64,000 bases of DNA from assembly GCF_019285735.1 (NCBI RefSeq), contig NZ_CP079107.1, positions 930,001 to 994,000 on the forward strand, in the 5' to 3' direction. The stretch is from Paeniglutamicibacter sp. Y32M11 (lineage in GTDB: Bacteria > Actinomycetota > Actinomycetes > Actinomycetales > Micrococcaceae). Position numbers and translations under genes: made by a program. Under the pieces are notes generated by a model. That model worked only from the letters and a program-made list of their open reading frames with translations, did no database searches and was not told the DNA's origin. Within the stretch, counting starts at the first letter, position 1; the number at the start of each line of letters is the position of its first letter. This document shows, in pieces, positions 1 through 64,000 of this stretch.

Positions 1-2289
1 TTCCACGACGCCAACATTCCCACCCACCGCATCAAATCACTGGATGAGTTGCCCACCCCGGGGCTCATCGAAATCACCACGGCACAGGCCGGACGCGGGT
101 TTGCGATGGATGAGCTGAAGCTCGGTTTCCTCACCGAGGCTGACCTCTTGGGCCGTTCCAGCGCCTATGCCCCGCGCGGGGCCAAGCGGCTTGCCTCCAA
201 GCGGCGCAACGCCGTTGACCCGATGACCCTGACCGAGGGTGACTATGTGGTCCACGAACAGCACGGCATCGCCAAATTTGTTGAGCTGATCGCCCGCAAG
301 GTCGCCGGGGGAGCCGAGGCCAAGCGCGAATACCTGGTGCTTGAATACGCACCCTCCAAGCGCGGAGCGCCGGGGGACAAGCTCTTTGTCCCCACCGACC
401 AGCTGGACCAAGTCACCCGCTACGTCGGCGGGGAAGCGCCGAGCCTCTCCAAGATGGGTGGCTCGGACTGGTCAAGCACCAAGTCAAAGGCGCGCAAGGC
501 CGTTAAGGAGATCGCCGGGGACCTCATCCGGCTGTATTCTGCCCGCATGGCATCCCGTGGGCACTCCTTCGCCAAGGACACCCCCTGGCAGTCGGAGCTT
601 GAGGAGGCCTTTGCCTATGTGGAGACCCCGGATCAGCTGACCACCATCAATGAGGTCAAGGCCGACATGGAGCGCGAGATCCCGATGGATCGACTCATCT
701 CCGGCGACGTGGGCTTCGGCAAAACCGAGATCGCGGTGCGCGCAGCATTTAAAGCCGTGCAGGACTCCAAGCAGGTTGCCGTGCTGGTTCCCACCACGCT
801 GCTGGCCTCCCAACACCAGCAGACCTTTACCGAACGCTACTCCGGCTTCCCGGTGCGGGTAAAGACGCTTTCGCGCTTCCAAAGCGCCAAGGAGTCCAAG
901 GAGATCATTGAGGGGCTGAACAATGGCACCGTCGACGTGGTCATCGGCACCCACCGGCTGCTCTCGGACACGGTGCAGTTCCGTGACCTGGGGTTGGTGA
1001 TTGTTGATGAGGAGCAGCGCTTCGGAGTTGAACACAAGGAACAGCTCAAGAAGATGCGCACCAACGTGGACGTGCTCTCCATGTCCGCGACCCCGATCCC
1101 GCGCACCCTGGAGATGTCCCTGACCGGGATCCGGGAGACCTCCACGCTGGCCACCCCGCCGGAGGAGCGCCACCCGGTGCTCACCTATGTGGGTCCGCGC
1201 ACCGATAAGCAGATCTCCGCTGCCATCCGCCGCGAGCTGATGCGCGATGGTCAGGTGTTCTTTGTGCACAACCGCGTCTCCTCGATCGATAAGGTCGCCT
1301 CCGAGCTGCGCGAGCTGGTCCCCGAGGCCCGCATCGAGGTGGCCCACGGCAAGATGAGTGAATCGCGGCTGGAGAAGATCATCCAGGACTTCTGGGAGAA
1401 GAAGTTCGATGTGTTGGTCTCCACCACCATCATCGAAACCGGCCTGGATATCTCCAATGCGAACACGCTGATCGTGGACCGGGCCGATAACTACGGCCTG
1501 TCCCAGTTGCACCAGCTGCGTGGCCGTGTGGGTCGCGGACGTGAGCGCGCCTACGCCTACTTCCTGTGGAATGCGGAGAAGCCGCTGGGCGAGGTGGCCC
1601 TGGAACGACTCAAGGCGGTCGCCGCGCACAACGAGCTCGGCTCGGGGTATCAGCTGGCCATGAAGGACCTGGAGATCCGTGGGGCAGGCAACCTGCTCGG
1701 CGGGGAACAGTCCGGGCACATCGCCGGGGTCGGCTTCGACCTCTACCTGCGCCTGGTGGGCGAGGCCGTGGCCGACTTCAAGGGCGAGGCGGATGAGAAA
1801 ACGACAGAGATGAAAATCGAGCTGCCGGTCAACGCCCACCTGCCGCATGACTATGTGCCCGGCGAGCGGCTGCGTTTGGAGGCCTACCGGAAGATCGCCG
1901 CCGCCACCGACTTCGTTGCGCTCGAGGATGTGCTGGCCGAGCTGGTGGATCGGTACGGTCAGCCTCCCGCCCCGGTGCTGAACCTGCTGGAGGTGGCACG
2001 GATCCGAATTCGGGCCCGGGCCTTGGGCCTGAGCGATGTGGCGATGATGGGCAATATGATCAAGTTCGCTCCGGCGGCCATCGCGAACCTCCCCGATTCT
2101 CGGCAGCTGCGCCTGGCCCGGATGTATAAGGGAGCGGCGGATAAGCCGGCCCTTGACGCCATCGTGATTCCCAAGCCCGTGACATCCCCGATCGGCGGGC
2201 GGGATGTGGTGGATGAGAAGTTGCTGGAATGGGTGTCCGCCGTGCTCAGCAACATCTTTGAGGTCGAAGCGGTCCGCAGCAAGGCCTAA
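1..2289 (+). CDS. mfd: Transcription-repair coupling factor Mfd (5' end outside window)
   Basis: Mfd is an ATP-driven translocase that removes stalled RNA polymerase from DNA lesions and recruits the UvrABC excision machinery. The frame is open from base 1, so about 762 codons are present and roughly the first third of the usual ~1200 residues (UvrB-homology and RNAP-interaction regions) lies upstream. Visible helicase motifs: Walker [10 protein letters not shown] near residue 235 of the fragment, DEEQ box DEEQRFG near 336, SATPIPRT near 362, and motif [13 protein letters not shown] near 503. The C-terminal TRCF domain follows and ends at a TAA. A strong hairpin starts about 50 bases after the stop. 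Identification is secure; only the true start is unseen. Confidence 0.97.
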
Positions 2290-2339
2290 CCGCAACGGGT
2301 CCAACCCGTTGCCGGGGGCGCGGTGGTTAACCACAAAGC

Positions 2340-2388
2340 CCCGGGTTCCCACCGGCAGTGCTGCCAGCGCAGGCGGTGGGAACCCGGG
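2340..2388. terminator. Bidirectional terminator between mfd and usp
   Basis: A perfect 14-bp inverted repeat has arms 2340-2353 (CCCGGGTTCCCACC) and 2375-2388 with a 21-base loop. It lies between the convergent ends of mfd and the universal stress gene and can serve both. There is no long U-run. Confidence 0.75.
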
Positions 2389-2410
2389 ACCCAAGAAGTC
2401 CGGTCAGTGC

Positions 2411-2848
2411 TTAGACGGTGGAATCTTCGCCGTGGTGGATCAGCACCGGGCATTTGGCGTGTGCGGCCAGCGAGCTGGATACCGAGCCCATGACCAGGCC
2501 CTTAAATCCGCCGCGGCCTCGAGTGCCGAGTACCAGCAGTGCTGCGCTCTTGGAGGCTTCGATGAGGTTTGGTGCTGCAGGTCCCATGATCACCTGGCGC
2601 CCCAGCTGCGCCGGGACATGCTCGCCGAACGCTTCCGTGATGGTGGCTTCTAGGGCATCGCGGGCATCTTGTTCCGGTGCCCACTCGGGGGTGTAATCCT
2701 CCAGTGCGATGCGGGGCAACCACGAGGTGAAGGCCACGAGGTCGTGATCTAGCTTCGCCGACAGCTGTGCGGCGTAGCGCAGGGCGCTGACCGACTGCGG
2801 GGATCCGTCGACGCCGACAATAACGGTGTTGCGGGCAGTGTTCTCCAT
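2411..2848 (-). CDS. Universal stress protein, UspA family
   Basis: A 145-residue single-domain Usp protein, the normal length for the family. The N-terminus reads VIVGVDGSPQSVSAL, the usual first beta strand and loop, and the C-terminal half has VLGTRGRGG followed by GSVSSSLAAHAKCPVLI. This is the G-2x-G-9x-G(S/T) ATP-binding signature of nucleotide-binding Usp proteins. Family members are cytosolic and linked to dormancy, starvation and redox stress; the specific role here is unknown. It is transcribed alone and ends at the terminator shared with mfd. A long inverted repeat (2938-2962) sits about 90 bp upstream of its start and may be an operator. Confidence 0.92.
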   Translation of the reverse strand: MENTARNTVIVGVDGSPQSVSALRYAAQLSAKLDHDLVAFTSWLPRIALEDYTPEWAPEQDARDALEATITEAFGEHVPAQLGRQVIMGPAAPNLIEASKSAALLVLGTRGRGGFKGLVMGSVSSSLAAHAKCPVLIHHGEDSTV

Positions 2849-2937
2849 GATGAAGCGCTCATTTCGTCAAGCTGTTCCGGATGGTTCAACGACTCCTCTG
2901 TGGGAGCGTTGGCTTCATCATACCCCGCGCCCTCCAA

Positions 2938-2962
2938 ACTTTTCTACGGCTTGTAGAAAAGT
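2938..2962. promoter_or_regulatory. Perfect inverted repeat upstream of the usp gene
   Basis: ACTTTTCTAC (2938-2947) and GTAGAAAAGT (2953-2962) are exact reverse complements separated by GGCTT. The A/T-rich 10-bp arms and position 90-114 bp upstream of the usp start suggest a regulator binding site. The short loop could also fold as RNA, but no T-run follows. Confidence 0.45.
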
Positions 2963-2988
2963 GTCGTGAGGGTGCCGGAGACACCAAA

Positions 2989-3077
2989 AGGGGAGGCGGG
3001 CCACCGGCTTCAGACTAGCTTGCCCACCGGCGTGATGCCGGTTTAAAGCTAGGCTGTGCGGTGCGCCCGCCTCCCCT
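2989..3077. terminator. Long nested inverted repeat, probable terminator of the deoC/small membrane protein unit
   Basis: Outer arms AGGGGAGGCGGGC (2989-3001) and GCCCGCCTCCCCT (3065-3077) pair perfectly over 13 bp. Inside them AGACTAGCTT and AAGCTAGGCT pair 9 of 10, and CCGGCGTGATGCCGG forms a third stem. It lies just after the minus-strand gene ending at 3101. The size, about 90 bases with nested arms, is more than a simple terminator needs. Confidence 0.5.
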
Positions 3078-3100
3078 GATGGGAAAGCTGCTGCGCGGAA

Positions 3101-3346
3101 TTAGTCCTGGTGCGCGGTCTTGGTCGGGTTGCGGTCCGACATGCCCAGGATGTGCTGCGGGATACCGAAGGACAAAATGAGCAGCACGAAGCAGGAGATA
3201 CCCGGGAGCCAGGCGTTCTCCAGCGTCCAGTAGCTCAGTGAGTAGATGGCCCCGATGAACAACACCATGAACACCACCAAAGCAACGATGTTCCCGGTCA
3301 GGTGGCCCTGGCCCGAGTGGGCTACGTTCTTGCCGTTCGAGTACAC
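3101..3346 (-). CDS. Small two-helix membrane protein, unknown function
   Basis: An 81-residue protein if started at GTG 3346, which has a good ribosome site (GAGGAG ending about 7 bases before it). The alternative TTG ten codons upstream has none. Two hydrophobic stretches (about residues 18-40 and 45-68) predict two membrane helices, with a short polar N-terminus and a charged C-terminal tail ending KTAHQD. It is 51 bases downstream of deoC on the same strand and is probably co-transcribed. I do not recognise a family. Nothing ties it functionally to deoxyribose metabolism except position. Confidence 0.7.
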   Translation of the reverse strand: MYSNGKNVAHSGQGHLTGNIVALVVFMVLFIGAIYSLSYWTLENAWLPGISCFVLLILSFGIPQHILGMSDRNPTKTAHQD

Positions 3347-3397
3347 AGCGATTCTCCTCAAGTGATCTGGTTTCAATGCGCGTGCGGAAACCGTTTT

Positions 3398-4075
3398 TTA
3401 GTAACCCGCTGCGCCTTGTTCACCCTCAACAATAGCAACTCCGGAGCTTGAACCAAGACGTGTTGCGCCGGCATCGATCATGGCCTGCGCGGTTTCCAGC
3501 GAACGGACCCCTCCGGAGGCCTTTACGCCCATGTCCGGACCTACCGTGGAACGCATCAGGGCCACATCCGCCAGCGTGGCACCGCCACCGGCAAAACCGG
3601 TGGACGTCTTCACAAAATCGGCGCCAGCTTCTACCGAGGCACGGCAGGCCAGCACCTTCTGCTCATCGGTGAGCAGCGCAGTTTCGATGATGACCTTCAG
3701 GATCGCACCGCCGGCATGTACCGCTTGGGCCACCGCGGTGATGTCGGCCACCAGGGCCTCCTTGTCCCCGGCCTTCGCCGCGGCAATGTTGATGACCATG
3801 TCCACCTCGTTGGCTCCGTCGTTCACCACCGTGGTGGCCTCAAAGACCTTCGACGCGGTGGGGGTGGCGCCGAAGGGGAAGCCGATGACCGAGCAGGTTA
3901 ACACGTCCGAGCCGTTCAGTGCCGCGGCAACGGTGGAAACCCAGATCGGGTTCACGCAGACGGACTTGAAGGAGTACTTCACGGCCTCGGCACAGATGCG
4001 TTGAACATCGGCGGCACCGGCATCGGGATTCAGGATGGTGTGGTCAATAAAAGAGGCGATGTTCTGGATGCTCAT
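3398..4075 (-). CDS. deoC: Deoxyribose-phosphate aldolase
   Basis: DeoC splits 2-deoxyribose-5-phosphate into glyceraldehyde-3-phosphate and acetaldehyde, the last step of deoxynucleoside catabolism. The 225-residue TIM barrel has the class I aldolase signatures. VKTSTGF carries the Schiff-base lysine, VKASGGVR carries the second active-site lysine, and [10 protein letters not shown] is the typical N-terminus. The gene follows the phosphomutase gene on the same strand with a 93-base gap. Together with purine nucleoside phosphorylase further upstream, the three form a complete route from deoxynucleoside to central metabolism. Confidence 0.96.
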
Positions 4076-4168
4076 GGTGGGTGGATCAAACTCCTGGTCG
4101 AAGGCGGGGTATGCGGTGTGTCTGGGGATGGGTGGGGCGCCGAGGCCCCGGTGAGGTCCTGGGGGCGG

Positions 4169-5923
4169 CTAACCGCGCAGCAGGGCGGCAAGTTCGTTCT
4201 TGATGCGCTCCAGCTGCGCGGCGGCGGTGGCACGGACGGCGGGCAGATCGCCCGCGGTGGCCACCGGTGCGATGACCTCGAGGTAGCACTTGAGCTTCGG
4301 CTCGGTGCCCGAGGGACGCACAATCACTCGGGTGTTATTCACCGTGCCAAAAAGCAGCCCGTCGGTCGGTGGCAGTGTGGCACCTCGTGAGAGGTCCTCA
4401 AACGCGGTCACGGCTTCGCCGCCCAGGGTGCTCGGGGGAGTGGCGCGCAGTGCCTGCATCATGGTGCCCAGCAGGCCCAGATCCGCCACGCGGATAGAAA
4501 GCTGGTCGGTGGCGTGCAGTCCGTGTTTCAGGGCCAGCTCATCAAGCACCTCGGGGAGCGAGGAGCCGGTGGCCTTAAGTTCGGCGGCGTAGTCCGCCAG
4601 CAGCAGCCCGGCGGACATGCCGTCCTTATCGCGCACCAGTGCCGGGGCCACGCAGTAGCCCAGCGCTTCCTCGTAGCCGAAGCTGAGCGAGGGCACCCGC
4701 GAGATCCACTTAAAGCCGGTCAGCGTGTTGTGGTGCTCCAAGGAATGAGAGCTGGCGATGGCCGCGAGCATGCGCGAGGAGACGATGGAGTTGGCCAACA
4801 CCGCGCCCGGCGCGGCACGGGCCGCCATCCGCTCGCCCAGCAGCCAGCCGACCTCATCCCCGCGCAGCATCCGCCAGCCGGTGAGCGGGAACTTCACTGC
4901 CGCCGCACACCGATCGGCATCGGGATCATTGGCGATGACCAGATCGGCGTCGGTTTGTTGCGCCAGCGCCAGCGCCAGATCTAGTGCGCCGGGTTCCTCC
5001 GGGTTCGGGAAGGCCACGGTGGGGAAATCGGGATCCGGATCTTGCTGTTCGGGAACCATCCGCACCCGCGAGAAGCCCGCACGGCCCAGCGCCTGGGACA
5101 TGGTGTGTCCGCCAACTCCGTGCAGTGGAGTCAGCACGATGCGCAGCGATTCACGCGCCGCGATGAGCGCTTCACTCTGTGCATCGGCGCGCATCCCGGG
5201 TTCGGGCACCACCGCAGCGATGGCCTCGAGGTAACGTTCCTCGATCGAATCCGGCGCGCCGGCCCCGGGGAGCACCTCCCAGCCGTCCGCGGCCAGATCG
5301 ATGTCACGAATCGGCTCATCGTGGTTGATTTGCGCGGCGATGGCGGCGTCCACCGGGCTCACGATCTGGGCGCCCCGCCCCCAGCCGGTTTCGGCGCGGG
5401 CACCGGTGTACACCTTGTAACCGTTATCGGCGGCCGGATTGTGGCTGGCGGTGACCATGATCCCGGCCTCCGCTTCCAGGGCGCGGACCGCCCAGGCCAG
5501 TACCGGGGTGGGAAGTGGAGCGGGCAACAGCGCCACCTCGATGCCGGCGGCGGTGAGGACCGCGGCGGACTCGTGGGCAAAACGCTCGGAGTTATGCCGG
5601 GCATCAAAGCCGATGACCGCCCGCGGTCGGTAGGCACCGGCGGCGGTGTTGAGCAAAAAGCGGCCGATGCCCGCCGCCGTGCGACGCACCACCATGGAAT
5701 TCATCCGGTTGGGGCCCGGACCCAACTCGGCACGCAACCCCGCGGTCCCAAAGGCCAGATTCGTGGCAAAACGGTCGGCGAGTTCCGCCGTAGCGCCCGG
5801 CTCACCGGTCCGCACCCGATCACACAAGTGCACCAGTTGCTCGGCGGTGTGCCGGTCCGGGTCCTGTGCTGCCCAGGCAGCTGCGCGATCCAGCAGGGCT
5901 GGGTCTAACGGGGGTGTACTCAT
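4169..5923 (-). CDS. Phospho-sugar mutase (PGM2/PmmB-like, possible phosphopentomutase)
   Basis: A 584-residue alpha-D-phosphohexomutase. The phosphoserine loop TASHNPAADNGYKVY (near residue 158), the metal loop NDPDADR (near 331), the sugar loop GYEEALGYC and the phosphate-binding RPSGTEPKLK near the C-terminus are all intact. Family length matches the PGM2/PmmB branch rather than the ~450-residue ManB type. Human PGM2 acts mainly as phosphopentomutase. Placement between a purine nucleoside phosphorylase and deoC makes (deoxy)ribose-1-phosphate a plausible substrate here, which is an inference. The ATG at 5923 has AAAGGATC about 11 bases upstream. Mannose- or glucose-phosphate mutase activity is the alternative. 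Confidence 0.93.
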   Translation of the reverse strand: MSTPPLDPALLDRAAAWAAQDPDRHTAEQLVHLCDRVRTGEPGATAELADRFATNLAFGTAGLRAELGPGPNRMNSMVVRRTAAGIGRFLLNTAAGAYRPRAVIGFDARHNSERFAHESAAVLTAAGIEVALLPAPLPTPVLAWAVRALEAEAGIMVTASHNPAADNGYKVYTGARAETGWGRGAQIVSPVDAAIAAQINHDEPIRDIDLAADGWEVLPGAGAPDSIEERYLEAIAAVVPEPGMRADAQSEALIAARESLRIVLTPLHGVGGHTMSQALGRAGFSRVRMVPEQQDPDPDFPTVAFPNPEEPGALDLALALAQQTDADLVIANDPDADRCAAAVKFPLTGWRMLRGDEVGWLLGERMAARAAPGAVLANSIVSSRMLAAIASSHSLEHHNTLTGFKWISRVPSLSFGYEEALGYCVAPALVRDKDGMSAGLLLADYAAELKATGSSLPEVLDELALKHGLHATDQLSIRVADLGLLGTMMQALRATPPSTLGGEAVTAFEDLSRGATLPPTDGLLFGTVNNTRVIVRPSGTEPKLKCYLEVIAPVATAGDLPAVRATAAAQLERIKNELAALLRG

Positions 5924-5959
5924 GAACGAGGGATCCTTTGGGCCGGAAAAACGTGTGGT

Positions 5960-6001
5960 GCCGGTGCGTCGGCGACGGTTTGGTGCCGCCGATGCACCGG
6001 C
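5960..6001 (-). terminator. Hairpin between the PNP and phosphomutase genes
   Basis: GCCGGTGCGTCGGCG (5960-5974) pairs with 5987-6001 over 15 positions with one G-U. It lies 26 bases after the purine nucleoside phosphorylase stop, so it may terminate or attenuate transcription before the mutase gene. There is no T-run. Confidence 0.5.
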
Positions 6002-6027
6002 TGCGGTGTTAGTACAGGGTGGCGATA

Positions 6028-6837
6028 TTAGAGCTTGGCTACGATGTCGGCCAGCAGCGCGGAAATGCGCGGGCCCGCCGCTGCTCCGGCCTCGATGACC
6101 TCTTCGTGGCTCAGCGCGGTGGCGGAGATGCCGGCGGCCAGGTTGGTGACCAGCGAAATGCCGAAGACCTCCATGCCTGCGTGACGTGCGGCGATCGCTT
6201 CAAGCGCGGTGGACATGCCGACCAGATCGGCACCAATCACCTTGGCGTACTTCACCTCCGCGGGGGTCTCGTAATGCGGACCGGTGAACTGTGCGTACAC
6301 GCCCTCATCAAGGCTCGGGTCAACCTCGCGGGCCAGATCACGGATGCGGGTGGAGTACAGATCGGTGAGATCCACAAACGTCGCCCCCTCCAGCGGGGAG
6401 GTGGCGGTGAGGTTGATGTGGTCGGCAATCAGCACGGGGGTGCCGGGGGTCCACGCGGGGTTCAGTCCGCCGCAGCCGTTGGTCAGTACCAGGGTCTTGG
6501 CCCCGGCGGCGGCGGCGGTGCGCACCCCGTGGACCACTGCGCGTACTCCCTTGCCCTCGTAGAAGTGGGTGCGGGCACCGAGCACCAGCACGCGTTTTCC
6601 GGTAGTGGTGAGCACCGAGGAAATGGTGCCCACGTGTCCCGGGACGGCTGCGGCGTGGAAGCCGGGCAGCGTCGTGGCATCGATGCTGTGGGTGGTTTCA
6701 CCAATGAGGTTTGCTGCCTCGCCCCAGCCGGAGCCCAGGACCAGCGCGATGTCGTGGTGTGGCACCCCCGTTACGTCGGCGATTTGTGCGGCGGCGGCCG
6801 AAGCCAGGTCAAAGGGGGCAGATGCGTTATCGATCAC
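6028..6837 (-). CDS. Purine nucleoside phosphorylase, trimeric type
   Basis: PNP cleaves purine (deoxy)nucleosides with phosphate to base and pentose-1-phosphate. The core begins at about residue 13 and contains LGSGWGE, GRTHFYEGKG-like GARTHFYEGKG, LTNGCGGLNP and GPHYETPAEVKYAK with VGMSTALEAIAARH, which are the phosphate, ribose and base contacts of the trimeric family. I prefer GTG 6837, giving 269 residues, the usual length. The frame stays open for 67 more codons upstream, but that part is Arg/Pro-rich and has no family similarity I can recognise. No clear ribosome site precedes 6837, so the start is uncertain. It heads the nucleoside catabolic set and is divergent from the quinone reductase gene. 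Confidence 0.93.
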   Translation of the reverse strand: MIDNASAPFDLASAAAAQIADVTGVPHHDIALVLGSGWGEAANLIGETTHSIDATTLPGFHAAAVPGHVGTISSVLTTTGKRVLVLGARTHFYEGKGVRAVVHGVRTAAAAGAKTLVLTNGCGGLNPAWTPGTPVLIADHINLTATSPLEGATFVDLTDLYSTRIRDLAREVDPSLDEGVYAQFTGPHYETPAEVKYAKVIGADLVGMSTALEAIAARHAGMEVFGISLVTNLAAGISATALSHEEVIEAGAAAGPRISALLADIVAKL

Positions 6838-7063
6838 GAGGTTAAACTTACCGGCGGAACCTCGCCTTGTCAGGTGGAGCGCCTCCGAAGCCCGGTCAAC
6901 TGCCCCGCGGCAGAGAATATTCCGCGCCAATTCGCGGTTTCTGGGTGGTTCGGGCCCACCAGGAGAAGCGCGCGGTACACCAGCGGATCCGCCGTCGCGG
7001 GCACTGCGGCTCGCAAGGCCGAAAAATGCGGTGTGCACTTGGTGGCGAGGTAGGGAAGAATGA

Positions 7064-8476
7064 GTGATCGTGAGTGCACAACGCGATATCGCTTCCCCCA
7101 GACTTGTAATTCTCGGCGGTGGCCCCGGTGGCTACGAGGCCGCGATGGTTGGTGCCCAGCTGGGCGCCCAGGTCACCATCGTCGAACGAGCGGGCATGGG
7201 AGGTTCTGCCGTTTTGACCGACGTAGTCCCGTCCAAGACGCTCGTCGCCACGGCCGACGCCATGCGCCGAGTCACCGGCGCCCGCGAATTTGGTGTTCAG
7301 GTGGGTGATCCGGGCACGCTTGCCGTTGCCGACCTCTCGATCATGAACGCCCGACTGATGGAGCTGGCGCGTGAGCAGTCTTCCGACATCCACATGGGCC
7401 TGGAGCGCGTGGGTGTGCGGGTGGTCATCGGTGAGGGAAAGTTGCTTGACGCGAGCACCGTTGAGGTGACCCGTGCCGATGGCAGCGTTGAGACCATCGA
7501 TGCCGATGCTCTGCTGATCGCCACCGGTGCGCACCCGCGCGAATTGCCGACCGCCCTTCCCGATGGCGAGCGCATCTTCAACTGGACCCAGATCTATAAC
7601 CTCAAGGAAGTTCCCGAACACCTGATCGTCATCGGTTCCGGTGTCACGGGTGCCGAGTTCGCTTCCGCCTACAACCTGCTGGGCACCAAGGTCACCCTGG
7701 TGTCCTCGCGTGACCGCGTACTGCCGGGCGAAGATGCCGACGCCGCGGAGGTCCTCGAGCAGGCGTTTAAGAACAACGGCGTCAACGTGGTGGCCAAGTC
7801 CCGCGCCGAGGCCGTTGAGCGCGTGGGAGACATCGTTAAGGTGACCCTGAGCGATGGACGGGTCATCGAGGGTAGCCACTGCCTGGTGGCGGTCGGCTCC
7901 ATCCCGAACACCGCCGGCATCGGCCTGGAGGAAGCGGGTATCAAGCTCTCGGAGTCCGGCCATATCCAGGTCGATGGTGTCTCGCGCACCACCGCCAGCA
8001 ACGTCTACGCCGCGGGCGACTGCACCGGCGTCTTCGCGCTGGCATCCGTATCCGCCATGCAGGGACGCATCGCCATGGCTCACCTGTTGGGCGACTCGGT
8101 GAAACCGCTGAAGCTCACCGAGGTCTCCTCGAACATCTTCACCTCCCCGGAGATCGCCACCGTGGGTGTCACCGAGAACATGGTCGCGGAGGGTAAGTAC
8201 CAGGCGGACATCATCAAGCTGGATCTTGCCACCAACGCGCGCGCCAAGATGATGAACGTGAACCAGGGTTTCGTGAAGATCATTTCGCGTCGTGGCTCCG
8301 GAACCATCATCGGTGGCGTGGTGGTTGCCCCGCGTGCCTCCGAGTTGATTTTCCCCATCGCGCTGGCGGTGCACAACAAGCTGCACGTTGATGACATGGC
8401 CGAGACGTTCTCGGTCTACCCATCGCTCTCGGGCTCCATTTCGGAGGCCGCGCGCCGACTGCACGTCCACCTCTAG
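7064..8476 (+). CDS. NAD(P)H-quinone reductase of the LpdA family (no redox cysteines)
   Basis: A 470-residue two-dinucleotide-fold flavoprotein (FAD motif GGGPGGYEA near residue 18, NAD motif GSGVTGAEFA near 190, dimerisation domain at the C-terminus). In lipoamide dehydrogenases the segment after the FAD motif is GGTCLNVGCIPSK; here it reads GGSAVLTDVVPSKTL, with both cysteines absent. This is the hallmark of mycobacterial LpdA (Rv3303c), which reduces quinones rather than disulfides. GTG 7064 has AGGGAAG five bases upstream; GTG 7070 is an alternative. The mycobacterial homologue also lies near the PNP and phosphomutase genes, as I recall. Confidence 0.9.
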   Translation: MIVSAQRDIASPRLVILGGGPGGYEAAMVGAQLGAQVTIVERAGMGGSAVLTDVVPSKTLVATADAMRRVTGAREFGVQVGDPGTLAVADLSIMNARLMELAREQSSDIHMGLERVGVRVVIGEGKLLDASTVEVTRADGSVETIDADALLIATGAHPRELPTALPDGERIFNWTQIYNLKEVPEHLIVIGSGVTGAEFASAYNLLGTKVTLVSSRDRVLPGEDADAAEVLEQAFKNNGVNVVAKSRAEAVERVGDIVKVTLSDGRVIEGSHCLVAVGSIPNTAGIGLEEAGIKLSESGHIQVDGVSRTTASNVYAAGDCTGVFALASVSAMQGRIAMAHLLGDSVKPLKLTEVSSNIFTSPEIATVGVTENMVAEGKYQADIIKLDLATNARAKMMNVNQGFVKIISRRGSGTIIGGVVVAPRASELIFPIALAVHNKLHVDDMAETFSVYPSLSGSISEAARRLHVHL

Positions 8477-8522
8477 GTCGCAGCTCCGGGCGTCTGACCG
8501 CCCGATGTAGCGACACGGCTTG

Positions 8523-8558
8523 GGCCGTCATCCCCGATGTTGGGGGTGGCGGCCTTTT
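8523..8558 (+). terminator. Intrinsic terminator after the quinone reductase gene
   Basis: GGCCGTCATCCCC (8523-8535) pairs with GGGGGTGGCGGCC (8542-8554) with two G-U pairs and is followed by TTTT (8555-8558). Confidence 0.8.
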
Positions 8559-8665
8559 GTCTGCCCGCGAGTGGTTGGAGCCCCGGCACGGGCGGCCACT
8601 CAGCGGCAAGTTCCCTACATACACCGGGAAATTTCGTTGACGACGATCGTGCCCTGTGGCAGAAT

Positions 8666-8702
8666 GTGTCCAAATAGTGGAACAAGTGTCCAATGGGTGG
8701 AC
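8666..8702. promoter_or_regulatory. Tandem palindromic operator upstream of the MHS transporter
   Basis: Two related palindromes sit exactly 20 bp apart: GTGTCCAAATAGTGGAAC (8666-8683) and GTGTCCAATGGGTGGAC (8686-8702). Each has GTCCA facing TGG(A)AC. Spacing of two helical turns on one DNA face, about 60-95 bp before the transporter start, fits a dimer-of-dimers repressor such as an IclR-family protein. The regulator is not in the window. Confidence 0.55.
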
Positions 8703-8761
8703 GCGAGTTCTAAACTAATGAGTAAGTAACTGGCAGGTATCCACCTAGAGAATCACGAGTC

Positions 8762-10159
8762 ATGTCCAACAAGACCACGGTCGCTGCACCGAAAGAAAAC
8801 ACACGCGGTCGCGTGCTGTTTGCCAGCCTCATCGGCACCACCATCGAGTTCTTCGATTTCTACGCGTATGCCACGGCGTCGGTGCTGGTATTCCCGACAC
8901 TGTTCTTCCCGAACGCCTCGAACGTGAACGCGATCCTCTCCTCCTTCGCGATTTTCGGCGTCGCGTTTGTCGCACGCCCCGTCGGCTCGATCCTCTTCGG
9001 GCACTTCGGTGACAAGATCGGGCGCAAGGGCACCCTGGTGGCCTCGCTGCTGCTGATGGGCATCGCCACCTTCCTGATCGGCTTCCTGCCTCCGGCCCAG
9101 GGTAACTTCGTGGTGCTGGCACCGCTGATGCTGGTGCTGCTGCGCTTCGCTCAGGGCCTGGCCCTGGGTGGGGAATGGTCCGGTGCAGCCTTGCTGGCCA
9201 CCGAGAATGCTCCGGCGAACAAGCGCGCCATCTATGGCACCTTCCCGCAGCTGGGTGCACCGGTTGGCTTTATCATCGCCAACCTGATGTTCGTCATTCT
9301 GCAGCTCACCCTGACCACCGAGCAATTTATGGCGTGGGGCTGGCGCATTCCCTTCATCCTCTCCGCGGTGATGGTCGCCATCGGCCTCTGGGTTCGCCTG
9401 AAGCTGGTCGAGTCCGTGGCCTTCACGAAGGTCGTTGAGCAGGACAAGGTCGCCAAGTCCCCGTTCAAGACCACCATGAAGTACCACTGGCGCCCGGTGC
9501 TTGCCGGTACGTTCATCATGTTGGCCACCTACGTGCTCTTCTACCTGATGACGGCCTTCACGCTGACCTACGGCACCGCCCCGGCCACCGTGGAAGCTGC
9601 CCGCGCGGCCGCCGAGGCCAAGGGCAAGGTCTTCGACGCCGCGGCGGAAGCCGCGTTCGCCCCGGGTCTGGGCATCGCCCGCCCCGAATTCCTGACGATG
9701 CTCATCATCGGTGTGGTCTTCTTCGGTATCTTCACCATGGTCTCCGGGCCGCTGGCCGAGAAGTACGGCCGACGCAAGTTCCTGATTGTTGTCACCAGCG
9801 GCATCTTCGTCTTCGGTGCAACCTGGACTCTGATGTTTGGCCCGGGCAAGGCTGCGGCCATGGTCGGCCTGATCCTGGGCTTCACGCTGATGGGTCTGAC
9901 CTTTGGCCCGATGGCCTCGTACCTGCCCGAGCTCTTCCCGTCCAATGTGCGCTACACCGGTTCGGCGATTGCCTACAACCTCTCCTCGGTCATCGGTGCG
10001 GCTCCGGCCTCATTTGTGGCCATCGCGTTGTGGCAGTTCGGTGGCGGAAACACCATGTGGGTGGGTCTCTACCTGGCCCTCGGTGCGGTGCTGACGTTGG
10101 TCGCGCTGTTCCTGACCAGGGACACCAAGGACGTTGACTACGAGAACAACGTCGCCTAA
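8762..10159 (+). CDS. MFS transporter, metabolite:H+ symporter (MHS) family
   Basis: A 465-residue major facilitator of the MHS group (relatives of KgtP, ShiA, ProP), which imports organic acids, shikimate or osmolytes with protons across the cytoplasmic membrane. Typical features are the N-terminal IGTTIEFFDFYAYATA, the loop motif GHFGDKIGRKGTL between helices 2 and 3, and RFAQGLALGGEWSGAALL in helix 4. Twelve helices are expected, in two halves with a central loop. An Ala/Glu-rich loop of about 35 residues near residue 275-310 is a local addition. The substrate cannot be read from sequence. The gene is monocistronic, preceded by tandem operators and followed by a strong terminator. Confidence 0.92.
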   Translation: MSNKTTVAAPKENTRGRVLFASLIGTTIEFFDFYAYATASVLVFPTLFFPNASNVNAILSSFAIFGVAFVARPVGSILFGHFGDKIGRKGTLVASLLLMGIATFLIGFLPPAQGNFVVLAPLMLVLLRFAQGLALGGEWSGAALLATENAPANKRAIYGTFPQLGAPVGFIIANLMFVILQLTLTTEQFMAWGWRIPFILSAVMVAIGLWVRLKLVESVAFTKVVEQDKVAKSPFKTTMKYHWRPVLAGTFIMLATYVLFYLMTAFTLTYGTAPATVEAARAAAEAKGKVFDAAAEAAFAPGLGIARPEFLTMLIIGVVFFGIFTMVSGPLAEKYGRRKFLIVVTSGIFVFGATWTLMFGPGKAAAMVGLILGFTLMGLTFGPMASYLPELFPSNVRYTGSAIAYNLSSVIGAAPASFVAIALWQFGGGNTMWVGLYLALGAVLTLVALFLTRDTKDVDYENNVA

Positions 10160-10200
10160 TTTCTCACCCGGCTTCCGCGCCTCGTGCTGAAGCCGTGCCT

Positions 10201-10247
10201 CGCGGCGTCCGCCACCTGATGACAGGTGGCGGACGCCGCGTCCGTTT
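10201..10247 (+). terminator. Strong intrinsic terminator after the MHS transporter
   Basis: An 18-bp perfect stem (10201-10218 with 10223-10240) has an ATGA loop and is followed by TCCGTTT. Confidence 0.88.
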
Positions 10248-10295
10248 AAGCCGTGGTCATCGTCCGCTGGGCGATGCCGGGCGCTATTCGCCCAC

Positions 10296-10823
10296 CTAGC
10301 CGTCGATGCACTCACGCAAGAGATCGGCATGGCCATTGTGTCGCGCGTACTCTTCGATCAGATGGGTCAGGATCCAGCGCACGGAAAGTACCCCGTGCCT
10401 TCCGGCCGAGACGGCATCATCAAGCCCCACGTGGCTCAGCACCGCATCCGAATACGCCATTTCCGATTCCCACGCGTCCATGGACGATCTCACCAAGAGG
10501 GCCTCGGCTTCTGCTTGCTCCGGGACGCAGGGGAAAACAAAGTCGATGTCCGGTGAATCCTCACACCAGTACAGCGGCGCGTCCGTGCTCCCGGACAGCG
10601 CACGACGAATCCAGAAGCGCTCGATGTCGCTCAAATGCCGCACCAAGCCGATGAGGGACAGTGTTGAAGGCGGGACCGAACGGCTCATCAGGGCGCTGTG
10701 ATTCAACCCGGAGCACTTGAGTGCCAGCGTCTGGCGCTGGTACGTGAGAAAGCCAAGCAGTGTTGCGCGCTCGCTGCCACGCGGCGGGGGATCGGTGCGC
10801 GGATCGGCGCGAGTTTCGGTCAT
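10296..10823 (-). CDS. DinB / DUF664 family protein
   Basis: A 175-residue protein of the DinB four-helix-bundle superfamily (DUF664 branch). Metal-site histidines are visible in LVRHLSDIERFW (around residue 63) and in LIEEYARHNGHADLLRE at the C-terminus, the usual pattern of three histidines on two helices. Actinobacterial members include mycothiol-dependent transferases and uncharacterised proteins; the substrate here is unknown. The ATG at 10823 has no obvious ribosome site. The gene is isolated, convergent with the MHS transporter. Confidence 0.85.
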   Translation of the reverse strand: MTETRADPRTDPPPRGSERATLLGFLTYQRQTLALKCSGLNHSALMSRSVPPSTLSLIGLVRHLSDIERFWIRRALSGSTDAPLYWCEDSPDIDFVFPCVPEQAEAEALLVRSSMDAWESEMAYSDAVLSHVGLDDAVSAGRHGVLSVRWILTHLIEEYARHNGHADLLRECIDG

Positions 10824-10986
10824 CGTTTCAGCAACGGGTCATTTTCGGTTTGGCGGAAACCGCCATCGGCTGCGCCTTGTTGAGTGGTCATGGTCACCAG
10901 ACTAGGAGCCGGCGGTGCTCCGTGGGTCAAGACGCACCGGAGCGGAACCAACGGAGCGGAACCATCGGACACAACCCACAACCAAA

Positions 10987-11036
10987 AGGACGGTGCCACA
11001 CCCTCACGCGCAAGCGTAGCGGGGCGGCACCGTCCT
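10987..11036 (-). terminator. Terminator after the biotin carboxylase gene
   Basis: AGGACGGTGCC (10987-10997) pairs perfectly with 11026-11036. Read on the minus strand the stem is followed by TTTTGG, and it lies 29 bases after the accA stop. Confidence 0.8.
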
Positions 11037-11064
11037 GAGTCCAGGTGGTGCGGGGTGTGACTGG

Positions 11065-12834
11065 TTACTCGCCGATGGAGGCCAGTACGGCCCCGGCGGA
11101 AACCGTGTCACCCGGAACGGCACTGAGTCCGGACACCACGCCGGCACAGTGAGCCGTCAACGGCTGCTCCATCTTCATGGCCTCCAAAACCACAATCAAA
11201 TCACCCTCGGCCACGATGTCACCCTCGGCGACGGCCACCTTAACGATGGTGCCCTGCATGGGGGAGATCAGATCTGCGCCAGAGGTCGCCGCGGCGGCGG
11301 TGCTGCGTGAGGTCGAACGCTTCTTCTTGCGCGTTTTGCCGTTGCCGCTGGCCGAAACGGTGCCCATGGATGCCGGAAGCACCACCTCAAGGCGCTTGCC
11401 TCCGACCTCAACGGTGATGGCCTGACGCTCGGTGTCCTCGCCCGGCGTACCGGCCGTGGCGGGATCCCATGCCGGGATCTGATTATCGAACTCGGTCTCG
11501 ATCCAGCGCGTGTGAACGGTGAACGCTCCGGCGGCCGGAACAAATGCTGGATCCGCCATTACGGCGCGGTGGAAGGGCAGAACCGTGGGCATGCCCTCGA
11601 TCTGGAATTCGGCCAAGGCGCGGCGTGCCCGGGCTGCTGCCTGATCACGCGTGGCACCGGTAACGATGAGCTTGGCGATCATCGAGTCGAAGTTCCCCGA
11701 GACGGTTTCACCCGCTTCAACACCCGAGTCGATGCGGACTCCAGGTCCGGTGGGCAGTGCCATGGTGGTGATGGTGCCCGGTGCCGGCATGAAGCCTCGG
11801 CCAGCGTCCTCGCCATTGATGCGGAACTCGAAGGAGTGTCCGCGGATCTCCGGGTCGTCATAACCTAGGGCCTCGCCACGCGCCAGTCGGAACTGTTCGC
11901 GGACCAGGTCAATGCCGGAGACCTCCTCGGACACCGTGTGCTCAACCTGCAGGCGGGTGTTGACCTCGAGGAAGGAAATGACGCCGTCCTGGGCCACGAG
12001 GAACTCGCAGGTGCCGGCACCCACGTAGTTTGCCTCGCGCAGGATCGCCTTGGACGCGTTGTAGAGGCGCTCGGTCTGCTCTGGGGTGAGGAATGGCGCG
12101 GGGGCCTCCTCCACGAGCTTCTGGTTGCGGCGCTGGAGCGAGCAGTCGCGGGTGGAAATCACCACGACGTTGCCGTGCGCGTCGGCCAGGCACTGGGTTT
12201 CTACGTGGCGCGGGGCATCGAGGAAGCGTTCGACGAAGCACTCGCCGCGGCCGAAGGCGGCAATGGCCTCGCGGACGGCGGATTCGTACAATTCGGGAAT
12301 TTCTTCGCGGTTGCGCACCACCTTAATGCCGCGCCCACCTCCGCCATAGGCGGCTTTGATGGCCAGCGGCAGTCCGTGGGTATCGGCGAAGGCCAGCACC
12401 TCTTCGGTGGATTCAACGGGGTTCTTGGTGCCCGGAACCAGCGGTGCGCCGACCTTTTCGGCTAAGTGACGGGCCTGAACCTTGTCGCCGAGCTGGTCGA
12501 TGGCCGCCGGTGAGGGGCCGATCCAGGTCATTCCGGCATCGATGACCGCCTGGGCGAACCCGGCATTCTCGGCCAGGAAGCCGTAGCCCGGGTGCACGGC
12601 GTCGGCGCCGGAGCGCTTGGCCACGTCGATGATCTTGTCGATGTCGAGGTACGACTCGGCGGCGGTGGAACCGCCCAGTGCGTAGGCCTCGTCGGCCAGA
12701 CGGGAATGCAAGGCATCGCGGTCCGGGTCGGCGTAGACCGCAACCGATCCAATGCCCTCATCACGGGCGGCGCGGATGATGCGTACGGCGATTTCTCCGC
12801 GATTGGCGATGAGAACCTTCGTCAACTGACTCAT
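11065..12834 (-). CDS. accA: Acyl-CoA carboxylase alpha subunit (biotin carboxylase + BCCP)
   Basis: This subunit carboxylates its own biotin with ATP and bicarbonate for acetyl-/propionyl-CoA carboxylase. It has the biotin carboxylase N domain ([14 protein letters not shown]), an ATP-grasp core with [14 protein letters not shown] near residue 163, and the active-site stretch [17 protein letters not shown] Ser/Lys/Ala-rich linker near residues 490-515 precedes a C-terminal biotinyl domain with EAMKMEQP near 553, the modified lysine. I chose ATG 12834 because AAGGAGA lies 10-12 bases upstream; a TTG seven codons earlier is the alternative. The total is 589 residues, normal for AccA3/PccA. The catalytic partner is the AccD at 26242-27855. 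Confidence 0.96.
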
Positions 12835-12936
12835 GGCAGGTGCTGTCTCCTTCAAATAAGCTCTTGTGGAGCCTACCTGCGTTTGTGGGAACTACACCCA
12901 CAAAACGCCCGGTGTCGGGAGGAAGTCGCGATTTCT

Positions 12937-12953
12937 TTGTAGGACTCCTACAA
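12937..12953. promoter_or_regulatory. 17-bp palindrome upstream of accA (shared with accD)
   Basis: TTGTAGGACTCCTACAA is a perfect palindrome around a central C, 103-119 bp upstream of the accA start. Its core GTAGGA-N3-CTACAA recurs upstream of accD (27948-27962, with a weaker copy at 27884-27898). Co-occurrence before both carboxylase genes supports a common repressor, perhaps like FasR of corynebacteria; the protein itself is not identified. Confidence 0.6.
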
Positions 12954-12995
12954 GTTTGTGCCACTGGAACCCGGTGATGGACCCCCGGAGTCGGG

Positions 12996-13310
12996 CTAGT
13001 GCTTCGCCGTCGTATTGGCGATGGCGGCGAGCGCCGCAAGGTGCTGCTCCCAGGTCCCGCGGCCCGCAACCGTCAGCGACAGCCAGGTGCGTGGGCGCTT
13101 GCCCACGAAGCCCTTGCGAATCTTGACGATGCCAGCCGCCTCGAGGTGCGAGGCTTGGCGGCTGAGGACCGAATCGGAGACCTGGAGGTGGTCCCGGACT
13201 ATCGCAAATTCGCTCTCGTCGGTCCCGGCGATGGCTGCAACCAGCGAGAACCTGACCGGGTGCCCCAATTCATCGCTCAATTGGTGACGCGGGTGGTTGA
13301 GCTCGGTCAT
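12996..13310 (-). CDS. Winged-helix transcriptional regulator
   Basis: A 104-residue winged-helix protein of the HTH_34 / MarR-like type. HPVRFSLVAAIAG starts the first helices, LQVSDSVLSRQASHLEAAGIVKIRK is the helix-turn-helix, and KRPRTWLSLTVAGRGTWEQHL is the wing and last helix. It overlaps the preceding membrane-protein gene by an ATGA (13307-13310), so the two are translationally coupled. The AAAGTACTTT repeats before the first gene of this operon are likely its own operator. It is last in a three-gene operon, and the two membrane proteins are its probable regulated targets. Confidence 0.85.
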   Translation of the reverse strand: MTELNHPRHQLSDELGHPVRFSLVAAIAGTDESEFAIVRDHLQVSDSVLSRQASHLEAAGIVKIRKGFVGKRPRTWLSLTVAGRGTWEQHLAALAAIANTTAKH

Positions 13311-13750
13311 TTTTGTGCCTCCAGCCAGGCCCCGATCACCGAGTTGATGGTGATGGCACCGGCAACACAGAGCGTAAACCAGAGCTGGTTCACCGCCACG
13401 GTGGTGCCCAGAGCAACTCCGATGACCCAGAGTATTGCCCAGATGCTCATGAAGCTGAGCCAGCGCTTGCTGAATCCGCGCTTCGTGGAGCGCCCAAAGA
13501 CCAGCATCATCGCCATAAAGATGCCCAGCCAGGTAAGCATCGCGAGCAGCGGGACAACGATGAGTGATTGATCAAAGCGGGCGACAAGCCAGAAGGAAAT
13601 CAGTGACAGCGAGCTGATGGCACCAAGTCCCAGCAGCATGCAAATATGCGGCCAGCTGGCCCCGGTGCGTGCTGCGGCCCCAAGCCGTCCGGCCTCCTGC
13701 AGCAGGGCAGCAGCCGCCTGCGCGGAGGGCTGGGTCGATTCGGTGCTCAT
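13307..13750 (-). CDS. Membrane protein, four predicted helices
   Basis: A 147-residue protein from ATG 13750, preceded by AGAGGG about 8 bases upstream. The frame is open for a further 86 codons, but that part lies antisense to the real upstream 67-codon gene's frame and is not protein-like. A polar Gln/Ala-rich N-terminus of about 35 residues is followed by four hydrophobic stretches. It starts within the stop of the upstream small membrane protein (ATGA) and ends within the start of the regulator. I do not recognise the family. The coupling suggests a membrane-stress or export role under control of the adjacent winged-helix protein, as an inference. Confidence 0.75.
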   Translation of the reverse strand: MSTESTQPSAQAAAALLQEAGRLGAAARTGASWPHICMLLGLGAISSLSLISFWLVARFDQSLIVVPLLAMLTWLGIFMAMMLVFGRSTKRGFSKRWLSFMSIWAILWVIGVALGTTVAVNQLWFTLCVAGAITINSVIGAWLEAQK

Positions 13751-13950
13751 TTTTGAGCCCTCTTCTTGGCAGCAACGGAGGTGGAAACCCAGAGCGCGCC
13801 GAGCATGGCCGCCACCGATGAGCTCATCACCAGCATTCCGGGGGTGGAGCTGATCAATCCGTAGATGAACAGTCCGACCATGCAAGCGATGCCCATGGCA
13901 AAGCCGATCCAAGCGAACTGTGCTCCGTTGACGCGCTGCGTGTTGTTCAT
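13747..13950 (-). CDS. Small membrane protein, two helices
   Basis: A 67-residue protein, first in the three-gene operon. Two hydrophobic helices (about residues 11-33 and 38-57) end in a basic tail KKRAQK, suggesting a cytoplasmic C-terminus. ATG 13950 has GGAGGC about 6 bases upstream. The stop codon overlaps the next start by four bases. No family was recognised. The tandem palindromes at 13986-14014 lie directly in front of it, placing the operon under local repression. Confidence 0.75.
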   Translation of the reverse strand: MNNTQRVNGAQFAWIGFAMGIACMVGLFIYGLISSTPGMLVMSSSVAAMLGALWVSTSVAAKKRAQK

Positions 13951-13985
13951 GATTGCCTCCTAGGTAGTGGTGTGACTCCAGCTTA

Positions 13986-14014
13986 GAAAGTACTTTCCAA
14001 ATTGGCAAGTACTT
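13986..14014. promoter_or_regulatory. Tandem AAAGTACTTT operators
   Basis: GAAAGTACTTTC (13986-13997) is a perfect palindrome, and a second AAGTACTT core lies at 14007-14014, 19 bp further on, with both followed by CC. They sit 36-64 bp upstream of the first gene of the membrane-protein/winged-helix operon and are probably the autoregulatory operator. Confidence 0.6.
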
Positions 14015-14131
14015 TCCGAAAAGTTCTCACACGGCCATCCGCAACAGCAACCGTTAGCAACCCGCAGCCCACCGCAGCACCAGGCGCCCTGGTCGGTACC
14101 GCGGAAATTAAACTCGGACGTTAACGCAGAA

Positions 14132-14171
14132 GGGGCCAGCACCGGATGCGATTGATCCAGGTGCTGGCCCC
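14132..14171 (-). terminator. Terminator after maf
   Basis: GGGGCCAGCACC (14132-14143) pairs perfectly with 14160-14171. It lies 21 bases after the maf stop on the minus strand. Confidence 0.75.
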
Positions 14172-14191
14172 GAGGAGCTAGGCGAGGGTGC

Positions 14192-14926
14192 TTAGACCCA
14201 CACGTCGGAAACGGACAGGCCGGTCTCTGCCAAAAGTTCGCGCAACGTGGAGACGTTAAGCCCGATCACGTTTTGCGCATTACCCTCGATGCTTCGGATG
14301 AAGGCGGCCCCGCGACCATCGATGGTGAAGCCACCCGCGCACGGCAGCGGCTCTCCAGTGGCCACATAGGCGGCGATCTCATCGGGAGTGACGGACTCAA
14401 AATTCACGATGGTGGAGGAGAGCGCGCCGATGGTGGCACCCGTGCCACCGTCCCCGTCTTCCTCACTGCGGTTATCAATGAGCCAGTGCCCGGTGTGCAA
14501 GATGCCCGACTTTCCGCTCATGACTTCCCAGCGTGCGGTGGCCACCTCGGCGGTGTACGGCTTGCCGTAGGCGACACCATCAAACTCGAAGACCGAATCA
14601 CAACCCAGCACCACCGCGCCGTCGGCGTCCTCCGCTGCCGCAACATCCTCGGCCTTGGATTTGGCCAGCAGCAGCGCGGTGTCCGCCGGGTTCAACTCCC
14701 CAAAGCGTTCCACCGCCTGGGCCAGGACCGCGTCCTCATCCACGGAAGAGACCTGCACCGCGAAGTCGATGCCGGCATCATGCAGGACCTTGGCCCGCCC
14801 CGGGGAGGCCGAGGCGAGGACCAACAGGGGCAGTTCATCGGGATTCTCGATTTCTCCACGAGGATCGCTTGTCTCGGCGGGGGAGAGCGGGGCTGCGGGG
14901 ACGGTCTGCTTCAGATTCTGGCTCAT
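14192..14926 (-). CDS. maf: Maf/Ham1-type nucleotide pyrophosphatase
   Basis: Maf hydrolyses non-canonical or modified nucleoside triphosphates to monophosphates. The fingerprint is present: LLVLASASPGRAKVL (phosphate-binding), LAKSKAEDVA, VLGCDSVFEFDG (metal/base site), GKPYTAEVA, SGKSGILHTGH, and the C-terminal GFTIDGRGAAFIRSIEGNAQ. At 244 residues it is longer than the usual ~200 because of a 35-residue N-terminal extension and a Glu/Asp/Gly-rich loop (EEDGDGGTGA). Its ATG overlaps the stop of the MMPL gene by four bases, so it is translated as part of that operon. A position near the acyl-CoA carboxylase genes is common in actinobacteria. Confidence 0.92.
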   Translation of the reverse strand: MSQNLKQTVPAAPLSPAETSDPRGEIENPDELPLLVLASASPGRAKVLHDAGIDFAVQVSSVDEDAVLAQAVERFGELNPADTALLLAKSKAEDVAAAEDADGAVVLGCDSVFEFDGVAYGKPYTAEVATARWEVMSGKSGILHTGHWLIDNRSEEDGDGGTGATIGALSSTIVNFESVTPDEIAAYVATGEPLPCAGGFTIDGRGAAFIRSIEGNAQNVIGLNVSTLRELLAETGLSVSDVWV

Positions 14927-17900
14927 GCATCAACCGTATCTCGCGCGGACGGGCCCCGAGTCCCGGACTCGGTGGTGGGTTGCTGCTGTTGCTCAACCAG
15001 CGCGTTGATCTTCGTGCCCTCCACATCCACGTCCGGCAGGATTTTATCCAGCCAGCGCGGGATGTACCAGGCACGGTGGCCCAAAAGGTGCATGATCGCT
15101 GGGGTGAGCGTCATGCGCACGATGAACGCATCAAAGAGCACGCCGATGGCCAACGAAAAGCCGATGGCCCGGATCATCGTCAGGTGCGAGAAAACAAACC
15201 CGGCGAAGACCGATGCCATGATCAGCGCCGCGGCGGTCACCACCGGTGCCGCGTGAGCGAAGCCCGAGCGCACCGCCGCCCGGGCCGGCTGCCCATGCGC
15301 AAATGACTCACGCATGCCCGCCACCAGGAAGACCTGGTAATCCATGGCCAGCCCGAAGAGGATGCCGGTGAGCAGGATCGGTAGGAAGCTCATGATGGGC
15401 CCCGGTACATGCACGTCAAACACGTTGCCCAGCCAGCCGAACTGGTACACGGCAACCGTCGCGCCAAATGCCGCGGCCAGTGACAGCAGGAAGCCGACGG
15501 TGGCCAGCAACGGGACCACGATGGAACGGAAGACCAGCAGCAGCAGGATCAGCGAGAGCCCCACCACGATGCCGATATAGGGCGGCAACGCCTGGGTCAG
15601 CTTTTCCGAAACGTCGACCTGGGCGGCAACCTGCCCCGTGACGGCGATGTGCGCACCGGTGGCCAGCTCGATCTCACCGGCCGCGTCACGCAACTGATGG
15701 ACCAATTCCTCGGTTTGCTCACTGGACGGTCCGGCGGCCGGGATGATCTGGATGGCACCGAGGTTGTGTGTCTCGGTCACCTGCACCGGAATCGCCGCCA
15801 CGACCCCATCGATGGTGCGTAGTTCGTCTGCCACATCGAGGTTGGCCTCATCGGCGCCGCGGGCATCAAGTCCATCTTCAAGATCCGCCAGCACCAGCAA
15901 GGGGCCGTTGTAACCGGCACCAAAGGCGTCGCTCATCTGCTCAAACGCCTTGTAGGCACCGGATTCCACGGGCTCGGCACTGCCATCTGGAAGCGCGGTG
16001 CGCAGCTGTGTGGCGGGCAGCGCCACGATGACCAGCAGGGCAATGCTGGCCAGAGCGGCAATCCATGGACGGCGGGTGACCAGTGCTCCCCAGCCGCGGT
16101 TGCCCGCATTATTGGTTGGCAGTTGCGTGCCATCGCCGGTGGAGTCGTTGGCCGCGGTGGCCGCCGCGGCACGGGCCCAGGCCCGCTTGGAGACCAGTCG
16201 CGTGCCAATGATCCCCAGCATGGCCGGGGTCAGCGTGATGGCGATGAGTACCGCCACCATCACGGTGAACGCGGCCGAAAGCCCCAATATCGAGAGGAAC
16301 GGGAGTCCCGGGACGGTGAGTGCGGCCAGCGCAATGACCACGGTGAGTCCGGCGAAGACCACCGCGTTGCCGCTGGTGCCGGTGGCCCGAGCAATGGATT
16401 CGCCCAGCGGCACACCCTCGAGCAGCTGCCGACGGTGCCGGTGCACAATAAACAGAGAGTAGTCGATGCCCACCGCGAGGCCCAGCATCAGCGCCAGCGC
16501 GGGGGTAATGGAGGCCATCTCGATGAGCGAGGAGAACGCGAGCGTTCCGCCGACCCCGGCTCCCACACCCAGAACGGCCATCAACAGCGGCAGCCCGGCG
16601 GCCACGAGGGTGCCCAGCATGAGCAGCAGGACCGCCGCGGCAATGGCCAGCCCGATGACCTCCGCGGCACCGAAGAGAGAGGAGAGGTCCTGGAGGATCT
16701 CCTTGGAGAAGAGCACCTCAACACCCGCTGCCTCCGGTGCGGCGGAAATGGACTGGATTGCGGCGCGATCGGCGGTGCTCAGGGAGTCGGCGGAGCCAAC
16801 AAACGTCACGTTGGCCACCGCGGTGGAGCCATCGGCCGAGACAAAACGCATCCCCGATGTTGCACCTGCCTGACGCGTGGCGAAGTCCAACTCGGCGCGG
16901 CCGGTCTTCAGGTCCTTGGCGCCTTGTTCGAGCTTCGCTTCGGCATTCGGCAGTGCCGCGGTCTTCTCGTCGATTTCCTTTTGTCCGGCGACGAGCTTGG
17001 CCTGGTTGTCCTCGATGGTTTTTTCTCCGGCCGCCAGCTTGGCGGCGTTGGCATCAATCTCCGCCTGCCCGGCGGCCAATTGTGCTTTTCCATCGGCGAT
17101 GGTGGCTGCAGCATCCTGGACCTTGGCACGGCTCGCGCGCAGTTCCGCGGCGCCGGCATCCAGCTTCGCCTTGGCCGCGGGGAGCTTGGCGGCGGCGCTT
17201 TCGAGCTCGGCGCGCTTAGCCGACAGGGTTTTCTCGCCTGCGGCAAGTTCCTTCGCCCCGGCATCAAGTTTCACCTTGGCCGCGTCAAGAGTGCTGAGTC
17301 CGGCCGTGGCCTTGGTGATTTCGCTCAGCGCCGCGTTGGCCTTTTCCTGCGCGCCGACCAGGGCCAAACGCTGCTGGCTCAGGGTGGTGATGGTGGTTTT
17401 CTGCGTGGTGATTTCGGTTCTCAACGCGGAAATCTCCGCTGCGTCCTGTTGCTCGGCGGGCAGCTCGGTGGCTGCCTTGAGCTTGTCCTCTGCCGTTTTT
17501 TGGGCGGCTTCTGCCGCGCTGATCCCCGCATCCACCTGCTGCAGCGCTGCGGTGGCCTGGCTCAGTCCGCTGGTGGCTTCGGCCTTCCCCGCACTCAGCT
17601 GCTTGTCTACCGTGGAGCGGTCCTTGCCCTGCAAGATGGTGGCAAGGCCCTGCGTGTACTGCTCTTCACCGCTCTTGAGTTCCTTGGCGCTGGCGTTGAG
17701 CTGAGCTTCGCCCGCCTTCAGTGCACTGCGCCCGGCCTCAACTTGGCTACGACCACTCTGGTATTGGCTGTTGCCCGCATCCCAGGTTTTTTGCCCATCG
17801 GCCAGTTTCTTTTGCCCTTCGGCCAGCGTCGCGGCACCGGCGGCTAGTTTTGCCGCTGAGGCATCAAGCGTGTCTTGCCCGGTGGCGAGCGCACTCTTGC

Positions 17901-18426
17901 CCTCGGCGAGTTGGGTCTTGGCGGTGCCGAGCTGCACGCGGCCGGAATCCAGGTCGTCCTGAGCCTTTTTCAGGGCTACCTTGCCGTCGGCTAGGGCCTT
18001 GGTGCCATCGGCCAGCTCCTTGGCTCCAGCATCGAGCTTTTTCTGCCCATCCTTGAGCTTCGGGGTGGCCTCATCAAGCTGGGCCTGTAGCTCAAAGGGT
18101 TTGCGGACCTCGGCGATGGGGGACTGATCGGCAAGATCGTCCAACGAAGTCTCGATGGCCCGGTGCTGTTGCGTAGTTAGCGCGTTGCCGTCGGTGGAGC
18201 GGAAGACGATGGAACCGGTGCCACCGGCCAGATTGGGCATCTCGACCTTCATCCTATCCAGCGTCCGTTGCGTCTCGGTGCCCGGGATGGTGAACGTATT
18301 GGACAGTTTGCCCATGAAGGCGCCGGCGCTCAGCCCGATCACCAGCAGCACAACACTCCAGGCGGCCACAACGGCCCAGCGCCTTCGGTAGGCCAGCGCG
18401 CCCAGACGGTAAAGGAAGGTAGCCAT
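14923..18426 (-). CDS. MMPL/RND-family exporter with a ~400-residue extracytoplasmic coiled coil
   Basis: A 1167-residue exporter, much longer than the ~720 of standard two-module MMPL proteins. After the first membrane helix (residues about 16-38) and a short loop, residues about 112-515 are a near-continuous heptad array (units such as LADGQKK, LAAGAAT, LATGQDT) before the first MMPL helix bundle. The second helix bundle is at the C-terminus, with the final extracytoplasmic module between them. The repeat style matches YhgE/Pip proteins. ATG 18426 (MATFLYRLGALAYRRR) has GAAAGG 12 bases upstream; the frame extends further up, but that part overlaps the TetR gene. Substrates in the family are lipids, drugs or peptides. 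The TetR gene 7 bases upstream is the likely regulator. Confidence 0.9.
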   Translation of the reverse strand: MATFLYRLGALAYRRRWAVVAAWSVVLLVIGLSAGAFMGKLSNTFTIPGTETQRTLDRMKVEMPNLAGGTGSIVFRSTDGNALTTQQHRAIETSLDDLADQSPIAEVRKPFELQAQLDEATPKLKDGQKKLDAGAKELADGTKALADGKVALKKAQDDLDSGRVQLGTAKTQLAEGKSALATGQDTLDASAAKLAAGAATLAEGQKKLADGQKTWDAGNSQYQSGRSQVEAGRSALKAGEAQLNASAKELKSGEEQYTQGLATILQGKDRSTVDKQLSAGKAEATSGLSQATAALQQVDAGISAAEAAQKTAEDKLKAATELPAEQQDAAEISALRTEITTQKTTITTLSQQRLALVGAQEKANAALSEITKATAGLSTLDAAKVKLDAGAKELAAGEKTLSAKRAELESAAAKLPAAKAKLDAGAAELRASRAKVQDAAATIADGKAQLAAGQAEIDANAAKLAAGEKTIEDNQAKLVAGQKEIDEKTAALPNAEAKLEQGAKDLKTGRAELDFATRQAGATSGMRFVSADGSTAVANVTFVGSADSLSTADRAAIQSISAAPEAAGVEVLFSKEILQDLSSLFGAAEVIGLAIAAAVLLLMLGTLVAAGLPLLMAVLGVGAGVGGTLAFSSLIEMASITPALALMLGLAVGIDYSLFIVHRHRRQLLEGVPLGESIARATGTSGNAVVFAGLTVVIALAALTVPGLPFLSILGLSAAFTVMVAVLIAITLTPAMLGIIGTRLVSKRAWARAAAATAANDSTGDGTQLPTNNAGNRGWGALVTRRPWIAALASIALLVIVALPATQLRTALPDGSAEPVESGAYKAFEQMSDAFGAGYNGPLLVLADLEDGLDARGADEANLDVADELRTIDGVVAAIPVQVTETHNLGAIQIIPAAGPSSEQTEELVHQLRDAAGEIELATGAHIAVTGQVAAQVDVSEKLTQALPPYIGIVVGLSLILLLLVFRSIVVPLLATVGFLLSLAAAFGATVAVYQFGWLGNVFDVHVPGPIMSFLPILLTGILFGLAMDYQVFLVAGMRESFAHGQPARAAVRSGFAHAAPVVTAAALIMASVFAGFVFSHLTMIRAIGFSLAIGVLFDAFIVRMTLTPAIMHLLGHRAWYIPRWLDKILPDVDVEGTKINALVEQQQQPTTESGTRGPSARDTVDA

Positions 18427-18433
18427 GGTGCTC

Positions 18434-19093
18434 TTAGGCCTTTCGTTGGTGCGCGGCACGCTGTTGGAGGGAGGGGAAACCGTCGCGCAATTGCGCGATG
18501 GCGTCTGCGAGGGTGGTGCGCAGCATGTCGATGCGCAGGCCGTCGGCGGGATCTGGATTTTCTTCCAGCTCGCGAGCCCACGTTGTAAACGCTGCCTTGC
18601 CCGCGCCCACGATGCAGTGGGCAAAAACTGACGCCGCCAGCTCGGTGCCCTGCGGTGCCCTGGCGATGATCAGCTCGGTGAGGGAATCGGTGCAGTTTTC
18701 CCACGCTTCGAGCTGCACCCTGGCCATCTGCGAGTGGGTGTTGATGTGCAGGCAGAGTTCCGCCATCGGCTCTAGCAGCTTGGGATCAACCAGGGATTTG
18801 ACCACTGTGACGGCAGCGGAGAGCAGGTCGATATCGGTGTCCAGCTCGTCCAGCACGGCCACGGCGTTTTCCAGCAGGCGCTTGGTCGGTTCGTTGAGCG
18901 CTGCCTCGATGGACGCGAAGTAGTTGAAGAAGGTACGCCGCGAGACATTCGCCGCTTCGGCCACGGATTCGGCCGTCAGTGACTCATATCCGTGTGTTTG
19001 AAGTTGGTGGAAGGCGGCGTCGACAATGGCGGCACGCGTCGCGGTCTTATTTAGTTCGCGCCGTGTAGGCGCTGAAGTATCGGGAGAACTCAC
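18434..19093 (-). CDS. TetR-family transcriptional regulator
   Basis: A 219-residue TetR protein. The N-terminal domain contains RAAIVDAAFHQLQTHGYESLTAESVAEAANVS with the recognition helix RRTFFNYF (about residues 50-57), and a helical ligand domain follows. It ends 7 bases before the MMPL exporter start and is very probably its local repressor, sensing an exporter substrate. The start is GTG 19093 with no visible ribosome site, so a leaderless mRNA or a start a few codons downstream is possible. TTGCA..TGCAA half-sites lie just upstream (around 19107-19126) and could be part of the operator. Confidence 0.9.
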   Translation of the reverse strand: MSSPDTSAPTRRELNKTATRAAIVDAAFHQLQTHGYESLTAESVAEAANVSRRTFFNYFASIEAALNEPTKRLLENAVAVLDELDTDIDLLSAAVTVVKSLVDPKLLEPMAELCLHINTHSQMARVQLEAWENCTDSLTELIIARAPQGTELAASVFAHCIVGAGKAAFTTWARELEENPDPADGLRIDMLRTTLADAIAQLRDGFPSLQQRAAHQRKA

Positions 19094-19454
19094 ATTTATA
19101 CACTACGTGCAAACTTGCATGCCGTGCAATTTTATAGGTGATTCGATTACCGACGATTTTTGGGACTTGCCGTCGTCGTCGGGAACTGGCTCTCCCCCGG
19201 CTGCCGCACGCAAACCGCCCAACTCCACCGTCGGTTCACTCATGGGGAGCAGTAAACGCGCATAGCACCGGTGAATCACCAAGCCAAGGCCAAGCAAGGC
19301 CAGCAACCGTGAGGTCCTAGACGCGGGAAAGGCCAGCTGCGCCAGGATTGCCCCGCGCTCGGCGGGGATCACTCTTGGCGTAGCTGGCCTGACCGAAACT
19401 CCGAGCTAAAGCTCGGTTCCGGTGGTGTCGCGATAACGCGCGGCACCGGCGGAA
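19094..19454. other. 361-bp intergenic region
   Basis: The right half holds the symporter terminator (19330-19390). The left part is the TetR gene's upstream region with TTGCA-type half-sites. An open frame at 19103-19372 on the minus strand runs through the terminator hairpin and is not credible as a gene. Confidence 0.6.
19330..19390 (-). terminator. Terminator after the dicarboxylate/amino acid symporter
   Basis: A 15-bp stem (19330-19344 with 19376-19390, one G-U) encloses a second hairpin CCCCGCGCTCGGCGGGG. It lies 64 bases downstream of the symporter stop on the minus strand. Confidence 0.65.
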
Positions 19455-20867
19455 CTAGGAGAGTTGTGCGGGCTCCTTCGCCGAGGTGAGATCGTCGGTG
19501 ACTACCGGGCTGTGGCTCTGCTTGAATTCGTCGCTAAACGGATCGCCCTGACGTGGTGCGTTGTAAAGGGCCTCGTCGAGAATCCCTTCGCGCTTGGCCA
19601 CAATGGTGGGTACCAATGCCTGACCTGCAACGTTCACCGCGGTACGGCCCATGTCCAGGATCGGATCGACGGCCAGGAGCAGTCCAACACCTTCCAGCGG
19701 CAGGCCGAGGGTGGACAGCGTCAAGGTCAGCATGACCACCGCTCCGGTGGTTCCGGCGGTAGCCGCCGAACCCAGCACCGAAACCAGGGCGATCAACAGG
19801 TAGTCGGTCAAACCCAGGTTGATGCCGAAGAACTGGGCCACGAAGATCGCGGAGATCGCCGGGTAAATGGCGGCGCAGCCATCCATCTTGGTGGTGGCGC
19901 CCAGCGGTACGGCGAAGGAGGCGTAGCCGGCCGGTACACCAAGGTTGCGCTCGGTCACGCGCTGGGTCAGCGGCAACGTGCCGATGGAGGAACGGGAGAC
20001 AAAGGCCAGCTGCACCGCCGGCCAGACACCGGAGAAGTACGCCTTGATGCTCAGGCCATGGGCACGAACCAGCACCGGGTAGAGCACAAAGAGCACCAGA
20101 GCCAGACCGATGTAGATCGCCACGGTGAATTTGCCCAGGGCACCGATGGTGTCCCAGCCGTAGGTGGCCACGGCGTTACCGATCAAACCCACGGTGCCCA
20201 GCGGGGCCAGACGGATGATCCACCACAGGACCTTCTGGATGACCGCGAGAATGGCGGCGGAGAAGTCCAGGAACGGACGCGCCGCATCGCCGACCTTCAG
20301 GGCCGCGACTCCCACGGTGATCGCGATGACCAAAACCTGGAGCACGTTGAAGCTCAGCGCGGTGCTGATGTCACCGGTTTCGGAAACCTTGTTGGTGGCG
20401 CCCAAGCCCAAGAAGTTCGAGGGGATCAGTCCGATGAGGAAGGACCACCAGTCACCGGTGCGTCCCTCGTATGCGGGAGGGGCGCTTTGTCCGGTTCCGG
20501 CTCCCGGGCGCAGCACGGTGCCCAGCACCATGCCGATGACCACGGAAATGGCCGAGGTGATGGCGAACCACAGGATCGTCTGCCAGGCCAGGCGTGCCGC
20601 ATTGGTGACCTTGGCCAGGTTCGCGATCGAGGCGACAACAGCGAAGAAGATTAGCGGGATGACCGCGGCCTTGAGCAGTGAGATGTAGCTCGTGCCAAGG
20701 GTTTCCAGCGTGATGCCCAGACCGGTTTTGGTGTCCTCGGTGTGGCCGGTGTACTTGGCCAGCAGACCTAGTCCCAGTCCCAGGATCAGGGCGATGATGA
20801 TTTGCGGGCCGAACGCGGTCGCCCAGCTGGGGATGCGCCGCGTGGGCGTCTTCTCGGTGGTAGTCAC
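19455..20867 (-). CDS. Dicarboxylate/amino acid:cation symporter (DAACS family)
   Basis: A 470-residue member of the DAACS/EAAT fold, which takes up C4-dicarboxylates, glutamate/aspartate or small amino acids with Na+ or H+. The re-entrant hairpin 1 serine motif is SRSSIGTLPLT, the TGTTGAVVMLT-like hairpin 2 is GTTGAVVMLTLTL, and NVAGQALVP lies in the last helix. The usual NMDGTA unwound-helix motif reads KMDGCAAIYP here, changing two residues near the ion/substrate site. The GTG start at 20867 lacks a ribosome site. A perfect palindrome lies 41-56 bp upstream. The gene is divergent from the large LuxR-type regulator, which may control it, as an inference. Confidence 0.92.
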   Translation of the reverse strand: MTTTEKTPTRRIPSWATAFGPQIIIALILGLGLGLLAKYTGHTEDTKTGLGITLETLGTSYISLLKAAVIPLIFFAVVASIANLAKVTNAARLAWQTILWFAITSAISVVIGMVLGTVLRPGAGTGQSAPPAYEGRTGDWWSFLIGLIPSNFLGLGATNKVSETGDISTALSFNVLQVLVIAITVGVAALKVGDAARPFLDFSAAILAVIQKVLWWIIRLAPLGTVGLIGNAVATYGWDTIGALGKFTVAIYIGLALVLFVLYPVLVRAHGLSIKAYFSGVWPAVQLAFVSRSSIGTLPLTQRVTERNLGVPAGYASFAVPLGATTKMDGCAAIYPAISAIFVAQFFGINLGLTDYLLIALVSVLGSAATAGTTGAVVMLTLTLSTLGLPLEGVGLLLAVDPILDMGRTAVNVAGQALVPTIVAKREGILDEALYNAPRQGDPFSDEFKQSHSPVVTDDLTSAKEPAQLS

Positions 20868-20907
20868 CTAAAGAAAGTTAGGCGGCGGTCCATACCAAAG
20901 GACAGTC

Positions 20908-20923
20908 AACATTGAGCAATGTT
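20908..20923. promoter_or_regulatory. Palindrome AACATTG-AG-CAATGTT upstream of the symporter
   Basis: Exact 7-bp arms (20908-20914, 20917-20923) lie in the divergent region between the symporter and LuxR-type genes, 41 bp from the symporter start. The site is a plausible operator. Confidence 0.45.
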
Positions 20924-21088
20924 ACGCAGAAGCCGTCAAATCGACGCCAAAGGGCGGTTTCTGTGACGAGTTACATAGCCAAGCCCGGCGGTGTTAAGCT
21001 GGGCTTTCCACCACACCGTGAAGTTTAGGCATCAACTAACTTCGCGGCTGGCAGGCAGATGTCGGTGGTACTCGAAATGGGGTAGTGG

Positions 21089-23671
21089 ATGCCGTGGGGA
21101 ATGAAGCGGGACACTCTGTCCCGGCCGCGGCTTGATGCCTTGCTTGATGATGCCGTCACCTCCTCCATCGTGATCGTTCGAGGCGCCCGCGGATCTGGCA
21201 AACGTGTTGCGGTGCGCGACTGGTTATCCCGCCGCGATCCGGACGCCACACTGTGGAGCTGGATTGAATGCGACACCGTGGAGCCTTCGATCCTAGACTC
21301 CCTCGAGCCTCTGTACACGGCCTCATCGGATCCCGATTCACACCTGGTGGTGCTCTCGGGGTTTAGCTCCGTACATGAACAGCAGCTTTCGGCCCAGATT
21401 CAGGAATTGCTCCGGAAGAATCCGAATCGTCGTGTGGTCCTGGTGAGCTGTGAATATCTTCAACTGGAACGTCAGCGGACGATGCTTCCGATCAGCATTT
21501 CCGTCGTTCCACCGCATCAGTTCTGCTTCACCGAGGAAGAAACCGCCAGTTATCTTGCCGGCACGGCCTTGGAGCACTTGGCGCCGCGGCTTTCCAAGGA
21601 ACTCGCTGGTACCCCGCAGTTGCTGCGCATGGCCAAACTTCGAGCAGAAACCATGCGTGCGCCGGCATCGGCGCCCGGAAGATCCACATCGGCTAAACAA
21701 GCTTCCCCCTTACAAGGGGCTTCGGCGACTGTGCGGGAGCTGAGCGGCGAGGAGACAGAATTCTTAGCTGCAGTACATGGGGCGGTTGACCGTGATCTGA
21801 AAAGGCAGCTGGAGCAGGAGGTTTTTGCCCCCGGGCAGCTCGAATTCCTGAGTCTGCTCGCGGTGCCCACCACGGTGCCACTGGCGTTGCTGCCCACGCT
21901 GGTGCAGCGGCGCGACGGGGATCCAGCGACGTGGCTGGCGGATTTAGAAGCCCGTGGCATGATCTACCGCTCGTCGCGCAACCCGGAGGAGGAATACTGC
22001 CTGCACCCGGTGCTGCGCCGTGTCCTGCTCGGTTCCTATCTGGCCAAAGATGCGCCTCGATTGCGCGAGCTACATGAGATATGTGCGCGGTTCGAAATGC
22101 TGCACGGATCAGCATTCCGGGCCCTGCGCCATGCCTTGACAGCACCGAATCACCAGCTGGCCTCCGATGTGTTGCGCATGCATGCGGATGAATATGTTGA
22201 TGGGGAGCTTGGTACCCGTGGCGCGGCGCTCCTTGATGACTTGCCACGCACCGTGTTGGCCCGTTACCCCTTGCTGGCCATCTGCCTGGCTGTCGCCTAC
22301 AGCGCCACGGGCAAGTTCAAACTCAAGACGGTGGAATTGTTGGCGCTGGCCGCTGCCGGGGCGCGTACGGTGGCCCGCAAGGCACCACCGCCTGACCGGC
22401 TAGTGCTGATCATGGTCGAATCCGCTGCCATGCGCCTGAGCGGCGTGGGTGATGCCTCGGTGCGCTGTGCACGCAATGGCATTGCTCTGTATCTGGAGAT
22501 GACACCGGGTCAACGCGATGCCATCGGCCCCTTTGAGGGTGCTCTCTTGATTCAACTGGCGCTGGGGCTGTATTCCGGTGGTATTGACGAGGAAGCTGCC
22601 GTCGCCGCCGAATTGGGAGTTGCCGCCGATGTGCGCCAAAACCGCGCGGGTAATGATCATTTCGCCGCCACGGTTCAGGCGTTTTTTCATGCCCTGAACG
22701 GGGATATTCATCGGGCCACGGAGATGTTAGCCGAGGCGGCGCCCGAGCATTGGGCTAGCACGTCGGCGAACCCGTACTTCGCTAGTCCGTTTAGGGCAGC
22801 CTCCTTCCTGTGCGCCCTGGAGTCGCAGCGTTTCGAGGATGCCGCCCAGTGGCTGGAGTTATTGCGCATCGATCAGCACAACAATGAATTCTGGCCCGTC
22901 ATTCGCTGGGCCGAGACCATGCTGGCCGTGGTCAACGGCGAACCCACCGACTCGCTGGTGCGCATGCAGGGTTATTTGGCTCGTGAGCGCGAGCAACCGG
23001 TGGCGCAGAAGTCCGGGAAGCAATTGCTCGCCGCTGCCTCGAGCCTGTTAAGTTTGGCGGTGGGTGACCCCACCAACGCCTTAAAGGCCACGACAAAATC
23101 GACGGGGGCCTCGGCCCGGCTGCTCCTGCAAGGTAGGGTTCGCCTGGCTCAGGGTGATGCCGCCGAGGTCCTGCGGTTATGCACCGCCGTGGGGATGCCC
23201 ATGCAGCCGCGGGCACGCTTTGATCAAGCAGTTCTGGTTCTGGCGGCGAGTCTGCAGCAAAACAACCGTTTTGCCATTGGTGGGGCCATGCGCATGGTCG
23301 TCGCCCTGAGCAAGGAATATGGCTTGGGTAGTGCACTGAACCTCTTGCCCGCCCCGGACCTAGAGCGAATTCTTTCCGAGGCCAGAACGATGCAAGTCGA
23401 GCTGATCATTGATCCCAATACTGTTGCTAATATTCCCGGTGGGTTAGGTAGAACGCAGTTAACCGCGCGGGAGCTTGCGGTCCTGGCTGAGCTGGTGGAG
23501 AGCGGGAGTACTGCTGCGATCGCGGAGCGCCAGTTTGTGTCGGTCAATACGGTCAAGAGTCAGCTGCGCAGCATCTATCGCAAGCTCGGAGTCTCGGATC
23601 GGACGGCGGCGCTAGACGCGGCGCGGGTGCAGGGCCTGGTGCCCAGCAAAGACATCGAAGGGCTGGATTAG
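21089..23671 (+). CDS. Large LuxR-family (MalT/LAL-like) regulator with degenerate P-loop
   Basis: An 860-residue regulator. The N-terminal NTPase-like region has RGARGSGKR at residues 31-39, where the residue after the lysine is Arg rather than Ser/Thr of a true Walker A. A helical repeat-like middle follows. A GerE/LuxR HTH sits at about residues 792-850 (LTARELAVLAELVESGSTAAIAERQF, then VSVNTVKSQLRSIYRKLGV). The architecture matches MalT/LAL signal-integrating ATPase regulators, but nucleotide hydrolysis is doubtful. ATG 21089 has GGGG six bases upstream; ATG 21101 is an alternative. The targets are unknown; the divergent symporter is the nearest candidate. Confidence 0.88.
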   Translation: MPWGMKRDTLSRPRLDALLDDAVTSSIVIVRGARGSGKRVAVRDWLSRRDPDATLWSWIECDTVEPSILDSLEPLYTASSDPDSHLVVLSGFSSVHEQQLSAQIQELLRKNPNRRVVLVSCEYLQLERQRTMLPISISVVPPHQFCFTEEETASYLAGTALEHLAPRLSKELAGTPQLLRMAKLRAETMRAPASAPGRSTSAKQASPLQGASATVRELSGEETEFLAAVHGAVDRDLKRQLEQEVFAPGQLEFLSLLAVPTTVPLALLPTLVQRRDGDPATWLADLEARGMIYRSSRNPEEEYCLHPVLRRVLLGSYLAKDAPRLRELHEICARFEMLHGSAFRALRHALTAPNHQLASDVLRMHADEYVDGELGTRGAALLDDLPRTVLARYPLLAICLAVAYSATGKFKLKTVELLALAAAGARTVARKAPPPDRLVLIMVESAAMRLSGVGDASVRCARNGIALYLEMTPGQRDAIGPFEGALLIQLALGLYSGGIDEEAAVAAELGVAADVRQNRAGNDHFAATVQAFFHALNGDIHRATEMLAEAAPEHWASTSANPYFASPFRAASFLCALESQRFEDAAQWLELLRIDQHNNEFWPVIRWAETMLAVVNGEPTDSLVRMQGYLAREREQPVAQKSGKQLLAAASSLLSLAVGDPTNALKATTKSTGASARLLLQGRVRLAQGDAAEVLRLCTAVGMPMQPRARFDQAVLVLAASLQQNNRFAIGGAMRMVVALSKEYGLGSALNLLPAPDLERILSEARTMQVELIIDPNTVANIPGGLGRTQLTARELAVLAELVESGSTAAIAERQFVSVNTVKSQLRSIYRKLGVSDRTAALDAARVQGLVPSKDIEGLD

Positions 23672-23896
23672 TTCCGCCCGGACGTGGCCGTTTTTTCGGA
23701 TTAGGCGAGGATTCGGGCGGTCAGTACCGCAGAGCTGGGGATTGGATTTCCACCATGGTGCGACTCGGAATAATCCCCCCCACGCATCGATGCAGCCCCC
23801 AAGCATTGCATCCATACCGTCATCCGAACGGTCCGGCGTCTAGCGCCTTCGTACGTGAAGTGGAGTTATCCGCTGAACTGGATCGTGGTCGCTTCA

Positions 23897-23944
23897 ACGT
23901 AATTCGTGGTGACAATCCCAACTATTGCACGTAATTCGTTGTGA
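23897..23944. repeat. Two copies of ACGTAATTCGTKGTGA, 32 bp apart
   Basis: Copies at 23897-23912 and 23929-23944 match at 15 of 16 bases. The spacing is about three helical turns. They may be binding sites or a remnant of a duplicated element; no gene starts immediately beside them. Confidence 0.7.
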
Positions 23945-24105
23945 TATTCGGGGGATTAGGTGGATTCACCCTCGCGTTCACCCTCTGTGCGGGGCATCAG
24001 GAAAGCGTCCACCGTTCAGTATTCAAGCTGGTGGAGAAATGCGTCAGCATCGGGCGAATGTTGCACGCCGAGCGGGGCTCCGTGGTGACGTGTGCACCGA
24101 GCGCC

Positions 24106-24129
24106 GGGTCCCAAAATGGTTCGGGACCC
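24106..24129 (-). terminator. Terminator after the DUF885 gene
   Basis: GGGTCCC (24106-24112) and GGGACCC (24123-24129) form a 7-bp stem extended by partial pairing outside. It lies 23 bases beyond the DUF885 stop on the minus strand. Confidence 0.6.
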
Positions 24130-24151
24130 AGCGCCAGCTAACGATGCGCGA

Positions 24152-25819
24152 TTAGCCCAGCAATGCCCGCTTCAGGGTGTCAAGTCCCACCGAACCGACG
24201 CCCAGCGCCTGGGTGTGGAACGCCTTGAGATCAAACTCGGAACCCGCGCTCGCAGCACGTTCATCGCGGATCTGCTCCCAGAGTCGCTGCCCAACCTTGT
24301 AGGCGGGGGCCTGACCCGGCCAACCCAGGTAGCGCGTGAATTCAAACTCCAACTGCCCGGCGGAGATGTCCAGATTTTTCGCCAGGAAGTCGAAGCCGCT
24401 TTCGCTATCCCAGGTCCCTGAACCCCAAGCTGCGGGGATTTCCAATTCGAGGTGAACGCCGATGTCGAAGACCACCCGCGCGGCACGCATGCGCTGGGCA
24501 TCAAGCATGCCCAGGTAGTCACCCGGGTCTGAGAGGAAGCCCAAATCCCGCATCAGGCGTTCGGCATACAGTGCCCAGCCTTCGCCGTGACCCGAAACCC
24601 AGCAGGCGTTCCGGCGCCAGTCATTAAGCGTATTGCGGGCCATGACGGCGGTGGCTACCTGCAGGTGATGGCCCGGAACACCCTCGTGATAAACGGTGGT
24701 GAGCTCGGCCCAGGTGGTGAACTGATCCTCGCCCTCGGGAACCGACCACCACATGCGTCCGGGACGGCTAAAGTCCTCCGACGGGCCGGTGTAGTAAATG
24801 CCGCCCTCCTGAGTCGGGGCGATCATGCACTGGATCTTGTCCATGGGAGCCGGGATGTCGAAGTGCGTGCCGGCCAGTGCGGCCAGTGCCTCATCGGACT
24901 TCTGTTGCATCCAGCGCTGCAGTGCATCGGTGCCTGCCAGCTGGCGGGCGGGATCCTGGTTCAGGATGATTTTGGCTTCTTCGATGCTGGCGCCGGATGA
25001 AATTTGTTCGGCGACGCGTTGCTGCTCCTTGATGATGGAGTCAAGTTCTTCCACGCCCCACGCGTAGGTCTCCTCCAGATCGACGGCTGCACCCAGGAAG
25101 CGACGGGACATCAGTGCGTAGTATTCGCGTCCCACGGCATCCTTGGTGGGGGAGGCGGGGAGCAGCTCATCTTCCAATACCGAGGCCAACAGTCGGTAGG
25201 CGGCGTTGCAGGCTTCCGCGCCGGAGGCTAAGCGCTCGGTGAGCTCGGGGGCCACCGCGGCACCCGAGGTGGCCAGCGTTTCAAAGAACCCGCCGGATTT
25301 GGCGTAGTCACGTGCTTGGGTGATCACGATCTTCACCTGGCGGGCGGCCGAGTACTGACCCTTGGCTGCCGAATCGCGCAGCGCGGCGATATAACCGGCC
25401 ATGGCGGCGGGCAGGTTGTGCATCCGCTCGGCGATGAAACCGTAGTCGGTGGCGGTTTCCTGAGGCATCAAATCGAAGATGGCGCGCAGCGACTGGGCGG
25501 TGGAGGCGATGTTGTTCAGCTCGGTTCGCTGCGTCGCGGCGATCTCAAGGTCCAAACCCAGACGCTCCTTCATGGCGTCGAGGGTAATTTCGTCCACCGC
25601 GTCAACCGGCTCCAACGATGCCAGGGCGGCCAGTGCTTCGCGGGCAGCCTGAGTTTGAGCCTCGATGCCCTCGGGAGAATAGTCGGAGTATTCGGCCTCA
25701 CGACCCGGCAGGCCTAACTCGGTGGCAAATTCGGGGACGAGCTCAAGCAACGTGGCGAAGTAGGCATTGGCGACGGCGTCGATGGCGCTTGGGGTGCGAG
25801 CGGGTGTGGTGTTGGTCAT
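24152..25819 (-). CDS. DUF885 family protein, putative zinc metallopeptidase
   Basis: A 555-residue DUF885 protein. The zinc-ligand motif HEGVPGHH lies near residue 376 (an HExxH-like signature, with the ligands in VYHEGVPGHHLQ), followed by CWVSGHGEGWALYAERLM, which carries the downstream Glu ligand region. The C-terminus has the family's GWPGQAPAYKVGQ. Members are mostly helical cytosolic or secreted peptidase-like proteins of uncertain substrate. No signal peptide is visible. The gene is monocistronic, ATG 25819, with no clear ribosome site. Confidence 0.9.
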   Translation of the reverse strand: MTNTTPARTPSAIDAVANAYFATLLELVPEFATELGLPGREAEYSDYSPEGIEAQTQAAREALAALASLEPVDAVDEITLDAMKERLGLDLEIAATQRTELNNIASTAQSLRAIFDLMPQETATDYGFIAERMHNLPAAMAGYIAALRDSAAKGQYSAARQVKIVITQARDYAKSGGFFETLATSGAAVAPELTERLASGAEACNAAYRLLASVLEDELLPASPTKDAVGREYYALMSRRFLGAAVDLEETYAWGVEELDSIIKEQQRVAEQISSGASIEEAKIILNQDPARQLAGTDALQRWMQQKSDEALAALAGTHFDIPAPMDKIQCMIAPTQEGGIYYTGPSEDFSRPGRMWWSVPEGEDQFTTWAELTTVYHEGVPGHHLQVATAVMARNTLNDWRRNACWVSGHGEGWALYAERLMRDLGFLSDPGDYLGMLDAQRMRAARVVFDIGVHLELEIPAAWGSGTWDSESGFDFLAKNLDISAGQLEFEFTRYLGWPGQAPAYKVGQRLWEQIRDERAASAGSEFDLKAFHTQALGVGSVGLDTLKRALLG

Positions 25820-26011
25820 GCCAACAGCCTATGCGTTTCTGAAAGTGTTGTTGAGTATTTTACGGAAGTCTTTTTCCCGGATGGCACTTCTGCCTGTTTC
25901 GAGGAGGCGTGGGTTAGCGGTGAGACAGCTAGGGCAGCGTGGGGTAAGCGGATGCACACTTCCGTTTCACGCACACTGCCCATCAACGAGCGCCCCGTGG
26001 GGTAAGCGGTC

Positions 26012-26245
26012 TTAGCTCCGTCCGACCTTCCAAGGCAACGAATGGCCGGAAAGTTCGCGGCGTCGGCGGATGCGTCCACCGCGTGTTTCGGTTTCGGCCG
26101 GGGCGGTGTTAATGGCGCCATGTCCGGCCAGGGCGGAAAAAACCGCAGTGAGCACGGCGATCTCCTCGGCGGTCGGCTGGCCGGCGGTAATCGAAATGCC
26201 CACCGGTGCCTCGGTAGCGGCCGTGGACGTCACAGGAGTACTCAC
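26012..26245 (-). CDS. accE: Acyl-CoA carboxylase epsilon subunit
   Basis: A 77-residue protein typical of actinobacterial AccE. The core [23 protein letters not shown] resembles the family's 'GNPTAEEIAALVAVL' pattern, and the C-terminus ends in the Trp-containing [13 protein letters not shown]. AccE stabilises the AccA-AccD complex and is found only with AccD5/PccB-type subunits. The GTG start at 26245 overlaps the accD stop by four bases (GTGA), so the two are translated in tandem. The assignment is firm from length, motif and context. Confidence 0.9.
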
Positions 26246-27855
26246 AGCGGCATGTTCCCGTGCTTCTTGGCTGGCAAGGCGGCGTGCTTATCCTTGGTGG
26301 CCCGCAGGCCCAGCACAATCTGCCGACGAGTTTCTGCCGGGGCGATGACCGCGTCAACGTAGCCCAGCTCGGCTGCCTGGTACGGATTAAGCAGTTCGGC
26401 CTCGTAGCCTTCGATGATGGCCGTGCGTCGTGCCTCCACGTCGCCACCCTCGGCCGCAACTGCGGCAAGGTCGCGGCGGTAAAGAATGTTGACCGCGCCC
26501 TGGGCTCCCATGACGCCGATCTGCGCGGTGGGCCAGGCCAGGTTGATGTCGGCGCCCAGCTTCTTGGAGCCCATCACGATGTAGGCTCCGCCGTAGGCCT
26601 TGCGGGTGATGACCGTCAGCTTCGGCACGGTGGCCTCGGCGTAGGCGTACAACAGCTTGGCGCCGCGGCGGATGATGCCAGCAAATTCCTGGTCCTTGCC
26701 CGGCAGGAAGCCCGGGACATCCACCAGGGTGAGGATCGGAATGTTGAAGGCGTCGCAATTGCGAACAAAGCGTGCTGCCTTTTCGCTGGCATTGATATCT
26801 AGCGTGCCGGCAAACTGCATCGGCTGGTTGGCGACGATGCCGATGGTGGAGCCCTCAACGCGGGCGTAGCCAATCATCACATTCGGCGCGTAGAGCGACT
26901 GCATTTCTAGGAAGATGCCGTCATCAACGATGTGCTCAATGACCTTGCGCATGTCATAGGGCTGGTTGGCCGAATCCGGAATGAGCGTATCGAGCTCCAG
27001 GTCCTCGGCCGTCAGCTCCAGCTCTTCGTCGAACTCCACGCGCGGGGCGTCGGAGATGTTGTTGGAGGGCAAAAACTCCAGCAGTTCCTTGCAGAATTCG
27101 ATCGCGTCGGATTCATCGGTGGCCAGGTAGGTGGCGGTACCGGTGTTGGCGTTGTGCTGGCGGGCACCGCCGAGGGTTTCCATGTCCACGTCTTCGCCGG
27201 TGACGGTCTTGATCACGTCGGGGCCGGTGATGAACATGTGGCTGGTCTTATCCACCATGATCACGTAGTCGGTCAGGGCGGGGGAGTAGGCGGCGCCGCC
27301 GGCGCTCGGGCCCATGATCAGCGAGATCTGTGGGACCACTCCCGAGGCATGAACGTTGTTGCGGAAAATATCGGCGAACATCGCCAGCGAGGCGACGCCC
27401 TCCTGAATGCGGGCGCCGCCTCCATCGAGGATGCCGACGACGGGGCAGCCGTTGCGCAGCGCAAATTCCTGGACTTTCACGATCTTCTCGCCGTTGACTT
27501 GGGAGAGCGAGCCGCCGTACACGGTGAAATCCTGGGCGTAGACGGCGACGGGGCGTGAATCGACGGTGCCGTAGCCCGAGACCAGGCCATCACCCAGGGG
27601 GCGCTTTTTCTCCATCCCGAAGGCGGTGCTGCGGTGCACGGCCAGGGCATCAAATTCGATGAAGGAGCCCTCGTCAAGGAGCATATCGATGCGTTCGCGG
27701 GCCGTGTGCTTGCCCCGAGCGTGCTGCTTCTCGATGGCCTCGGTGCCCGAGGGTGCCTGGGCGGCCGCCTCGCGGCGACGGAACTCGGCGATCTTGCCGG
27801 CCGTGGTCGACAGGTCGATCGAATCCGTGGTGTCGGCGATGCGGCTCTGGGTCAT
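26242..27855 (-). CDS. accD: Acyl-CoA carboxylase beta subunit (carboxyltransferase, PccB/AccD5-like)
   Basis: This subunit transfers the carboxyl group from biotin to acetyl- or propionyl-CoA. The 537-residue protein has both crotonase-fold halves. The N-terminal oxyanion hole region is [14 protein letters not shown] with [14 protein letters not shown], and the C-terminal one is [20 protein letters not shown] followed by [18 protein letters not shown]. Acyl-chain selectivity (acetyl versus propionyl) cannot be decided by eye. ATG 27855 has GGGAG 8-12 bases upstream. It is followed directly by accE. Two GTAGGA-type sites lie 29-107 bp upstream. Confidence 0.96.
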
Positions 27856-27883
27856 CCCATGGCTCCCTTGAAGTAGATAAATA

Positions 27884-27962
27884 GTAGGAAAGGCACAACA
27901 ACAATGCCACCTTGGCCAGTCTAGTGAGGCTCAGGGACGAATTATGTGTAGGAAAGCTACAA
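27884..27962. promoter_or_regulatory. Two GTAGGA-N3-CTACAA-type sites upstream of accD
   Basis: GTAGGAAAGGCACAA (27884-27898) and GTAGGAAAGCTACAA (27948-27962) match each other at 13 of 15 bases and match GTAGGACTCCTACAA upstream of accA. The distal site is 93-107 bp from the accD start, nearly the same distance as in front of accA. Confidence 0.6.
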
Positions 27963-28050
27963 AATCATTCCGTGTTGAGGGACGAGTCGTCCATAAAACA
28001 AGTTACTCACCAGTAGCTTAAGTGGCGATGGCTCACGTAATGTGGCTCAC

Positions 28051-28911
28051 ATGAGTGAATCCAACCGCGCCGTCATTACCGCCAATGCCAAGCCCCTGAA
28101 GGGCAAAACCATCCTCATGAGCGGAGGTAGCCGCGGGATCGGCTTGGCCATCGCCTTGCGGGCCGCGGCCGAAGGCGCCAACGTGGCCATCATGGCCAAG
28201 ACCGCCACCGCGCAGGCGAACCTTGCCGGGACCGTATTCAGCGCCGCCGCGGAGATCACCGCCGCCGGTGGGCAGTCACTGGCCATCGTGGGGGACGTGC
28301 GCAACGATCAGGATGTCATTTCCGCCGTCGCCCAAACCGTCGAGCACTTTGGCGGGATCGACGTGGTGGTCAACAACGCCTCGGCCATCGACCTCTCCAG
28401 AACCGATGACGTATCGATGAAGCGCTACGACCTGATGATGGACATCAATGTCCGCGGTACCTTCCTGCTCTCCAAAACCGCCCTGCCGCACCTGCGGGCC
28501 AGTAACAACGGACATATCCTCACGCTCTCGCCGCCGCTGAATCTTGATCCGCAGTGGGCCGGCAAGCACCTGGCCTACACCATGGCGAAGTACGGGATGT
28601 CGATGACTACCCTGGGGCTGGCCGAAGAATTACGCGACACCGGTATCGGTGTGAACTCGCTGTGGCCGGCCACGCTGATTGATACCGCCGCGATCCGCAA
28701 CATGCCAGGTGGTGACCGGATGGTCAAGGCCGCGCGTTCGGCCACCATCGTTGCCGATGCCGCGCAGCTGATTCTCACGTCCGACGCGCGGCGCTGCAGC
28801 GGGAACTTCTTTACCGATGAGCAGGTATTGGCCCAGGCCGGGGTGAAGGACCTCTCCGGGTACAGCATGGGCGCACCGGAAGCGGCCCTGATCCCTGACA
28901 TCTTCCTCTAA
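28051..28911 (+). CDS. Short-chain dehydrogenase/reductase, HSDL2-like
   Basis: A 286-residue SDR. The NAD(P) motif is SGGSRGIGLAIA (near residue 28), NNAS is near 112, and the active site is SPPLN plus YTMAKYG (catalytic Tyr and Lys). The SPPLNLDPQW pattern and total length fit the HSDL2/hydroxysteroid dehydrogenase-like branch linked to fatty acyl metabolism, consistent with its position beside the acyl-CoA carboxylase. I chose ATG 28051; a GTG three codons upstream is possible. Neither has a ribosome site. It is divergent from accD. Confidence 0.9.
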   Translation: MSESNRAVITANAKPLKGKTILMSGGSRGIGLAIALRAAAEGANVAIMAKTATAQANLAGTVFSAAAEITAAGGQSLAIVGDVRNDQDVISAVAQTVEHFGGIDVVVNNASAIDLSRTDDVSMKRYDLMMDINVRGTFLLSKTALPHLRASNNGHILTLSPPLNLDPQWAGKHLAYTMAKYGMSMTTLGLAEELRDTGIGVNSLWPATLIDTAAIRNMPGGDRMVKAARSATIVADAAQLILTSDARRCSGNFFTDEQVLAQAGVKDLSGYSMGAPEAALIPDIFL

Positions 28912-28950
28912 GCACTGCGGCGCGCAGTCCGAGTCGTTAGTGTTTAAGAC

Positions 28951-29922
28951 ATGGACATCGAAGAAAACGCCGAGGACCCCTCGCTCACCGCCGTGAACAA
29001 GGAGCCCTCGAGCGCCGAAGTGACCGCGCCCACCGATGCTGCCCCCCTGCAGCGAGCGGCGCTGGAACCGGCGCGGCTGCGCCAGATGATGGCGGAAACT
29101 CGGATGGGGGAGCTGTGGATCAGCGAGCAGACCGGGTCGACCAACGATGACCTGGCCGCACGCATCAAGGCCGCACTACCGGCGAACTTGAGTGTTGAAA
29201 CCACCGAACATCAGCGCGCCGGACATGGTCGGCTGGGGCGCGGTTGGGAGAGCCCGGCGCGCAGTTCGCTGGCCAGCAGCATCGTTTTCCGCACCGCACC
29301 GAGCTTCGAGCAGAAGGGACTGCCCTGGCTCTCGATGCTGTGCGCCGTGGCCATGGTGCATACGCTGCGCGAAGATGCGGGGTTGGACGCCGGGCTGAAA
29401 TGGCCCAACGATGTGGTGGCCGAGGGCAAGAAGGTCTGTGGTGTGCTCGCCCAGCTGGTGATGACCGAACAGGGGCCGGTGGTGGTGGTCGGTGCGGGAC
29501 TTAATGTGAGCACCACCGCGGCGGAGCTGCCGGTTCCCACCGCCGCCAGCCTGGCCACGTTGGGGGCGAAGACCCTTGACCGGACGCTGCTGTTGGGCGG
29601 TTACCTGCGCCGCGTGGCCCACCTGTACCGAAGTTTTGAACGGGTCAGCGGCAATGCCAACGTTGCGGTTCGGTATGGCACGAGCGCGCCCGGCGGCTAC
29701 CCGGAACGGCAACTGACCCTGCGCGAACTGGTCAGTGAGGTGATGGTGAGCCTCGGGCAACAGGTCGACGCCTTCCTGCCCGACGGTACGGTGCTGCGCG
29801 GCCGAGCGGTTGAGCTGGATGCCGATGGATCACTGCTGCTGCGCACCATGGACAACGCGGAACACCACGTGTTGGCCGGAGACATTCAGCACCTGCGCCG
29901 CAGCGACGGGTCCTACGCGTAG
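28951..29922 (+). CDS. birA: Biotin--[acetyl-CoA-carboxylase] ligase
   Basis: BirA activates biotin to biotinyl-AMP and attaches it to the EAMKM lysine of AccA. The 323-residue protein has the biotinyl-AMP loop AGHGRLGRGWESP, KWPNDVVAEGKKVCGVL for the catalytic Lys region, and a C-terminal SH3-like domain (LPDGTVLRGRAVELDADGSLLL). The first ~45 residues are acidic and show no helix-turn-helix, so it is a ligase without the DNA-binding repressor domain. It starts 39 bases after the SDR gene and is probably co-transcribed with it. No ribosome site is evident before ATG 28951. Confidence 0.95.
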   Translation: MDIEENAEDPSLTAVNKEPSSAEVTAPTDAAPLQRAALEPARLRQMMAETRMGELWISEQTGSTNDDLAARIKAALPANLSVETTEHQRAGHGRLGRGWESPARSSLASSIVFRTAPSFEQKGLPWLSMLCAVAMVHTLREDAGLDAGLKWPNDVVAEGKKVCGVLAQLVMTEQGPVVVVGAGLNVSTTAAELPVPTAASLATLGAKTLDRTLLLGGYLRRVAHLYRSFERVSGNANVAVRYGTSAPGGYPERQLTLRELVSEVMVSLGQQVDAFLPDGTVLRGRAVELDADGSLLLRTMDNAEHHVLAGDIQHLRRSDGSYA

Positions 29923-30160
29923 CCACCGGTGCGCCACCAGCATGCAGGCGAGCGCCCCGCCACAGATCAGCCAAAAATCGACCGCTGGTAGCGCTGCTGC
30001 CGGCCGAGCCTTCGGTGCCGGCCGAGACAACTGGATCCTGGGCCCGCGGCGGCAATCAGGGGTTCTGGCAAAACGTGGGTGCGGTGGCTTTAGAATTGAA
30101 GAAGTAAGGCGCAGCAAGACCGGCACGCACAACCGGTGTGTGAAATGAGGGAGCCGGGAC

Positions 30161-30742
30161 GTGAAGCTGACACTGGAGAAACGCGAACGCGTCATCGTCA
30201 AGACAAGGGCGCACCCACGAGTCTTGCGTGGGCCGCTTTTCTTGGTGACCTTGCTGCTGGCCGGATCGGCGTACCTGCTGGGTCTGCTGCTGCGCGATGA
30301 CCTGGTGGCGTGGGTGGAAGAATCCCGCGCACTTTTCCTGGCCCTGCTGGCCGTGGCCTTCGGCGTTCTGCTGGTGGTCTGGTGCCTGCGGCCACTGATC
30401 CGCTGGGCAAATAGTTACATCTACCTGACCACCGAACGCATCGTGACCAAGCATGGCCGCAAGGCCGCCGGGCAACAATCAGTGGGGTTGTACGCAATTC
30501 ACGATATTGTTGCAGTGGCAAGGTCCAACGCGCCAGCACTGGCTCCGGGTACGCTGCGCGTCGTGCTGGGGGAATACCACGTGAACATCACCCACGTCCC
30601 GGCCGTTGCTCGCATGCGCGAACTCTGCATCGGTGCGATCACCGCATTGCCGCGCATGACCGAGTCCGATGGTGTAAACATGGAAGAACGTGTTGATCAC
30701 CCGCCGGGCAGAATCGCGCACAACGAGCAGCAGGACCCATGA
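30161..30742 (+). CDS. PH domain-containing membrane protein
   Basis: A 193-residue protein. Two membrane helices (about residues 22-45 and 56-82) precede a bacterial PH-like (YdbS/DUF304) domain beginning ANSYIYLTTERIVTKHG. A close relative (Rv3278c) follows birA in mycobacteria, as I recall. GTG 30161 has AGGGAG about 8 bases upstream. The last ~30 residues are polar. Function unknown; these proteins are thought to act at the inner membrane surface. The cyclase gene follows 31 bases downstream. Confidence 0.88.
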   Translation: MKLTLEKRERVIVKTRAHPRVLRGPLFLVTLLLAGSAYLLGLLLRDDLVAWVEESRALFLALLAVAFGVLLVVWCLRPLIRWANSYIYLTTERIVTKHGRKAAGQQSVGLYAIHDIVAVARSNAPALAPGTLRVVLGEYHVNITHVPAVARMRELCIGAITALPRMTESDGVNMEERVDHPPGRIAHNEQQDP

Positions 30743-30773
30743 GATTTCCCAGAACAAAGAGGATGGACCGAGC

Positions 30774-32081
30774 ATGAGTGAGGGGTCGACGACGTCGGGG
30801 ACTCAACCCGCAGCGCCCACCGCCGCCCGCGACGCGGCCCGTGCCCAGCAACAGCGCCTCCCCACCGATCCCTTTGAGGCACCGGGTTCCGAAGCTGAAA
30901 CACCCAACCCCGGACACGGTGAGTCCACGCCGGAGCCCGATGCCGGCCACGAGACCGAACTTGAGCCGGCGCTCGCCGACCCCATCGCAGATCTGGCCGA
31001 GGCCATGAGGCGCCCCGAACAGGTTGACCGCACCACCCCCGGTTCCGCCCGTGACGGGGTTCACGATCTGGAACGACGGCTGCTGGGCGCGGAGCGCACC
31101 ATGCGCCGACGCGAAATGGCTGCCGGGGCGGGCGTCTCGTTGCTCTCCGCGCGTAAGATCTGGCGTGCCCTGGGCTTCCCCAACCTGGGCGATGAAGAGG
31201 TCTTCTTCACCACCGTTGACCAGGACGCCCTGAAGTCCATCCTGAACATGGTCCGCGAGGGCACCCTGACCGAGGAAACAGCGATTTCGCTGACCCGATC
31301 GGTGGGCCAGATGACCGACCGCATGGTGGTCTGGCAGGTCGAAGCCCTGGTTGAAGACATGGTGCAGAACCAGAAGATGAGCGACCCCGAGGCCCGCCGC
31401 AATCTGGTGAATCTTCTGCCGGACATCATTAACCCGCTCGAAGAACTGTTGGTCTACTCGTGGCGCCGGCAACTCAACGCGGCAGTCCACCGGCTGGTGG
31501 TTCGCGCGGAAACCGGCCTTGCAGCATCCGCCGAGGGCCGCGATGGCTCCGAAGACGATGCACCGCTGCCGTTGGCCCGCGCGGTGGGCTTCGCCGATTT
31601 GGTCTCCTACACCTCACTCTCGCGCCGGATGAACGAACGCACACTGGCTCAGCTGGTGCAGCGCTTTGAATCCAAGTGCGCGGAAATCATCTCCATCGGT
31701 GGTGGCCGACTGGTCAAAACCATCGGTGATGAGGTCCTTTTTGTGGCCGAGACGCCACAGGCCGGCGCCCAGATCTCGCTGGCCATGTCCAAGGAGTTTG
31801 CCGCAGATGAGCTGTTGCCCAACACTCGCGTCGCGCTGGTCTGGGGCCGGGTGCTCTCCCGGTTGGGTGATATTTATGGTCCGACGGTGAACCTGGCCGC
31901 TCGACTGACCTCACTGGCCGAACCCGGCACGGTGCTCACCGATGAGCTCACCGCCTCCACACTGGCCGGGGACGATCGGTTTGTGCTTGAACCCCAGGAA
32001 GTCACTGCGGTGCGCGGCTTTGGCGATGTCACCCCGGTGCGGTTGGCACCGGGTACCGGCTCGGGGCTGGTGCTGGACTAA
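30774..32081 (+). CDS. Class III adenylate cyclase with Rv1264-type regulatory domain
   Basis: A 435-residue soluble cyclase that should make cAMP. Residues 1-90 are Pro/Glu-rich and probably disordered. Residues about 95-240 match the Ad_Cy_reg (pH-sensing) domain of Mtb Rv1264 (RRREMAAGAGVSLLSARKIW, RALGFPNLGDEEVFF). The catalytic domain has FADLVSYT (first metal Asp near 273), KTIGDEVLF (adenine-selecting Lys and second metal Asp, near 314) and YGPTVNLAARL (Asn and Arg transition-state residues, near 372). All canonical adenylate cyclase residues are present. ATG 30774 was chosen over in-frame upstream starts lying inside the PH gene; a GAGG lies about 12 bases upstream. The stop is followed immediately by the phosphatase ATG. 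Confidence 0.92.
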   Translation: MSEGSTTSGTQPAAPTAARDAARAQQQRLPTDPFEAPGSEAETPNPGHGESTPEPDAGHETELEPALADPIADLAEAMRRPEQVDRTTPGSARDGVHDLERRLLGAERTMRRREMAAGAGVSLLSARKIWRALGFPNLGDEEVFFTTVDQDALKSILNMVREGTLTEETAISLTRSVGQMTDRMVVWQVEALVEDMVQNQKMSDPEARRNLVNLLPDIINPLEELLVYSWRRQLNAAVHRLVVRAETGLAASAEGRDGSEDDAPLPLARAVGFADLVSYTSLSRRMNERTLAQLVQRFESKCAEIISIGGGRLVKTIGDEVLFVAETPQAGAQISLAMSKEFAADELLPNTRVALVWGRVLSRLGDIYGPTVNLAARLTSLAEPGTVLTDELTASTLAGDDRFVLEPQEVTAVRGFGDVTPVRLAPGTGSGLVLD

Positions 32082-35640
<3,559 letters not shown>

Positions 35641-35771
35641 TCGGACAGGGTAGCCTCAAGGGGTGGGCTTGCCCCACTCCGGCATGACTCCCCGTCGAGA
35701 ATTCACTGGTGCAGCGTCAACCGTGCGCGGATGCCCGAAATTCATCATTACCCAGTTCTCAGGAGCAATAT

Positions 35772-36761
35772 ATGAGCACCACGTCCAAGCACGTGCACTC
35801 GGCGCCAGAAACCGCCGGAGCGCCGCGATCATCCGATGCCGCACTGCGCCGCTCACTGCTGGCCGTGGCGCGCGAAGCTGCGGCCGCGGGTGCGGCGGTT
35901 TTGGCCGAGCGCGGGCGCGGAAATGTTGTTGCGCAAACCAAGAGCGCGGCCGGGGACTGGGTCACCGACTTTGATCGGCGTGCGGAAATTGCCGTGCGCG
36001 AGGTGATCACCGCGGCTCGCCCCAACGACGCGATCACCGGCGAGGAATATGGGAGCACCGTTCCCGCACAGCCCTCCGGCTATCGCTGGTCCATCGATCC
36101 GCTGGACGGGACGGCAAACTTTGTCCGCGGGATCGTGTATTACGCCACGTCGGTGGCCGTTTTTGGCCCGCTTGATGGTGCCGCTGAGGCAGGTGCAGGC
36201 ACTGCGGCAACCGAGCAGACCCCGGGTGAATCGTTGGCTGCCGATGGCGCGGCCATCGATGCGGGGACCCATGCCTGGCTGGCGGGAGCGGTCAACGCGC
36301 CGGCGCTGGGCACCGAATACTACGCATCGATGGGCGAGGGAGCCTGGCTGGTGGACTCGAATCAGCTATCCGGTGTGTCCAGCCGCCGCGGGGGCAGGGC
36401 CTCCCGTGCGCAGCGTCTGCACGGCGGAGATCCGGAGGCCAGCGGCAAGCTGGTGGCCACGGGCTTTGGCTACGATGCGCAGCGTCGACAGTTCCAGGTT
36501 GGCACCCTGTTGGCTTTGATGCCCGACTTCGCCAATATGCGCAGGATCGGATCCGCAGCGCTGGACCTGTGCCTGGTCGCCGACGGGACACTGGATGCAT
36601 ACGCGGAATATGGAACCCAGGAATTTGATTGGGCAGCCGGCGCGCTCATTGCTGCCGAGGCAGGGGTTCCGGTCCTTCGTCCACGGACCGAACCCGGATG
36701 GCAGGCCGCGGGCCACCTCGACTTTGACGCACTACCCGCGGAAGAACCCGCCAAAAAGTAA
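35772..36761 (+). CDS. Inositol monophosphatase family protein
   Basis: A 329-residue Mg2+-dependent phosphatase of the IMPase/SuhB/CysQ superfamily. Metal and substrate motifs: DWVTDFDRRAE, ITGEEYGS, WSIDPLDGTANFVRG near residue 108, and DWAAGALIAAEAG near the C-terminus. A Gly/Ala/Glu-rich loop after VAVFGPL (about residues 132-170) is longer than usual. Possible substrates are inositol-1-phosphate, histidinol phosphate or PAP; sequence alone does not decide. ATG 35772 is supported by AGGAG 6 bases upstream, so the first 21 codons of the open frame are excluded. A terminator follows at 36847. Confidence 0.9.
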   Translation: MSTTSKHVHSAPETAGAPRSSDAALRRSLLAVAREAAAAGAAVLAERGRGNVVAQTKSAAGDWVTDFDRRAEIAVREVITAARPNDAITGEEYGSTVPAQPSGYRWSIDPLDGTANFVRGIVYYATSVAVFGPLDGAAEAGAGTAATEQTPGESLAADGAAIDAGTHAWLAGAVNAPALGTEYYASMGEGAWLVDSNQLSGVSSRRGGRASRAQRLHGGDPEASGKLVATGFGYDAQRRQFQVGTLLALMPDFANMRRIGSAALDLCLVADGTLDAYAEYGTQEFDWAAGALIAAEAGVPVLRPRTEPGWQAAGHLDFDALPAEEPAKK

Positions 36762-36846
36762 TCTCTGCCCGGACCGGGCGAACGCTCCAGCTACCGAGCT
36801 TCCTTGCTAGCAGCTGGCCGGCGGGATGCGCCTCACGCTGGGCACG

Positions 36847-36892
36847 AAAAACCCGCCGCGGGTGTGTAATTTTCACTCGCGACGGGTTTTTT
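36847..36892. terminator. Bidirectional intrinsic terminator
   Basis: AAAAACCCG(C/T)CGCG(G/A)GTG at 36847-36864 pairs with 36874-36891, giving an 18-bp stem with A-rich and T-rich flanks. It serves the inositol phosphatase gene (+) and nagB (-), which converge here. Confidence 0.9.
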
Positions 36893-36958
36893 GTCTGTTG
36901 CTCTCTGTCAGAAGCAGAGATCAGAGGGTGTACACCCGACGGTGGCCGGGCGCGGGGG

Positions 36959-37747
36959 CTAGATGCCGAATTGCAGCCCGGCGGCGGCATCGTCGTAATA
37001 ACGACGATTTTTCAGGTTGCTCGCGGCGGCCTCATCCAAAACCACCACGACGTCCGGGTGCAGCTGAATCACCGAGGCCGGGCAGGCAGCGGAAAGGGCC
37101 CCCTCCAGGGCGGTGGCAACGGCATCTGCCTTCTGGCTGCCGGTAGCGATGAGCACCAGGCGCCGGGCCTGCAAGATACTGCCCAAGCCCTGGGTGACGG
37201 AGTGGGTGGGGACGGCGTCTAGGCCGTCGAAGAAGCGTGCGTTGTCTGCCCGAGTCTGCGCGGTCAGGCGCTTGATACGCGTGCGGCTGCCCAGCGAGGA
37301 GCCCGGCTCGTTGAAACCGATGTGGCCATTGGTGCCGATGCCCAAGATCTGCACATCCACGCCCGCCTCGGTCAGTTGCGCGTCGTACGCCGCGGCCTGG
37401 GCGATGATCTGCTCCTCCGAGTCGCCGAATCCGTTGGGAGTGTGCAGATTTTCTTCCTTCACGCCGATCACGTGGCACAGCTCGTTGATCAACGTCTGGC
37501 GATAGGACTGTTCGTGGGTGCCCTCGAGCCCGACATATTCGTCCAACGCATACGCGGAGGTGGAACCGAAGTCTGCCTCACCGCGTGCTACCCGTTGGGC
37601 CAATTCGCTGTAGAGGCCCAGGGGTGTGGACCCGGTGGCAACACCCAGAACCGGGTTGCCGGTTTTCCGGCTGGCCAGTCCATGCAGTACTGCTTCGGCG
37701 GCAAATGTGGCGGCTTCTTCGGCGTTGGCTGCGATCAAAACTTCCAT
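36959..37747 (-). CDS. nagB: Glucosamine-6-phosphate deaminase
   Basis: NagB converts glucosamine-6-phosphate to fructose-6-phosphate and ammonia, feeding amino sugars into glycolysis. The 262-residue sequence has LGVATGSTPLGLY (phosphate loop), YALDEYVGL (catalytic Asp), and LGIGTNGHIGFNEPGSSL with the His/Glu pair, all canonical. ATG 37747 has AAGGAAAA about 6 bases upstream. No nagA or transporter is adjacent, so it is a lone gene here. Confidence 0.95.
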   Translation of the reverse strand: MEVLIAANAEEAATFAAEAVLHGLASRKTGNPVLGVATGSTPLGLYSELAQRVARGEADFGSTSAYALDEYVGLEGTHEQSYRQTLINELCHVIGVKEENLHTPNGFGDSEEQIIAQAAAYDAQLTEAGVDVQILGIGTNGHIGFNEPGSSLGSRTRIKRLTAQTRADNARFFDGLDAVPTHSVTQGLGSILQARRLVLIATGSQKADAVATALEGALSAACPASVIQLHPDVVVVLDEAAASNLKNRRYYDDAAAGLQFGI

Positions 37748-38062
37748 GAGTTTTCCTTAAAACGTGTACAGGGATTCCGGGGAGTGGCGCCAAGGTGGAA
37801 TTCTCCGCGCACGTACCGAGGGCAGCCCACACGCGCCAACGGAACGGGCAACGGCGCCGCGATATCCATCACAGCGTAGCCGCTTTCGCCCTCCGGACTC
37901 CACCAACATTTCGGGCGGATTTCCTAGGTGACGTGGGAACGCAGTTCCGTCGATCTAACGAGCGGCGGTGAACCTGCGGCGCGGGGTGGGCGCTGATGCG
38001 TTTGAAGGAGCGGTGCGGCGCGAAGCGCTGGCAAACCTGCCGCCGCCTGTCACACTGAAAGG
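37748..38062. other. 315-bp divergent intergenic region
   Basis: This is the region between nagB (-) and the GNAT gene (+). It must hold both promoters. I see no convincing operator, RNA element or small gene beyond a short GGAAC-GCA-GTTCC inverted repeat near 37930. Confidence 0.5.
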
Positions 38063-38065
38063 GTG

Positions 38066-38608
38066 ATGGCCGACCCCACTCCCGGCCCCACCCCTGACCG
38101 CGCGCCGCACAAGAATCTGCGCATTCGTCCGGCCGAGGCCAGGGACTACCCACACATTGCACGGATCACCGTTGATGCCTACCTGCAGGCCGGGCACTTT
38201 GCTGATCCGGACCATGAATATCTGCGCTTTGTGCAGCGGGTCGCCGAGCGACATACCGCCACCGAGATCCTGGTGGCCGAGCGTGATGGGGTGCTGATCG
38301 GGGCGGTGACCTTGGTCCGGGCTGGAAACCCGTATGCCGACATAGCTCTTGCGGGTGAACTGGAAATCCGCATGTTGGTCATCGACCCCGCCGCGCAGCG
38401 ATCCGGTGCCGGACGGATGCTGCTTGGGGCCGTGATTGACCGTGCCCGTGAGCTGCGCGATGTACATACTGTCTCGCTGACCACCGGTGTTGAATGGTTC
38501 GCGGCCCGCAGACTCTACGAGGCCGAAGGTTTCGTGCGCGTGCAAGAACGAGATTGGTACGTTCCGAACACCCAGATCCTGCTGGTGGTATACACCCTTG
38601 AGCTGTAG
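38066..38608 (+). CDS. GNAT-family N-acetyltransferase
   Basis: A 180-residue GNAT protein. KNLRIRPAEARDYPHIARIT is the N-terminal strand/helix, LEIRMLVIDPAAQRSGAGRML carries the acetyl-CoA pyrophosphate loop (Q/R-x-x-G-x-G/A), and the C-terminus has ARRLYEAEGFVRVQERDW, a typical beta-bulge end. The substrate is unknown. ATG 38066 follows an AAAGGG that is unusually close; GTG 38063 is equally possible. The gene is monocistronic. Confidence 0.88.
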   Translation: MADPTPGPTPDRAPHKNLRIRPAEARDYPHIARITVDAYLQAGHFADPDHEYLRFVQRVAERHTATEILVAERDGVLIGAVTLVRAGNPYADIALAGELEIRMLVIDPAAQRSGAGRMLLGAVIDRARELRDVHTVSLTTGVEWFAARRLYEAEGFVRVQERDWYVPNTQILLVVYTLEL

Positions 38609-38795
38609 CTCAGTCCTCGATGCAAGACGTCGGGGTGACTAGGTCTGAAGGGCGCATCAAGTACCTGAGGTATGCCCTTGGCGAGCACGGCCCACATGAT
38701 GAGTTCGTGAGCTTGCTGATGTGGATAGTGTGGGTGGTGAGGTCCGCGTTGAGGCCATTTCAGTGCACGAATCGATGCCCAATAGGAGCCGGATA

Positions 38796-39377
38796 ATGAG
38801 CGAGATCTTTCCCACCACGATGCACCCGAGCAAGCACGAACTCATCGGTCCATGGCTGCCGAACCAGCCGTGGTTTAGTGGGGTTGGGACACCCGAACTC
38901 GAAAATGTTGGTGGCTTCCGCTTGGATGATCCGGCCGGAGAGGTGGGCCTGGAATTCATCTTCGTGCGGGATAACGCCTCGCCGGCGCACGTCGTTTATC
39001 ACGTGCCGTTGACCTATCGCGGGGCACCGCTGGAGGGTGCCGAATCCGCGCTGTTGGGCACCAGCGAACACGGGGTGCTGGGCACACGCTGGATTTACGA
39101 TGCCGCGGTGGATCCGGTGTGGCACACTGCGCTGAGGGCGCTTGCTGCCGGTGAGATTCTGGCCCAGCACCAAAAGATCCCCCACACCTTGGAACCGGAC
39201 GTGCACGTTCACCGCGGAGCGATAGAGAGTCCCGCTGCCGATCTACCGGCGCACTGGATCATCATCCGGCGCCCCGAGGCCGAGGGGATGGGGCAGAGTC
39301 GTGCCGGAACGCGGGTAAGTGTGCCGTGGGTCACGGCAGGGGAGTTGGCGCGGGCAGTGGTGCTCGAGATCGCCTAG
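38796..39377 (+). CDS. Maltokinase N-terminal cap-like (CG0192-related) protein
   Basis: A 193-residue protein from ATG 38796, backed by AGGAG 7 bases upstream; the open frame before it is excluded. The sequence (MHPSKHELIGPWLPNQPW, VGGFRLDDPAGEVGLEF, VYHVPLTYRGAPLEGAE, GTSEHGVLGTRWIYD) matches a conserved actinobacterial family that, from memory, is named for similarity to the N-terminal cap of maltokinase. Here the cap stands alone without the kinase. Function unknown; no trehalose or glycogen genes are nearby. Confidence 0.75.
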   Translation: MSEIFPTTMHPSKHELIGPWLPNQPWFSGVGTPELENVGGFRLDDPAGEVGLEFIFVRDNASPAHVVYHVPLTYRGAPLEGAESALLGTSEHGVLGTRWIYDAAVDPVWHTALRALAAGEILAQHQKIPHTLEPDVHVHRGAIESPAADLPAHWIIIRRPEAEGMGQSRAGTRVSVPWVTAGELARAVVLEIA

Positions 39378-39483
39378 TTATGTGGGCATTACGGCAGACG
39401 CCGGGGGCCCACGGGACACCCGGTGCCCCGGTGCGGCGTACTAGACTAGGAGGGAAACCCCATCCGCCCACTTAGGGAGATAC

Positions 39484-39780
39484 ATGTCTGCCATCAGCCG
39501 TGAGGACGTTGCGCATTTGGCGCAGCTGGCCCACATCGAGATGAGCGATGCCGAGCTGGACAAAATGACCGGCGAACTCGGTGTCATCGTCGAATCAATC
39601 GCGTCGGTCTCTGAGGCCGCCTCGGCCGATGTTCCGGCCACCACGCATCCCATTGCCCTGTCGAACGTGTTCCGCGAAGACGTCGTCGGTGAGACGCTCA
39701 CCGCCGAAGAAGCACTGATGAACGCGCCGGATTCCGTCGACACCCGCTTCCGGGTGCCAGCAATTTTGGATGGGGAGTAA
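39484..39780 (+). CDS. gatC: Asp-tRNA(Asn)/Glu-tRNA(Gln) amidotransferase subunit C
   Basis: GatC is the small chaperone-like subunit of the GatCAB complex, which amidates misacylated Glu-tRNA(Gln) and Asp-tRNA(Asn). The 98 residues start ISREDVAHLAQLAHIEMSDAEL, the family pattern, and end TRFRVPAILDGE, which lines the complex. GGAG precedes ATG 39484. gatA follows after 3 bases, and gatB after one more, forming the standard operon. Confidence 0.94.
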   Translation: MSAISREDVAHLAQLAHIEMSDAELDKMTGELGVIVESIASVSEAASADVPATTHPIALSNVFREDVVGETLTAEEALMNAPDSVDTRFRVPAILDGE

Positions 39781-39783
39781 TCC

Positions 39784-41331
39784 ATGACCGATATCATCCA
39801 CCTTTCGGCCACCGAGCTGGCAGCCAAGCTGCGCGCCGGCGAGCTGACCTCCGTGGCCGCCGTTCAGGCGCACCTGGACCGCATCGCCGCCGTTGACGGC
39901 GGGGAGCGCGGTGTCCACGCGTTCCTGCACGTGAACACCGAAGAAGCCCTGGCCGTTGCCGCCGAGGTAGACGCCATCCGCGCCGCCGGCGGAGCAGCAG
40001 CCGAAGCACTGCACCCGTTTGCCGGTGTGCCGATCGCCATCAAGGACCTCATTGTCACCAAGGGCCAGCCGACCACGGCGGCCTCGAAGATGCTTGAGGG
40101 CTGGATGAGCCCCTACGACGCCACGGTGATCACCAAGATCCGTGCCGCGAAGCTGCCGATGCTGGGCAAGACCAACCTTGACGAATTCGCGATGGGTTCC
40201 TCCACCGAGCACTCCGCCTACGGCCCAACCCGCAACCCCTGGGACCTGGACCGGATCCCGGGCGGCTCCGGCGGCGGTTCCGCCGCAGCCGTGGCGGCCT
40301 TCGAGGCACCGCTGGCGCTGGGCACCGACACCGGTGGCTCGATCCGTCAGCCCGGAGCCGTCACCGGCACCGTCGGTGTGAAACCGACCTACGGTGGCGT
40401 CTCACGCTACGGCGCCATCGCCATGGCCTCCTCGCTTGACCAGATCGGCCCGGTCACCCGGACCGTGCTGGACTCCGCGTACCTGCACGAGCTGATCGGC
40501 GGGCACGATCCGGCCGATTCGACCTCGCTGAACGAACCGGTGCCGGCACTGGTGGCCGCCGCCGAACAGGGCGCCTCCGGTGACATGACCGGCGTGCGCG
40601 TCGGTGTCATCAAGGAACTGCAGGGCGAAGGCTACGAGGCCGGCGTGCAGGCACGCTTTGACGAGTCCCTGGAGGCACTGCGTGCCGCCGGAGCAGAGAT
40701 CGTCGAGGTTTCCTGCCCCAACTTCAAGTACGCACTCGGTGCCTACTACCTGATCATGCCCTCGGAGGTCTCCTCCAACCTGGCAAAGTTCGACGGCGTG
40801 CGCTTTGGCACCCGGGTACTTCCGACGGAGGGTCCGCTGACCATCGAACGTGTCATGGGTTCCACCCGTGCCGCGGGCTTCGGTGATGAGGTCAAGCGCC
40901 GCATCATCCTGGGCACCTACGCGTTGAGCGCCGGTTACTACGACGCCTACTACGGTTCGGCACAGAAGGTCCGCACGCTGATCCAGCGCGACTTCGACGC
41001 AGCGTTTGAGCTCGCCGACGTGCTGATCTCCCCGACGTCCCCGACCGTCGCCTTCGAGCTGGGCTCCAAGACCGATGATCCGTTGGCGATGTACCTCAAC
41101 GACGTCGCCACGATTCCCGCCAACATGGCCGGGATCCCGGGGATCACGGTTCCCGGCGGGCTCTCCGAGGGTCTGCCGGTGGGCATCCAGTTCCTGGCTC
41201 CGGTCCGCGAGGATGCCCGGCTGTACCGTGCCGGTGCGGCACTTGAAAAGCTGCTGGAAGACACCTGGGGCGGTCGGTTGATCGATCAGGCCCCCGAGCT
41301 GTCTGTCGCTACCACGGAAGAGGTCCGCTAA
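39784..41331 (+). CDS. gatA: Asp-tRNA(Asn)/Glu-tRNA(Gln) amidotransferase subunit A
   Basis: GatA is the glutaminase/amidase subunit that releases ammonia for tRNA amidation. The 515-residue amidase-signature protein has its Ser-cisSer-Lys triad: Lys in [10 protein letters not shown] (near 87), the serine-rich [11 protein letters not shown] (near 163), and [13 protein letters not shown] with the nucleophilic Ser (near 187). It is second in gatCAB with a 3-base gap from gatC. Length and motifs are canonical. Confidence 0.97.
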
Positions 41332-41332
41332 C

Positions 41333-42847
41333 ATGGCTGCACACATCGATGACCTGGTGGACTTCGACGTCGCCCTGGAAAAGTACGATCCGGTACTGGG
41401 CTTCGAGGTTCACGTTGAGCTGAGCACCAAGACCAAGATGTTCTCCTCCGCCCCGAACGTGTTTGGCGATACGCCCAACACCAACGTGACCCCCGTCTGC
41501 CTGGGCCTGCCCGGTGTGCTGCCGGTGGTGAACAAGACCGCCGTGGAATACGCCATCCTGATCGGCCTGGCGTTGAACTGCAAGATCGCCGAGCGCTGCG
41601 GATTTGCCCGGAAGAACTACTTCTACCCGGACACCCCGAAGAACTTCCAGACCTCGCAGTACGATGACCCGATCGCCTACGACGGCTGGTTGGACATCGA
41701 GCTGGAAGACGGTGAGGTCTTCCGCGTGGAGATCGAACGCGCTCACATGGAAGAGGACGCCGGCAAGCTGACTCACATGGGTGGGGCCACCGGCCGCATC
41801 CAGGGTGCCGACTACTCGCTGGTTGACTACAACCGTTCCGGTGTTCCACTGGTGGAAATTGTCACCCGGACCATCGAGGGTGCCGGCAAGCGCGCTCCGG
41901 AATTGGCCAAGGCCTACGTGGCGGCGATCCGCGAGATCGTGAAAAACCTGGGTGTTTCCGACGCGAAGATGGAGCGCGGCAACGTCCGTTGCGACGCCAA
42001 CGTTTCGCTGATGCTCAAGGGCGCCGACAAGTTCGGCACCCGCACCGAGACCAAGAACGTGAACTCGCTGCGTGCCGTTGAGCACGCGGTGCGCTTCGAG
42101 ATTGAGCGTCACGCGGCGGTCCTGAACTCCGGTGCTCCCATCGTGCAGGAAACCCGTCACTGGCACGAAGACACCCGCACCACGACCTCGGGCCGCCCGA
42201 AGTCCGACGCCGATGACTACCGCTACTTCCCGGAACCGGACCTGGTTCCCGTTGTCACCACCGCCGAGTGGGTCGAAGAGCTGCGTTCACGTCTGCCCGA
42301 GCCGCCGGCCGATCGCCGCAAGCGTCTGAAGGCCGACTGGGGCTACTCCGACGCCGAGTTCCGCGACGTTGTTAACGCCGGTGTCACCGAGGCCATCGAG
42401 GAGACCATCGCCGCGGGTACCACCGCAGCGGTGGCCCGTAAGTGGTGGATGGGCGAAATCGCGCGTCTGGCGAAGAATGCCGATGTGGAGATCCTGGATC
42501 TGGGCGTCGAGCCGGCCACCATCGTCGAACTGAACTCGCTGATAACCGAGAAGAAGATCAACGACAAGATCGCCCGCCAGGTGCTCGAGTTTGTGGTTGC
42601 CGGCGAGGGAACTCCCACCGAGATCGTTGCCGCGCGTTCGTTGGCAGTGGTCAACGACGATTCGGCACTGGGTGCCGCCATCGACGCCGCCATGGAGGCC
42701 ATGCCCGACGTCGTCGCCAAGGTCAAGGGCGGCAAGCTTCAGGCCATTGGCGCGCTGATGGGTCCGGTCATGAAGGCCACGCGCGGACAGGCCGATGCCG
42801 GTCGCGTGCGCGAATTGGTGCTGCAGAAGTTGGGCATCGAGGGCTAG
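41333..42847 (+). CDS. gatB: Asp-tRNA(Asn)/Glu-tRNA(Gln) amidotransferase subunit B
   Basis: GatB binds the misacylated tRNA, phosphorylates the side-chain carboxylate and receives ammonia from GatA. The 504 residues include GFEVHVELSTKTKMFS (N-terminal metal/ATP region), the LGLPGVLPVVN strand, NRSGVPLVEIVT, and the C-terminal YqeY-like tail ending LVLQKLGIEG. ATG 41333 lies one base after the gatA stop. A strong terminator follows. Confidence 0.97.
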   Translation: MAAHIDDLVDFDVALEKYDPVLGFEVHVELSTKTKMFSSAPNVFGDTPNTNVTPVCLGLPGVLPVVNKTAVEYAILIGLALNCKIAERCGFARKNYFYPDTPKNFQTSQYDDPIAYDGWLDIELEDGEVFRVEIERAHMEEDAGKLTHMGGATGRIQGADYSLVDYNRSGVPLVEIVTRTIEGAGKRAPELAKAYVAAIREIVKNLGVSDAKMERGNVRCDANVSLMLKGADKFGTRTETKNVNSLRAVEHAVRFEIERHAAVLNSGAPIVQETRHWHEDTRTTTSGRPKSDADDYRYFPEPDLVPVVTTAEWVEELRSRLPEPPADRRKRLKADWGYSDAEFRDVVNAGVTEAIEETIAAGTTAAVARKWWMGEIARLAKNADVEILDLGVEPATIVELNSLITEKKINDKIARQVLEFVVAGEGTPTEIVAARSLAVVNDDSALGAAIDAAMEAMPDVVAKVKGGKLQAIGALMGPVMKATRGQADAGRVRELVLQKLGIEG

Positions 42848-43158
42848 TACTCGGCGCACCGCGCACCGCTAAACGGCGGGAGGAGACTTGGATAACCTAA
42901 GTCACCTCCCGCCGTTTTTTGCGTTTCCGGGCCAACCGCCGTGAGCAGCTTCTTGGGAGGCGCAGTGTGGCGGTCGATGGCCCTTGGACGCGGACCTGGG
43001 GTGGATACTTGCTGCCGCGAGGAAATACGGGTGCGGCTCCACGATGTCATGCCGGGGATGGCGGAGTATTCTCTGCCCTAAGCGGCCCGACGGGGGAGCC
43101 CGGGCAGCCACGGCGCACGGGAGGGCGGGACGCATTCACCCACCTTGAGGAGCGCATC
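42848..43158. other. 311-bp region between gatB and the secreted phosphoesterase
   Basis: It contains the gatB terminator at 42871-42920. The remaining ~240 bases are an open frame joined to the phosphoesterase gene but are Arg/Gly-rich and precede a signal peptide, so they are taken as upstream untranslated DNA with the promoter. Confidence 0.6.
42871..42920 (+). terminator. Intrinsic terminator of gatCAB
   Basis: AAACGGCGGGAGG (42871-42883) pairs perfectly with 42905-42917 and runs into TTTTTT. Confidence 0.92.
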
Positions 43159-45114
43159 GTGAAGGTCCTAAAATCCGCGCTGACCGCCCTGGCTACGCTG
43201 AGTGTGGTCTTGGCCCAAGCAGTGATCCCCGCCGCGGCCCCCATCGCCGTGCCCGGTGCGCTGCCAGCAGCGCTGCAGGAGGCCGGCGTCGTGCATTTCA
43301 CCGCGGCCGGAGACTATTCTTCCAGCGCCGCGGCACTGAGTGTGTTTGACCAGATCAACACGATCTCACCGGATTTGCATCTGGCCCTTGGAGACCTCGG
43401 CTATGGCACCACCGGTCAGGAACAATTATGGTGCGACACCGTCACCGATGCGGTGGGCGCGGGTTTCCCCTTCCAGCTGGTCTCGGGAAACCATGAAAGT
43501 GATGGGCAGAACGGCAACATCAACGACTTCTCCGCCTGCCTGCCCAATCAGCTGCCCGGCCTCGTCGGGACCTACGGACGCCAGTGGTACGTCGATGTAC
43601 CGGCGGAAAATCCGTTGGTGCGCTTCGTGATGATTTCGCCGAACCTGTCCTTCCCGGGCGGCTCCTGGAGCTATAACGTCGGGACCCCGCGCTACAACTG
43701 GACGGCAGCGGCCATCGACGGGGCGCGCAGCGCGCACATTCCGTGGGTCGTGGCCGGCATGCACTACCCCTGCCTGTCGGTGGGTGATTACGCGTGCTCG
43801 CCGGGCGCCGACATCACCAACCTGCTCCTGAATCGCAAGGTGGACCTGGTCCTCGGCGGGCACGAGCACCTCTACCAGCGCACCCGCCAATTGGCATCGG
43901 GCGTGGCAGGATGCGCCACGCTGGTTCCCGGCACGTATACGGCCGCCTGTGTGGCGGACCCGGACAGCACCATGGTCAAGGGCGCGGGCACCGTCTTCAC
44001 CACGGCCGGGACCGGAGGGGTCGCGCTGCGGGACGTGAACATGAATGATTCCGAAGCCGGATACTTCGCCGCGACCTCCGGGCTGAACAGCAATCCGACG
44101 TTCGGAGCCCTGAACCTCACGCTGAAACAGGACAGCCTCACGGCCACCTTCCGGCGCGCCTCCGGGGGCACCTTTGCCGATGATTTCTCCATCACCGCCG
44201 GAGCGCCGCCCGCCAATACGCCGCCCACGGCCTCCTTCACCAACTCGTGCACCGGGATGAGCTGTTCCTTCGACGCCAGCGCATCGGCCGATGGTGATGG
44301 CACGGTGGCACAATCCGCCTGGGACTTCGGCGACGGATCCACCGGCAGCGGGACCACCGTGCAGCACAGCTTCGCCGCGGCCGGGACCTATCCGGTGCGT
44401 CTGACCGTCACGGACAACGACGGCGCCACCGGCACATTGCTCCGATCCATCACGGTGACGGCGGCGGCCACGGCGTTGGCCCGCGATACCTTCGGGCGGA
44501 CCGTGACCAGCGGATTTGGTGCGGCGGAGATCGGCGGGAACTGGAGCGTGGCCCGTGCGGTAGATGCGTCGGTCTCCGGCGGGGTGGGCCGGCTGCGGCT
44601 GCCCACGCCGGGGACCTCCAACACCGTTCTGCTTAACGCCGTCTCCTCCAACAGCACCGACCTGCAGCTGGTGCTGGGCACGGATAAGCCGGCCAGCGGA
44701 AGCGGGCTGTATCTCTCCACGATTGTGCGCAGCGTTGCCGGGGCGGGGCAGTATCGGGTGAAGGCCATTGTGGCGGCCAACGGCCAGGTCAAACTCCAAA
44801 CCATACGGGCCTCGGCGACGGGCGTGGAGACCGTACTTCAAACACCGGTCACGGTTCCCGGGGTGACCTATGCGGTGGGAGACGGACTTCAGATGCGGGT
44901 GCAAGCCACCGGAACCAGCCCCACAACCATCCGCGCGAAGCTTTGGGAGCGTGGAACGAGTGAGCCGGCCACTTGGCAGGCATCGGCCACCGATACGACG
45001 GCCGGCCTGCAGGTCGCGGGCGGCGTTGGCCTGTTTGCCTACGTGTCCGGGAGCGCTACCAATACTCCGCTGGTCATCACCCTGGACGACGTGGAAGTGG
45101 TGAAGGCGGGCTAA
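43159..45114 (+). CDS. Secreted metallophosphoesterase with PKD domain and C-terminal beta-sandwich
   Basis: A 651-residue exported protein. GTG 43159 is preceded by GAGGAG 6 bases upstream and begins a Sec signal (VKVLKSALTALATLSVVLAQ, cleavage near residue 30). A calcineurin-like phosphoesterase follows with LGDLGYG, SGNHES, GMHYPC and GGHEHLYQRT, the usual metal ligands. A PKD domain spans about residues 355-435 (SAWDFGDGSTGSG, FAAAGTYPVRLTVTDNDG). The last ~190 residues are a beta-rich module common in secreted Arthrobacter proteins, perhaps carbohydrate binding. There is no LPXTG or C-terminal helix, so it is released or loosely wall-bound. Likely role: phosphate release from extracellular organophosphates. 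Confidence 0.88.
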   Translation: MKVLKSALTALATLSVVLAQAVIPAAAPIAVPGALPAALQEAGVVHFTAAGDYSSSAAALSVFDQINTISPDLHLALGDLGYGTTGQEQLWCDTVTDAVGAGFPFQLVSGNHESDGQNGNINDFSACLPNQLPGLVGTYGRQWYVDVPAENPLVRFVMISPNLSFPGGSWSYNVGTPRYNWTAAAIDGARSAHIPWVVAGMHYPCLSVGDYACSPGADITNLLLNRKVDLVLGGHEHLYQRTRQLASGVAGCATLVPGTYTAACVADPDSTMVKGAGTVFTTAGTGGVALRDVNMNDSEAGYFAATSGLNSNPTFGALNLTLKQDSLTATFRRASGGTFADDFSITAGAPPANTPPTASFTNSCTGMSCSFDASASADGDGTVAQSAWDFGDGSTGSGTTVQHSFAAAGTYPVRLTVTDNDGATGTLLRSITVTAAATALARDTFGRTVTSGFGAAEIGGNWSVARAVDASVSGGVGRLRLPTPGTSNTVLLNAVSSNSTDLQLVLGTDKPASGSGLYLSTIVRSVAGAGQYRVKAIVAANGQVKLQTIRASATGVETVLQTPVTVPGVTYAVGDGLQMRVQATGTSPTTIRAKLWERGTSEPATWQASATDTTAGLQVAGGVGLFAYVSGSATNTPLVITLDDVEVVKAG

Positions 45115-45122
45115 CGGACATC

Positions 45123-45163
45123 GGCCCCGGCCCGTCACCCAAGGTGGGTAACGGACCGGGGCC
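45123..45163. terminator. Hairpin between the phosphoesterase and HNH genes
   Basis: GGCCCCGG (45123-45130) pairs with CCGGGGCC (45156-45163), continued inward by CCGT/ACGG and ACCCA/TGGGT. It lies between convergent genes. Confidence 0.8.
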
Positions 45164-45198
45164 AGGCGTTGTCAAGGGAGCGGTGGAGAAAAACCGGT

Positions 45199-46983
45199 TT
45201 AGAACAGTGGTGGTGCCGCTGGCGGCTGGCGCCAATAGGTGTTGCGCCGTGGCTTCTGTTCGGGATCCATGAACTCGGGCAGGATGACGGAAAAGAGACC
45301 GTCGGTATCACGCACGACGCGGATCTGTCCGGTGTGCTTGGCATGGTGATGTCCGGAGCAGAAGGGTCTGCCACCATTAATCTCGGTGGGCCCACCCTTG
45401 GCCGCTTCTTCGTCGTGGTCGATCTCGCAATGCTCCGGTGGCACGGTGCACCCCGGAAAGATGCAGCCGCCATAGACGGCGAGGATTGCTTTGCGCATGT
45501 ATTCGGGGAAGAAGCGCTGTGCGGTGCCCAAATCCAGAATCCGGCCCTCCCCGTTCATCGTGATGGGTATGGCCCCGCCGATGCATAAGGCATGTCTGAG
45601 CTCCGCAGGTGTATATTTTTGCCCGTGCAGCGTGATCCCGGATTGCGCCGCTTTGCCCTCGAGCTCGGCCAGCGTCGTAATGATGAAGATTTCCGGTGAG
45701 GGGAGACCCGCGGTCTTGGTTCCGTTGGCTGCTTTTCCGTTGGTCTTGATCAGGTTCATCAGCCCCTGCAGATGTCGTTGGGGTGGAGTGAGGCCGTCGG
45801 AGCCGTAGTCGGTGTTGTTCATGGCCTCGAGGACGTTTGCTTCGGTGGGCACCGGTTCTAGGGTGAGCTTGTTGGCTTCGGCGGGATCTGTCATCGGGAG
45901 GCCAGTTGCCGGATCGACTAAGAAATCGGGGTAATCCGGGAGCGAAGGTGCGGAGCCCGATGGCGTGCGGTTCCCGGCGTCGCTGGCATCGGCTTCCGGT
46001 GATCTCATGGAACCGTTGGAACCGTTGGAACCGTTGGAACCGTTGGAACCGTTCCAAATATTTCCCGCCTGCCGGAGCAATGCGTCGCGGTCCCCGGCCT
46101 TCGTCCGCGGGTTGTCCATCTGGGCAAAGAGCGCCAGCAGGGCCTCGGCGTCGGCCGCCCGAGTGCGCAAGATGAACTCGGCCAATCCGTCCTTGGTGCC
46201 GCGGCAGAATATGCCGAGTCTGGCGCGCAGGACCTCCTCCGAGGGTTCCTCGACGCCCCCTGCGAGGGCCACCTCGATGGCGCTGAACAGCCTGTTGGTG
46301 GTGCGGGGATCTTGTTCTCGTACGGATTCGGCCACTTGGGATTCCAGCTGGGCTGCCAGTTCATCGGAGTTTGGATATTGCTTGATCTCCGGCTGCAGGC
46401 GCACTAGCTTTTTGGCGGCATCGGCAAGCTGCTGCGGTGAGGCCTTGCCGCCCGCGAGTGCCTCGGCCAAAAGTGGAAACTGCGGGGGATGCTCGATGCC
46501 GTGGACATCGGTACCCGGGAATAAGCGCGTGGCCGCCTGCACCCGGTCCCTGGCCTCGAAGAAACTGATATGGAACGTGTTTTGCAGGAATTCGACGGTG
46601 TTTTTGAAGGTGGTCCGCCCCTTCGGAGGGGTGGTGGGCGCTTCGGGCACATCGATGGTTCCGGCGATGTAGGCCGGTGGGTCCGCGAGGCACCGGTTGA
46701 TTCCTACCCAGGTGTCGACCGACAGCTCGTGGATTAGAGTGCGCTGGGCAAGTCCGGTGGCCGAAAGCTGGGCGAATCCGATGCTGCGGTGGGCGCGTTC
46801 GACGATCTGGACGAAATAGGCGGCATCGGTGGGCGAGGTGGTGTGCTTGGTGATGCGCGGCCCGAGTTCTTCTAGGGCCAGCGCCAGGGCTGTGTAGGCA
46901 CGCAGCTCATCGTCCGGGGTCGCTGGGTACCTCGGATCCTTGCGGTCTCCCGCAAGTAGGGCGATGGCTGCTGCTGTGCTCAT
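45199..46983 (-). CDS. DUF222 / 13E12-family protein with C-terminal HNH nuclease motif
   Basis: A 594-residue member of the actinobacterial DUF222-HNH family, often in many copies per genome. The DUF222 region covers about residues 60-310. The HNH module near 505-545 has C-x-x-x-x-C (CIFPGCTVP), the EIDHDEEAAKGGPTEINGG stretch and CSGHHHAKH, so the nuclease site appears intact. The linker holds five tandem Asn-Gly-Ser units. ATG 46983. The role is uncertain: domestic nuclease or remnant of a mobile element. Divergent from the ArsR operon. Confidence 0.9.
   Translation of the reverse strand: MSTAAAIALLAGDRKDPRYPATPDDELRAYTALALALEELGPRITKHTTSPTDAAYFVQIVERAHRSIGFAQLSATGLAQRTLIHELSVDTWVGINRCLADPPAYIAGTIDVPEAPTTPPKGRTTFKNTVEFLQNTFHISFFEARDRVQAATRLFPGTDVHGIEHPPQFPLLAEALAGGKASPQQLADAAKKLVRLQPEIKQYPNSDELAAQLESQVAESVREQDPRTTNRLFSAIEVALAGGVEEPSEEVLRARLGIFCRGTKDGLAEFILRTRAADAEALLALFAQMDNPRTKAGDRDALLRQAGNIWNGSNGSNGSNGSNGSMRSPEADASDAGNRTPSGSAPSLPDYPDFLVDPATGLPMTDPAEANKLTLEPVPTEANVLEAMNNTDYGSDGLTPPQRHLQGLMNLIKTNGKAANGTKTAGLPSPEIFIITTLAELEGKAAQSGITLHGQKYTPAELRHALCIGGAIPITMNGEGRILDLGTAQRFFPEYMRKAILAVYGGCIFPGCTVPPEHCEIDHDEEAAKGGPTEINGGRPFCSGHHHAKHTGQIRVVRDTDGLFSVILPEFMDPEQKPRRNTYWRQPPAAPPLF
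46009..46053 (-). repeat. 9-bp tandem repeat, five exact copies, inside the HNH gene
   Basis: GGAACCGTT is repeated five times without change (46009-46053). On the coding strand AACGGTTCC reads Asn-Gly-Ser each time. In-frame length variation by slippage would leave the gene open. Confidence 0.95.
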
Positions 46984-47066
46984 GGTTCAAGCATGCGCCC
47001 CTGCGATGGGCAGTGGTGTGGGGTGCGCGGGGTTGTGGACAACGCCGAATGAAGAGGCAGTGGCTC

Positions 47067-47102
47067 TTGACAGGCAAGCTGCTACTTGCCTTAATGGTGG
47101 GT
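47067..47102 (+). promoter_or_regulatory. Promoter and palindromic operator of the ArsR-VOC-APH operon
   Basis: A TTGACA -35 box lies at 47067-47072. AGGCAAG (47072-47078) and CTTGCCT (47085-47091) form a 7-bp-arm palindrome between it and a weak TAATGG -10 (47092-47097). The expected transcript start is near 47103, so a repressor bound here would block RNA polymerase, as ArsR autoregulators do. Confidence 0.55.
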
Positions 47103-47471
47103 GTGGAAGAGCTGTTGAAGGCACTGGCGGACCCGACTCGGGCGGTAATTCTGGACGAGTTGGTGGAACACACCGGCCAGACACTATTTGAGATCTGCAA
47201 CAGGTTGGCCTCGCGGCACGGCATTAACCCAAGTCGCCAGGCGATCTCTCAACACCTGCAGGTGCTCGAAGCGGCCGGGCTGGTGCGCAGTGAGCGCATG
47301 GGCCGCTACAAGTTTCATTACGTGGACACCTCGCCGTTGCTCCGGATCGCGCAGCGCTGGCCGGACACCGGGCTGCCAGCCGCGTCGGAGCAGGAAACCA
47401 TCAACAGCACCACGGACCCGGGCGGACCACGTACCGGCGTTGAACCGTCATCGAAAGGCAAAAAACCATGA
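47103..47471 (+). CDS. ArsR-family winged-helix regulator
   Basis: A 122-residue ArsR-type repressor beginning VEELLKALADPTRAVILDEL. The HTH contains SRQAISQHLQVLEAAGLVRSERMGR with wing KFHYVDTSPLL. No Cys-rich metal site is visible, so the inducer is probably not a heavy metal. The frame extends 30 codons upstream, but the promoter/operator occupies that stretch. GTG 47103 coincides with the expected transcript start, suggesting a leaderless mRNA; ATG 47094 is the alternative. It overlaps the next gene by ATGA and heads a three-gene operon with VOC and APH proteins. Confidence 0.85.
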   Translation: MEELLKALADPTRAVILDELVEHTGQTLFEICNRLASRHGINPSRQAISQHLQVLEAAGLVRSERMGRYKFHYVDTSPLLRIAQRWPDTGLPAASEQETINSTTDPGGPRTGVEPSSKGKKP

Positions 47472-47869
47472 GAATCCACCTTGCCAGCATCTTCGTCACT
47501 GACCAGGCCAAGGCGCTGGAGTTCTACACCACGAAGCTGGGATTCGAGAAGAAGACCGAGGTACCGATGGGTGAGGTCTCCTGGCTCACGGTCGTCTCAC
47601 CCGAGGCCCGCGACGGGGTCGAATTGGTGCTCGAGCCTGCGGGCCACCCGGCCGTCGGCCCATTCCGCGACGCGCTGGTGGCCGACGGAATCCCGTTCAC
47701 CGCCTTTGCCGTGGCCGACGTGCATGCCGAATTTGAGCGGCTCACCGGGCTCGGCGTCGTCTTTACTCAGCCGCCGACCGCCATGGGGCCGGTGACCACC
47801 GCCGTGTTCGACGACACCTGCGGAAACCTGATCCAGATCCAGGCCATGAACGAGGCGCCGGAGGCATGA
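47468..47869 (+). CDS. VOC (glyoxalase/bleomycin-resistance fold) protein
   Basis: A 133-residue VOC protein with paired beta-alpha-beta-beta-beta modules: MRIHLASIFVTDQAKALEFYTTKLGF at the start and DDTCGNLIQIQ at the end. Family members are metal-dependent lyases, dioxygenases or drug-binding proteins. Coupling by ATGA overlaps to both the ArsR regulator and the phosphotransferase suggests a small detoxification or resistance operon. The substrate is unknown. Confidence 0.9.
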   Translation: MRIHLASIFVTDQAKALEFYTTKLGFEKKTEVPMGEVSWLTVVSPEARDGVELVLEPAGHPAVGPFRDALVADGIPFTAFAVADVHAEFERLTGLGVVFTQPPTAMGPVTTAVFDDTCGNLIQIQAMNEAPEA

Positions 47870-48765
47870 CCCTCCCGGAGCGCACACTCCGGCCACCGGC
47901 CGACGTCGCCATCAACGAGTCGCTGGTGCGGGACTTGCTACGCGCCCAATTCCCGCACTTGGCCGGCTTGAGGCTGGAGTTCGCCGACAATGGCTGGGAC
48001 AACGTGACCTACCGGTTGGGCAGCGATCTTGCGGTTCGCCTGCCGCGCCGGGAGTCCGCACATGCGTTGCTGCTTAACGAGGTGCGCTGGCTGCCTTTCC
48101 TCGCACCCAGGTTGCCTCTGCCGATCCCTGCGGCGCGGCACCGGGGGAAACCGGGGGAGGGCTATCCGTACCACTGGGCGGTGGTGCCCTGGCTGCCGGG
48201 GAACAGCGCTGCCACGGTGTCGGCGGAAGTCCGGGACGGCTATTGCGCATCGCTTGCCGCATTCTTCGGGGCACTGCATGTTCCAGCCCCGGCGGATGCA
48301 CCACGGAACCCGGTGCGCGGGGTGCCGCTGAAAAACCGGGACGATGCAGTTCGCGGCCGGATTCAGGGAATGCAAGAACCCGAACGCAGCAGGTTGCTGA
48401 GCATCTGGGATCGCGGACTGGCCGCGGTGGAACACACCGGGCCGCGGTTGTGGCTCCATGGGGATCCGCACCCGCACAACGTCTTGGCCAGCGGCGGAGC
48501 GCTGAGCGCGGTGATTGATTTTGGCGATATGACCGCCGGGGACCCGGCCAGTGATTTGGCCGTGGCCTGGCTGCACTTCACCTCCCGGGGACGGACGAAA
48601 TTTATGGAGCGGCTGGCCGGAGACGCGCTGTATTCGCCCGGAATCTGGGTGCGGGCCCGGGCCTGGGCGGTGAATTATGCGGTGCTGATGTCGGGGTTGC
48701 CGCCCGATGATGCCCTGCACACCGTCGGGGTGCACGGCATCGAGCAACTACTCGCCGAGGACTAG
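47866..48765 (+). CDS. Aminoglycoside phosphotransferase (APH) family kinase
   Basis: A 299-residue APH-fold kinase. The nucleotide-binding lobe has NVTYRLGSDLAVRLPRR, the catalytic loop is WLHGDPHPHNVL near residue 198, and the metal motif is AVIDFGDMTAGDPASDLAVAW. All catalytic residues (Asp, Asn, second Asp) are present. Chromosomal actinobacterial members usually act on unknown small molecules or sugars rather than clinical aminoglycosides. It is the last gene of the ArsR operon. Its stop (TAG) shares bases with the stop of a decayed gene on the other strand. Confidence 0.9.
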   Translation: MTLPERTLRPPADVAINESLVRDLLRAQFPHLAGLRLEFADNGWDNVTYRLGSDLAVRLPRRESAHALLLNEVRWLPFLAPRLPLPIPAARHRGKPGEGYPYHWAVVPWLPGNSAATVSAEVRDGYCASLAAFFGALHVPAPADAPRNPVRGVPLKNRDDAVRGRIQGMQEPERSRLLSIWDRGLAAVEHTGPRLWLHGDPHPHNVLASGGALSAVIDFGDMTAGDPASDLAVAWLHFTSRGRTKFMERLAGDALYSPGIWVRARAWAVNYAVLMSGLPPDDALHTVGVHGIEQLLAED

Positions 48766-48872
48766 AGCGGGCCGAACGAGGTGGTGCTCACCGGGTCGAC
48801 CGTGCGTGAGAGTTCTTCTACCTCGGAGCGGATCGTCGTATTGGTCTCGAACAGGCGGCGAAGATCGTATGC
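48762..48872 (-). pseudogene. Decayed 3' end of an unidentified gene
   Basis: Read on the minus strand, 36 codons (AYDLRRLFETNTTIRSEVEE, continuing to TTSFGPL) end in TAG, which overlaps the APH stop as CTAG. The segment has a protein-like amphipathic composition, whereas the plus-strand reading here (ESSSTSERIVV) matches nothing expected for the ABC gene fused to it. It therefore looks like the C-terminal stub of a gene cut off at about 48872. I do not recognise the parent protein. Confidence 0.4.
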
Positions 48873-48873
48873 C

Positions 48874-49743
48874 GGGGAGACCCTGGGCGTGATCGGGGAG
48901 TCGGGCTGCGGCAAGTCCACGCTCGCCCGAGTGCTGGCGGGCTTGGAGAAGCCGACCGAGGGGCAGGTGTTTTTCCGTGGGCAGGACATCAACGGACTCA
49001 AGGGCGATGAACGGCGCGAAATGCGCCGGAACATCCAGTTGATTTTCCAGGACCCCTACTCCTCGCTGAACCCGCGGATGACCGTGGAACAACTGGTCGG
49101 CGAACCCTACGAGATCCACCCGGAGGTGGCCCCGAAGGCGGGACGTCGGGCCAAGATTCGGGAGCTGCTGGAACTGGTCGGGCTGAACCCGAACCATGCC
49201 GATCGCTACCCGCACAACTTCTCCGGTGGGCAGCAGCAACGCATCGGCATCGCCCGCGGCATTGCCCTGAATCCGAAGATGCTCATCTGCGACGAGCCCG
49301 TCTCGGCTCTGGATGTCTCGGTGCGAGCCCAGGTGGTGAATCTGCTTGATGACCTGCAAAAGGAACTGGGGCTGAGCTACCTGTTCATCGCCCACGATCT
49401 GCAGATCGTTCGGCACATCGCCGACCGGGTGGCCACCATGTACCTGGGCCGGGTGGTCGAGCTGGGCGGTTATGGCGATGTCTACGATCGCACGGCGCAG
49501 CCCTACACCCAAGCCCTGCTGTCGGCCGCGCCCGAGCTGCGCCGCAACGACGGCACCGACCGCGAACGGATCGTGCTGCAGGGAGACCCTCCCTCGCCCA
49601 TCGACCCGCCGACGGGCTGCAGGTTCCACAACCGTTGCCCCATGGCCCAACAGATCTGCGCGAAGAAGGAACCGGAGCTGATCCGGATCAGCGACACCCA
49701 TGTGTCGCGGTGCCACTTCGCACTGGATATCTCCGCCGGTTAA
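48874..49743 (+). pseudogene. Oligopeptide/dipeptide ABC transporter ATP-binding protein (DppF/OppF-like), N-terminally truncated
   Basis: About 290 codons of an OppF-type ATPase: Walker A GESGCGKSTL, Q-loop IFQDPYSSLNPRMTV, signature NFSGGQQQR, Walker B MLICDEPVSALD, the switch AHDL, and the C-terminal oligopeptide-family tail with GCRFHNRCPMAQQIC (Fe-S-like Cys pattern of Opp ATPases). Homology starts at GETLGVIGESG. The normal first ~45-60 residues (beta strands with the A-loop aromatic) are missing, and the upstream frame is unrelated. No ribosome site, permease, binding protein or partner ATPase is adjacent. It is probably a non-functional remnant, though the catalytic motifs are intact. 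Confidence 0.75.
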
Positions 49744-49876
49744 CACACCGGCCCACCGGATCTTCCGCGCCTCCCAACGCCGAAGAACCCGCACCCCCCA
49801 TCTATCTGCGATCGTACGTCCACCCGGACGTGGCGCCGCGGATGCCCCAATGAATGCGTCATTAAGGAGTAATTTC

Positions 49877-51055
49877 GTGGATCTCAAAGTAGGTGTCGTC
49901 GGCTTCGGCCTGCGCTCCGGTTTGTACAAGCACGCCCACCGTCCCGGTCAGGGCTCGGTGGTGGCCATGGTGTGTGACACCTCCGAACGCGGCCGTGCGG
50001 ACGCCGCCGCCAAGTTGCCCGAGGCCGTGATCACCGCCGACCTCGACGAGCTGCTAAACGCGGGACTGGATGCGGTGCTGGTACTGACCCCCGATAACCA
50101 GCACGCGCTGGTTGCCAAGCGCACCCTTGAGGCCGGCATCGCCACGTTCTGCGAAAAACCGTTGGATGTCACCCTGGATGCCGTGGACGAGTTGCTGGAG
50201 ACGGCCTTCAGCTCCGGAACCAGGCTCTACGTCGGACACAATATGCGCCACATGCCAGTGATCCGCCAGATGCGCGAGATCATCGAGTCCGGCGCCATCG
50301 GGACCGTGAAGGCGGTGTGGTGCCGACACTTTGTGGGCAACGGAGGGGACTACTACTTTAAGGACTGGCACGCGGAGCGCAAGAACACCACCAGCCTGCT
50401 GCTGCAAAAAGGTGCCCACGACATCGACGTGATTCACTGGCTGGCAGGTGGCTACACCGAGTCGGTCGCAGCGCTCGGGGACCTGGCGGTCTACGGCGCT
50501 GTCGAATCGCGCCGGGACAACACCGATCGGCGCATGGGGGACTGGTTCTCGCTGGAGAACTGGCCCCCGGCGGCGCAGCAGGATCTGAACCCGATCATCG
50601 ACGTGGAAGACATTTCCATGATGCAGATGAAACTGGACAACGGTGTGTTGGCCTCCTACCAGCAGTGCCACTTCACCCCCGACTACTGGAGAAACTACAC
50701 CGTCATCGGCACCGCCGGACGACTGGAGAACTTCGGTGACGACGCGGGCAACATCATCAAGGTGTGGAACACCCGCAGCCAGGACGGTTATGTTGATGCC
50801 GACATCGAGGTGGAGATCGAGGCGGTTGACGGTGGGCACGGTGGTGCCGATCCGCGCCTGATCGCCGAATTCTTGCGCTTCGTCAAGGAAGGCGGGCCGA
50901 CGGATACCTCACCGGTGGCGGCCCGGGCGGCCGTTGCGGCGGGCGTGTTGGCCACCGAATCCCTGCGCACCGACGGTTCGGCCAGGTCCGTCCCGCCGCT
51001 CAGGGCGGAATTGTTGGCCTACTTCGCGGCTAACCAGGAGCGGGTGAACGCCTAG
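49877..51055 (+). CDS. Gfo/Idh/MocA family oxidoreductase
   Basis: A 392-residue NAD(P)-dependent oxidoreductase of the glucose-fructose oxidoreductase/inositol dehydrogenase type. The Rossmann start is KVGVVGFGLRSGLY, the dinucleotide-site motif is FCEKPLDVTLDAVDELL (conserved EKP), and the substrate domain has LLLQKGAHDIDVIHWLAGG with the catalytic His/Asp region. GTG 49877 has AAGGAG 7 bases upstream, so earlier open-frame codons are excluded. The substrate is probably a sugar or polyol derivative. No sugar transporter is beside it; upstream lies only the decayed peptide ABC gene. Confidence 0.9.
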   Translation: MDLKVGVVGFGLRSGLYKHAHRPGQGSVVAMVCDTSERGRADAAAKLPEAVITADLDELLNAGLDAVLVLTPDNQHALVAKRTLEAGIATFCEKPLDVTLDAVDELLETAFSSGTRLYVGHNMRHMPVIRQMREIIESGAIGTVKAVWCRHFVGNGGDYYFKDWHAERKNTTSLLLQKGAHDIDVIHWLAGGYTESVAALGDLAVYGAVESRRDNTDRRMGDWFSLENWPPAAQQDLNPIIDVEDISMMQMKLDNGVLASYQQCHFTPDYWRNYTVIGTAGRLENFGDDAGNIIKVWNTRSQDGYVDADIEVEIEAVDGGHGGADPRLIAEFLRFVKEGGPTDTSPVAARAAVAAGVLATESLRTDGSARSVPPLRAELLAYFAANQERVNA

Positions 51056-51116
51056 TTGGGCCACAGTTCGCGCCGTGCCGGGGGACAAGGGGCGCCTAAG
51101 ACCTCAGGGCGGAGCA

Positions 51117-52025
51117 TCATTTTTCGCTGAGCTCGGTCATGGCCTGGGTGATGGCGGTGAGAACTAGCTGCACACTGCGGCGGTGCATGGATTCGGGTCG
51201 CGCCAACAAATCGATGCGCCGCCGGTTGGCGATGCCTTCCAATGGCCGAAGGACGACGGAGCGACCGAGAGTGGATCCCGCGGTGTAGCGCGGAATGATG
51301 CCCAGCACGTCCCCGGCGGCGACGAGTGCCGCCACGGTTGCGTAGTCGTTGATGCGGTGGATGATCAGTGGTGCCGTACCAGTTACGGCACTGATGGCCG
51401 TGAGCACATCGGCGGGGGAGTACCCCTCGCGGCTGATCACCCAGCGCTCGCCGGCCAGATCCGCGGGGAGCAGGGTGTTTTTGGCAGCAAGTCGGTGTCC
51501 GGCCGGCAGCGCGATGTCCAACGGTTCGTGGGCGAGCGCGGAAACCACCACCTTGTTCTCGGGCCACGGAGGGGAGTGATCCATGCGGTGGGCCAGCACC
51601 AGGTCGTAGCGGGCCGTTAACGCGGGGAAATCCTGTTGGGCGACGTCCTCGTCGAAGAACTGCGGCACCGGTGCACCGTGGGCGTCCAATTTGGCCAGTA
51701 GGGGACCGAAGAGGGCCTGGCCCACGGAGTGGAATCCGGCGACGGATACCGGGGCGGCCGGGCTTTCCTGAAACTCGCCGATCGCCGCGCGTGCTGCGGC
51801 CAGCGACGAGATGACCGAGGCGCCGGCAGCTGCCAGCACCTCACCTGCCTCGGTGAGGACCAGATTCCGGCCTTCCTTGCGCGTCAGTGGCACCGCAATG
51901 TTGCGTTGGAGCAAGGCCAATTGCTGGGATACCGCCGATGGTGTGACGTAGAGGGCGCTGGCTACGGCCTTGACCGAGCCAAGATCGCCCAGTTCGCGCA
52001 GGATCTGTAACTGATGGACTTCCAT
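51117..52025 (-). CDS. LysR-family transcriptional regulator
   Basis: A 302-residue LTTR. The N-terminal HTH is LQILRELGDLGSVKAVASAL with YVTPSAVSQQLALLQRN, and the C-terminal periplasmic-binding-like effector domain follows. ATG 52025 directly abuts a TAGTA..TACTA motif. It is divergent from the threonine dehydrogenase gene, the usual layout for a LysR activator and its target, so it is a likely regulator of tdh-kbl. The effector could be threonine, glycine or a related metabolite (inference). Confidence 0.9.
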   Translation of the reverse strand: MEVHQLQILRELGDLGSVKAVASALYVTPSAVSQQLALLQRNIAVPLTRKEGRNLVLTEAGEVLAAAGASVISSLAAARAAIGEFQESPAAPVSVAGFHSVGQALFGPLLAKLDAHGAPVPQFFDEDVAQQDFPALTARYDLVLAHRMDHSPPWPENKVVVSALAHEPLDIALPAGHRLAAKNTLLPADLAGERWVISREGYSPADVLTAISAVTGTAPLIIHRINDYATVAALVAAGDVLGIIPRYTAGSTLGRSVVLRPLEGIANRRRIDLLARPESMHRRSVQLVLTAITQAMTELSEK

Positions 52026-52026
52026 G

Positions 52027-52038
52027 TAGTAAATACTA
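52027..52038. promoter_or_regulatory. TAGTA-AA-TACTA site beside the LysR start
   Basis: Inverted TAGTA/TACTA lies 2-13 bases upstream of the LysR ATG, in the divergent lysR-tdh region. It fits a LysR autoregulatory half-site with a T-N-A core. Confidence 0.4.
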
Positions 52039-52158
52039 AATCGTTGATTGAGAAACCTGCGTATCTTCTAAGGTATCGCGGGCGTGCACTTGATGTCAGA
52101 CTGGATTCGCATTGACCATGAACGCGCAGCACGCGCCGCAAGTGAGGAACCCCCACCG

Positions 52159-53205
52159 ATGAAGGCACTGTACAAATCCGGACCACACGCCGGATTCGAA
52201 CTTGTTGACCGTCCCGAACCCATCGCCGGCTTCCACGACGTTAAAATCCGCGTGATGACCGCCGGGATTTGCGGCACCGACCTGCACATCCAGGCCTATG
52301 ACGACGCGGCCAAGGCCATGATCAAGGCACCGATGATTCCGGGTCACGAGTTCTACGGCGAGGTCGTCGAGATCGGCGAAAACGTCTCCACCGTGAAGGT
52401 CGGTGATCGCGTGTCCGGCGAGGGCCATGTGGTTTGTGGCATGTGCCGAAACTGCCGAGCAGGACGCCGCCAGATGTGCATCAACACCGTCTCGGTGGGT
52501 GTTCAGCGTGATGGCGCGTTTGCCGAATACGTGGTGATCCCCGAGGCCAACGTCTGGGTCCACCACGACGAATCCATCACCCCGGAACTTGGCGCGATCT
52601 TTGATCCCTTCGGCAATGCGGTACACACCGCGCTGTCCTTCCCGCTGGTCGGCGAGGACGTGCTGATCACCGGTGCTGGCCCCATCGGGCTGATGGCTGT
52701 GGCCGTCGCCCGCCATGCCGGTGCGCGCAAGATCGCCATCACCGACGTCTCCCCGCAGCGCCTAGAACTGGCTCGCGGCATGGGCGCGGACATCGCCATC
52801 GACGTGGCCAAGACCCGCATCAAGGATGCCCAGCGCGAATTGGGCATGCGTGAGGGCTTTGACTTCGGCATGGAAATGTCCGGACACCCCACGGCCCTGC
52901 CGGAAATGATCGAGAACATGAACCACGGCGGCCACATCTCGATGCTGGGACTGCCCTCCAGCTCCATCAACATCGACTGGGGCAAGGTCGTCACCCACAT
53001 GCTCACCCTCAAGGGCATCTACGGCCGCGAGATGTTCGAGACCTGGTACGCCATGAGTGCCATGCTCACCTCCAACCCGGTGCTGCGCGAACGCATCTCC
53101 TCCGTGGTCACCGACTACCTGCCCGCCACGCAATGGGAAAAGGGCTTCGACGCCGCCCGCTCCGGCCACGGCGGCAAGGTCGTCCTGGACTGGACCGTCT
53201 TCTAA
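52159..53205 (+). CDS. tdh: L-threonine 3-dehydrogenase
   Basis: Tdh oxidises threonine to 2-amino-3-ketobutyrate with NAD+. The 348-residue medium-chain dehydrogenase begins [15 protein letters not shown] and has the catalytic zinc Cys in [25 protein letters not shown], the structural zinc cluster [15 protein letters not shown], and the NAD motif [21 protein letters not shown] 52159 has TGAGGAA upstream. Earlier in-frame codons reach into the divergent promoter. The glycine C-acetyltransferase follows after 70 bases, completing the threonine-to-glycine pathway. Confidence 0.95.
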
Positions 53206-53275
53206 ACCACCGACGCATCCGGCCACCACCGGCACACACGAAGATTCGAAATACTCCCGAGGGGAACCTACACAG

Positions 53276-54475
53276 ATGTATACCTTGATGAAAGACGAAC
53301 TGGCCGCGGAATTGGTGCAATTGCGCACCGACGGATTGTTCAAGTCCGAACGCCACATCGATTCGGCCCAGTCGGCCCATATCTCCGCCGGGGAGCTCGG
53401 CGCCGAGGCCAAACAGGTCCTGAATTTCTGCGCTAACAACTACCTGGGGCTGGCCGATGACGAGCGCATCATCAACGCCGCCAAGGGCGCGCTGGAAACG
53501 CGTGGCTTTGGCATGGCCTCGGTCCGCTTCATCTGCGGCACCCAAGATCTGCACCTGGAACTGGAATCTGCCGTCTCCGCGTTCTTGGGCACCGAAGACA
53601 CGATTCTGTTCTCCAGCTGCTTTGATGCCAATGGTGGTGTCTTCGAGTCGCTCTTCGGTGCACAGGACGCCATCATTTCCGATGCCCTGAACCACGCCTC
53701 GATCATCGACGGCATCCGCTTGTCCAAGGCCGCGCGCTTCCGCTACAAGAACCAGGACATGGCCGACCTGGAGATCCAGCTGCAGGCCGCCGCCGCGCTG
53801 AACGACGGGGCGGGTGCCCGGCGCACCATCATCGTCACCGATGGCATCTTCTCGATGGACGGCTACCTGGCACCGTTGGCGGCCATCTGCGATCTGGCGG
53901 ACAAGTACAACGCGCTGGTCATGGTCGATGACTCCCACGCCGTGGGCTTCATGGGGGCCACCGGTGCCGGTACCCCCGAACACGCTGGCGTCTCGGATCG
54001 GGTAGACATCTACACCGGAACATTCGGCAAGGCGCTGGGCGGGGCATCGGGCGGATACGTCTCGGGCCGCGGCGAGATCGTGGCCATGCTGCGGCAGAAG
54101 GCGCGCCCCTACCTCTTCTCCAACTCGATGCCGCCGGCCATCGTTGCTGCGACGCTCAAGGCACTGGAACTGGTGGAGGGCTCCGGAGAGCTGCGCGAAA
54201 AGCTTTTTGCCAATGCTGCGCTCTTCCGCACGCGCATGACCGAGGAAGGCTTTGACCTGCTCGAGGGCGAGCACGCCATCATCCCGGTGATGTTTGGGGA
54301 TGCGGTGAAGGCCGCCGAGGTGGCGTCCAAGATGCTGGAGCACGGTGTCTTTGTCACCGCGTTCAGCTTCCCGGTGGTACCCAAGGGAGCGGCGCGTATT
54401 CGTGTGCAGCTCTCGGCCGCCCACTCGGCCGAAGATATTGAAGCCTGTGTGCAGGCGTTTATCGCCAGCCGCTAA
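53276..54475 (+). CDS. kbl: Glycine C-acetyltransferase (2-amino-3-ketobutyrate CoA ligase)
   Basis: Kbl cleaves 2-amino-3-ketobutyrate with CoA to glycine and acetyl-CoA. The 399-residue alpha-oxoamine synthase has [12 protein letters not shown] near the start, [26 protein letters not shown] (pyridine-nitrogen Asp and stacking His), and the PLP lysine in [15 protein letters not shown] near residue 251. ATG 53276 has GAGGGGA about 10 bases upstream; the long open frame before it overlaps tdh and is a shadow. It forms an operon with tdh and ends at a strong terminator. Confidence 0.95.
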
Positions 54476-54488
54476 GAACAAAGCCAAG

Positions 54489-54527
54489 GATCGCCGGCAC
54501 TCCCTGCTTGAGGGAGTGCCGGCGATC
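54489..54527 (+). terminator. Intrinsic terminator of tdh-kbl
   Basis: A 17-bp perfect stem (54489-54505 with 54511-54527) has a GCTTG loop, extended by CCAAG/CTTGG outside and followed by TTGGGTT. Confidence 0.88.
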
Positions 54528-54572
54528 TTGGGTTAAGCAGGCGCATTCGAACCGCGAACCCTAAGTGATTGC

Positions 54573-54692
54573 CTAGCCCTTACCGAGCGTCGATCCTGCC
54601 TGGGACTTGGCAGGCTTGCTCGAAGAATACGAGGCTAGTTTGGATCCGGCCTTGGAAAGCTCGGCTTTTGACGGCTTAGTCGATTTACCCAT
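54573..54692 (-). CDS. 39-residue Lys/Ser-rich small protein
   Basis: A short gene on the minus strand, MGKSTKPSKAELSKAGSKLA then SYSSSKPAKSQAGSTLGKG, ending in TAG. AGAGGCGG precedes ATG 54692 at good spacing. The composition is strongly basic and low in hydrophobics, with spaced KAELSKAGSKL helical stretches. I believe similar tiny proteins are widespread in Micrococcales, but cannot name a family. It lies alone between the kbl terminator and a gene-poor stretch. A nucleic-acid-binding or stress role is possible but unsupported. Confidence 0.6.
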   Translation of the reverse strand: MGKSTKPSKAELSKAGSKLASYSSSKPAKSQAGSTLGKG

Positions 54693-55065
54693 GTTTTACC
54701 GCCTCTGCGGGGTTTCCTGCCATTGGTGCAGATATGGCACACCCCACGGGGTAGCGCAGACGCCTTGAAGTTGAGCAATGAGACCGTTGGCTGTTCATGG
54801 ACATTCGGTGGCGCCTCGGTATCGTTTTGATGGTCCGATCGGGGTGTTCTCATTCCGAGAACTGGGACACGAGCCCCTTCATCTGGTGGCTGCAATGTGC
54901 GTTTTTGGAACGGTGCGTGGAGAACATCGTGAATGGGAATTGGAAACCAATCACAACACGGTCAGAAGGACTTGGAATGCAAGCGGTGCCTGCATTCCAA
55001 GTCCTTTGAGAAGACGCCTCTTAAACGATGACCGGGCTTCTTCATAACTACTCAGAGGGGTAACG
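54693..55065. other. 373-bp gene-poor region with one large hairpin
   Basis: No coding region is supported. It includes the putative promoter of the 39-residue gene and the 16-bp-stem hairpin at 54966-55006. Confidence 0.55.
54966..55006 (-). terminator. 16-bp perfect hairpin, probable terminator of the small membrane protein gene
   Basis: AAGGACTTGGAATGCA (54966-54981) pairs exactly with 54991-55006 around a 9-base loop. It lies 59 bases beyond the stop of the 27-residue gene on the minus strand and is the only obvious partner for it. Confidence 0.6.
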
Positions 55066-55149
55066 CTAAACCGCCGAAACGATCCATATCACCAAGGCAA
55101 TGGCCACCAGAACGCCCACGATTGTCCATACAAGATTGCTTCCGCGCAT
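55066..55149 (-). CDS. 27-residue single-helix membrane peptide
   Basis: MRGSNLVWTIVGVLVAIALV followed by IWIVSAV and TAG: a basic N-terminus and one hydrophobic helix covering nearly the whole chain. A GGAGAG lies upstream of ATG 55149, somewhat distant. It is 93 bases downstream of the flavoprotein gene on the same strand and is followed by a strong hairpin. The sequence has the look of conserved actinobacterial mini-membrane proteins. It is too short for routine gene callers. Confidence 0.6.
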   Translation of the reverse strand: MRGSNLVWTIVGVLVAIALVIWIVSAV

Positions 55150-55242
55150 CGACTTATTTCCGTTCTCTCCGTTGTTACTTCTCACTACGGTTGCAGGAGA
55201 AGGCCTTCACTATAGCGGTACCTGCGGTACCAGAACCACAAT

Positions 55243-56613
55243 TCAGAGCAGTTTTACCAGTCTGGAAATTCCCGCCGGAGTACGGGCTTTGAGTCGAGAG
55301 AGCGAGTCCTCTAACGCCGCCGATCTGCCCTCCGGTGGCGGCACCCGAGCAGGGTTCAGCGCAACAGTGTCTGCCCACGCCTTGATGTCCGGCTCTGACC
55401 CGAAGGAGATTGCTGCGCGCGTGCCCAGAACTTGCATCTTTGCCCACGTCCCCAACGAGTTGGGGTACGGCGTTGACGGGCAGAGTCGGTTCTTTTCGGC
55501 GTCGTGATCGCGCGTCGCTTCCACATACCCGGCCAGCGCCGCAGCAAAGCACGGGAACCCGGCCCTGATTGGCTGCAACGTGATCACCGACGGTGCCCAG
55601 ATGGGGATCGTCGGAGGGTAGCGCAGCCCCGAAGCAGCGCAGTGCACGACCAGCGCGTCCTGGGATATCTGGAGAGACCCTTCGTCCAAGATGATGCGAC
55701 CGCGCTCGATCAACCTGACATGCCCCAGCCGTACCACATGCTCTATTGAACGCAGCTTTTCGAGCTCCCAGCGGGCGAGGGTCGGTGTCTTCGCCATCGT
55801 GGGCGTTACCGAGGTGTCGATTCGAATCATGACGCCAGCATCCTCAAGCCTGAGGAAAAGATGCTCCAACGATGTTGCCCCTGCCGCAGCCTCCATGGTG
55901 TCGGCAGCCATGCCGAGGAACACCTCCGGATCCGGTTGGACCACTGCGCGGTTGAGCATCCATGGATCGCGCGGGCGAACCCAGCAAATCGCGGATTCAT
56001 CTACGCCATGAGCCAGTAACCAGATGCAGGCATCGGTTGCTGTTTTGCCCGATCCGACGATGACATATTGGCTCGGCGCATCCATGGTGCGGGCGAGGTT
56101 ATTGACCGGAATCATCCGGACGTCGGCCGCGAGTCCGAATCGTGGTGGTGTCACCGCAGGAATATCGGGAGCGAGGTAGCGTGCATCAACAATTTTGCAC
56201 TTGGATGGCACCTCCGTTATTCGGCCGGAGATATGCGAAACAACGCTTCGATCGGCAACGTATTCGCAGTTGTTGTAGAACTCGACGCGGCCCGAGCTCG
56301 CCATCCGATCGTTGAAGATGTGGGCATAGTAGGCACAAATCTCCGACACATCGGCCCGATCATGCAGACCAGCCTCGGGCCCGAACTGCTGCACCCGACC
56401 ATCACCGAGCTGTGTTGATGCCACCCCGTAAAAAGCTGATGCCTGATGCAGACGGGCAAATGGATAGGCATCCAGCCAGTGCCCACCAGGGGCATGGCGC
56501 CGGTCGACCAATGCGACGCGCACATCGGCGTGATCAATCAGCGCGTCGGCGAACGCCATACCCATGGCACCAGCCCCAACCACGAGGTAGTCGGCCTGCA
56601 CAAAGTGCGTCAT
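55243..56613 (-). CDS. FAD/NAD(P)-dependent oxidoreductase, unassigned
   Basis: A 456-residue flavoprotein. The FAD Rossmann motif YLVVGAGAMGMAFADALI is followed by the acidic end ALVDRR and APGGHWLDAYPFARLHQAS, a pattern of flavin monooxygenase-like NAD(P)-binding proteins. A second dinucleotide motif, YVIVGSGKTATDACIWL, lies near residue 180. No signal peptide or fused domain is seen. The reaction is unknown; N- or S-oxygenation is a guess from fold only. ATG 56613 has no clear ribosome site. It lies upstream of the 27-residue gene. Confidence 0.85.
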   Translation of the reverse strand: MTHFVQADYLVVGAGAMGMAFADALIDHADVRVALVDRRHAPGGHWLDAYPFARLHQASAFYGVASTQLGDGRVQQFGPEAGLHDRADVSEICAYYAHIFNDRMASSGRVEFYNNCEYVADRSVVSHISGRITEVPSKCKIVDARYLAPDIPAVTPPRFGLAADVRMIPVNNLARTMDAPSQYVIVGSGKTATDACIWLLAHGVDESAICWVRPRDPWMLNRAVVQPDPEVFLGMAADTMEAAAGATSLEHLFLRLEDAGVMIRIDTSVTPTMAKTPTLARWELEKLRSIEHVVRLGHVRLIERGRIILDEGSLQISQDALVVHCAASGLRYPPTIPIWAPSVITLQPIRAGFPCFAAALAGYVEATRDHDAEKNRLCPSTPYPNSLGTWAKMQVLGTRAAISFGSEPDIKAWADTVALNPARVPPPEGRSAALEDSLSRLKARTPAGISRLVKLL

Positions 56614-56959
56614 GAACTAATTGAAACACCGCAACACCGAAGTATCCATGGGTCCGAAAGTAAACCCAGATGTCCTATTTTCGCGTTCCGGCAAGCTCGT
56701 CTTGCACCTGAGGATGAATAGCCAAAATGACGGGACAAGCCGCTCACCATTGAGCTCCTTGCCGGCCCTAATCGTTCCTAGATCAACGCGTTTGAGCGCA
56801 CCTCACGATTTTGCTATTCAATGAACTGCCGTAATACGGGACACCAAAGAGCGCGGCTGCCTCAACTCGCGCGCACTGGCTATAGGCTGTGCAGAGAACT
56901 CGCGCCGGTGGCCCAAAAAATGAATCGTCGCGCGCAAAATGACGAACATTGGAGAGCGC
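56614..56959. other. 346-bp divergent intergenic region
   Basis: This is the region between the flavoprotein (-) and the DUF202 pair (+). It is A/T-richer than its surroundings. I see no convincing gene, repeat or operator; an open frame at 56621-56824 lacks a ribosome site and coding character. Confidence 0.5.
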
Positions 56960-57349
56960 ATGACACCCGGTGAAGAAGAAGCTGATCGGGGTTATCTAGC
57001 CAAGCTGGTGTTGCCGGGCGGCAAAGAACCCGACCCGCGCTTCACCTTAGCCAATGAGCGCACGTTCTTGGCCTGGATTCGCACGTCGCTCGCCTTCCTA
57101 GCCGGTGGCATTGCGTTGGAAGTCTTTGCCTCTCCAGCATTTCCAGGATCTTTGCGCACCGGAATCTCACTGCTCCTGATCATTATGGGGATCCTGATAA
57201 GTGCCGGGGCCGCGTTGCGATGGCGACTCATTGAATCGTCGATGCGCCACAACAAACCTCTCCCACTGCCGCTCCTGATCCCGTTGTTGGGTCTTGGTGG
57301 AGCCATTGCCGCAACTATTGTGGCGGTGCTGATAGCGACCAGTTCATGA
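56960..57349 (+). CDS. DUF202 (YidH-like) membrane protein
   Basis: A 129-residue YidH/DUF202 protein. The conserved cytoplasmic segment DPRFTLANERTFLAWIRTSLAFL leads into the first of three predicted helices. ATG 56960 has GGAGAG 4-9 bases upstream; ATG 56939 has none. Its stop overlaps the next start by ATGA. Function unknown for the family. The pair arrangement (YidH plus shorter DUF202) is common in bacteria. Confidence 0.88.
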   Translation: MTPGEEEADRGYLAKLVLPGGKEPDPRFTLANERTFLAWIRTSLAFLAGGIALEVFASPAFPGSLRTGISLLLIIMGILISAGAALRWRLIESSMRHNKPLPLPLLIPLLGLGGAIAATIVAVLIATSS

Positions 57350-57684
57350 ATCGTTCCGGGGCCGTCCCCACGCACAACGACTCGGGGTTGCAACCCGAGC
57401 GGACGATTATGGCGTGGGGCAGGACCACGATGTCTCTCTGCGTGGCCGGGCTGATCTTCTTACGCTGGTTACCGCACTACGGACTGTCCGTCCTGTTGAT
57501 GGTGGCCCTCTGCCTGTCCTTGGCGGGCGGCATCTATTTCACACAACGTAAACGCTATGCCCGTGCATCAGCGGGCGTGCGCGATGAACGTATTCACGCC
57601 GACGCGGTGGCGGTGACTTCCATGACCGCCGTGGTGTTTACTTTGGGCGTCGTCGGAATCATTGTGGTGCTCGGAAACCAGTAA
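57346..57684 (+). CDS. DUF202 membrane protein, second of pair
   Basis: A 112-residue protein with the same signature, GLQPERTIMAWGRTTMSLC, and three predicted helices. It is translationally coupled to the first DUF202 gene. Its last 117 bases, encoding the third helix, are overlapped by the 3' end of the peroxiredoxin gene on the opposite strand. It probably forms a complex with its neighbour. Confidence 0.85.
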   Translation: MNRSGAVPTHNDSGLQPERTIMAWGRTTMSLCVAGLIFLRWLPHYGLSVLLMVALCLSLAGGIYFTQRKRYARASAGVRDERIHADAVAVTSMTAVVFTLGVVGIIVVLGNQ

Positions 57685-58203
57685 ATTCCTCAGCTGCTCC
57701 AGGAGATGCCGTGGGTGCCCCGCTGCATCCGTGATGCCCAGCTGCACGTGGGTGATAATTCCTGCCGAAACCACGAGCGTACTGCGTACGTAGAGTCTCT
57801 CGGAATCGAATTCGAAGGTGGGAAGTCCCAAGGCCGATACCAAGGTGAATTCGGGATCCGAAAGGAGGGGATAACCCAGATGAAGACGCTCCGCGGCCTC
57901 CTGTTGGTACTCGCTGTGCTGGCTAGATAGGCCCAGAAGTGAGTATCCGATGGCGGCGAAGTCACTCGCCAAGTCGCGGAACTCGCAAGACTCTGCGGTG
58001 CATCCTTTGGCGCCGGGAACCATCGACCATTGGGGTGCTTCGGCGACATCTGGCCGTCCCGTTTTGGGGTAAATGAACAAAATGAAAGAACTGGCGGGGA
58101 ACTCTCTGGCCGTGAACCTCGTGCCGTCGGTGGAGCGGAATGCACCGTCGGGAAACGCCGTACCGATCATTTGGCGTGTTGCTAGGTCTAGATCGGAGTT
58201 CAT
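57568..58203 (-). CDS. Peroxiredoxin (AhpC/TSA, BCP-like) with His-rich C-terminal tail
   Basis: A 211-residue thioredoxin-fold peroxidase. GAKGCTAESCEFRDL has the peroxidatic Cys68 and a second Cys73, spaced as in bacterioferritin-comigratory (PrxQ) proteins, but the family's usual PGxxTPGCT reads PGAKGCT. The fold appears to end at HLLEQLRNLL. The remaining ~38 residues (SEHHNDSDDAQSKHHGGHGS and on) are read antisense to the DUF202 third helix and are rich in His. Either a stop was lost or the tail is a functional metal-binding addition. The start ATG 58203 has no strong ribosome site. Divergent from the SbnA-like operon. Confidence 0.85.
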   Translation of the reverse strand: MNSDLDLATRQMIGTAFPDGAFRSTDGTRFTAREFPASSFILFIYPKTGRPDVAEAPQWSMVPGAKGCTAESCEFRDLASDFAAIGYSLLGLSSQHSEYQQEAAERLHLGYPLLSDPEFTLVSALGLPTFEFDSERLYVRSTLVVSAGIITHVQLGITDAAGHPRHLLEQLRNLLVSEHHNDSDDAQSKHHGGHGSHRHRVGVNTFIAHAR

Positions 58204-58545
58204 GGGATCAGTATCCCATTCTCCGGTCTTCTGATTCCGTCGAGGCTATCCGTGTCTGTCGGCCTGGTTGGCGGGCTCATCCAGAAGACGCAAGTACACG
58301 TTGCTCGGTGGCGGAAGGCGCTAGGGACTTTTGCGGCTTTTGTCAGGTAAATCAAAGGTTGACCAGTAAAAGTAACTGTGACACGGACTCTTGCGTCAGC
58401 GGTGTTGCCGACGCGCCGGGGCATTTGTGCTCAGCGACGGTTCGACTTCACATAGACTGACGCCAGAGCCAGCCGAGTATTTTCTGCACCAGTAGATGTA
58501 CCGTGCGACCACAGAATTTCCAGTCCACAAGATTGAGGAATGTCC
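58204..58545. other. 342-bp divergent intergenic region
   Basis: This is the region between the peroxiredoxin and the SbnA-like operon. I looked for a DtxR/IdeR-type iron box (TTAGGTTAGGCTAACCTAA-like) and found none convincing. A TTGACC near 58358 has no good -10 partner. No gene was seen. Confidence 0.5.
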
Positions 58546-59535
58546 ATGAGTTTTGGTACGTTGAGCCCGTTTGTGTCGCCCACAGTCCAGCTGACCCAAC
58601 TGTTTGATGCACCCGATATTGAGGTGTTCGCCAAGTTAGATTCCCTCCAACTCTCGGGCAGCACCAAGGAACGAACGGCCGCCAGCCTCATTGACGGACT
58701 CCTGGACTCGGGACGTCTGGCCGAAGGCGGAATGATCGTGGAGTCCACGTCGGGAAATCTTGGAATGGCTTTGGCACGACAGTGCGTCGTTCGGGGCATC
58801 AAATTTGTTGCCGTGGTTGACCAGAATGCCAACGCCTCGGCACTTGAAATCATGCGTGCCTTTGGCGCCGCCATCGATGTGGTCCCCACCCCGCCGGACG
58901 GAAACAAGTTGTCGGCCAGGAGGAAGCGGGTTGAGCAACTACTGGCCGAACACCCCGGCGCTGTCACGACGAACCAATACGGTTCCTTGGATAACCCCGC
59001 GGCACATTTCTCCTCGACGATGCCGGAGATCATTGAGGCGATGGACGGACGGCTGGACATGCTTTTTGTCGCCACCAGTACCACCGGGACACTGCTGGGA
59101 TGCCAAAACTACATCAGGCACCATCAGCTGAAAACGAAGATCGTTGCGGTAGATTCACTCGGCTCGGTGTTATTCGGCGGCGAGTCAGGAACCAGGTCTT
59201 TGCCGGGACTCGGTGCGGGAATCGTCCCGGAGCTGGCGCTGGCGGCAGAGCCCGACATCGTCTGGCGCATCGAGGAGCTTGAGATGGTTGCGGGGTGCAA
59301 ACTACTTGCGCAACGAGAGGGGATCCTTGCAGGGGCCTCCACCGGGGCAATCGTCGCGGCCATGAGCCGCCAACTGCCGTCCATACCCGCCGGATCTAGA
59401 ATCGCATTCCTCGTCCACGACTCCGGGGTTCCCTACCTGCATACGGTATACAACGACACGTGGGTGCAGGAAAACCTCGCCGGAAAAACCACGGTTAAGG
59501 CGGGCTTCGGAACCACAAGCGCAGGGGTGTTGTGA
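58546..59535 (+). CDS. SbnA-like PLP synthase (cysteine synthase family)
   Basis: A 329-residue fold-type II PLP enzyme. PLP Lys41 lies in SGSTKERTAASL, the phosphate/substrate loop is ESTSGNLGMALA (66-77), and GASTGAIVAA closes the cofactor site. The start GTLSPFVSPTVQL and the ESTSGN loop are closer to SbnA, which joins O-phosphoserine and glutamate to N-(2-amino-2-carboxyethyl)-glutamate, than to CysK. ATG 58546 has GAGGA 6 bases upstream. The stop overlaps the next start (GTGA). It is the first gene of a three-gene operon. Other beta-replacement chemistry on serine derivatives is possible. Confidence 0.85.
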   Translation: MSFGTLSPFVSPTVQLTQLFDAPDIEVFAKLDSLQLSGSTKERTAASLIDGLLDSGRLAEGGMIVESTSGNLGMALARQCVVRGIKFVAVVDQNANASALEIMRAFGAAIDVVPTPPDGNKLSARRKRVEQLLAEHPGAVTTNQYGSLDNPAAHFSSTMPEIIEAMDGRLDMLFVATSTTGTLLGCQNYIRHHQLKTKIVAVDSLGSVLFGGESGTRSLPGLGAGIVPELALAAEPDIVWRIEELEMVAGCKLLAQREGILAGASTGAIVAAMSRQLPSIPAGSRIAFLVHDSGVPYLHTVYNDTWVQENLAGKTTVKAGFGTTSAGVL

Positions 59536-61151
59536 CTCGGATTGCCATGATCGGCGGCGGACCCAAGACGCTGTTCGCCCTGCTCGAACTCCATGATGTG
59601 CTGTCCCCGGAACGGGCCGGAACACTGCACGTTGACGTGTACGATCCGCATCCGCCCGGTGCCGGACGAGTTTGGCAAAGTGGACAGCCCGAGGTCCTGC
59701 GGCTCAATGTCGCCTCACGGATCGTCGACGCCAGCTCAAGGCTGAACGATCAGAATTTCGGTACATGGGCAGCATGCAACGCCCCGCAGTACATGAACGA
59801 CACATATCCGCCGCGTGCAGTGGTGGGCCGATACCTGAGCGAACAATTCCGCACTCTCTCGGAACAGGGGAACATGGAGTTAAATCACGTCCCCCTCGTG
59901 GTGCTTGCCGTGGTCCGGGATGTAGCGGGCTGGCAGGTGCACACCGCGGAAGGCGCGGAGTTCTACGATGAAGTGGTACTGGCCACGGGTCACGGTTTGT
60001 CCGACGAGCCGAGCGCGGAGGAGATTCCCACGGCTCAAAATGCAACGCCGCTCATCGGCGACTACGGATCGCTCACCGAGGCGCGGATTCCGCCAGGCGG
60101 TCGCGTTCGCCTCCGGGGTGCAGCCCTGACCGCTTATGACGTTGCCCTGCTACTTACCGAAGGCCGTGGTGGTCGCTGGGAAACGGACACCACGGATGGA
60201 ACCGGCTCCCTGCGCTATCTAGCCAGTGGGCGAGAGCCGTCCAGAATCATCATGACCTCGCGCACGGGGTTGCCCATGGATCCTAAACCCGAGTCGATTC
60301 CTCCGGAAATCGTTGAACTCATCCGGTCGCGTGCTCAACAACTTCGCCGATGGGGGAGTGATCTGGCTACTGCCACCGAGACCACTACCCACAAGATGGA
60401 CGGGTTGTGGCGGATCCTGCTTGACGCAGCCGCGGACTGCGCCGCAATGGCTGGGCTGAGGACCTCAAAACTTCAGCTGTGGCGCACCGCGCTGACCGGT
60501 CGATCGGCGGAGATGAGGACCGGTGACGGCTTGGACGGGTTCTGGCGGCGTAGTCTCGCGGTCAATGGGGGAGCAGCGGAGCCCACCACACGTTGGGTGT
60601 GGGCTCGAGTGTGGTCGGGACTCTACGCTCATCTCGTTGTGGCCGTCGACAGGGTTCGGTGGGAGCCGCGGCAGCGCAAACTCTTTGATCGGATCGCACG
60701 GAATTTCGAGCGGATGGCCTTCGGGCCCCCGGAGCGCACGGTGCAGCGGCTGGTGGCACTCTTTGAGGCTGGACTGTTGGCACAGGAGAGAACCGCGGTG
60801 GACGTAGATCATCACGCAGAAATAGTTGTTGATGCTCTGACTCCGACGCCAGGGATTCTGCCGAAGCCCGGCGATGCGGCGAAAGCATCACTGTATGCAG
60901 ACCTGCTCGAGGCGGGAGAAATTTCGGTCCGCAGCGGAGAACGCGGACTGCTGACCGACCTCGACGGGACCTGTTTAGATACTCGGGGGCAGCGTAACGA
61001 ATCCTTGACCGCTCTTGGCCGGCCCACCGAAGGACCCACCCTGGGCCACGACACCCTGAACAGATCCTTACATGAGGAGCCCCGACGTTGGGCCCGAAGA
61101 ATTGCCAGCCAGCTACCGCTGCCCGCCACCTCACTAAGCGAGTGCCAATGA
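59532..61151 (+). CDS. FAD/NAD(P)-binding protein (NAD_binding_9-like)
   Basis: A 539-residue protein with the N-terminal dinucleotide motif RIAMIGGGPKTLFALLEL and the VYDPHPPGAGRVW, LRLNVAS continuation typical of the FAD/NAD(P)-binding group of PF13454. A second glycine-rich strand, RVRLRGAALTAYDVALLL, lies near residue 190. The C-terminal ~200 residues are Arg/Trp-rich and unfamiliar. The GTG start overlaps the synthase stop, and the stop overlaps the decarboxylase start (ATGA). Position suggests it oxidises or reduces the synthase product, taking the place that SbnB has in staphyloferrin B assembly; this is inference. Confidence 0.8.
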   Translation: MTRIAMIGGGPKTLFALLELHDVLSPERAGTLHVDVYDPHPPGAGRVWQSGQPEVLRLNVASRIVDASSRLNDQNFGTWAACNAPQYMNDTYPPRAVVGRYLSEQFRTLSEQGNMELNHVPLVVLAVVRDVAGWQVHTAEGAEFYDEVVLATGHGLSDEPSAEEIPTAQNATPLIGDYGSLTEARIPPGGRVRLRGAALTAYDVALLLTEGRGGRWETDTTDGTGSLRYLASGREPSRIIMTSRTGLPMDPKPESIPPEIVELIRSRAQQLRRWGSDLATATETTTHKMDGLWRILLDAAADCAAMAGLRTSKLQLWRTALTGRSAEMRTGDGLDGFWRRSLAVNGGAAEPTTRWVWARVWSGLYAHLVVAVDRVRWEPRQRKLFDRIARNFERMAFGPPERTVQRLVALFEAGLLAQERTAVDVDHHAEIVVDALTPTPGILPKPGDAAKASLYADLLEAGEISVRSGERGLLTDLDGTCLDTRGQRNESLTALGRPTEGPTLGHDTLNRSLHEEPRRWARRIASQLPLPATSLSECQ

Positions 61152-62551
61152 AAACGATGATGCAGGGGATAGCGCCCCTTACCGCCCGGCTCGAACCGTG
61201 GATGGAGTCGGTGATGGCCGATACGCAGCTCTGCGCGGAACTGCTTGAGCGCCACGGATCACCCCTCAATTTGCACAACTTTTCCGCCATGGACCGCAAC
61301 GTTGCGGAGTTACGCGCAGCGGCGGCGAATCACGACATTACGTTCCAGATCTATCTGGCCCGGAAGGCGAACAAGACGCTCGGTGCAGTAGAACAGGCGG
61401 CGGCCAGTGACTGTGGGATCGATGTGGCGAGCCTCAACGAGCTACGCCAAGTCTTGGACGCGGGCGTGCCGGGCGAGAAAATCGTTCTCACCGCGGCCGT
61501 GAAATCAACGGCGCTGCTTCGCCTGGCGGTCACCAATGACGTGGTCATCAGCCTGGATAACTACGACGAGGCTACCGAACTTCTGGGGCTAGAACCCATT
61601 GCCGGTAAACCACTGCGCGTGGCCCTGCGACTTGCGTCGGATGATCCAGGAATCCCGCCCACCCGCTTTGGCCTCAAAGCCGGGCACTGGCTCAATGATC
61701 TGAAAACGTTGGATGCTCACCAGCGCCTGAAGATCGAAGGCATCCATTTCCATCTCAATGGTTATGACCATACTCAGCGCGCAATTCTTATCGTGGAGGC
61801 ACTGAGCTTCATCGAGCGGCTGCGGATGTTGGGCCACCGGCCGAGCTTCATTGACATGGGTGGTGGCATCCCGATGTCCTACCTCGAAAGTGCGGCGCAG
61901 TGGGATCAATTCTGGTCGGATCTTTCCGCCCTTCCGGCAGGGAATGAGGAACTGACCTGGAAATCCGACCGATTGGGTGCCCACGGTCCGGTGCCAAGCG
62001 CCGCCGTATACCCATATCACCAGTCACTGGTTCGCGGGCCATGGTTGGATCGTCTATTGCGCTCTCGACCCGATGGTCAGCCGTTATCCATCGCGGATCG
62101 GTTGCGCAGCCAGAACATCGAATTGCGGTGTGAACCGGGGCGGTCTTTGCTTGATGGCTGTGGCATCACGCTCGCCAGCGTCGCCTTCAGCAAAAGCCGC
62201 AGTGACGGGGTGCCGTTGGTTGGCTTGCATATGAATCGAACCCAATGTCGTTCCACCTCGGCAGATTTCCTGCTGGACCCCATTCTGCTGCAGGCCGCCG
62301 AGCCAGCGCGGGAACGTTCACCTCTCAGCGGCTTTTTGGTGGGCGCCTATTGCATCGAGGAGGAGCTGCTGTTGCGCAGGCGATTCAATTTTCCCCACGG
62401 TGTTGCGCCGCGGGACATCGTGGTCTTTCCCAACACGGCCGGCTATTTGATGCACATCGTGGAGAGCGCGTCGCACCAGTTGCCGCTCGCCGCCAACCTT
62501 CGTTGGGATGGCCAGGACTGGGTACCCGATGCCATTGATGAGCTCGTGTGA
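61148..62551 (+). CDS. PLP-dependent decarboxylase, Y4yA/SbnH-like
   Basis: A 467-residue fold-type III (alanine racemase-barrel) decarboxylase. The PLP lysine is K73 in YLARKANKTLGAV, GIHFHLNGYD has the pyridine-stacking His, IDMGGGIP and CEPGRSLLDGCG bind phosphate, and GAYCIEEELLLRRR carries the second-subunit Cys region of the diaminopimelate/ornithine decarboxylase group. ATG 61148 was chosen because it overlaps the preceding stop (ATGA). Relatives are SbnH and, as I recall, rhizobial Y4yA. A substrate carrying a D- or L-amino carboxylate made by the two upstream enzymes is expected. Confidence 0.85.
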   Translation: MKTMMQGIAPLTARLEPWMESVMADTQLCAELLERHGSPLNLHNFSAMDRNVAELRAAAANHDITFQIYLARKANKTLGAVEQAAASDCGIDVASLNELRQVLDAGVPGEKIVLTAAVKSTALLRLAVTNDVVISLDNYDEATELLGLEPIAGKPLRVALRLASDDPGIPPTRFGLKAGHWLNDLKTLDAHQRLKIEGIHFHLNGYDHTQRAILIVEALSFIERLRMLGHRPSFIDMGGGIPMSYLESAAQWDQFWSDLSALPAGNEELTWKSDRLGAHGPVPSAAVYPYHQSLVRGPWLDRLLRSRPDGQPLSIADRLRSQNIELRCEPGRSLLDGCGITLASVAFSKSRSDGVPLVGLHMNRTQCRSTSADFLLDPILLQAAEPARERSPLSGFLVGAYCIEEELLLRRRFNFPHGVAPRDIVVFPNTAGYLMHIVESASHQLPLAANLRWDGQDWVPDAIDELV

Positions 62552-62734
62552 CATCGCGGCTGGTGCCCGCAGCAGATTCGGTTGCGCCGGAAGTGTTCTC
62601 TAGGCCTTGACTCGGAGAGTGGTCGAAGGGAGGCTCGATACAGACACTGAGCCACTTTGTGCCCTGGCACCGATATCGGCCAGCTCGTGGCGCAGCAGAT
62701 CTTCATCCGTGCACCACGATTCGAGGAGAGCACC

Positions 62735-63280
62735 ATGAATCACCCATTTAACGAGCTGCTCACGAGACAGCTCGGCAACGAATTTGCCGCTTCCCAGCAG
62801 TACATCGCCATCGCCAGTTGGTTTGATGGACAGGATCTGCCGCGGCTGGCCAAACACTTTTACCGGCAGTCGTTGGAGGAGCGGAATCACGCCATGATGA
62901 TGCTCCAATACATGCTGGACCGGGGCATTAAAGTGGAGATTCCAGGCATTGAACCGGTGCGCAACGACTTCGGATCGGCCGAGGAACCGTTGGTGCTAGC
63001 GCTGGCCCAAGAGGTTGAGGTGACTGATCAGATCAAGGCGCTGTTCGCTGCAGCCCGGGCCGAGAATGACCCGCTGGGTGAACAATTCATGCTCTGGTTC
63101 CTCAAGGAGCAGGTCGAAGAGGTCGCCTCGATGTCCACGCTGCTGAATGTCGCCCGCCGCGCCACAAACGTCTTTGACGTTGAGACGTTCCTGGCCCGCG
63201 AGCGTGTGGGTGATGGAGGCCGGTCCCGCTCTCCGGTGGAGGACTCCGGTTCGCCGGCACCAGCCGGGGGAGCGCTCTAA
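62735..63280 (+). CDS. Ferritin
   Basis: A 181-residue four-helix bundle ferritin that oxidises and stores iron in a 24-mer shell. Ferroxidase ligands: Glu in GNEFAASQQYIAIASW, Glu and His in SLEERNHAMMML, and Glu/Gln in AQEVEVTDQIKAL and KEQVEEVASM. The ~25-residue C-terminal tail is Ser/Pro/Gly-rich. GAGGAGAG ends 4 bases before ATG 62735, a strong ribosome site. The 183-base gap suggests its own promoter, separate from the upstream operon. No haem-ligand Met typical of bacterioferritin was seen. Confidence 0.93.
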   Translation: MNHPFNELLTRQLGNEFAASQQYIAIASWFDGQDLPRLAKHFYRQSLEERNHAMMMLQYMLDRGIKVEIPGIEPVRNDFGSAEEPLVLALAQEVEVTDQIKALFAAARAENDPLGEQFMLWFLKEQVEEVASMSTLLNVARRATNVFDVETFLARERVGDGGRSRSPVEDSGSPAPAGGAL

Positions 63281-63310
63281 CCCGGGAACTTCGGAAAGCG
63301 CTCAGATAGC

Positions 63311-63347
63311 GGTGGTTGTTCCGTACACGGTGTGTGGAACAACCACC
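63311..63347. terminator. Bidirectional terminator between ferritin and cupin genes
   Basis: GGTGGTTGTTCC (63311-63322) pairs exactly with GGAACAACCACC (63336-63347). The genes converge here. Confidence 0.82.
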
Positions 63348-63354
63348 GGAGAAC

Positions 63355-63678
63355 TTATGTGCGGCTGATGATATCGACGGATATTTCCACGGCAGGGACC
63401 GTCCCCTGGTTTTCTAGCCAATGCGTGGTGGTGCTGTCTTCCGGCCAACCCACACCGGGCCCATAGTGGGTGGCAACTCCATCTCGGTGATCGGTGATCG
63501 TGCCCTGCAGGATATTCACCACTCCGGGTCTGCCTTGATGGTCATGCAGTGGACCGAAGACGCTTCCGGGGGCCATGGTGATTCTGCGCATCCGAAGTTC
63601 TCTTCCGGCCATCCCCGGAATTTCCGGCCCTAAATCAACACTTGTTAAGAGCTCGACCGTGACTCTCGTGTTCACCAT
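63355..63678 (-). CDS. Cupin-domain protein
   Basis: A small single-cupin protein. The double-stranded beta-helix core has GPLHDHQGRPGVVNILQG (metal His motif 1) and WPEDSTTTHWLENQGTVPAVEI (motif 2). From ATG 63678 it is 107 residues; the frame is open for another 70 codons upstream (to 63888), and that part could be genuine, since no ribosome site supports 63678. Probably cytosolic; the substrate is unknown. It converges with the ferritin gene. Confidence 0.75.
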   Translation of the reverse strand: MVNTRVTVELLTSVDLGPEIPGMAGRELRMRRITMAPGSVFGPLHDHQGRPGVVNILQGTITDHRDGVATHYGPGVGWPEDSTTTHWLENQGTVPAVEISVDIISRT

Positions 63679-64000
63679 GATCTGTGAGCATCGTCGTTGC
63701 CTTTCCGCGCTTCGGATACTCACATGGTTGACTTCAGGTTTGGAAGAGTCAAGCACCCATGAGGCGGACCCCGGCAGAACTAGGAAACCGTTCAGAGCAG
63801 CACCGCGCCCCGGCGGAATCGGTCTATTGGCCTCAGACATCCGCGGAGACCATTGATCGTGGGGTGCTGACGAAAGTAGTGACAGCACAATCGAGGGGGC
63901 CGCATGGTTCGTTTCACTGACGGAACGCCCCTACGAATGCCCGCCCAGTAGCGGAGAATAAGCCGTTTAGCTCGACCAGAGGGCTATCAAAGCGCCAAGC

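What the first reader, a model, noticed from the sequence alone, without database searches (positions are those of the whole stretch)
58546..62551. Three-gene SbnA-like / FAD-NAD(P) / Y4yA-like operon without SbnB or siderophore synthetase
Seen: three genes with 4-base overlaps, so one translated unit. Known: SbnA with SbnB makes 2,3-diaminopropionate and SbnH decarboxylates an intermediate in staphyloferrin B synthesis. From memory, Y4yA and a cysteine-synthase-like Y4xP lie near an IucA/IucC-type gene in Rhizobium NGR234. Here the ornithine-cyclodeaminase partner is replaced by a 539-residue FAD/NAD(P) protein, and no IucA/IucC ligase, NRPS or exporter is within the window. Inference: a compact pathway making a decarboxylated diaminopropionate-type metabolite (diamine or opine-like), possibly a free metallophore or signal.
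Basis: partly seen in the sequence, partly recalled or inferred. Interest (0 to 1): 0.8.

Follow-up and report, generated by a model that had tools for sequence, protein, structure and literature searches.

The report
Three-gene diamine N-oxidation cassette
Three neighbouring genes encode a serine-phosphate-using enzyme, a probable nitrogen-oxidising flavoenzyme and a decarboxylase; they stay together in scattered bacteria of two phyla and probably make a small oxidised diamine that has not been identified.

The parts
58546..59535 (+). Gene A: SbnA-type PLP beta-replacement enzyme (alternative start 58540)
   Evidence: TIGR03945 337 bits vs CysK 167; OPS-selectivity residues R127/Y147/S180, numbered from 58540; with SbnA in the tree, 93/94
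59532..61151 (+). Gene B: FzmM-like class-B flavin N-hydroxylase homologue with a changed substrate pocket
61148..62551 (+). Gene C: fold-type III PLP decarboxylase, Y4yA-like but a separate clade
   Evidence: PF02784; fold match to D-Orn/D-Lys and diaminopimelate decarboxylases, SbnH at rank 50; PLP Lys73, His202, Glu329/Gly331/Arg332 and Cys402 conserved

Best explanation
A self-contained, horizontally spread cassette of three sequential enzymes. Step 1 (well supported as a reaction class, inferred from homology): A eliminates phosphate from O-phospho-L-serine and adds an amino-acid nitrogen to the aminoacrylate, as SbnA does with glutamate, giving N-(2-amino-2-carboxyethyl)-glutamate (ACEGA) or a close analogue. 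Step 2 (inferred): B uses NADPH, FAD and O2 to oxygenate a nitrogen of that intermediate, in the place where SbnB or a cyclodeaminase-like enzyme sits in other pathways. A second oxidation to a nitrone followed by hydrolysis would release 2-oxoglutarate and N-hydroxy-diaminopropionate; a single hydroxylation would leave an N-hydroxy conjugate. Step 3 (inferred): C removes the serine-derived carboxylate, leaving an N-oxygenated ethylenediamine-type molecule. B-C fusions suggest the last two steps are coupled. Confidence: enzyme classes about 0.85; B as an N-oxygenase acting on a pathway intermediate about 0.5; the exact product about 0.15.
For: A: SbnA clade and OPS triad; in 13 non-trio synthases of three other operon types the Ser of the triad is Gly in 13 of 13. 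B: FzmM is the best sequence and fold match, over the whole length. FzmM's Asn62 is kept in 51 of 51 rows that reach it, Trp51 is W in 37 and Y in 14, and Arg577 is R in 51 of 52. C: catalytic residues kept; decarboxylase fold. Unit: conserved and contiguous in two phyla; B-C fused in 5 genomes; trio A and trio C each form one clade, 96/95 and 100/99. Position: OCD-like gene beside C in 6 non-trio loci, with gene order A-OCD-C in two of them.
Confidence: 0.5

Rival explanations
1. B is a plain functional substitute for SbnB: it dehydrogenates ACEGA to diaminopropionate and 2-oxoglutarate without forming an N-O bond, and C then makes ethylenediamine.
For: Same position as the cyclodeaminase-like gene in other Y4yA-type operons; no SbnB over its cut-off in any trio genome of the genus: the single one over it, of 15 genomes, is G004, which lacks the trio.
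Against: B has the whole three-domain FzmM architecture with the catalytic Asn conserved, which a dehydrogenase would not be expected to need.
Confidence: 0.2
2. The trio supplies a building block (diaminopropionate or ethylenediamine) to an NRPS-independent siderophore made elsewhere in the genome.
For: Sbn and rhizobial Y4yA operons are siderophore operons; an IucA/IucC gene exists at 2.96 Mb in this genome; a ferritin gene lies just downstream.
Against: In the genus (15 genomes) the two do not co-vary: trio without IucA/C in G001 and G009 (and G011, 88% complete); IucA/C without trio in G004, G012 and G013. No IdeR or Zur consensus above shuffled background in 32 upstream regions. The ferritin was found beside the trio only here and in the near twin.
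Confidence: 0.12
3. B is a true aspartate N-hydroxylase giving nitrosuccinate or nitrite, which feeds A and C or an N-N bond.
For: Full-length homology and fold.
Against: The helix string RxxRNxxR (Arg409 to Arg416, with the aspartate-holding Asn413 and Arg416) is in 4 of 4 Streptomyces FzmM-type proteins; in B a match elsewhere occurs in 3 of 24 rows. Arg13 is mostly Lys (43 of 51) and Arg266 is Lys in 51 of 51. No nitrosuccinate-lyase gene was seen with the trio, whereas the four FzmM-type genes fetched each have a lyase-superfamily gene next door.
Confidence: 0.08
4. A catabolic or detoxifying operon that runs these reactions on an environmental amine.
For: Patchy (48 of 395 family genomes) and without an exporter common to the loci.
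Against: A is a synthase type with the biosynthetic OPS triad; no regulator is common to the loci.
Confidence: 0.05

Closest known systems
SbnA/SbnB of staphyloferrin B synthesis
   Same: A is SbnA-type, with Arg/Tyr/Ser for O-phosphoserine
   Different: No SbnB; a flavin N-hydroxylase homologue takes its place; no siderophore ligase in the operon
L-aspartate N-hydroxylase (FzmM/CreE) of the aspartate-nitrosuccinate pathway
   Same: Whole-length fold, FAD/NADPH domains, catalytic Asn, C-terminal Arg
   Different: Helix with Asn413/Arg416 not recognisable; no nitrosuccinate lyase beside it; ~25% identity
Y4yA-type decarboxylase operons of rhizobia (Y4yA, CBS-like synthase, opine dehydrogenase, IucA/IucC)
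   Same: Synthase plus a Y4yA-type decarboxylase
   Different: Separate clade; synthase not SbnA-type (RSG instead of RYS); has ligase, transporter and opine dehydrogenase
OCD-like + Y4yA-like + cysteine-synthase-like + MATE operons (e.g. M. avium pMAH135)
   Same: Synthase and decarboxylase together, with the OCD-like gene where B stands in two of six loci
   Different: OCD-like protein instead of B; synthase has Gly at the Ser of the triad in 6 of 6; MATE gene alongside
SbnH, citryl-diaminopropionate decarboxylase
   Same: Same fold-type III decarboxylase fold; acts on a diaminopropionate carboxylate
   Different: Only rank 50 among the fold matches; substrate of C unknown

Membership tests
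SbnA (TIGR03945) | Score above the curated cut-off (349.95 bits) | tested here: not met
   Window copy 337.1. Of 9 other trio A proteins scanned, 2 pass: L156 361.4 and L170 358.1; the other 7 score 294-348
SbnA (TIGR03945) | Arg132/Tyr152/Ser185 for selective O-phosphoserine binding | tested here: met
   R127/Y147/S180 in 51 of 51 trio A rows; 13 non-trio synthases read RHG, RYG, VYG, PYG or RSG; role from PMC12414870 passages
SbnA (TIGR03945) | Groups with SbnA rather than CysK/CBS | tested here: inconclusive
   26 rows on one side of a branch, 93/94, not starred; one SbnA reference on a long branch
SbnA/SbnB diaminopropionate pathway | SbnB partner present beside SbnA | tested here: not met
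   Absent from the operon; none over the SbnB cut-off in trio genomes of the genus, though 9 of 10 have weaker cyclodeaminase-family matches
L-aspartate N-hydroxylase (FzmM) | Three-domain FAD/NADP/helical fold | tested here: met
L-aspartate N-hydroxylase (FzmM) | Catalytic Asn62 and stacking Trp51 | tested here: met
   Asn in 51 of 51; Trp in 37, Tyr in 14; roles from PMC10404684 sections 7 and 8
L-aspartate N-hydroxylase (FzmM) | Arg/Asn cluster helix Arg409/Arg412/Asn413/Arg416 | tested here: not met
   String in 4 of 4 FzmM-type rows; in B only a match at another place, 3 of 24 rows. Alignment of this helix is weak; Arg276 was not traced
L-aspartate N-hydroxylase (FzmM) | Neighbouring nitrosuccinate lyase | tested here: not met
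   None among the scanned neighbours; no family other than the trio is common to the loci
Y4yA family decarboxylase | Fold-III decarboxylase active site | tested here: met
   Lys73 and His202 in 51 of 51 rows that reach them; Glu329, Gly331, Arg332 and Cys402 in 52 of 52; the public annotation names the Sulfitobacter C 'Y4yA family'
Y4yA family decarboxylase | Clusters with rhizobial Y4yA | tested here: not met
   Trio C is one clade, 100/99, apart from three rhizobial rows
NRPS-independent siderophore pathway | IucA/IucC ligase in the cluster | tested here: not met
   The genome's only match is about 2 Mb away
NRPS-independent siderophore pathway | Metal-responsive (IdeR/Zur) operator | tested here: inconclusive
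   Best matches no closer than in shuffled sequence in 32 upstream regions; consensus strings recalled, so divergent boxes could be missed
any of the above | Enzyme activity | not testable with these tools
   Needs purified proteins

The most novel reading that the evidence does not exclude
A previously undescribed minimal pathway: O-phosphoserine plus an amino acid is converted by SbnA, an FzmM-type N-oxygenase and a Y4yA-like decarboxylase into an N-oxygenated ethylenediamine (hydroxylamine, nitroso or nitro diamine, or an N-N bond precursor) that serves as a diffusible signal or antimetabolite, carried as a mobile three-gene cassette across two phyla and at least twice condensed into a B-C fusion.
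Probability: 0.3. Interest if true: 0.8.

Novelty: new variant of a known kind. Interest (0 to 1): 0.6.

Why it matters
If right, it joins two biosynthetic chemistries that appear apart in what was read here, O-phosphoserine-based diaminopropionate synthesis and FzmM-type N-oxygenation, in a three-gene unit without the ligases or assembly-line genes that mark siderophore or peptide clusters. It would give a first guess at substrate class for one branch of the NAD_binding_9 proteins, and a compact source of N-O bonded diamines. The trio is small enough to test fully in vitro.

Tried and rejected
Considered and rejected: (1) CysK/CBS identity of A: A sits with SbnA and lacks the residue patterns of the rhizobial, OCD-type and C-A-type synthases. 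(2) Rhizobactin-like or NIS siderophore operon: no ligase, separate clades, no co-variation. (3) Iron or zinc regulation: IdeR, Zur and CsoR-like consensus scans no better than shuffled; consensus strings were recalled. (4) True aspartate N-hydroxylase: substrate helix not recognisable. (5) Promoter/terminator scan: nothing above background. (6) Shared neighbours: among 50 loci, by coordinates, every family seen in more than five genera was the trio or a frame overlapping it. The commonest other family across genera is an ABC-transporter ATPase, a broad family, in 10 loci; nine further shared families were scanned (opp-type ABC parts, MFS, LacI, dehydrogenases and others), and one search lists each of them in 6 loci or fewer. 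(7) Literature: searches showed nothing on this combination in their listings; 6, 96 and 97 are the searches behind the novelty statement (97 returned 252 papers, 20 listed, two read by passage).

Weaknesses: the fold comparisons of B rest on one predicted model (pLDDT 89). Equivalences between B and FzmM residues come from sequence alignment, not superposed coordinates; Arg276 was not traced. In a first B tree with a very long row the trio was not one clade; without that row it was, 85/89. L029 (Tsukamurella) has His at the Arg577 place. The A, B and C trees use 25, 24 and 24 trio rows out of the larger set. One search leaves out 14 genome-contig loci (L044-L057, treated as copies of G-handle loci), the partial L030 and the four non-trio loci L031-L034.
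Full report
What is there. Three forward genes lie head to tail at the right end of the window: A 58546-59535, B 59532-61151, C 61148-62551, with 4-base overlaps at both junctions. The window lies in a 4.17 Mb genome of the genus that holds Paeniglutamicibacter.

Is it a unit? Yes. In the genus scan B matched at 54% identity or more in 10 of 15 genomes. In 9 of these A, B and C are contiguous, and in G011 the contig ends inside B. In the family scan, C was found in 48 of 395 genomes and 9 of 32 genera. I examined 47 of these 48 (the 10 in the genus plus 37 fetched; G253 was not fetched): 45 have all three genes side by side, counting G042 whose C runs into a contig end, and G011 and G098 are cut by contig ends. 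In the phylum sample B was found at E 1e-40 in 4 of 396 genomes, this one and three of a family outside this class (code f16), and those three carry A-B-C, one of them with C broken by a frame change. The trio also lies on a Tsukamurella plasmid and, with the same 4-base overlaps, on two Sulfitobacter plasmids of the Alphaproteobacteria. Over 51 loci given to the A-B junction is a 4-base overlap in 41 of 50 loci that show both genes; of 49 B-C junctions 30 are 4-base overlaps, 14 other spacings and 5 fusions. The fusions (1164 and 1172 aa in G129 and G250; 896-902 aa in G071, G224 and G265) fall in two genera; in one of them unfused relatives sit beside a fused one in the C tree, so at least two fusions are the simplest reading.

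Gene A. NCBIfam's SbnA model is the best hit at 337.1 bits, under its 349.95 cut-off, against 167 for CysK. Of nine other trio A proteins scanned, two pass the cut-off (L156 361.4, L170 358.1) and the other seven score 294-348. A rhizobial synthase scores 242 (and 243.5 with the CBS model) and an M. avium one 236, still its best model. In PMC12414870 (passages) Arg132, Tyr152 and Ser185 are named as the residues for selective O-phosphoserine binding. The equivalents R127, Y147 and S180 are present in 51 of 51 trio rows; 13 non-trio synthases read RHG (4), RYG (2), VYG (2), PYG (2) and RSG (3). In a careful tree the 25 trio rows are one side of a branch (96/95) and join the single SbnA reference (93/94, not starred).

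Gene C. It is a fold-type III PLP decarboxylase by Pfam, PDB profile search and fold search with its own model (pLDDT 88), where SbnH appears at rank 50. Lys73, His202, Glu329, Gly331, Arg332 and Cys402 are kept. In the tree the 24 trio rows form one clade (100/99), separate from six rows of OCD-type operons, five of C-A-type loci and three rhizobial rows.

Comparison of arrangements. In the phylum sample C-like genes occur in 12 of 396 genomes. Four are trio genomes. Five (G416, G443, G543, G628, G745) carry an OCD-like gene directly before C with a synthase and a MATE gene; G443 and G628 have further C loci without it, and in G521, G639 and G727 neither OCD nor B was seen (G639's stretch is cut). 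M. avium pMAH135 is of the OCD type, its OCD-like protein scoring 92.8 bits against SbnB's 326.9 cut-off. In M. avium and G543 the order is synthase, OCD, C, so B stands in the OCD slot. Three rhizobial plasmids have ParB-N/SerK-like, Y4yA, CBS-like synthase, opine dehydrogenase and IucA/IucC. None of the 11 non-trio C loci (L193-L203) showed B. In the genus, a protein over the SbnB cut-off is found only in G004, which lacks the trio; weaker cyclodeaminase-family matches occur in 9 of the 10 genomes with B, so an SbnB-like step elsewhere is not excluded.

Mechanism. The best reading is A then B then C as set out in the best explanation: an O-phosphoserine-derived conjugate, nitrogen oxygenation in place of SbnB's oxidation, and decarboxylation. 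The steps are inferred from families, residue conservation, position and fusion; none is measured. The review passages read (PMC11705231; PMC7347517) describe N-hydroxylation of diaminopropionate as a proposed step towards alanosine, by another enzyme type and (in the second) on a carrier protein, so such a compound is chemically plausible, but the enzymes here differ.

Against a metallophore. IucA/IucC and the trio do not co-vary in the genus. IdeR and Zur consensus strings, recalled, fit the 32 upstream regions no better than shuffled ones. No transporter family is common to the loci: an ABC ATPase family reaches 10 of 50, others fewer. The ferritin gene downstream of the window's C appears in the near twin P. 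terrestris and in none of the other loci searched.

Novelty. No paper found in the held library joined these parts: Y4yA or Y4xP gave 4 papers, judged from titles and abstract starts only; SbnA with nitrosuccinate gave none; and one search gave 252, of which 20 were listed and two read by passage without mention of it. Subscription papers are mostly missing from that library, so this is not proof of absence in print. Every enzyme belongs to a known superfamily; the combination and B's branch appear new, hence 'new variant of a known kind'.

Noticed in passing
window 60200-63700 vs L044: Identity to the near twin P. terrestris falls from about 99-100% to mostly 92-97% (two 200-base steps at 84 and 88%) from the middle of gene B onwards, as if a recombination boundary lies inside B.
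   Followed up: partly
L032, L033, L034: Rhizobial plasmids carry ParB-N/SerK-like, Y4yA, CBS-like synthase, opine dehydrogenase, IucA/IucC and transport genes; from memory of rhizobactin's structure this looks like a candidate opine-type siderophore operon.
   Followed up: no
L031, L193-L195, L198, L203: An OCD-like + Y4yA-like + synthase + MATE operon in M. avium pMAH135 and five other actinobacterial loci, near copper genes on pMAH135; synthase gene before OCD in two loci and after C in four.
   Followed up: partly
L205 (G000:C1:3100283): A 674-aa NAD_binding_9 protein elsewhere in this genome joins the Streptomyces aspartate N-hydroxylases in the B tree (94/84, long branch) but lacks the RxxRNxxR string.
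   Followed up: partly
window 57571-58203 (-): A peroxiredoxin-like gene lies upstream of and divergent from the trio in this window and in six of eight other loci of the genus (L035-L042); not found near the trio in the other loci.
   Followed up: partly
L155 (G501): Gene C is split over two frames in this draft genome; may be an assembly error or a broken gene.
   Followed up: no
L226 10951-14073 (just outside the window): A large Orn/Lys/Arg decarboxylase (PF01276) gene lies a few kb downstream of the window end, after TerC and universal-stress genes.
   Followed up: no
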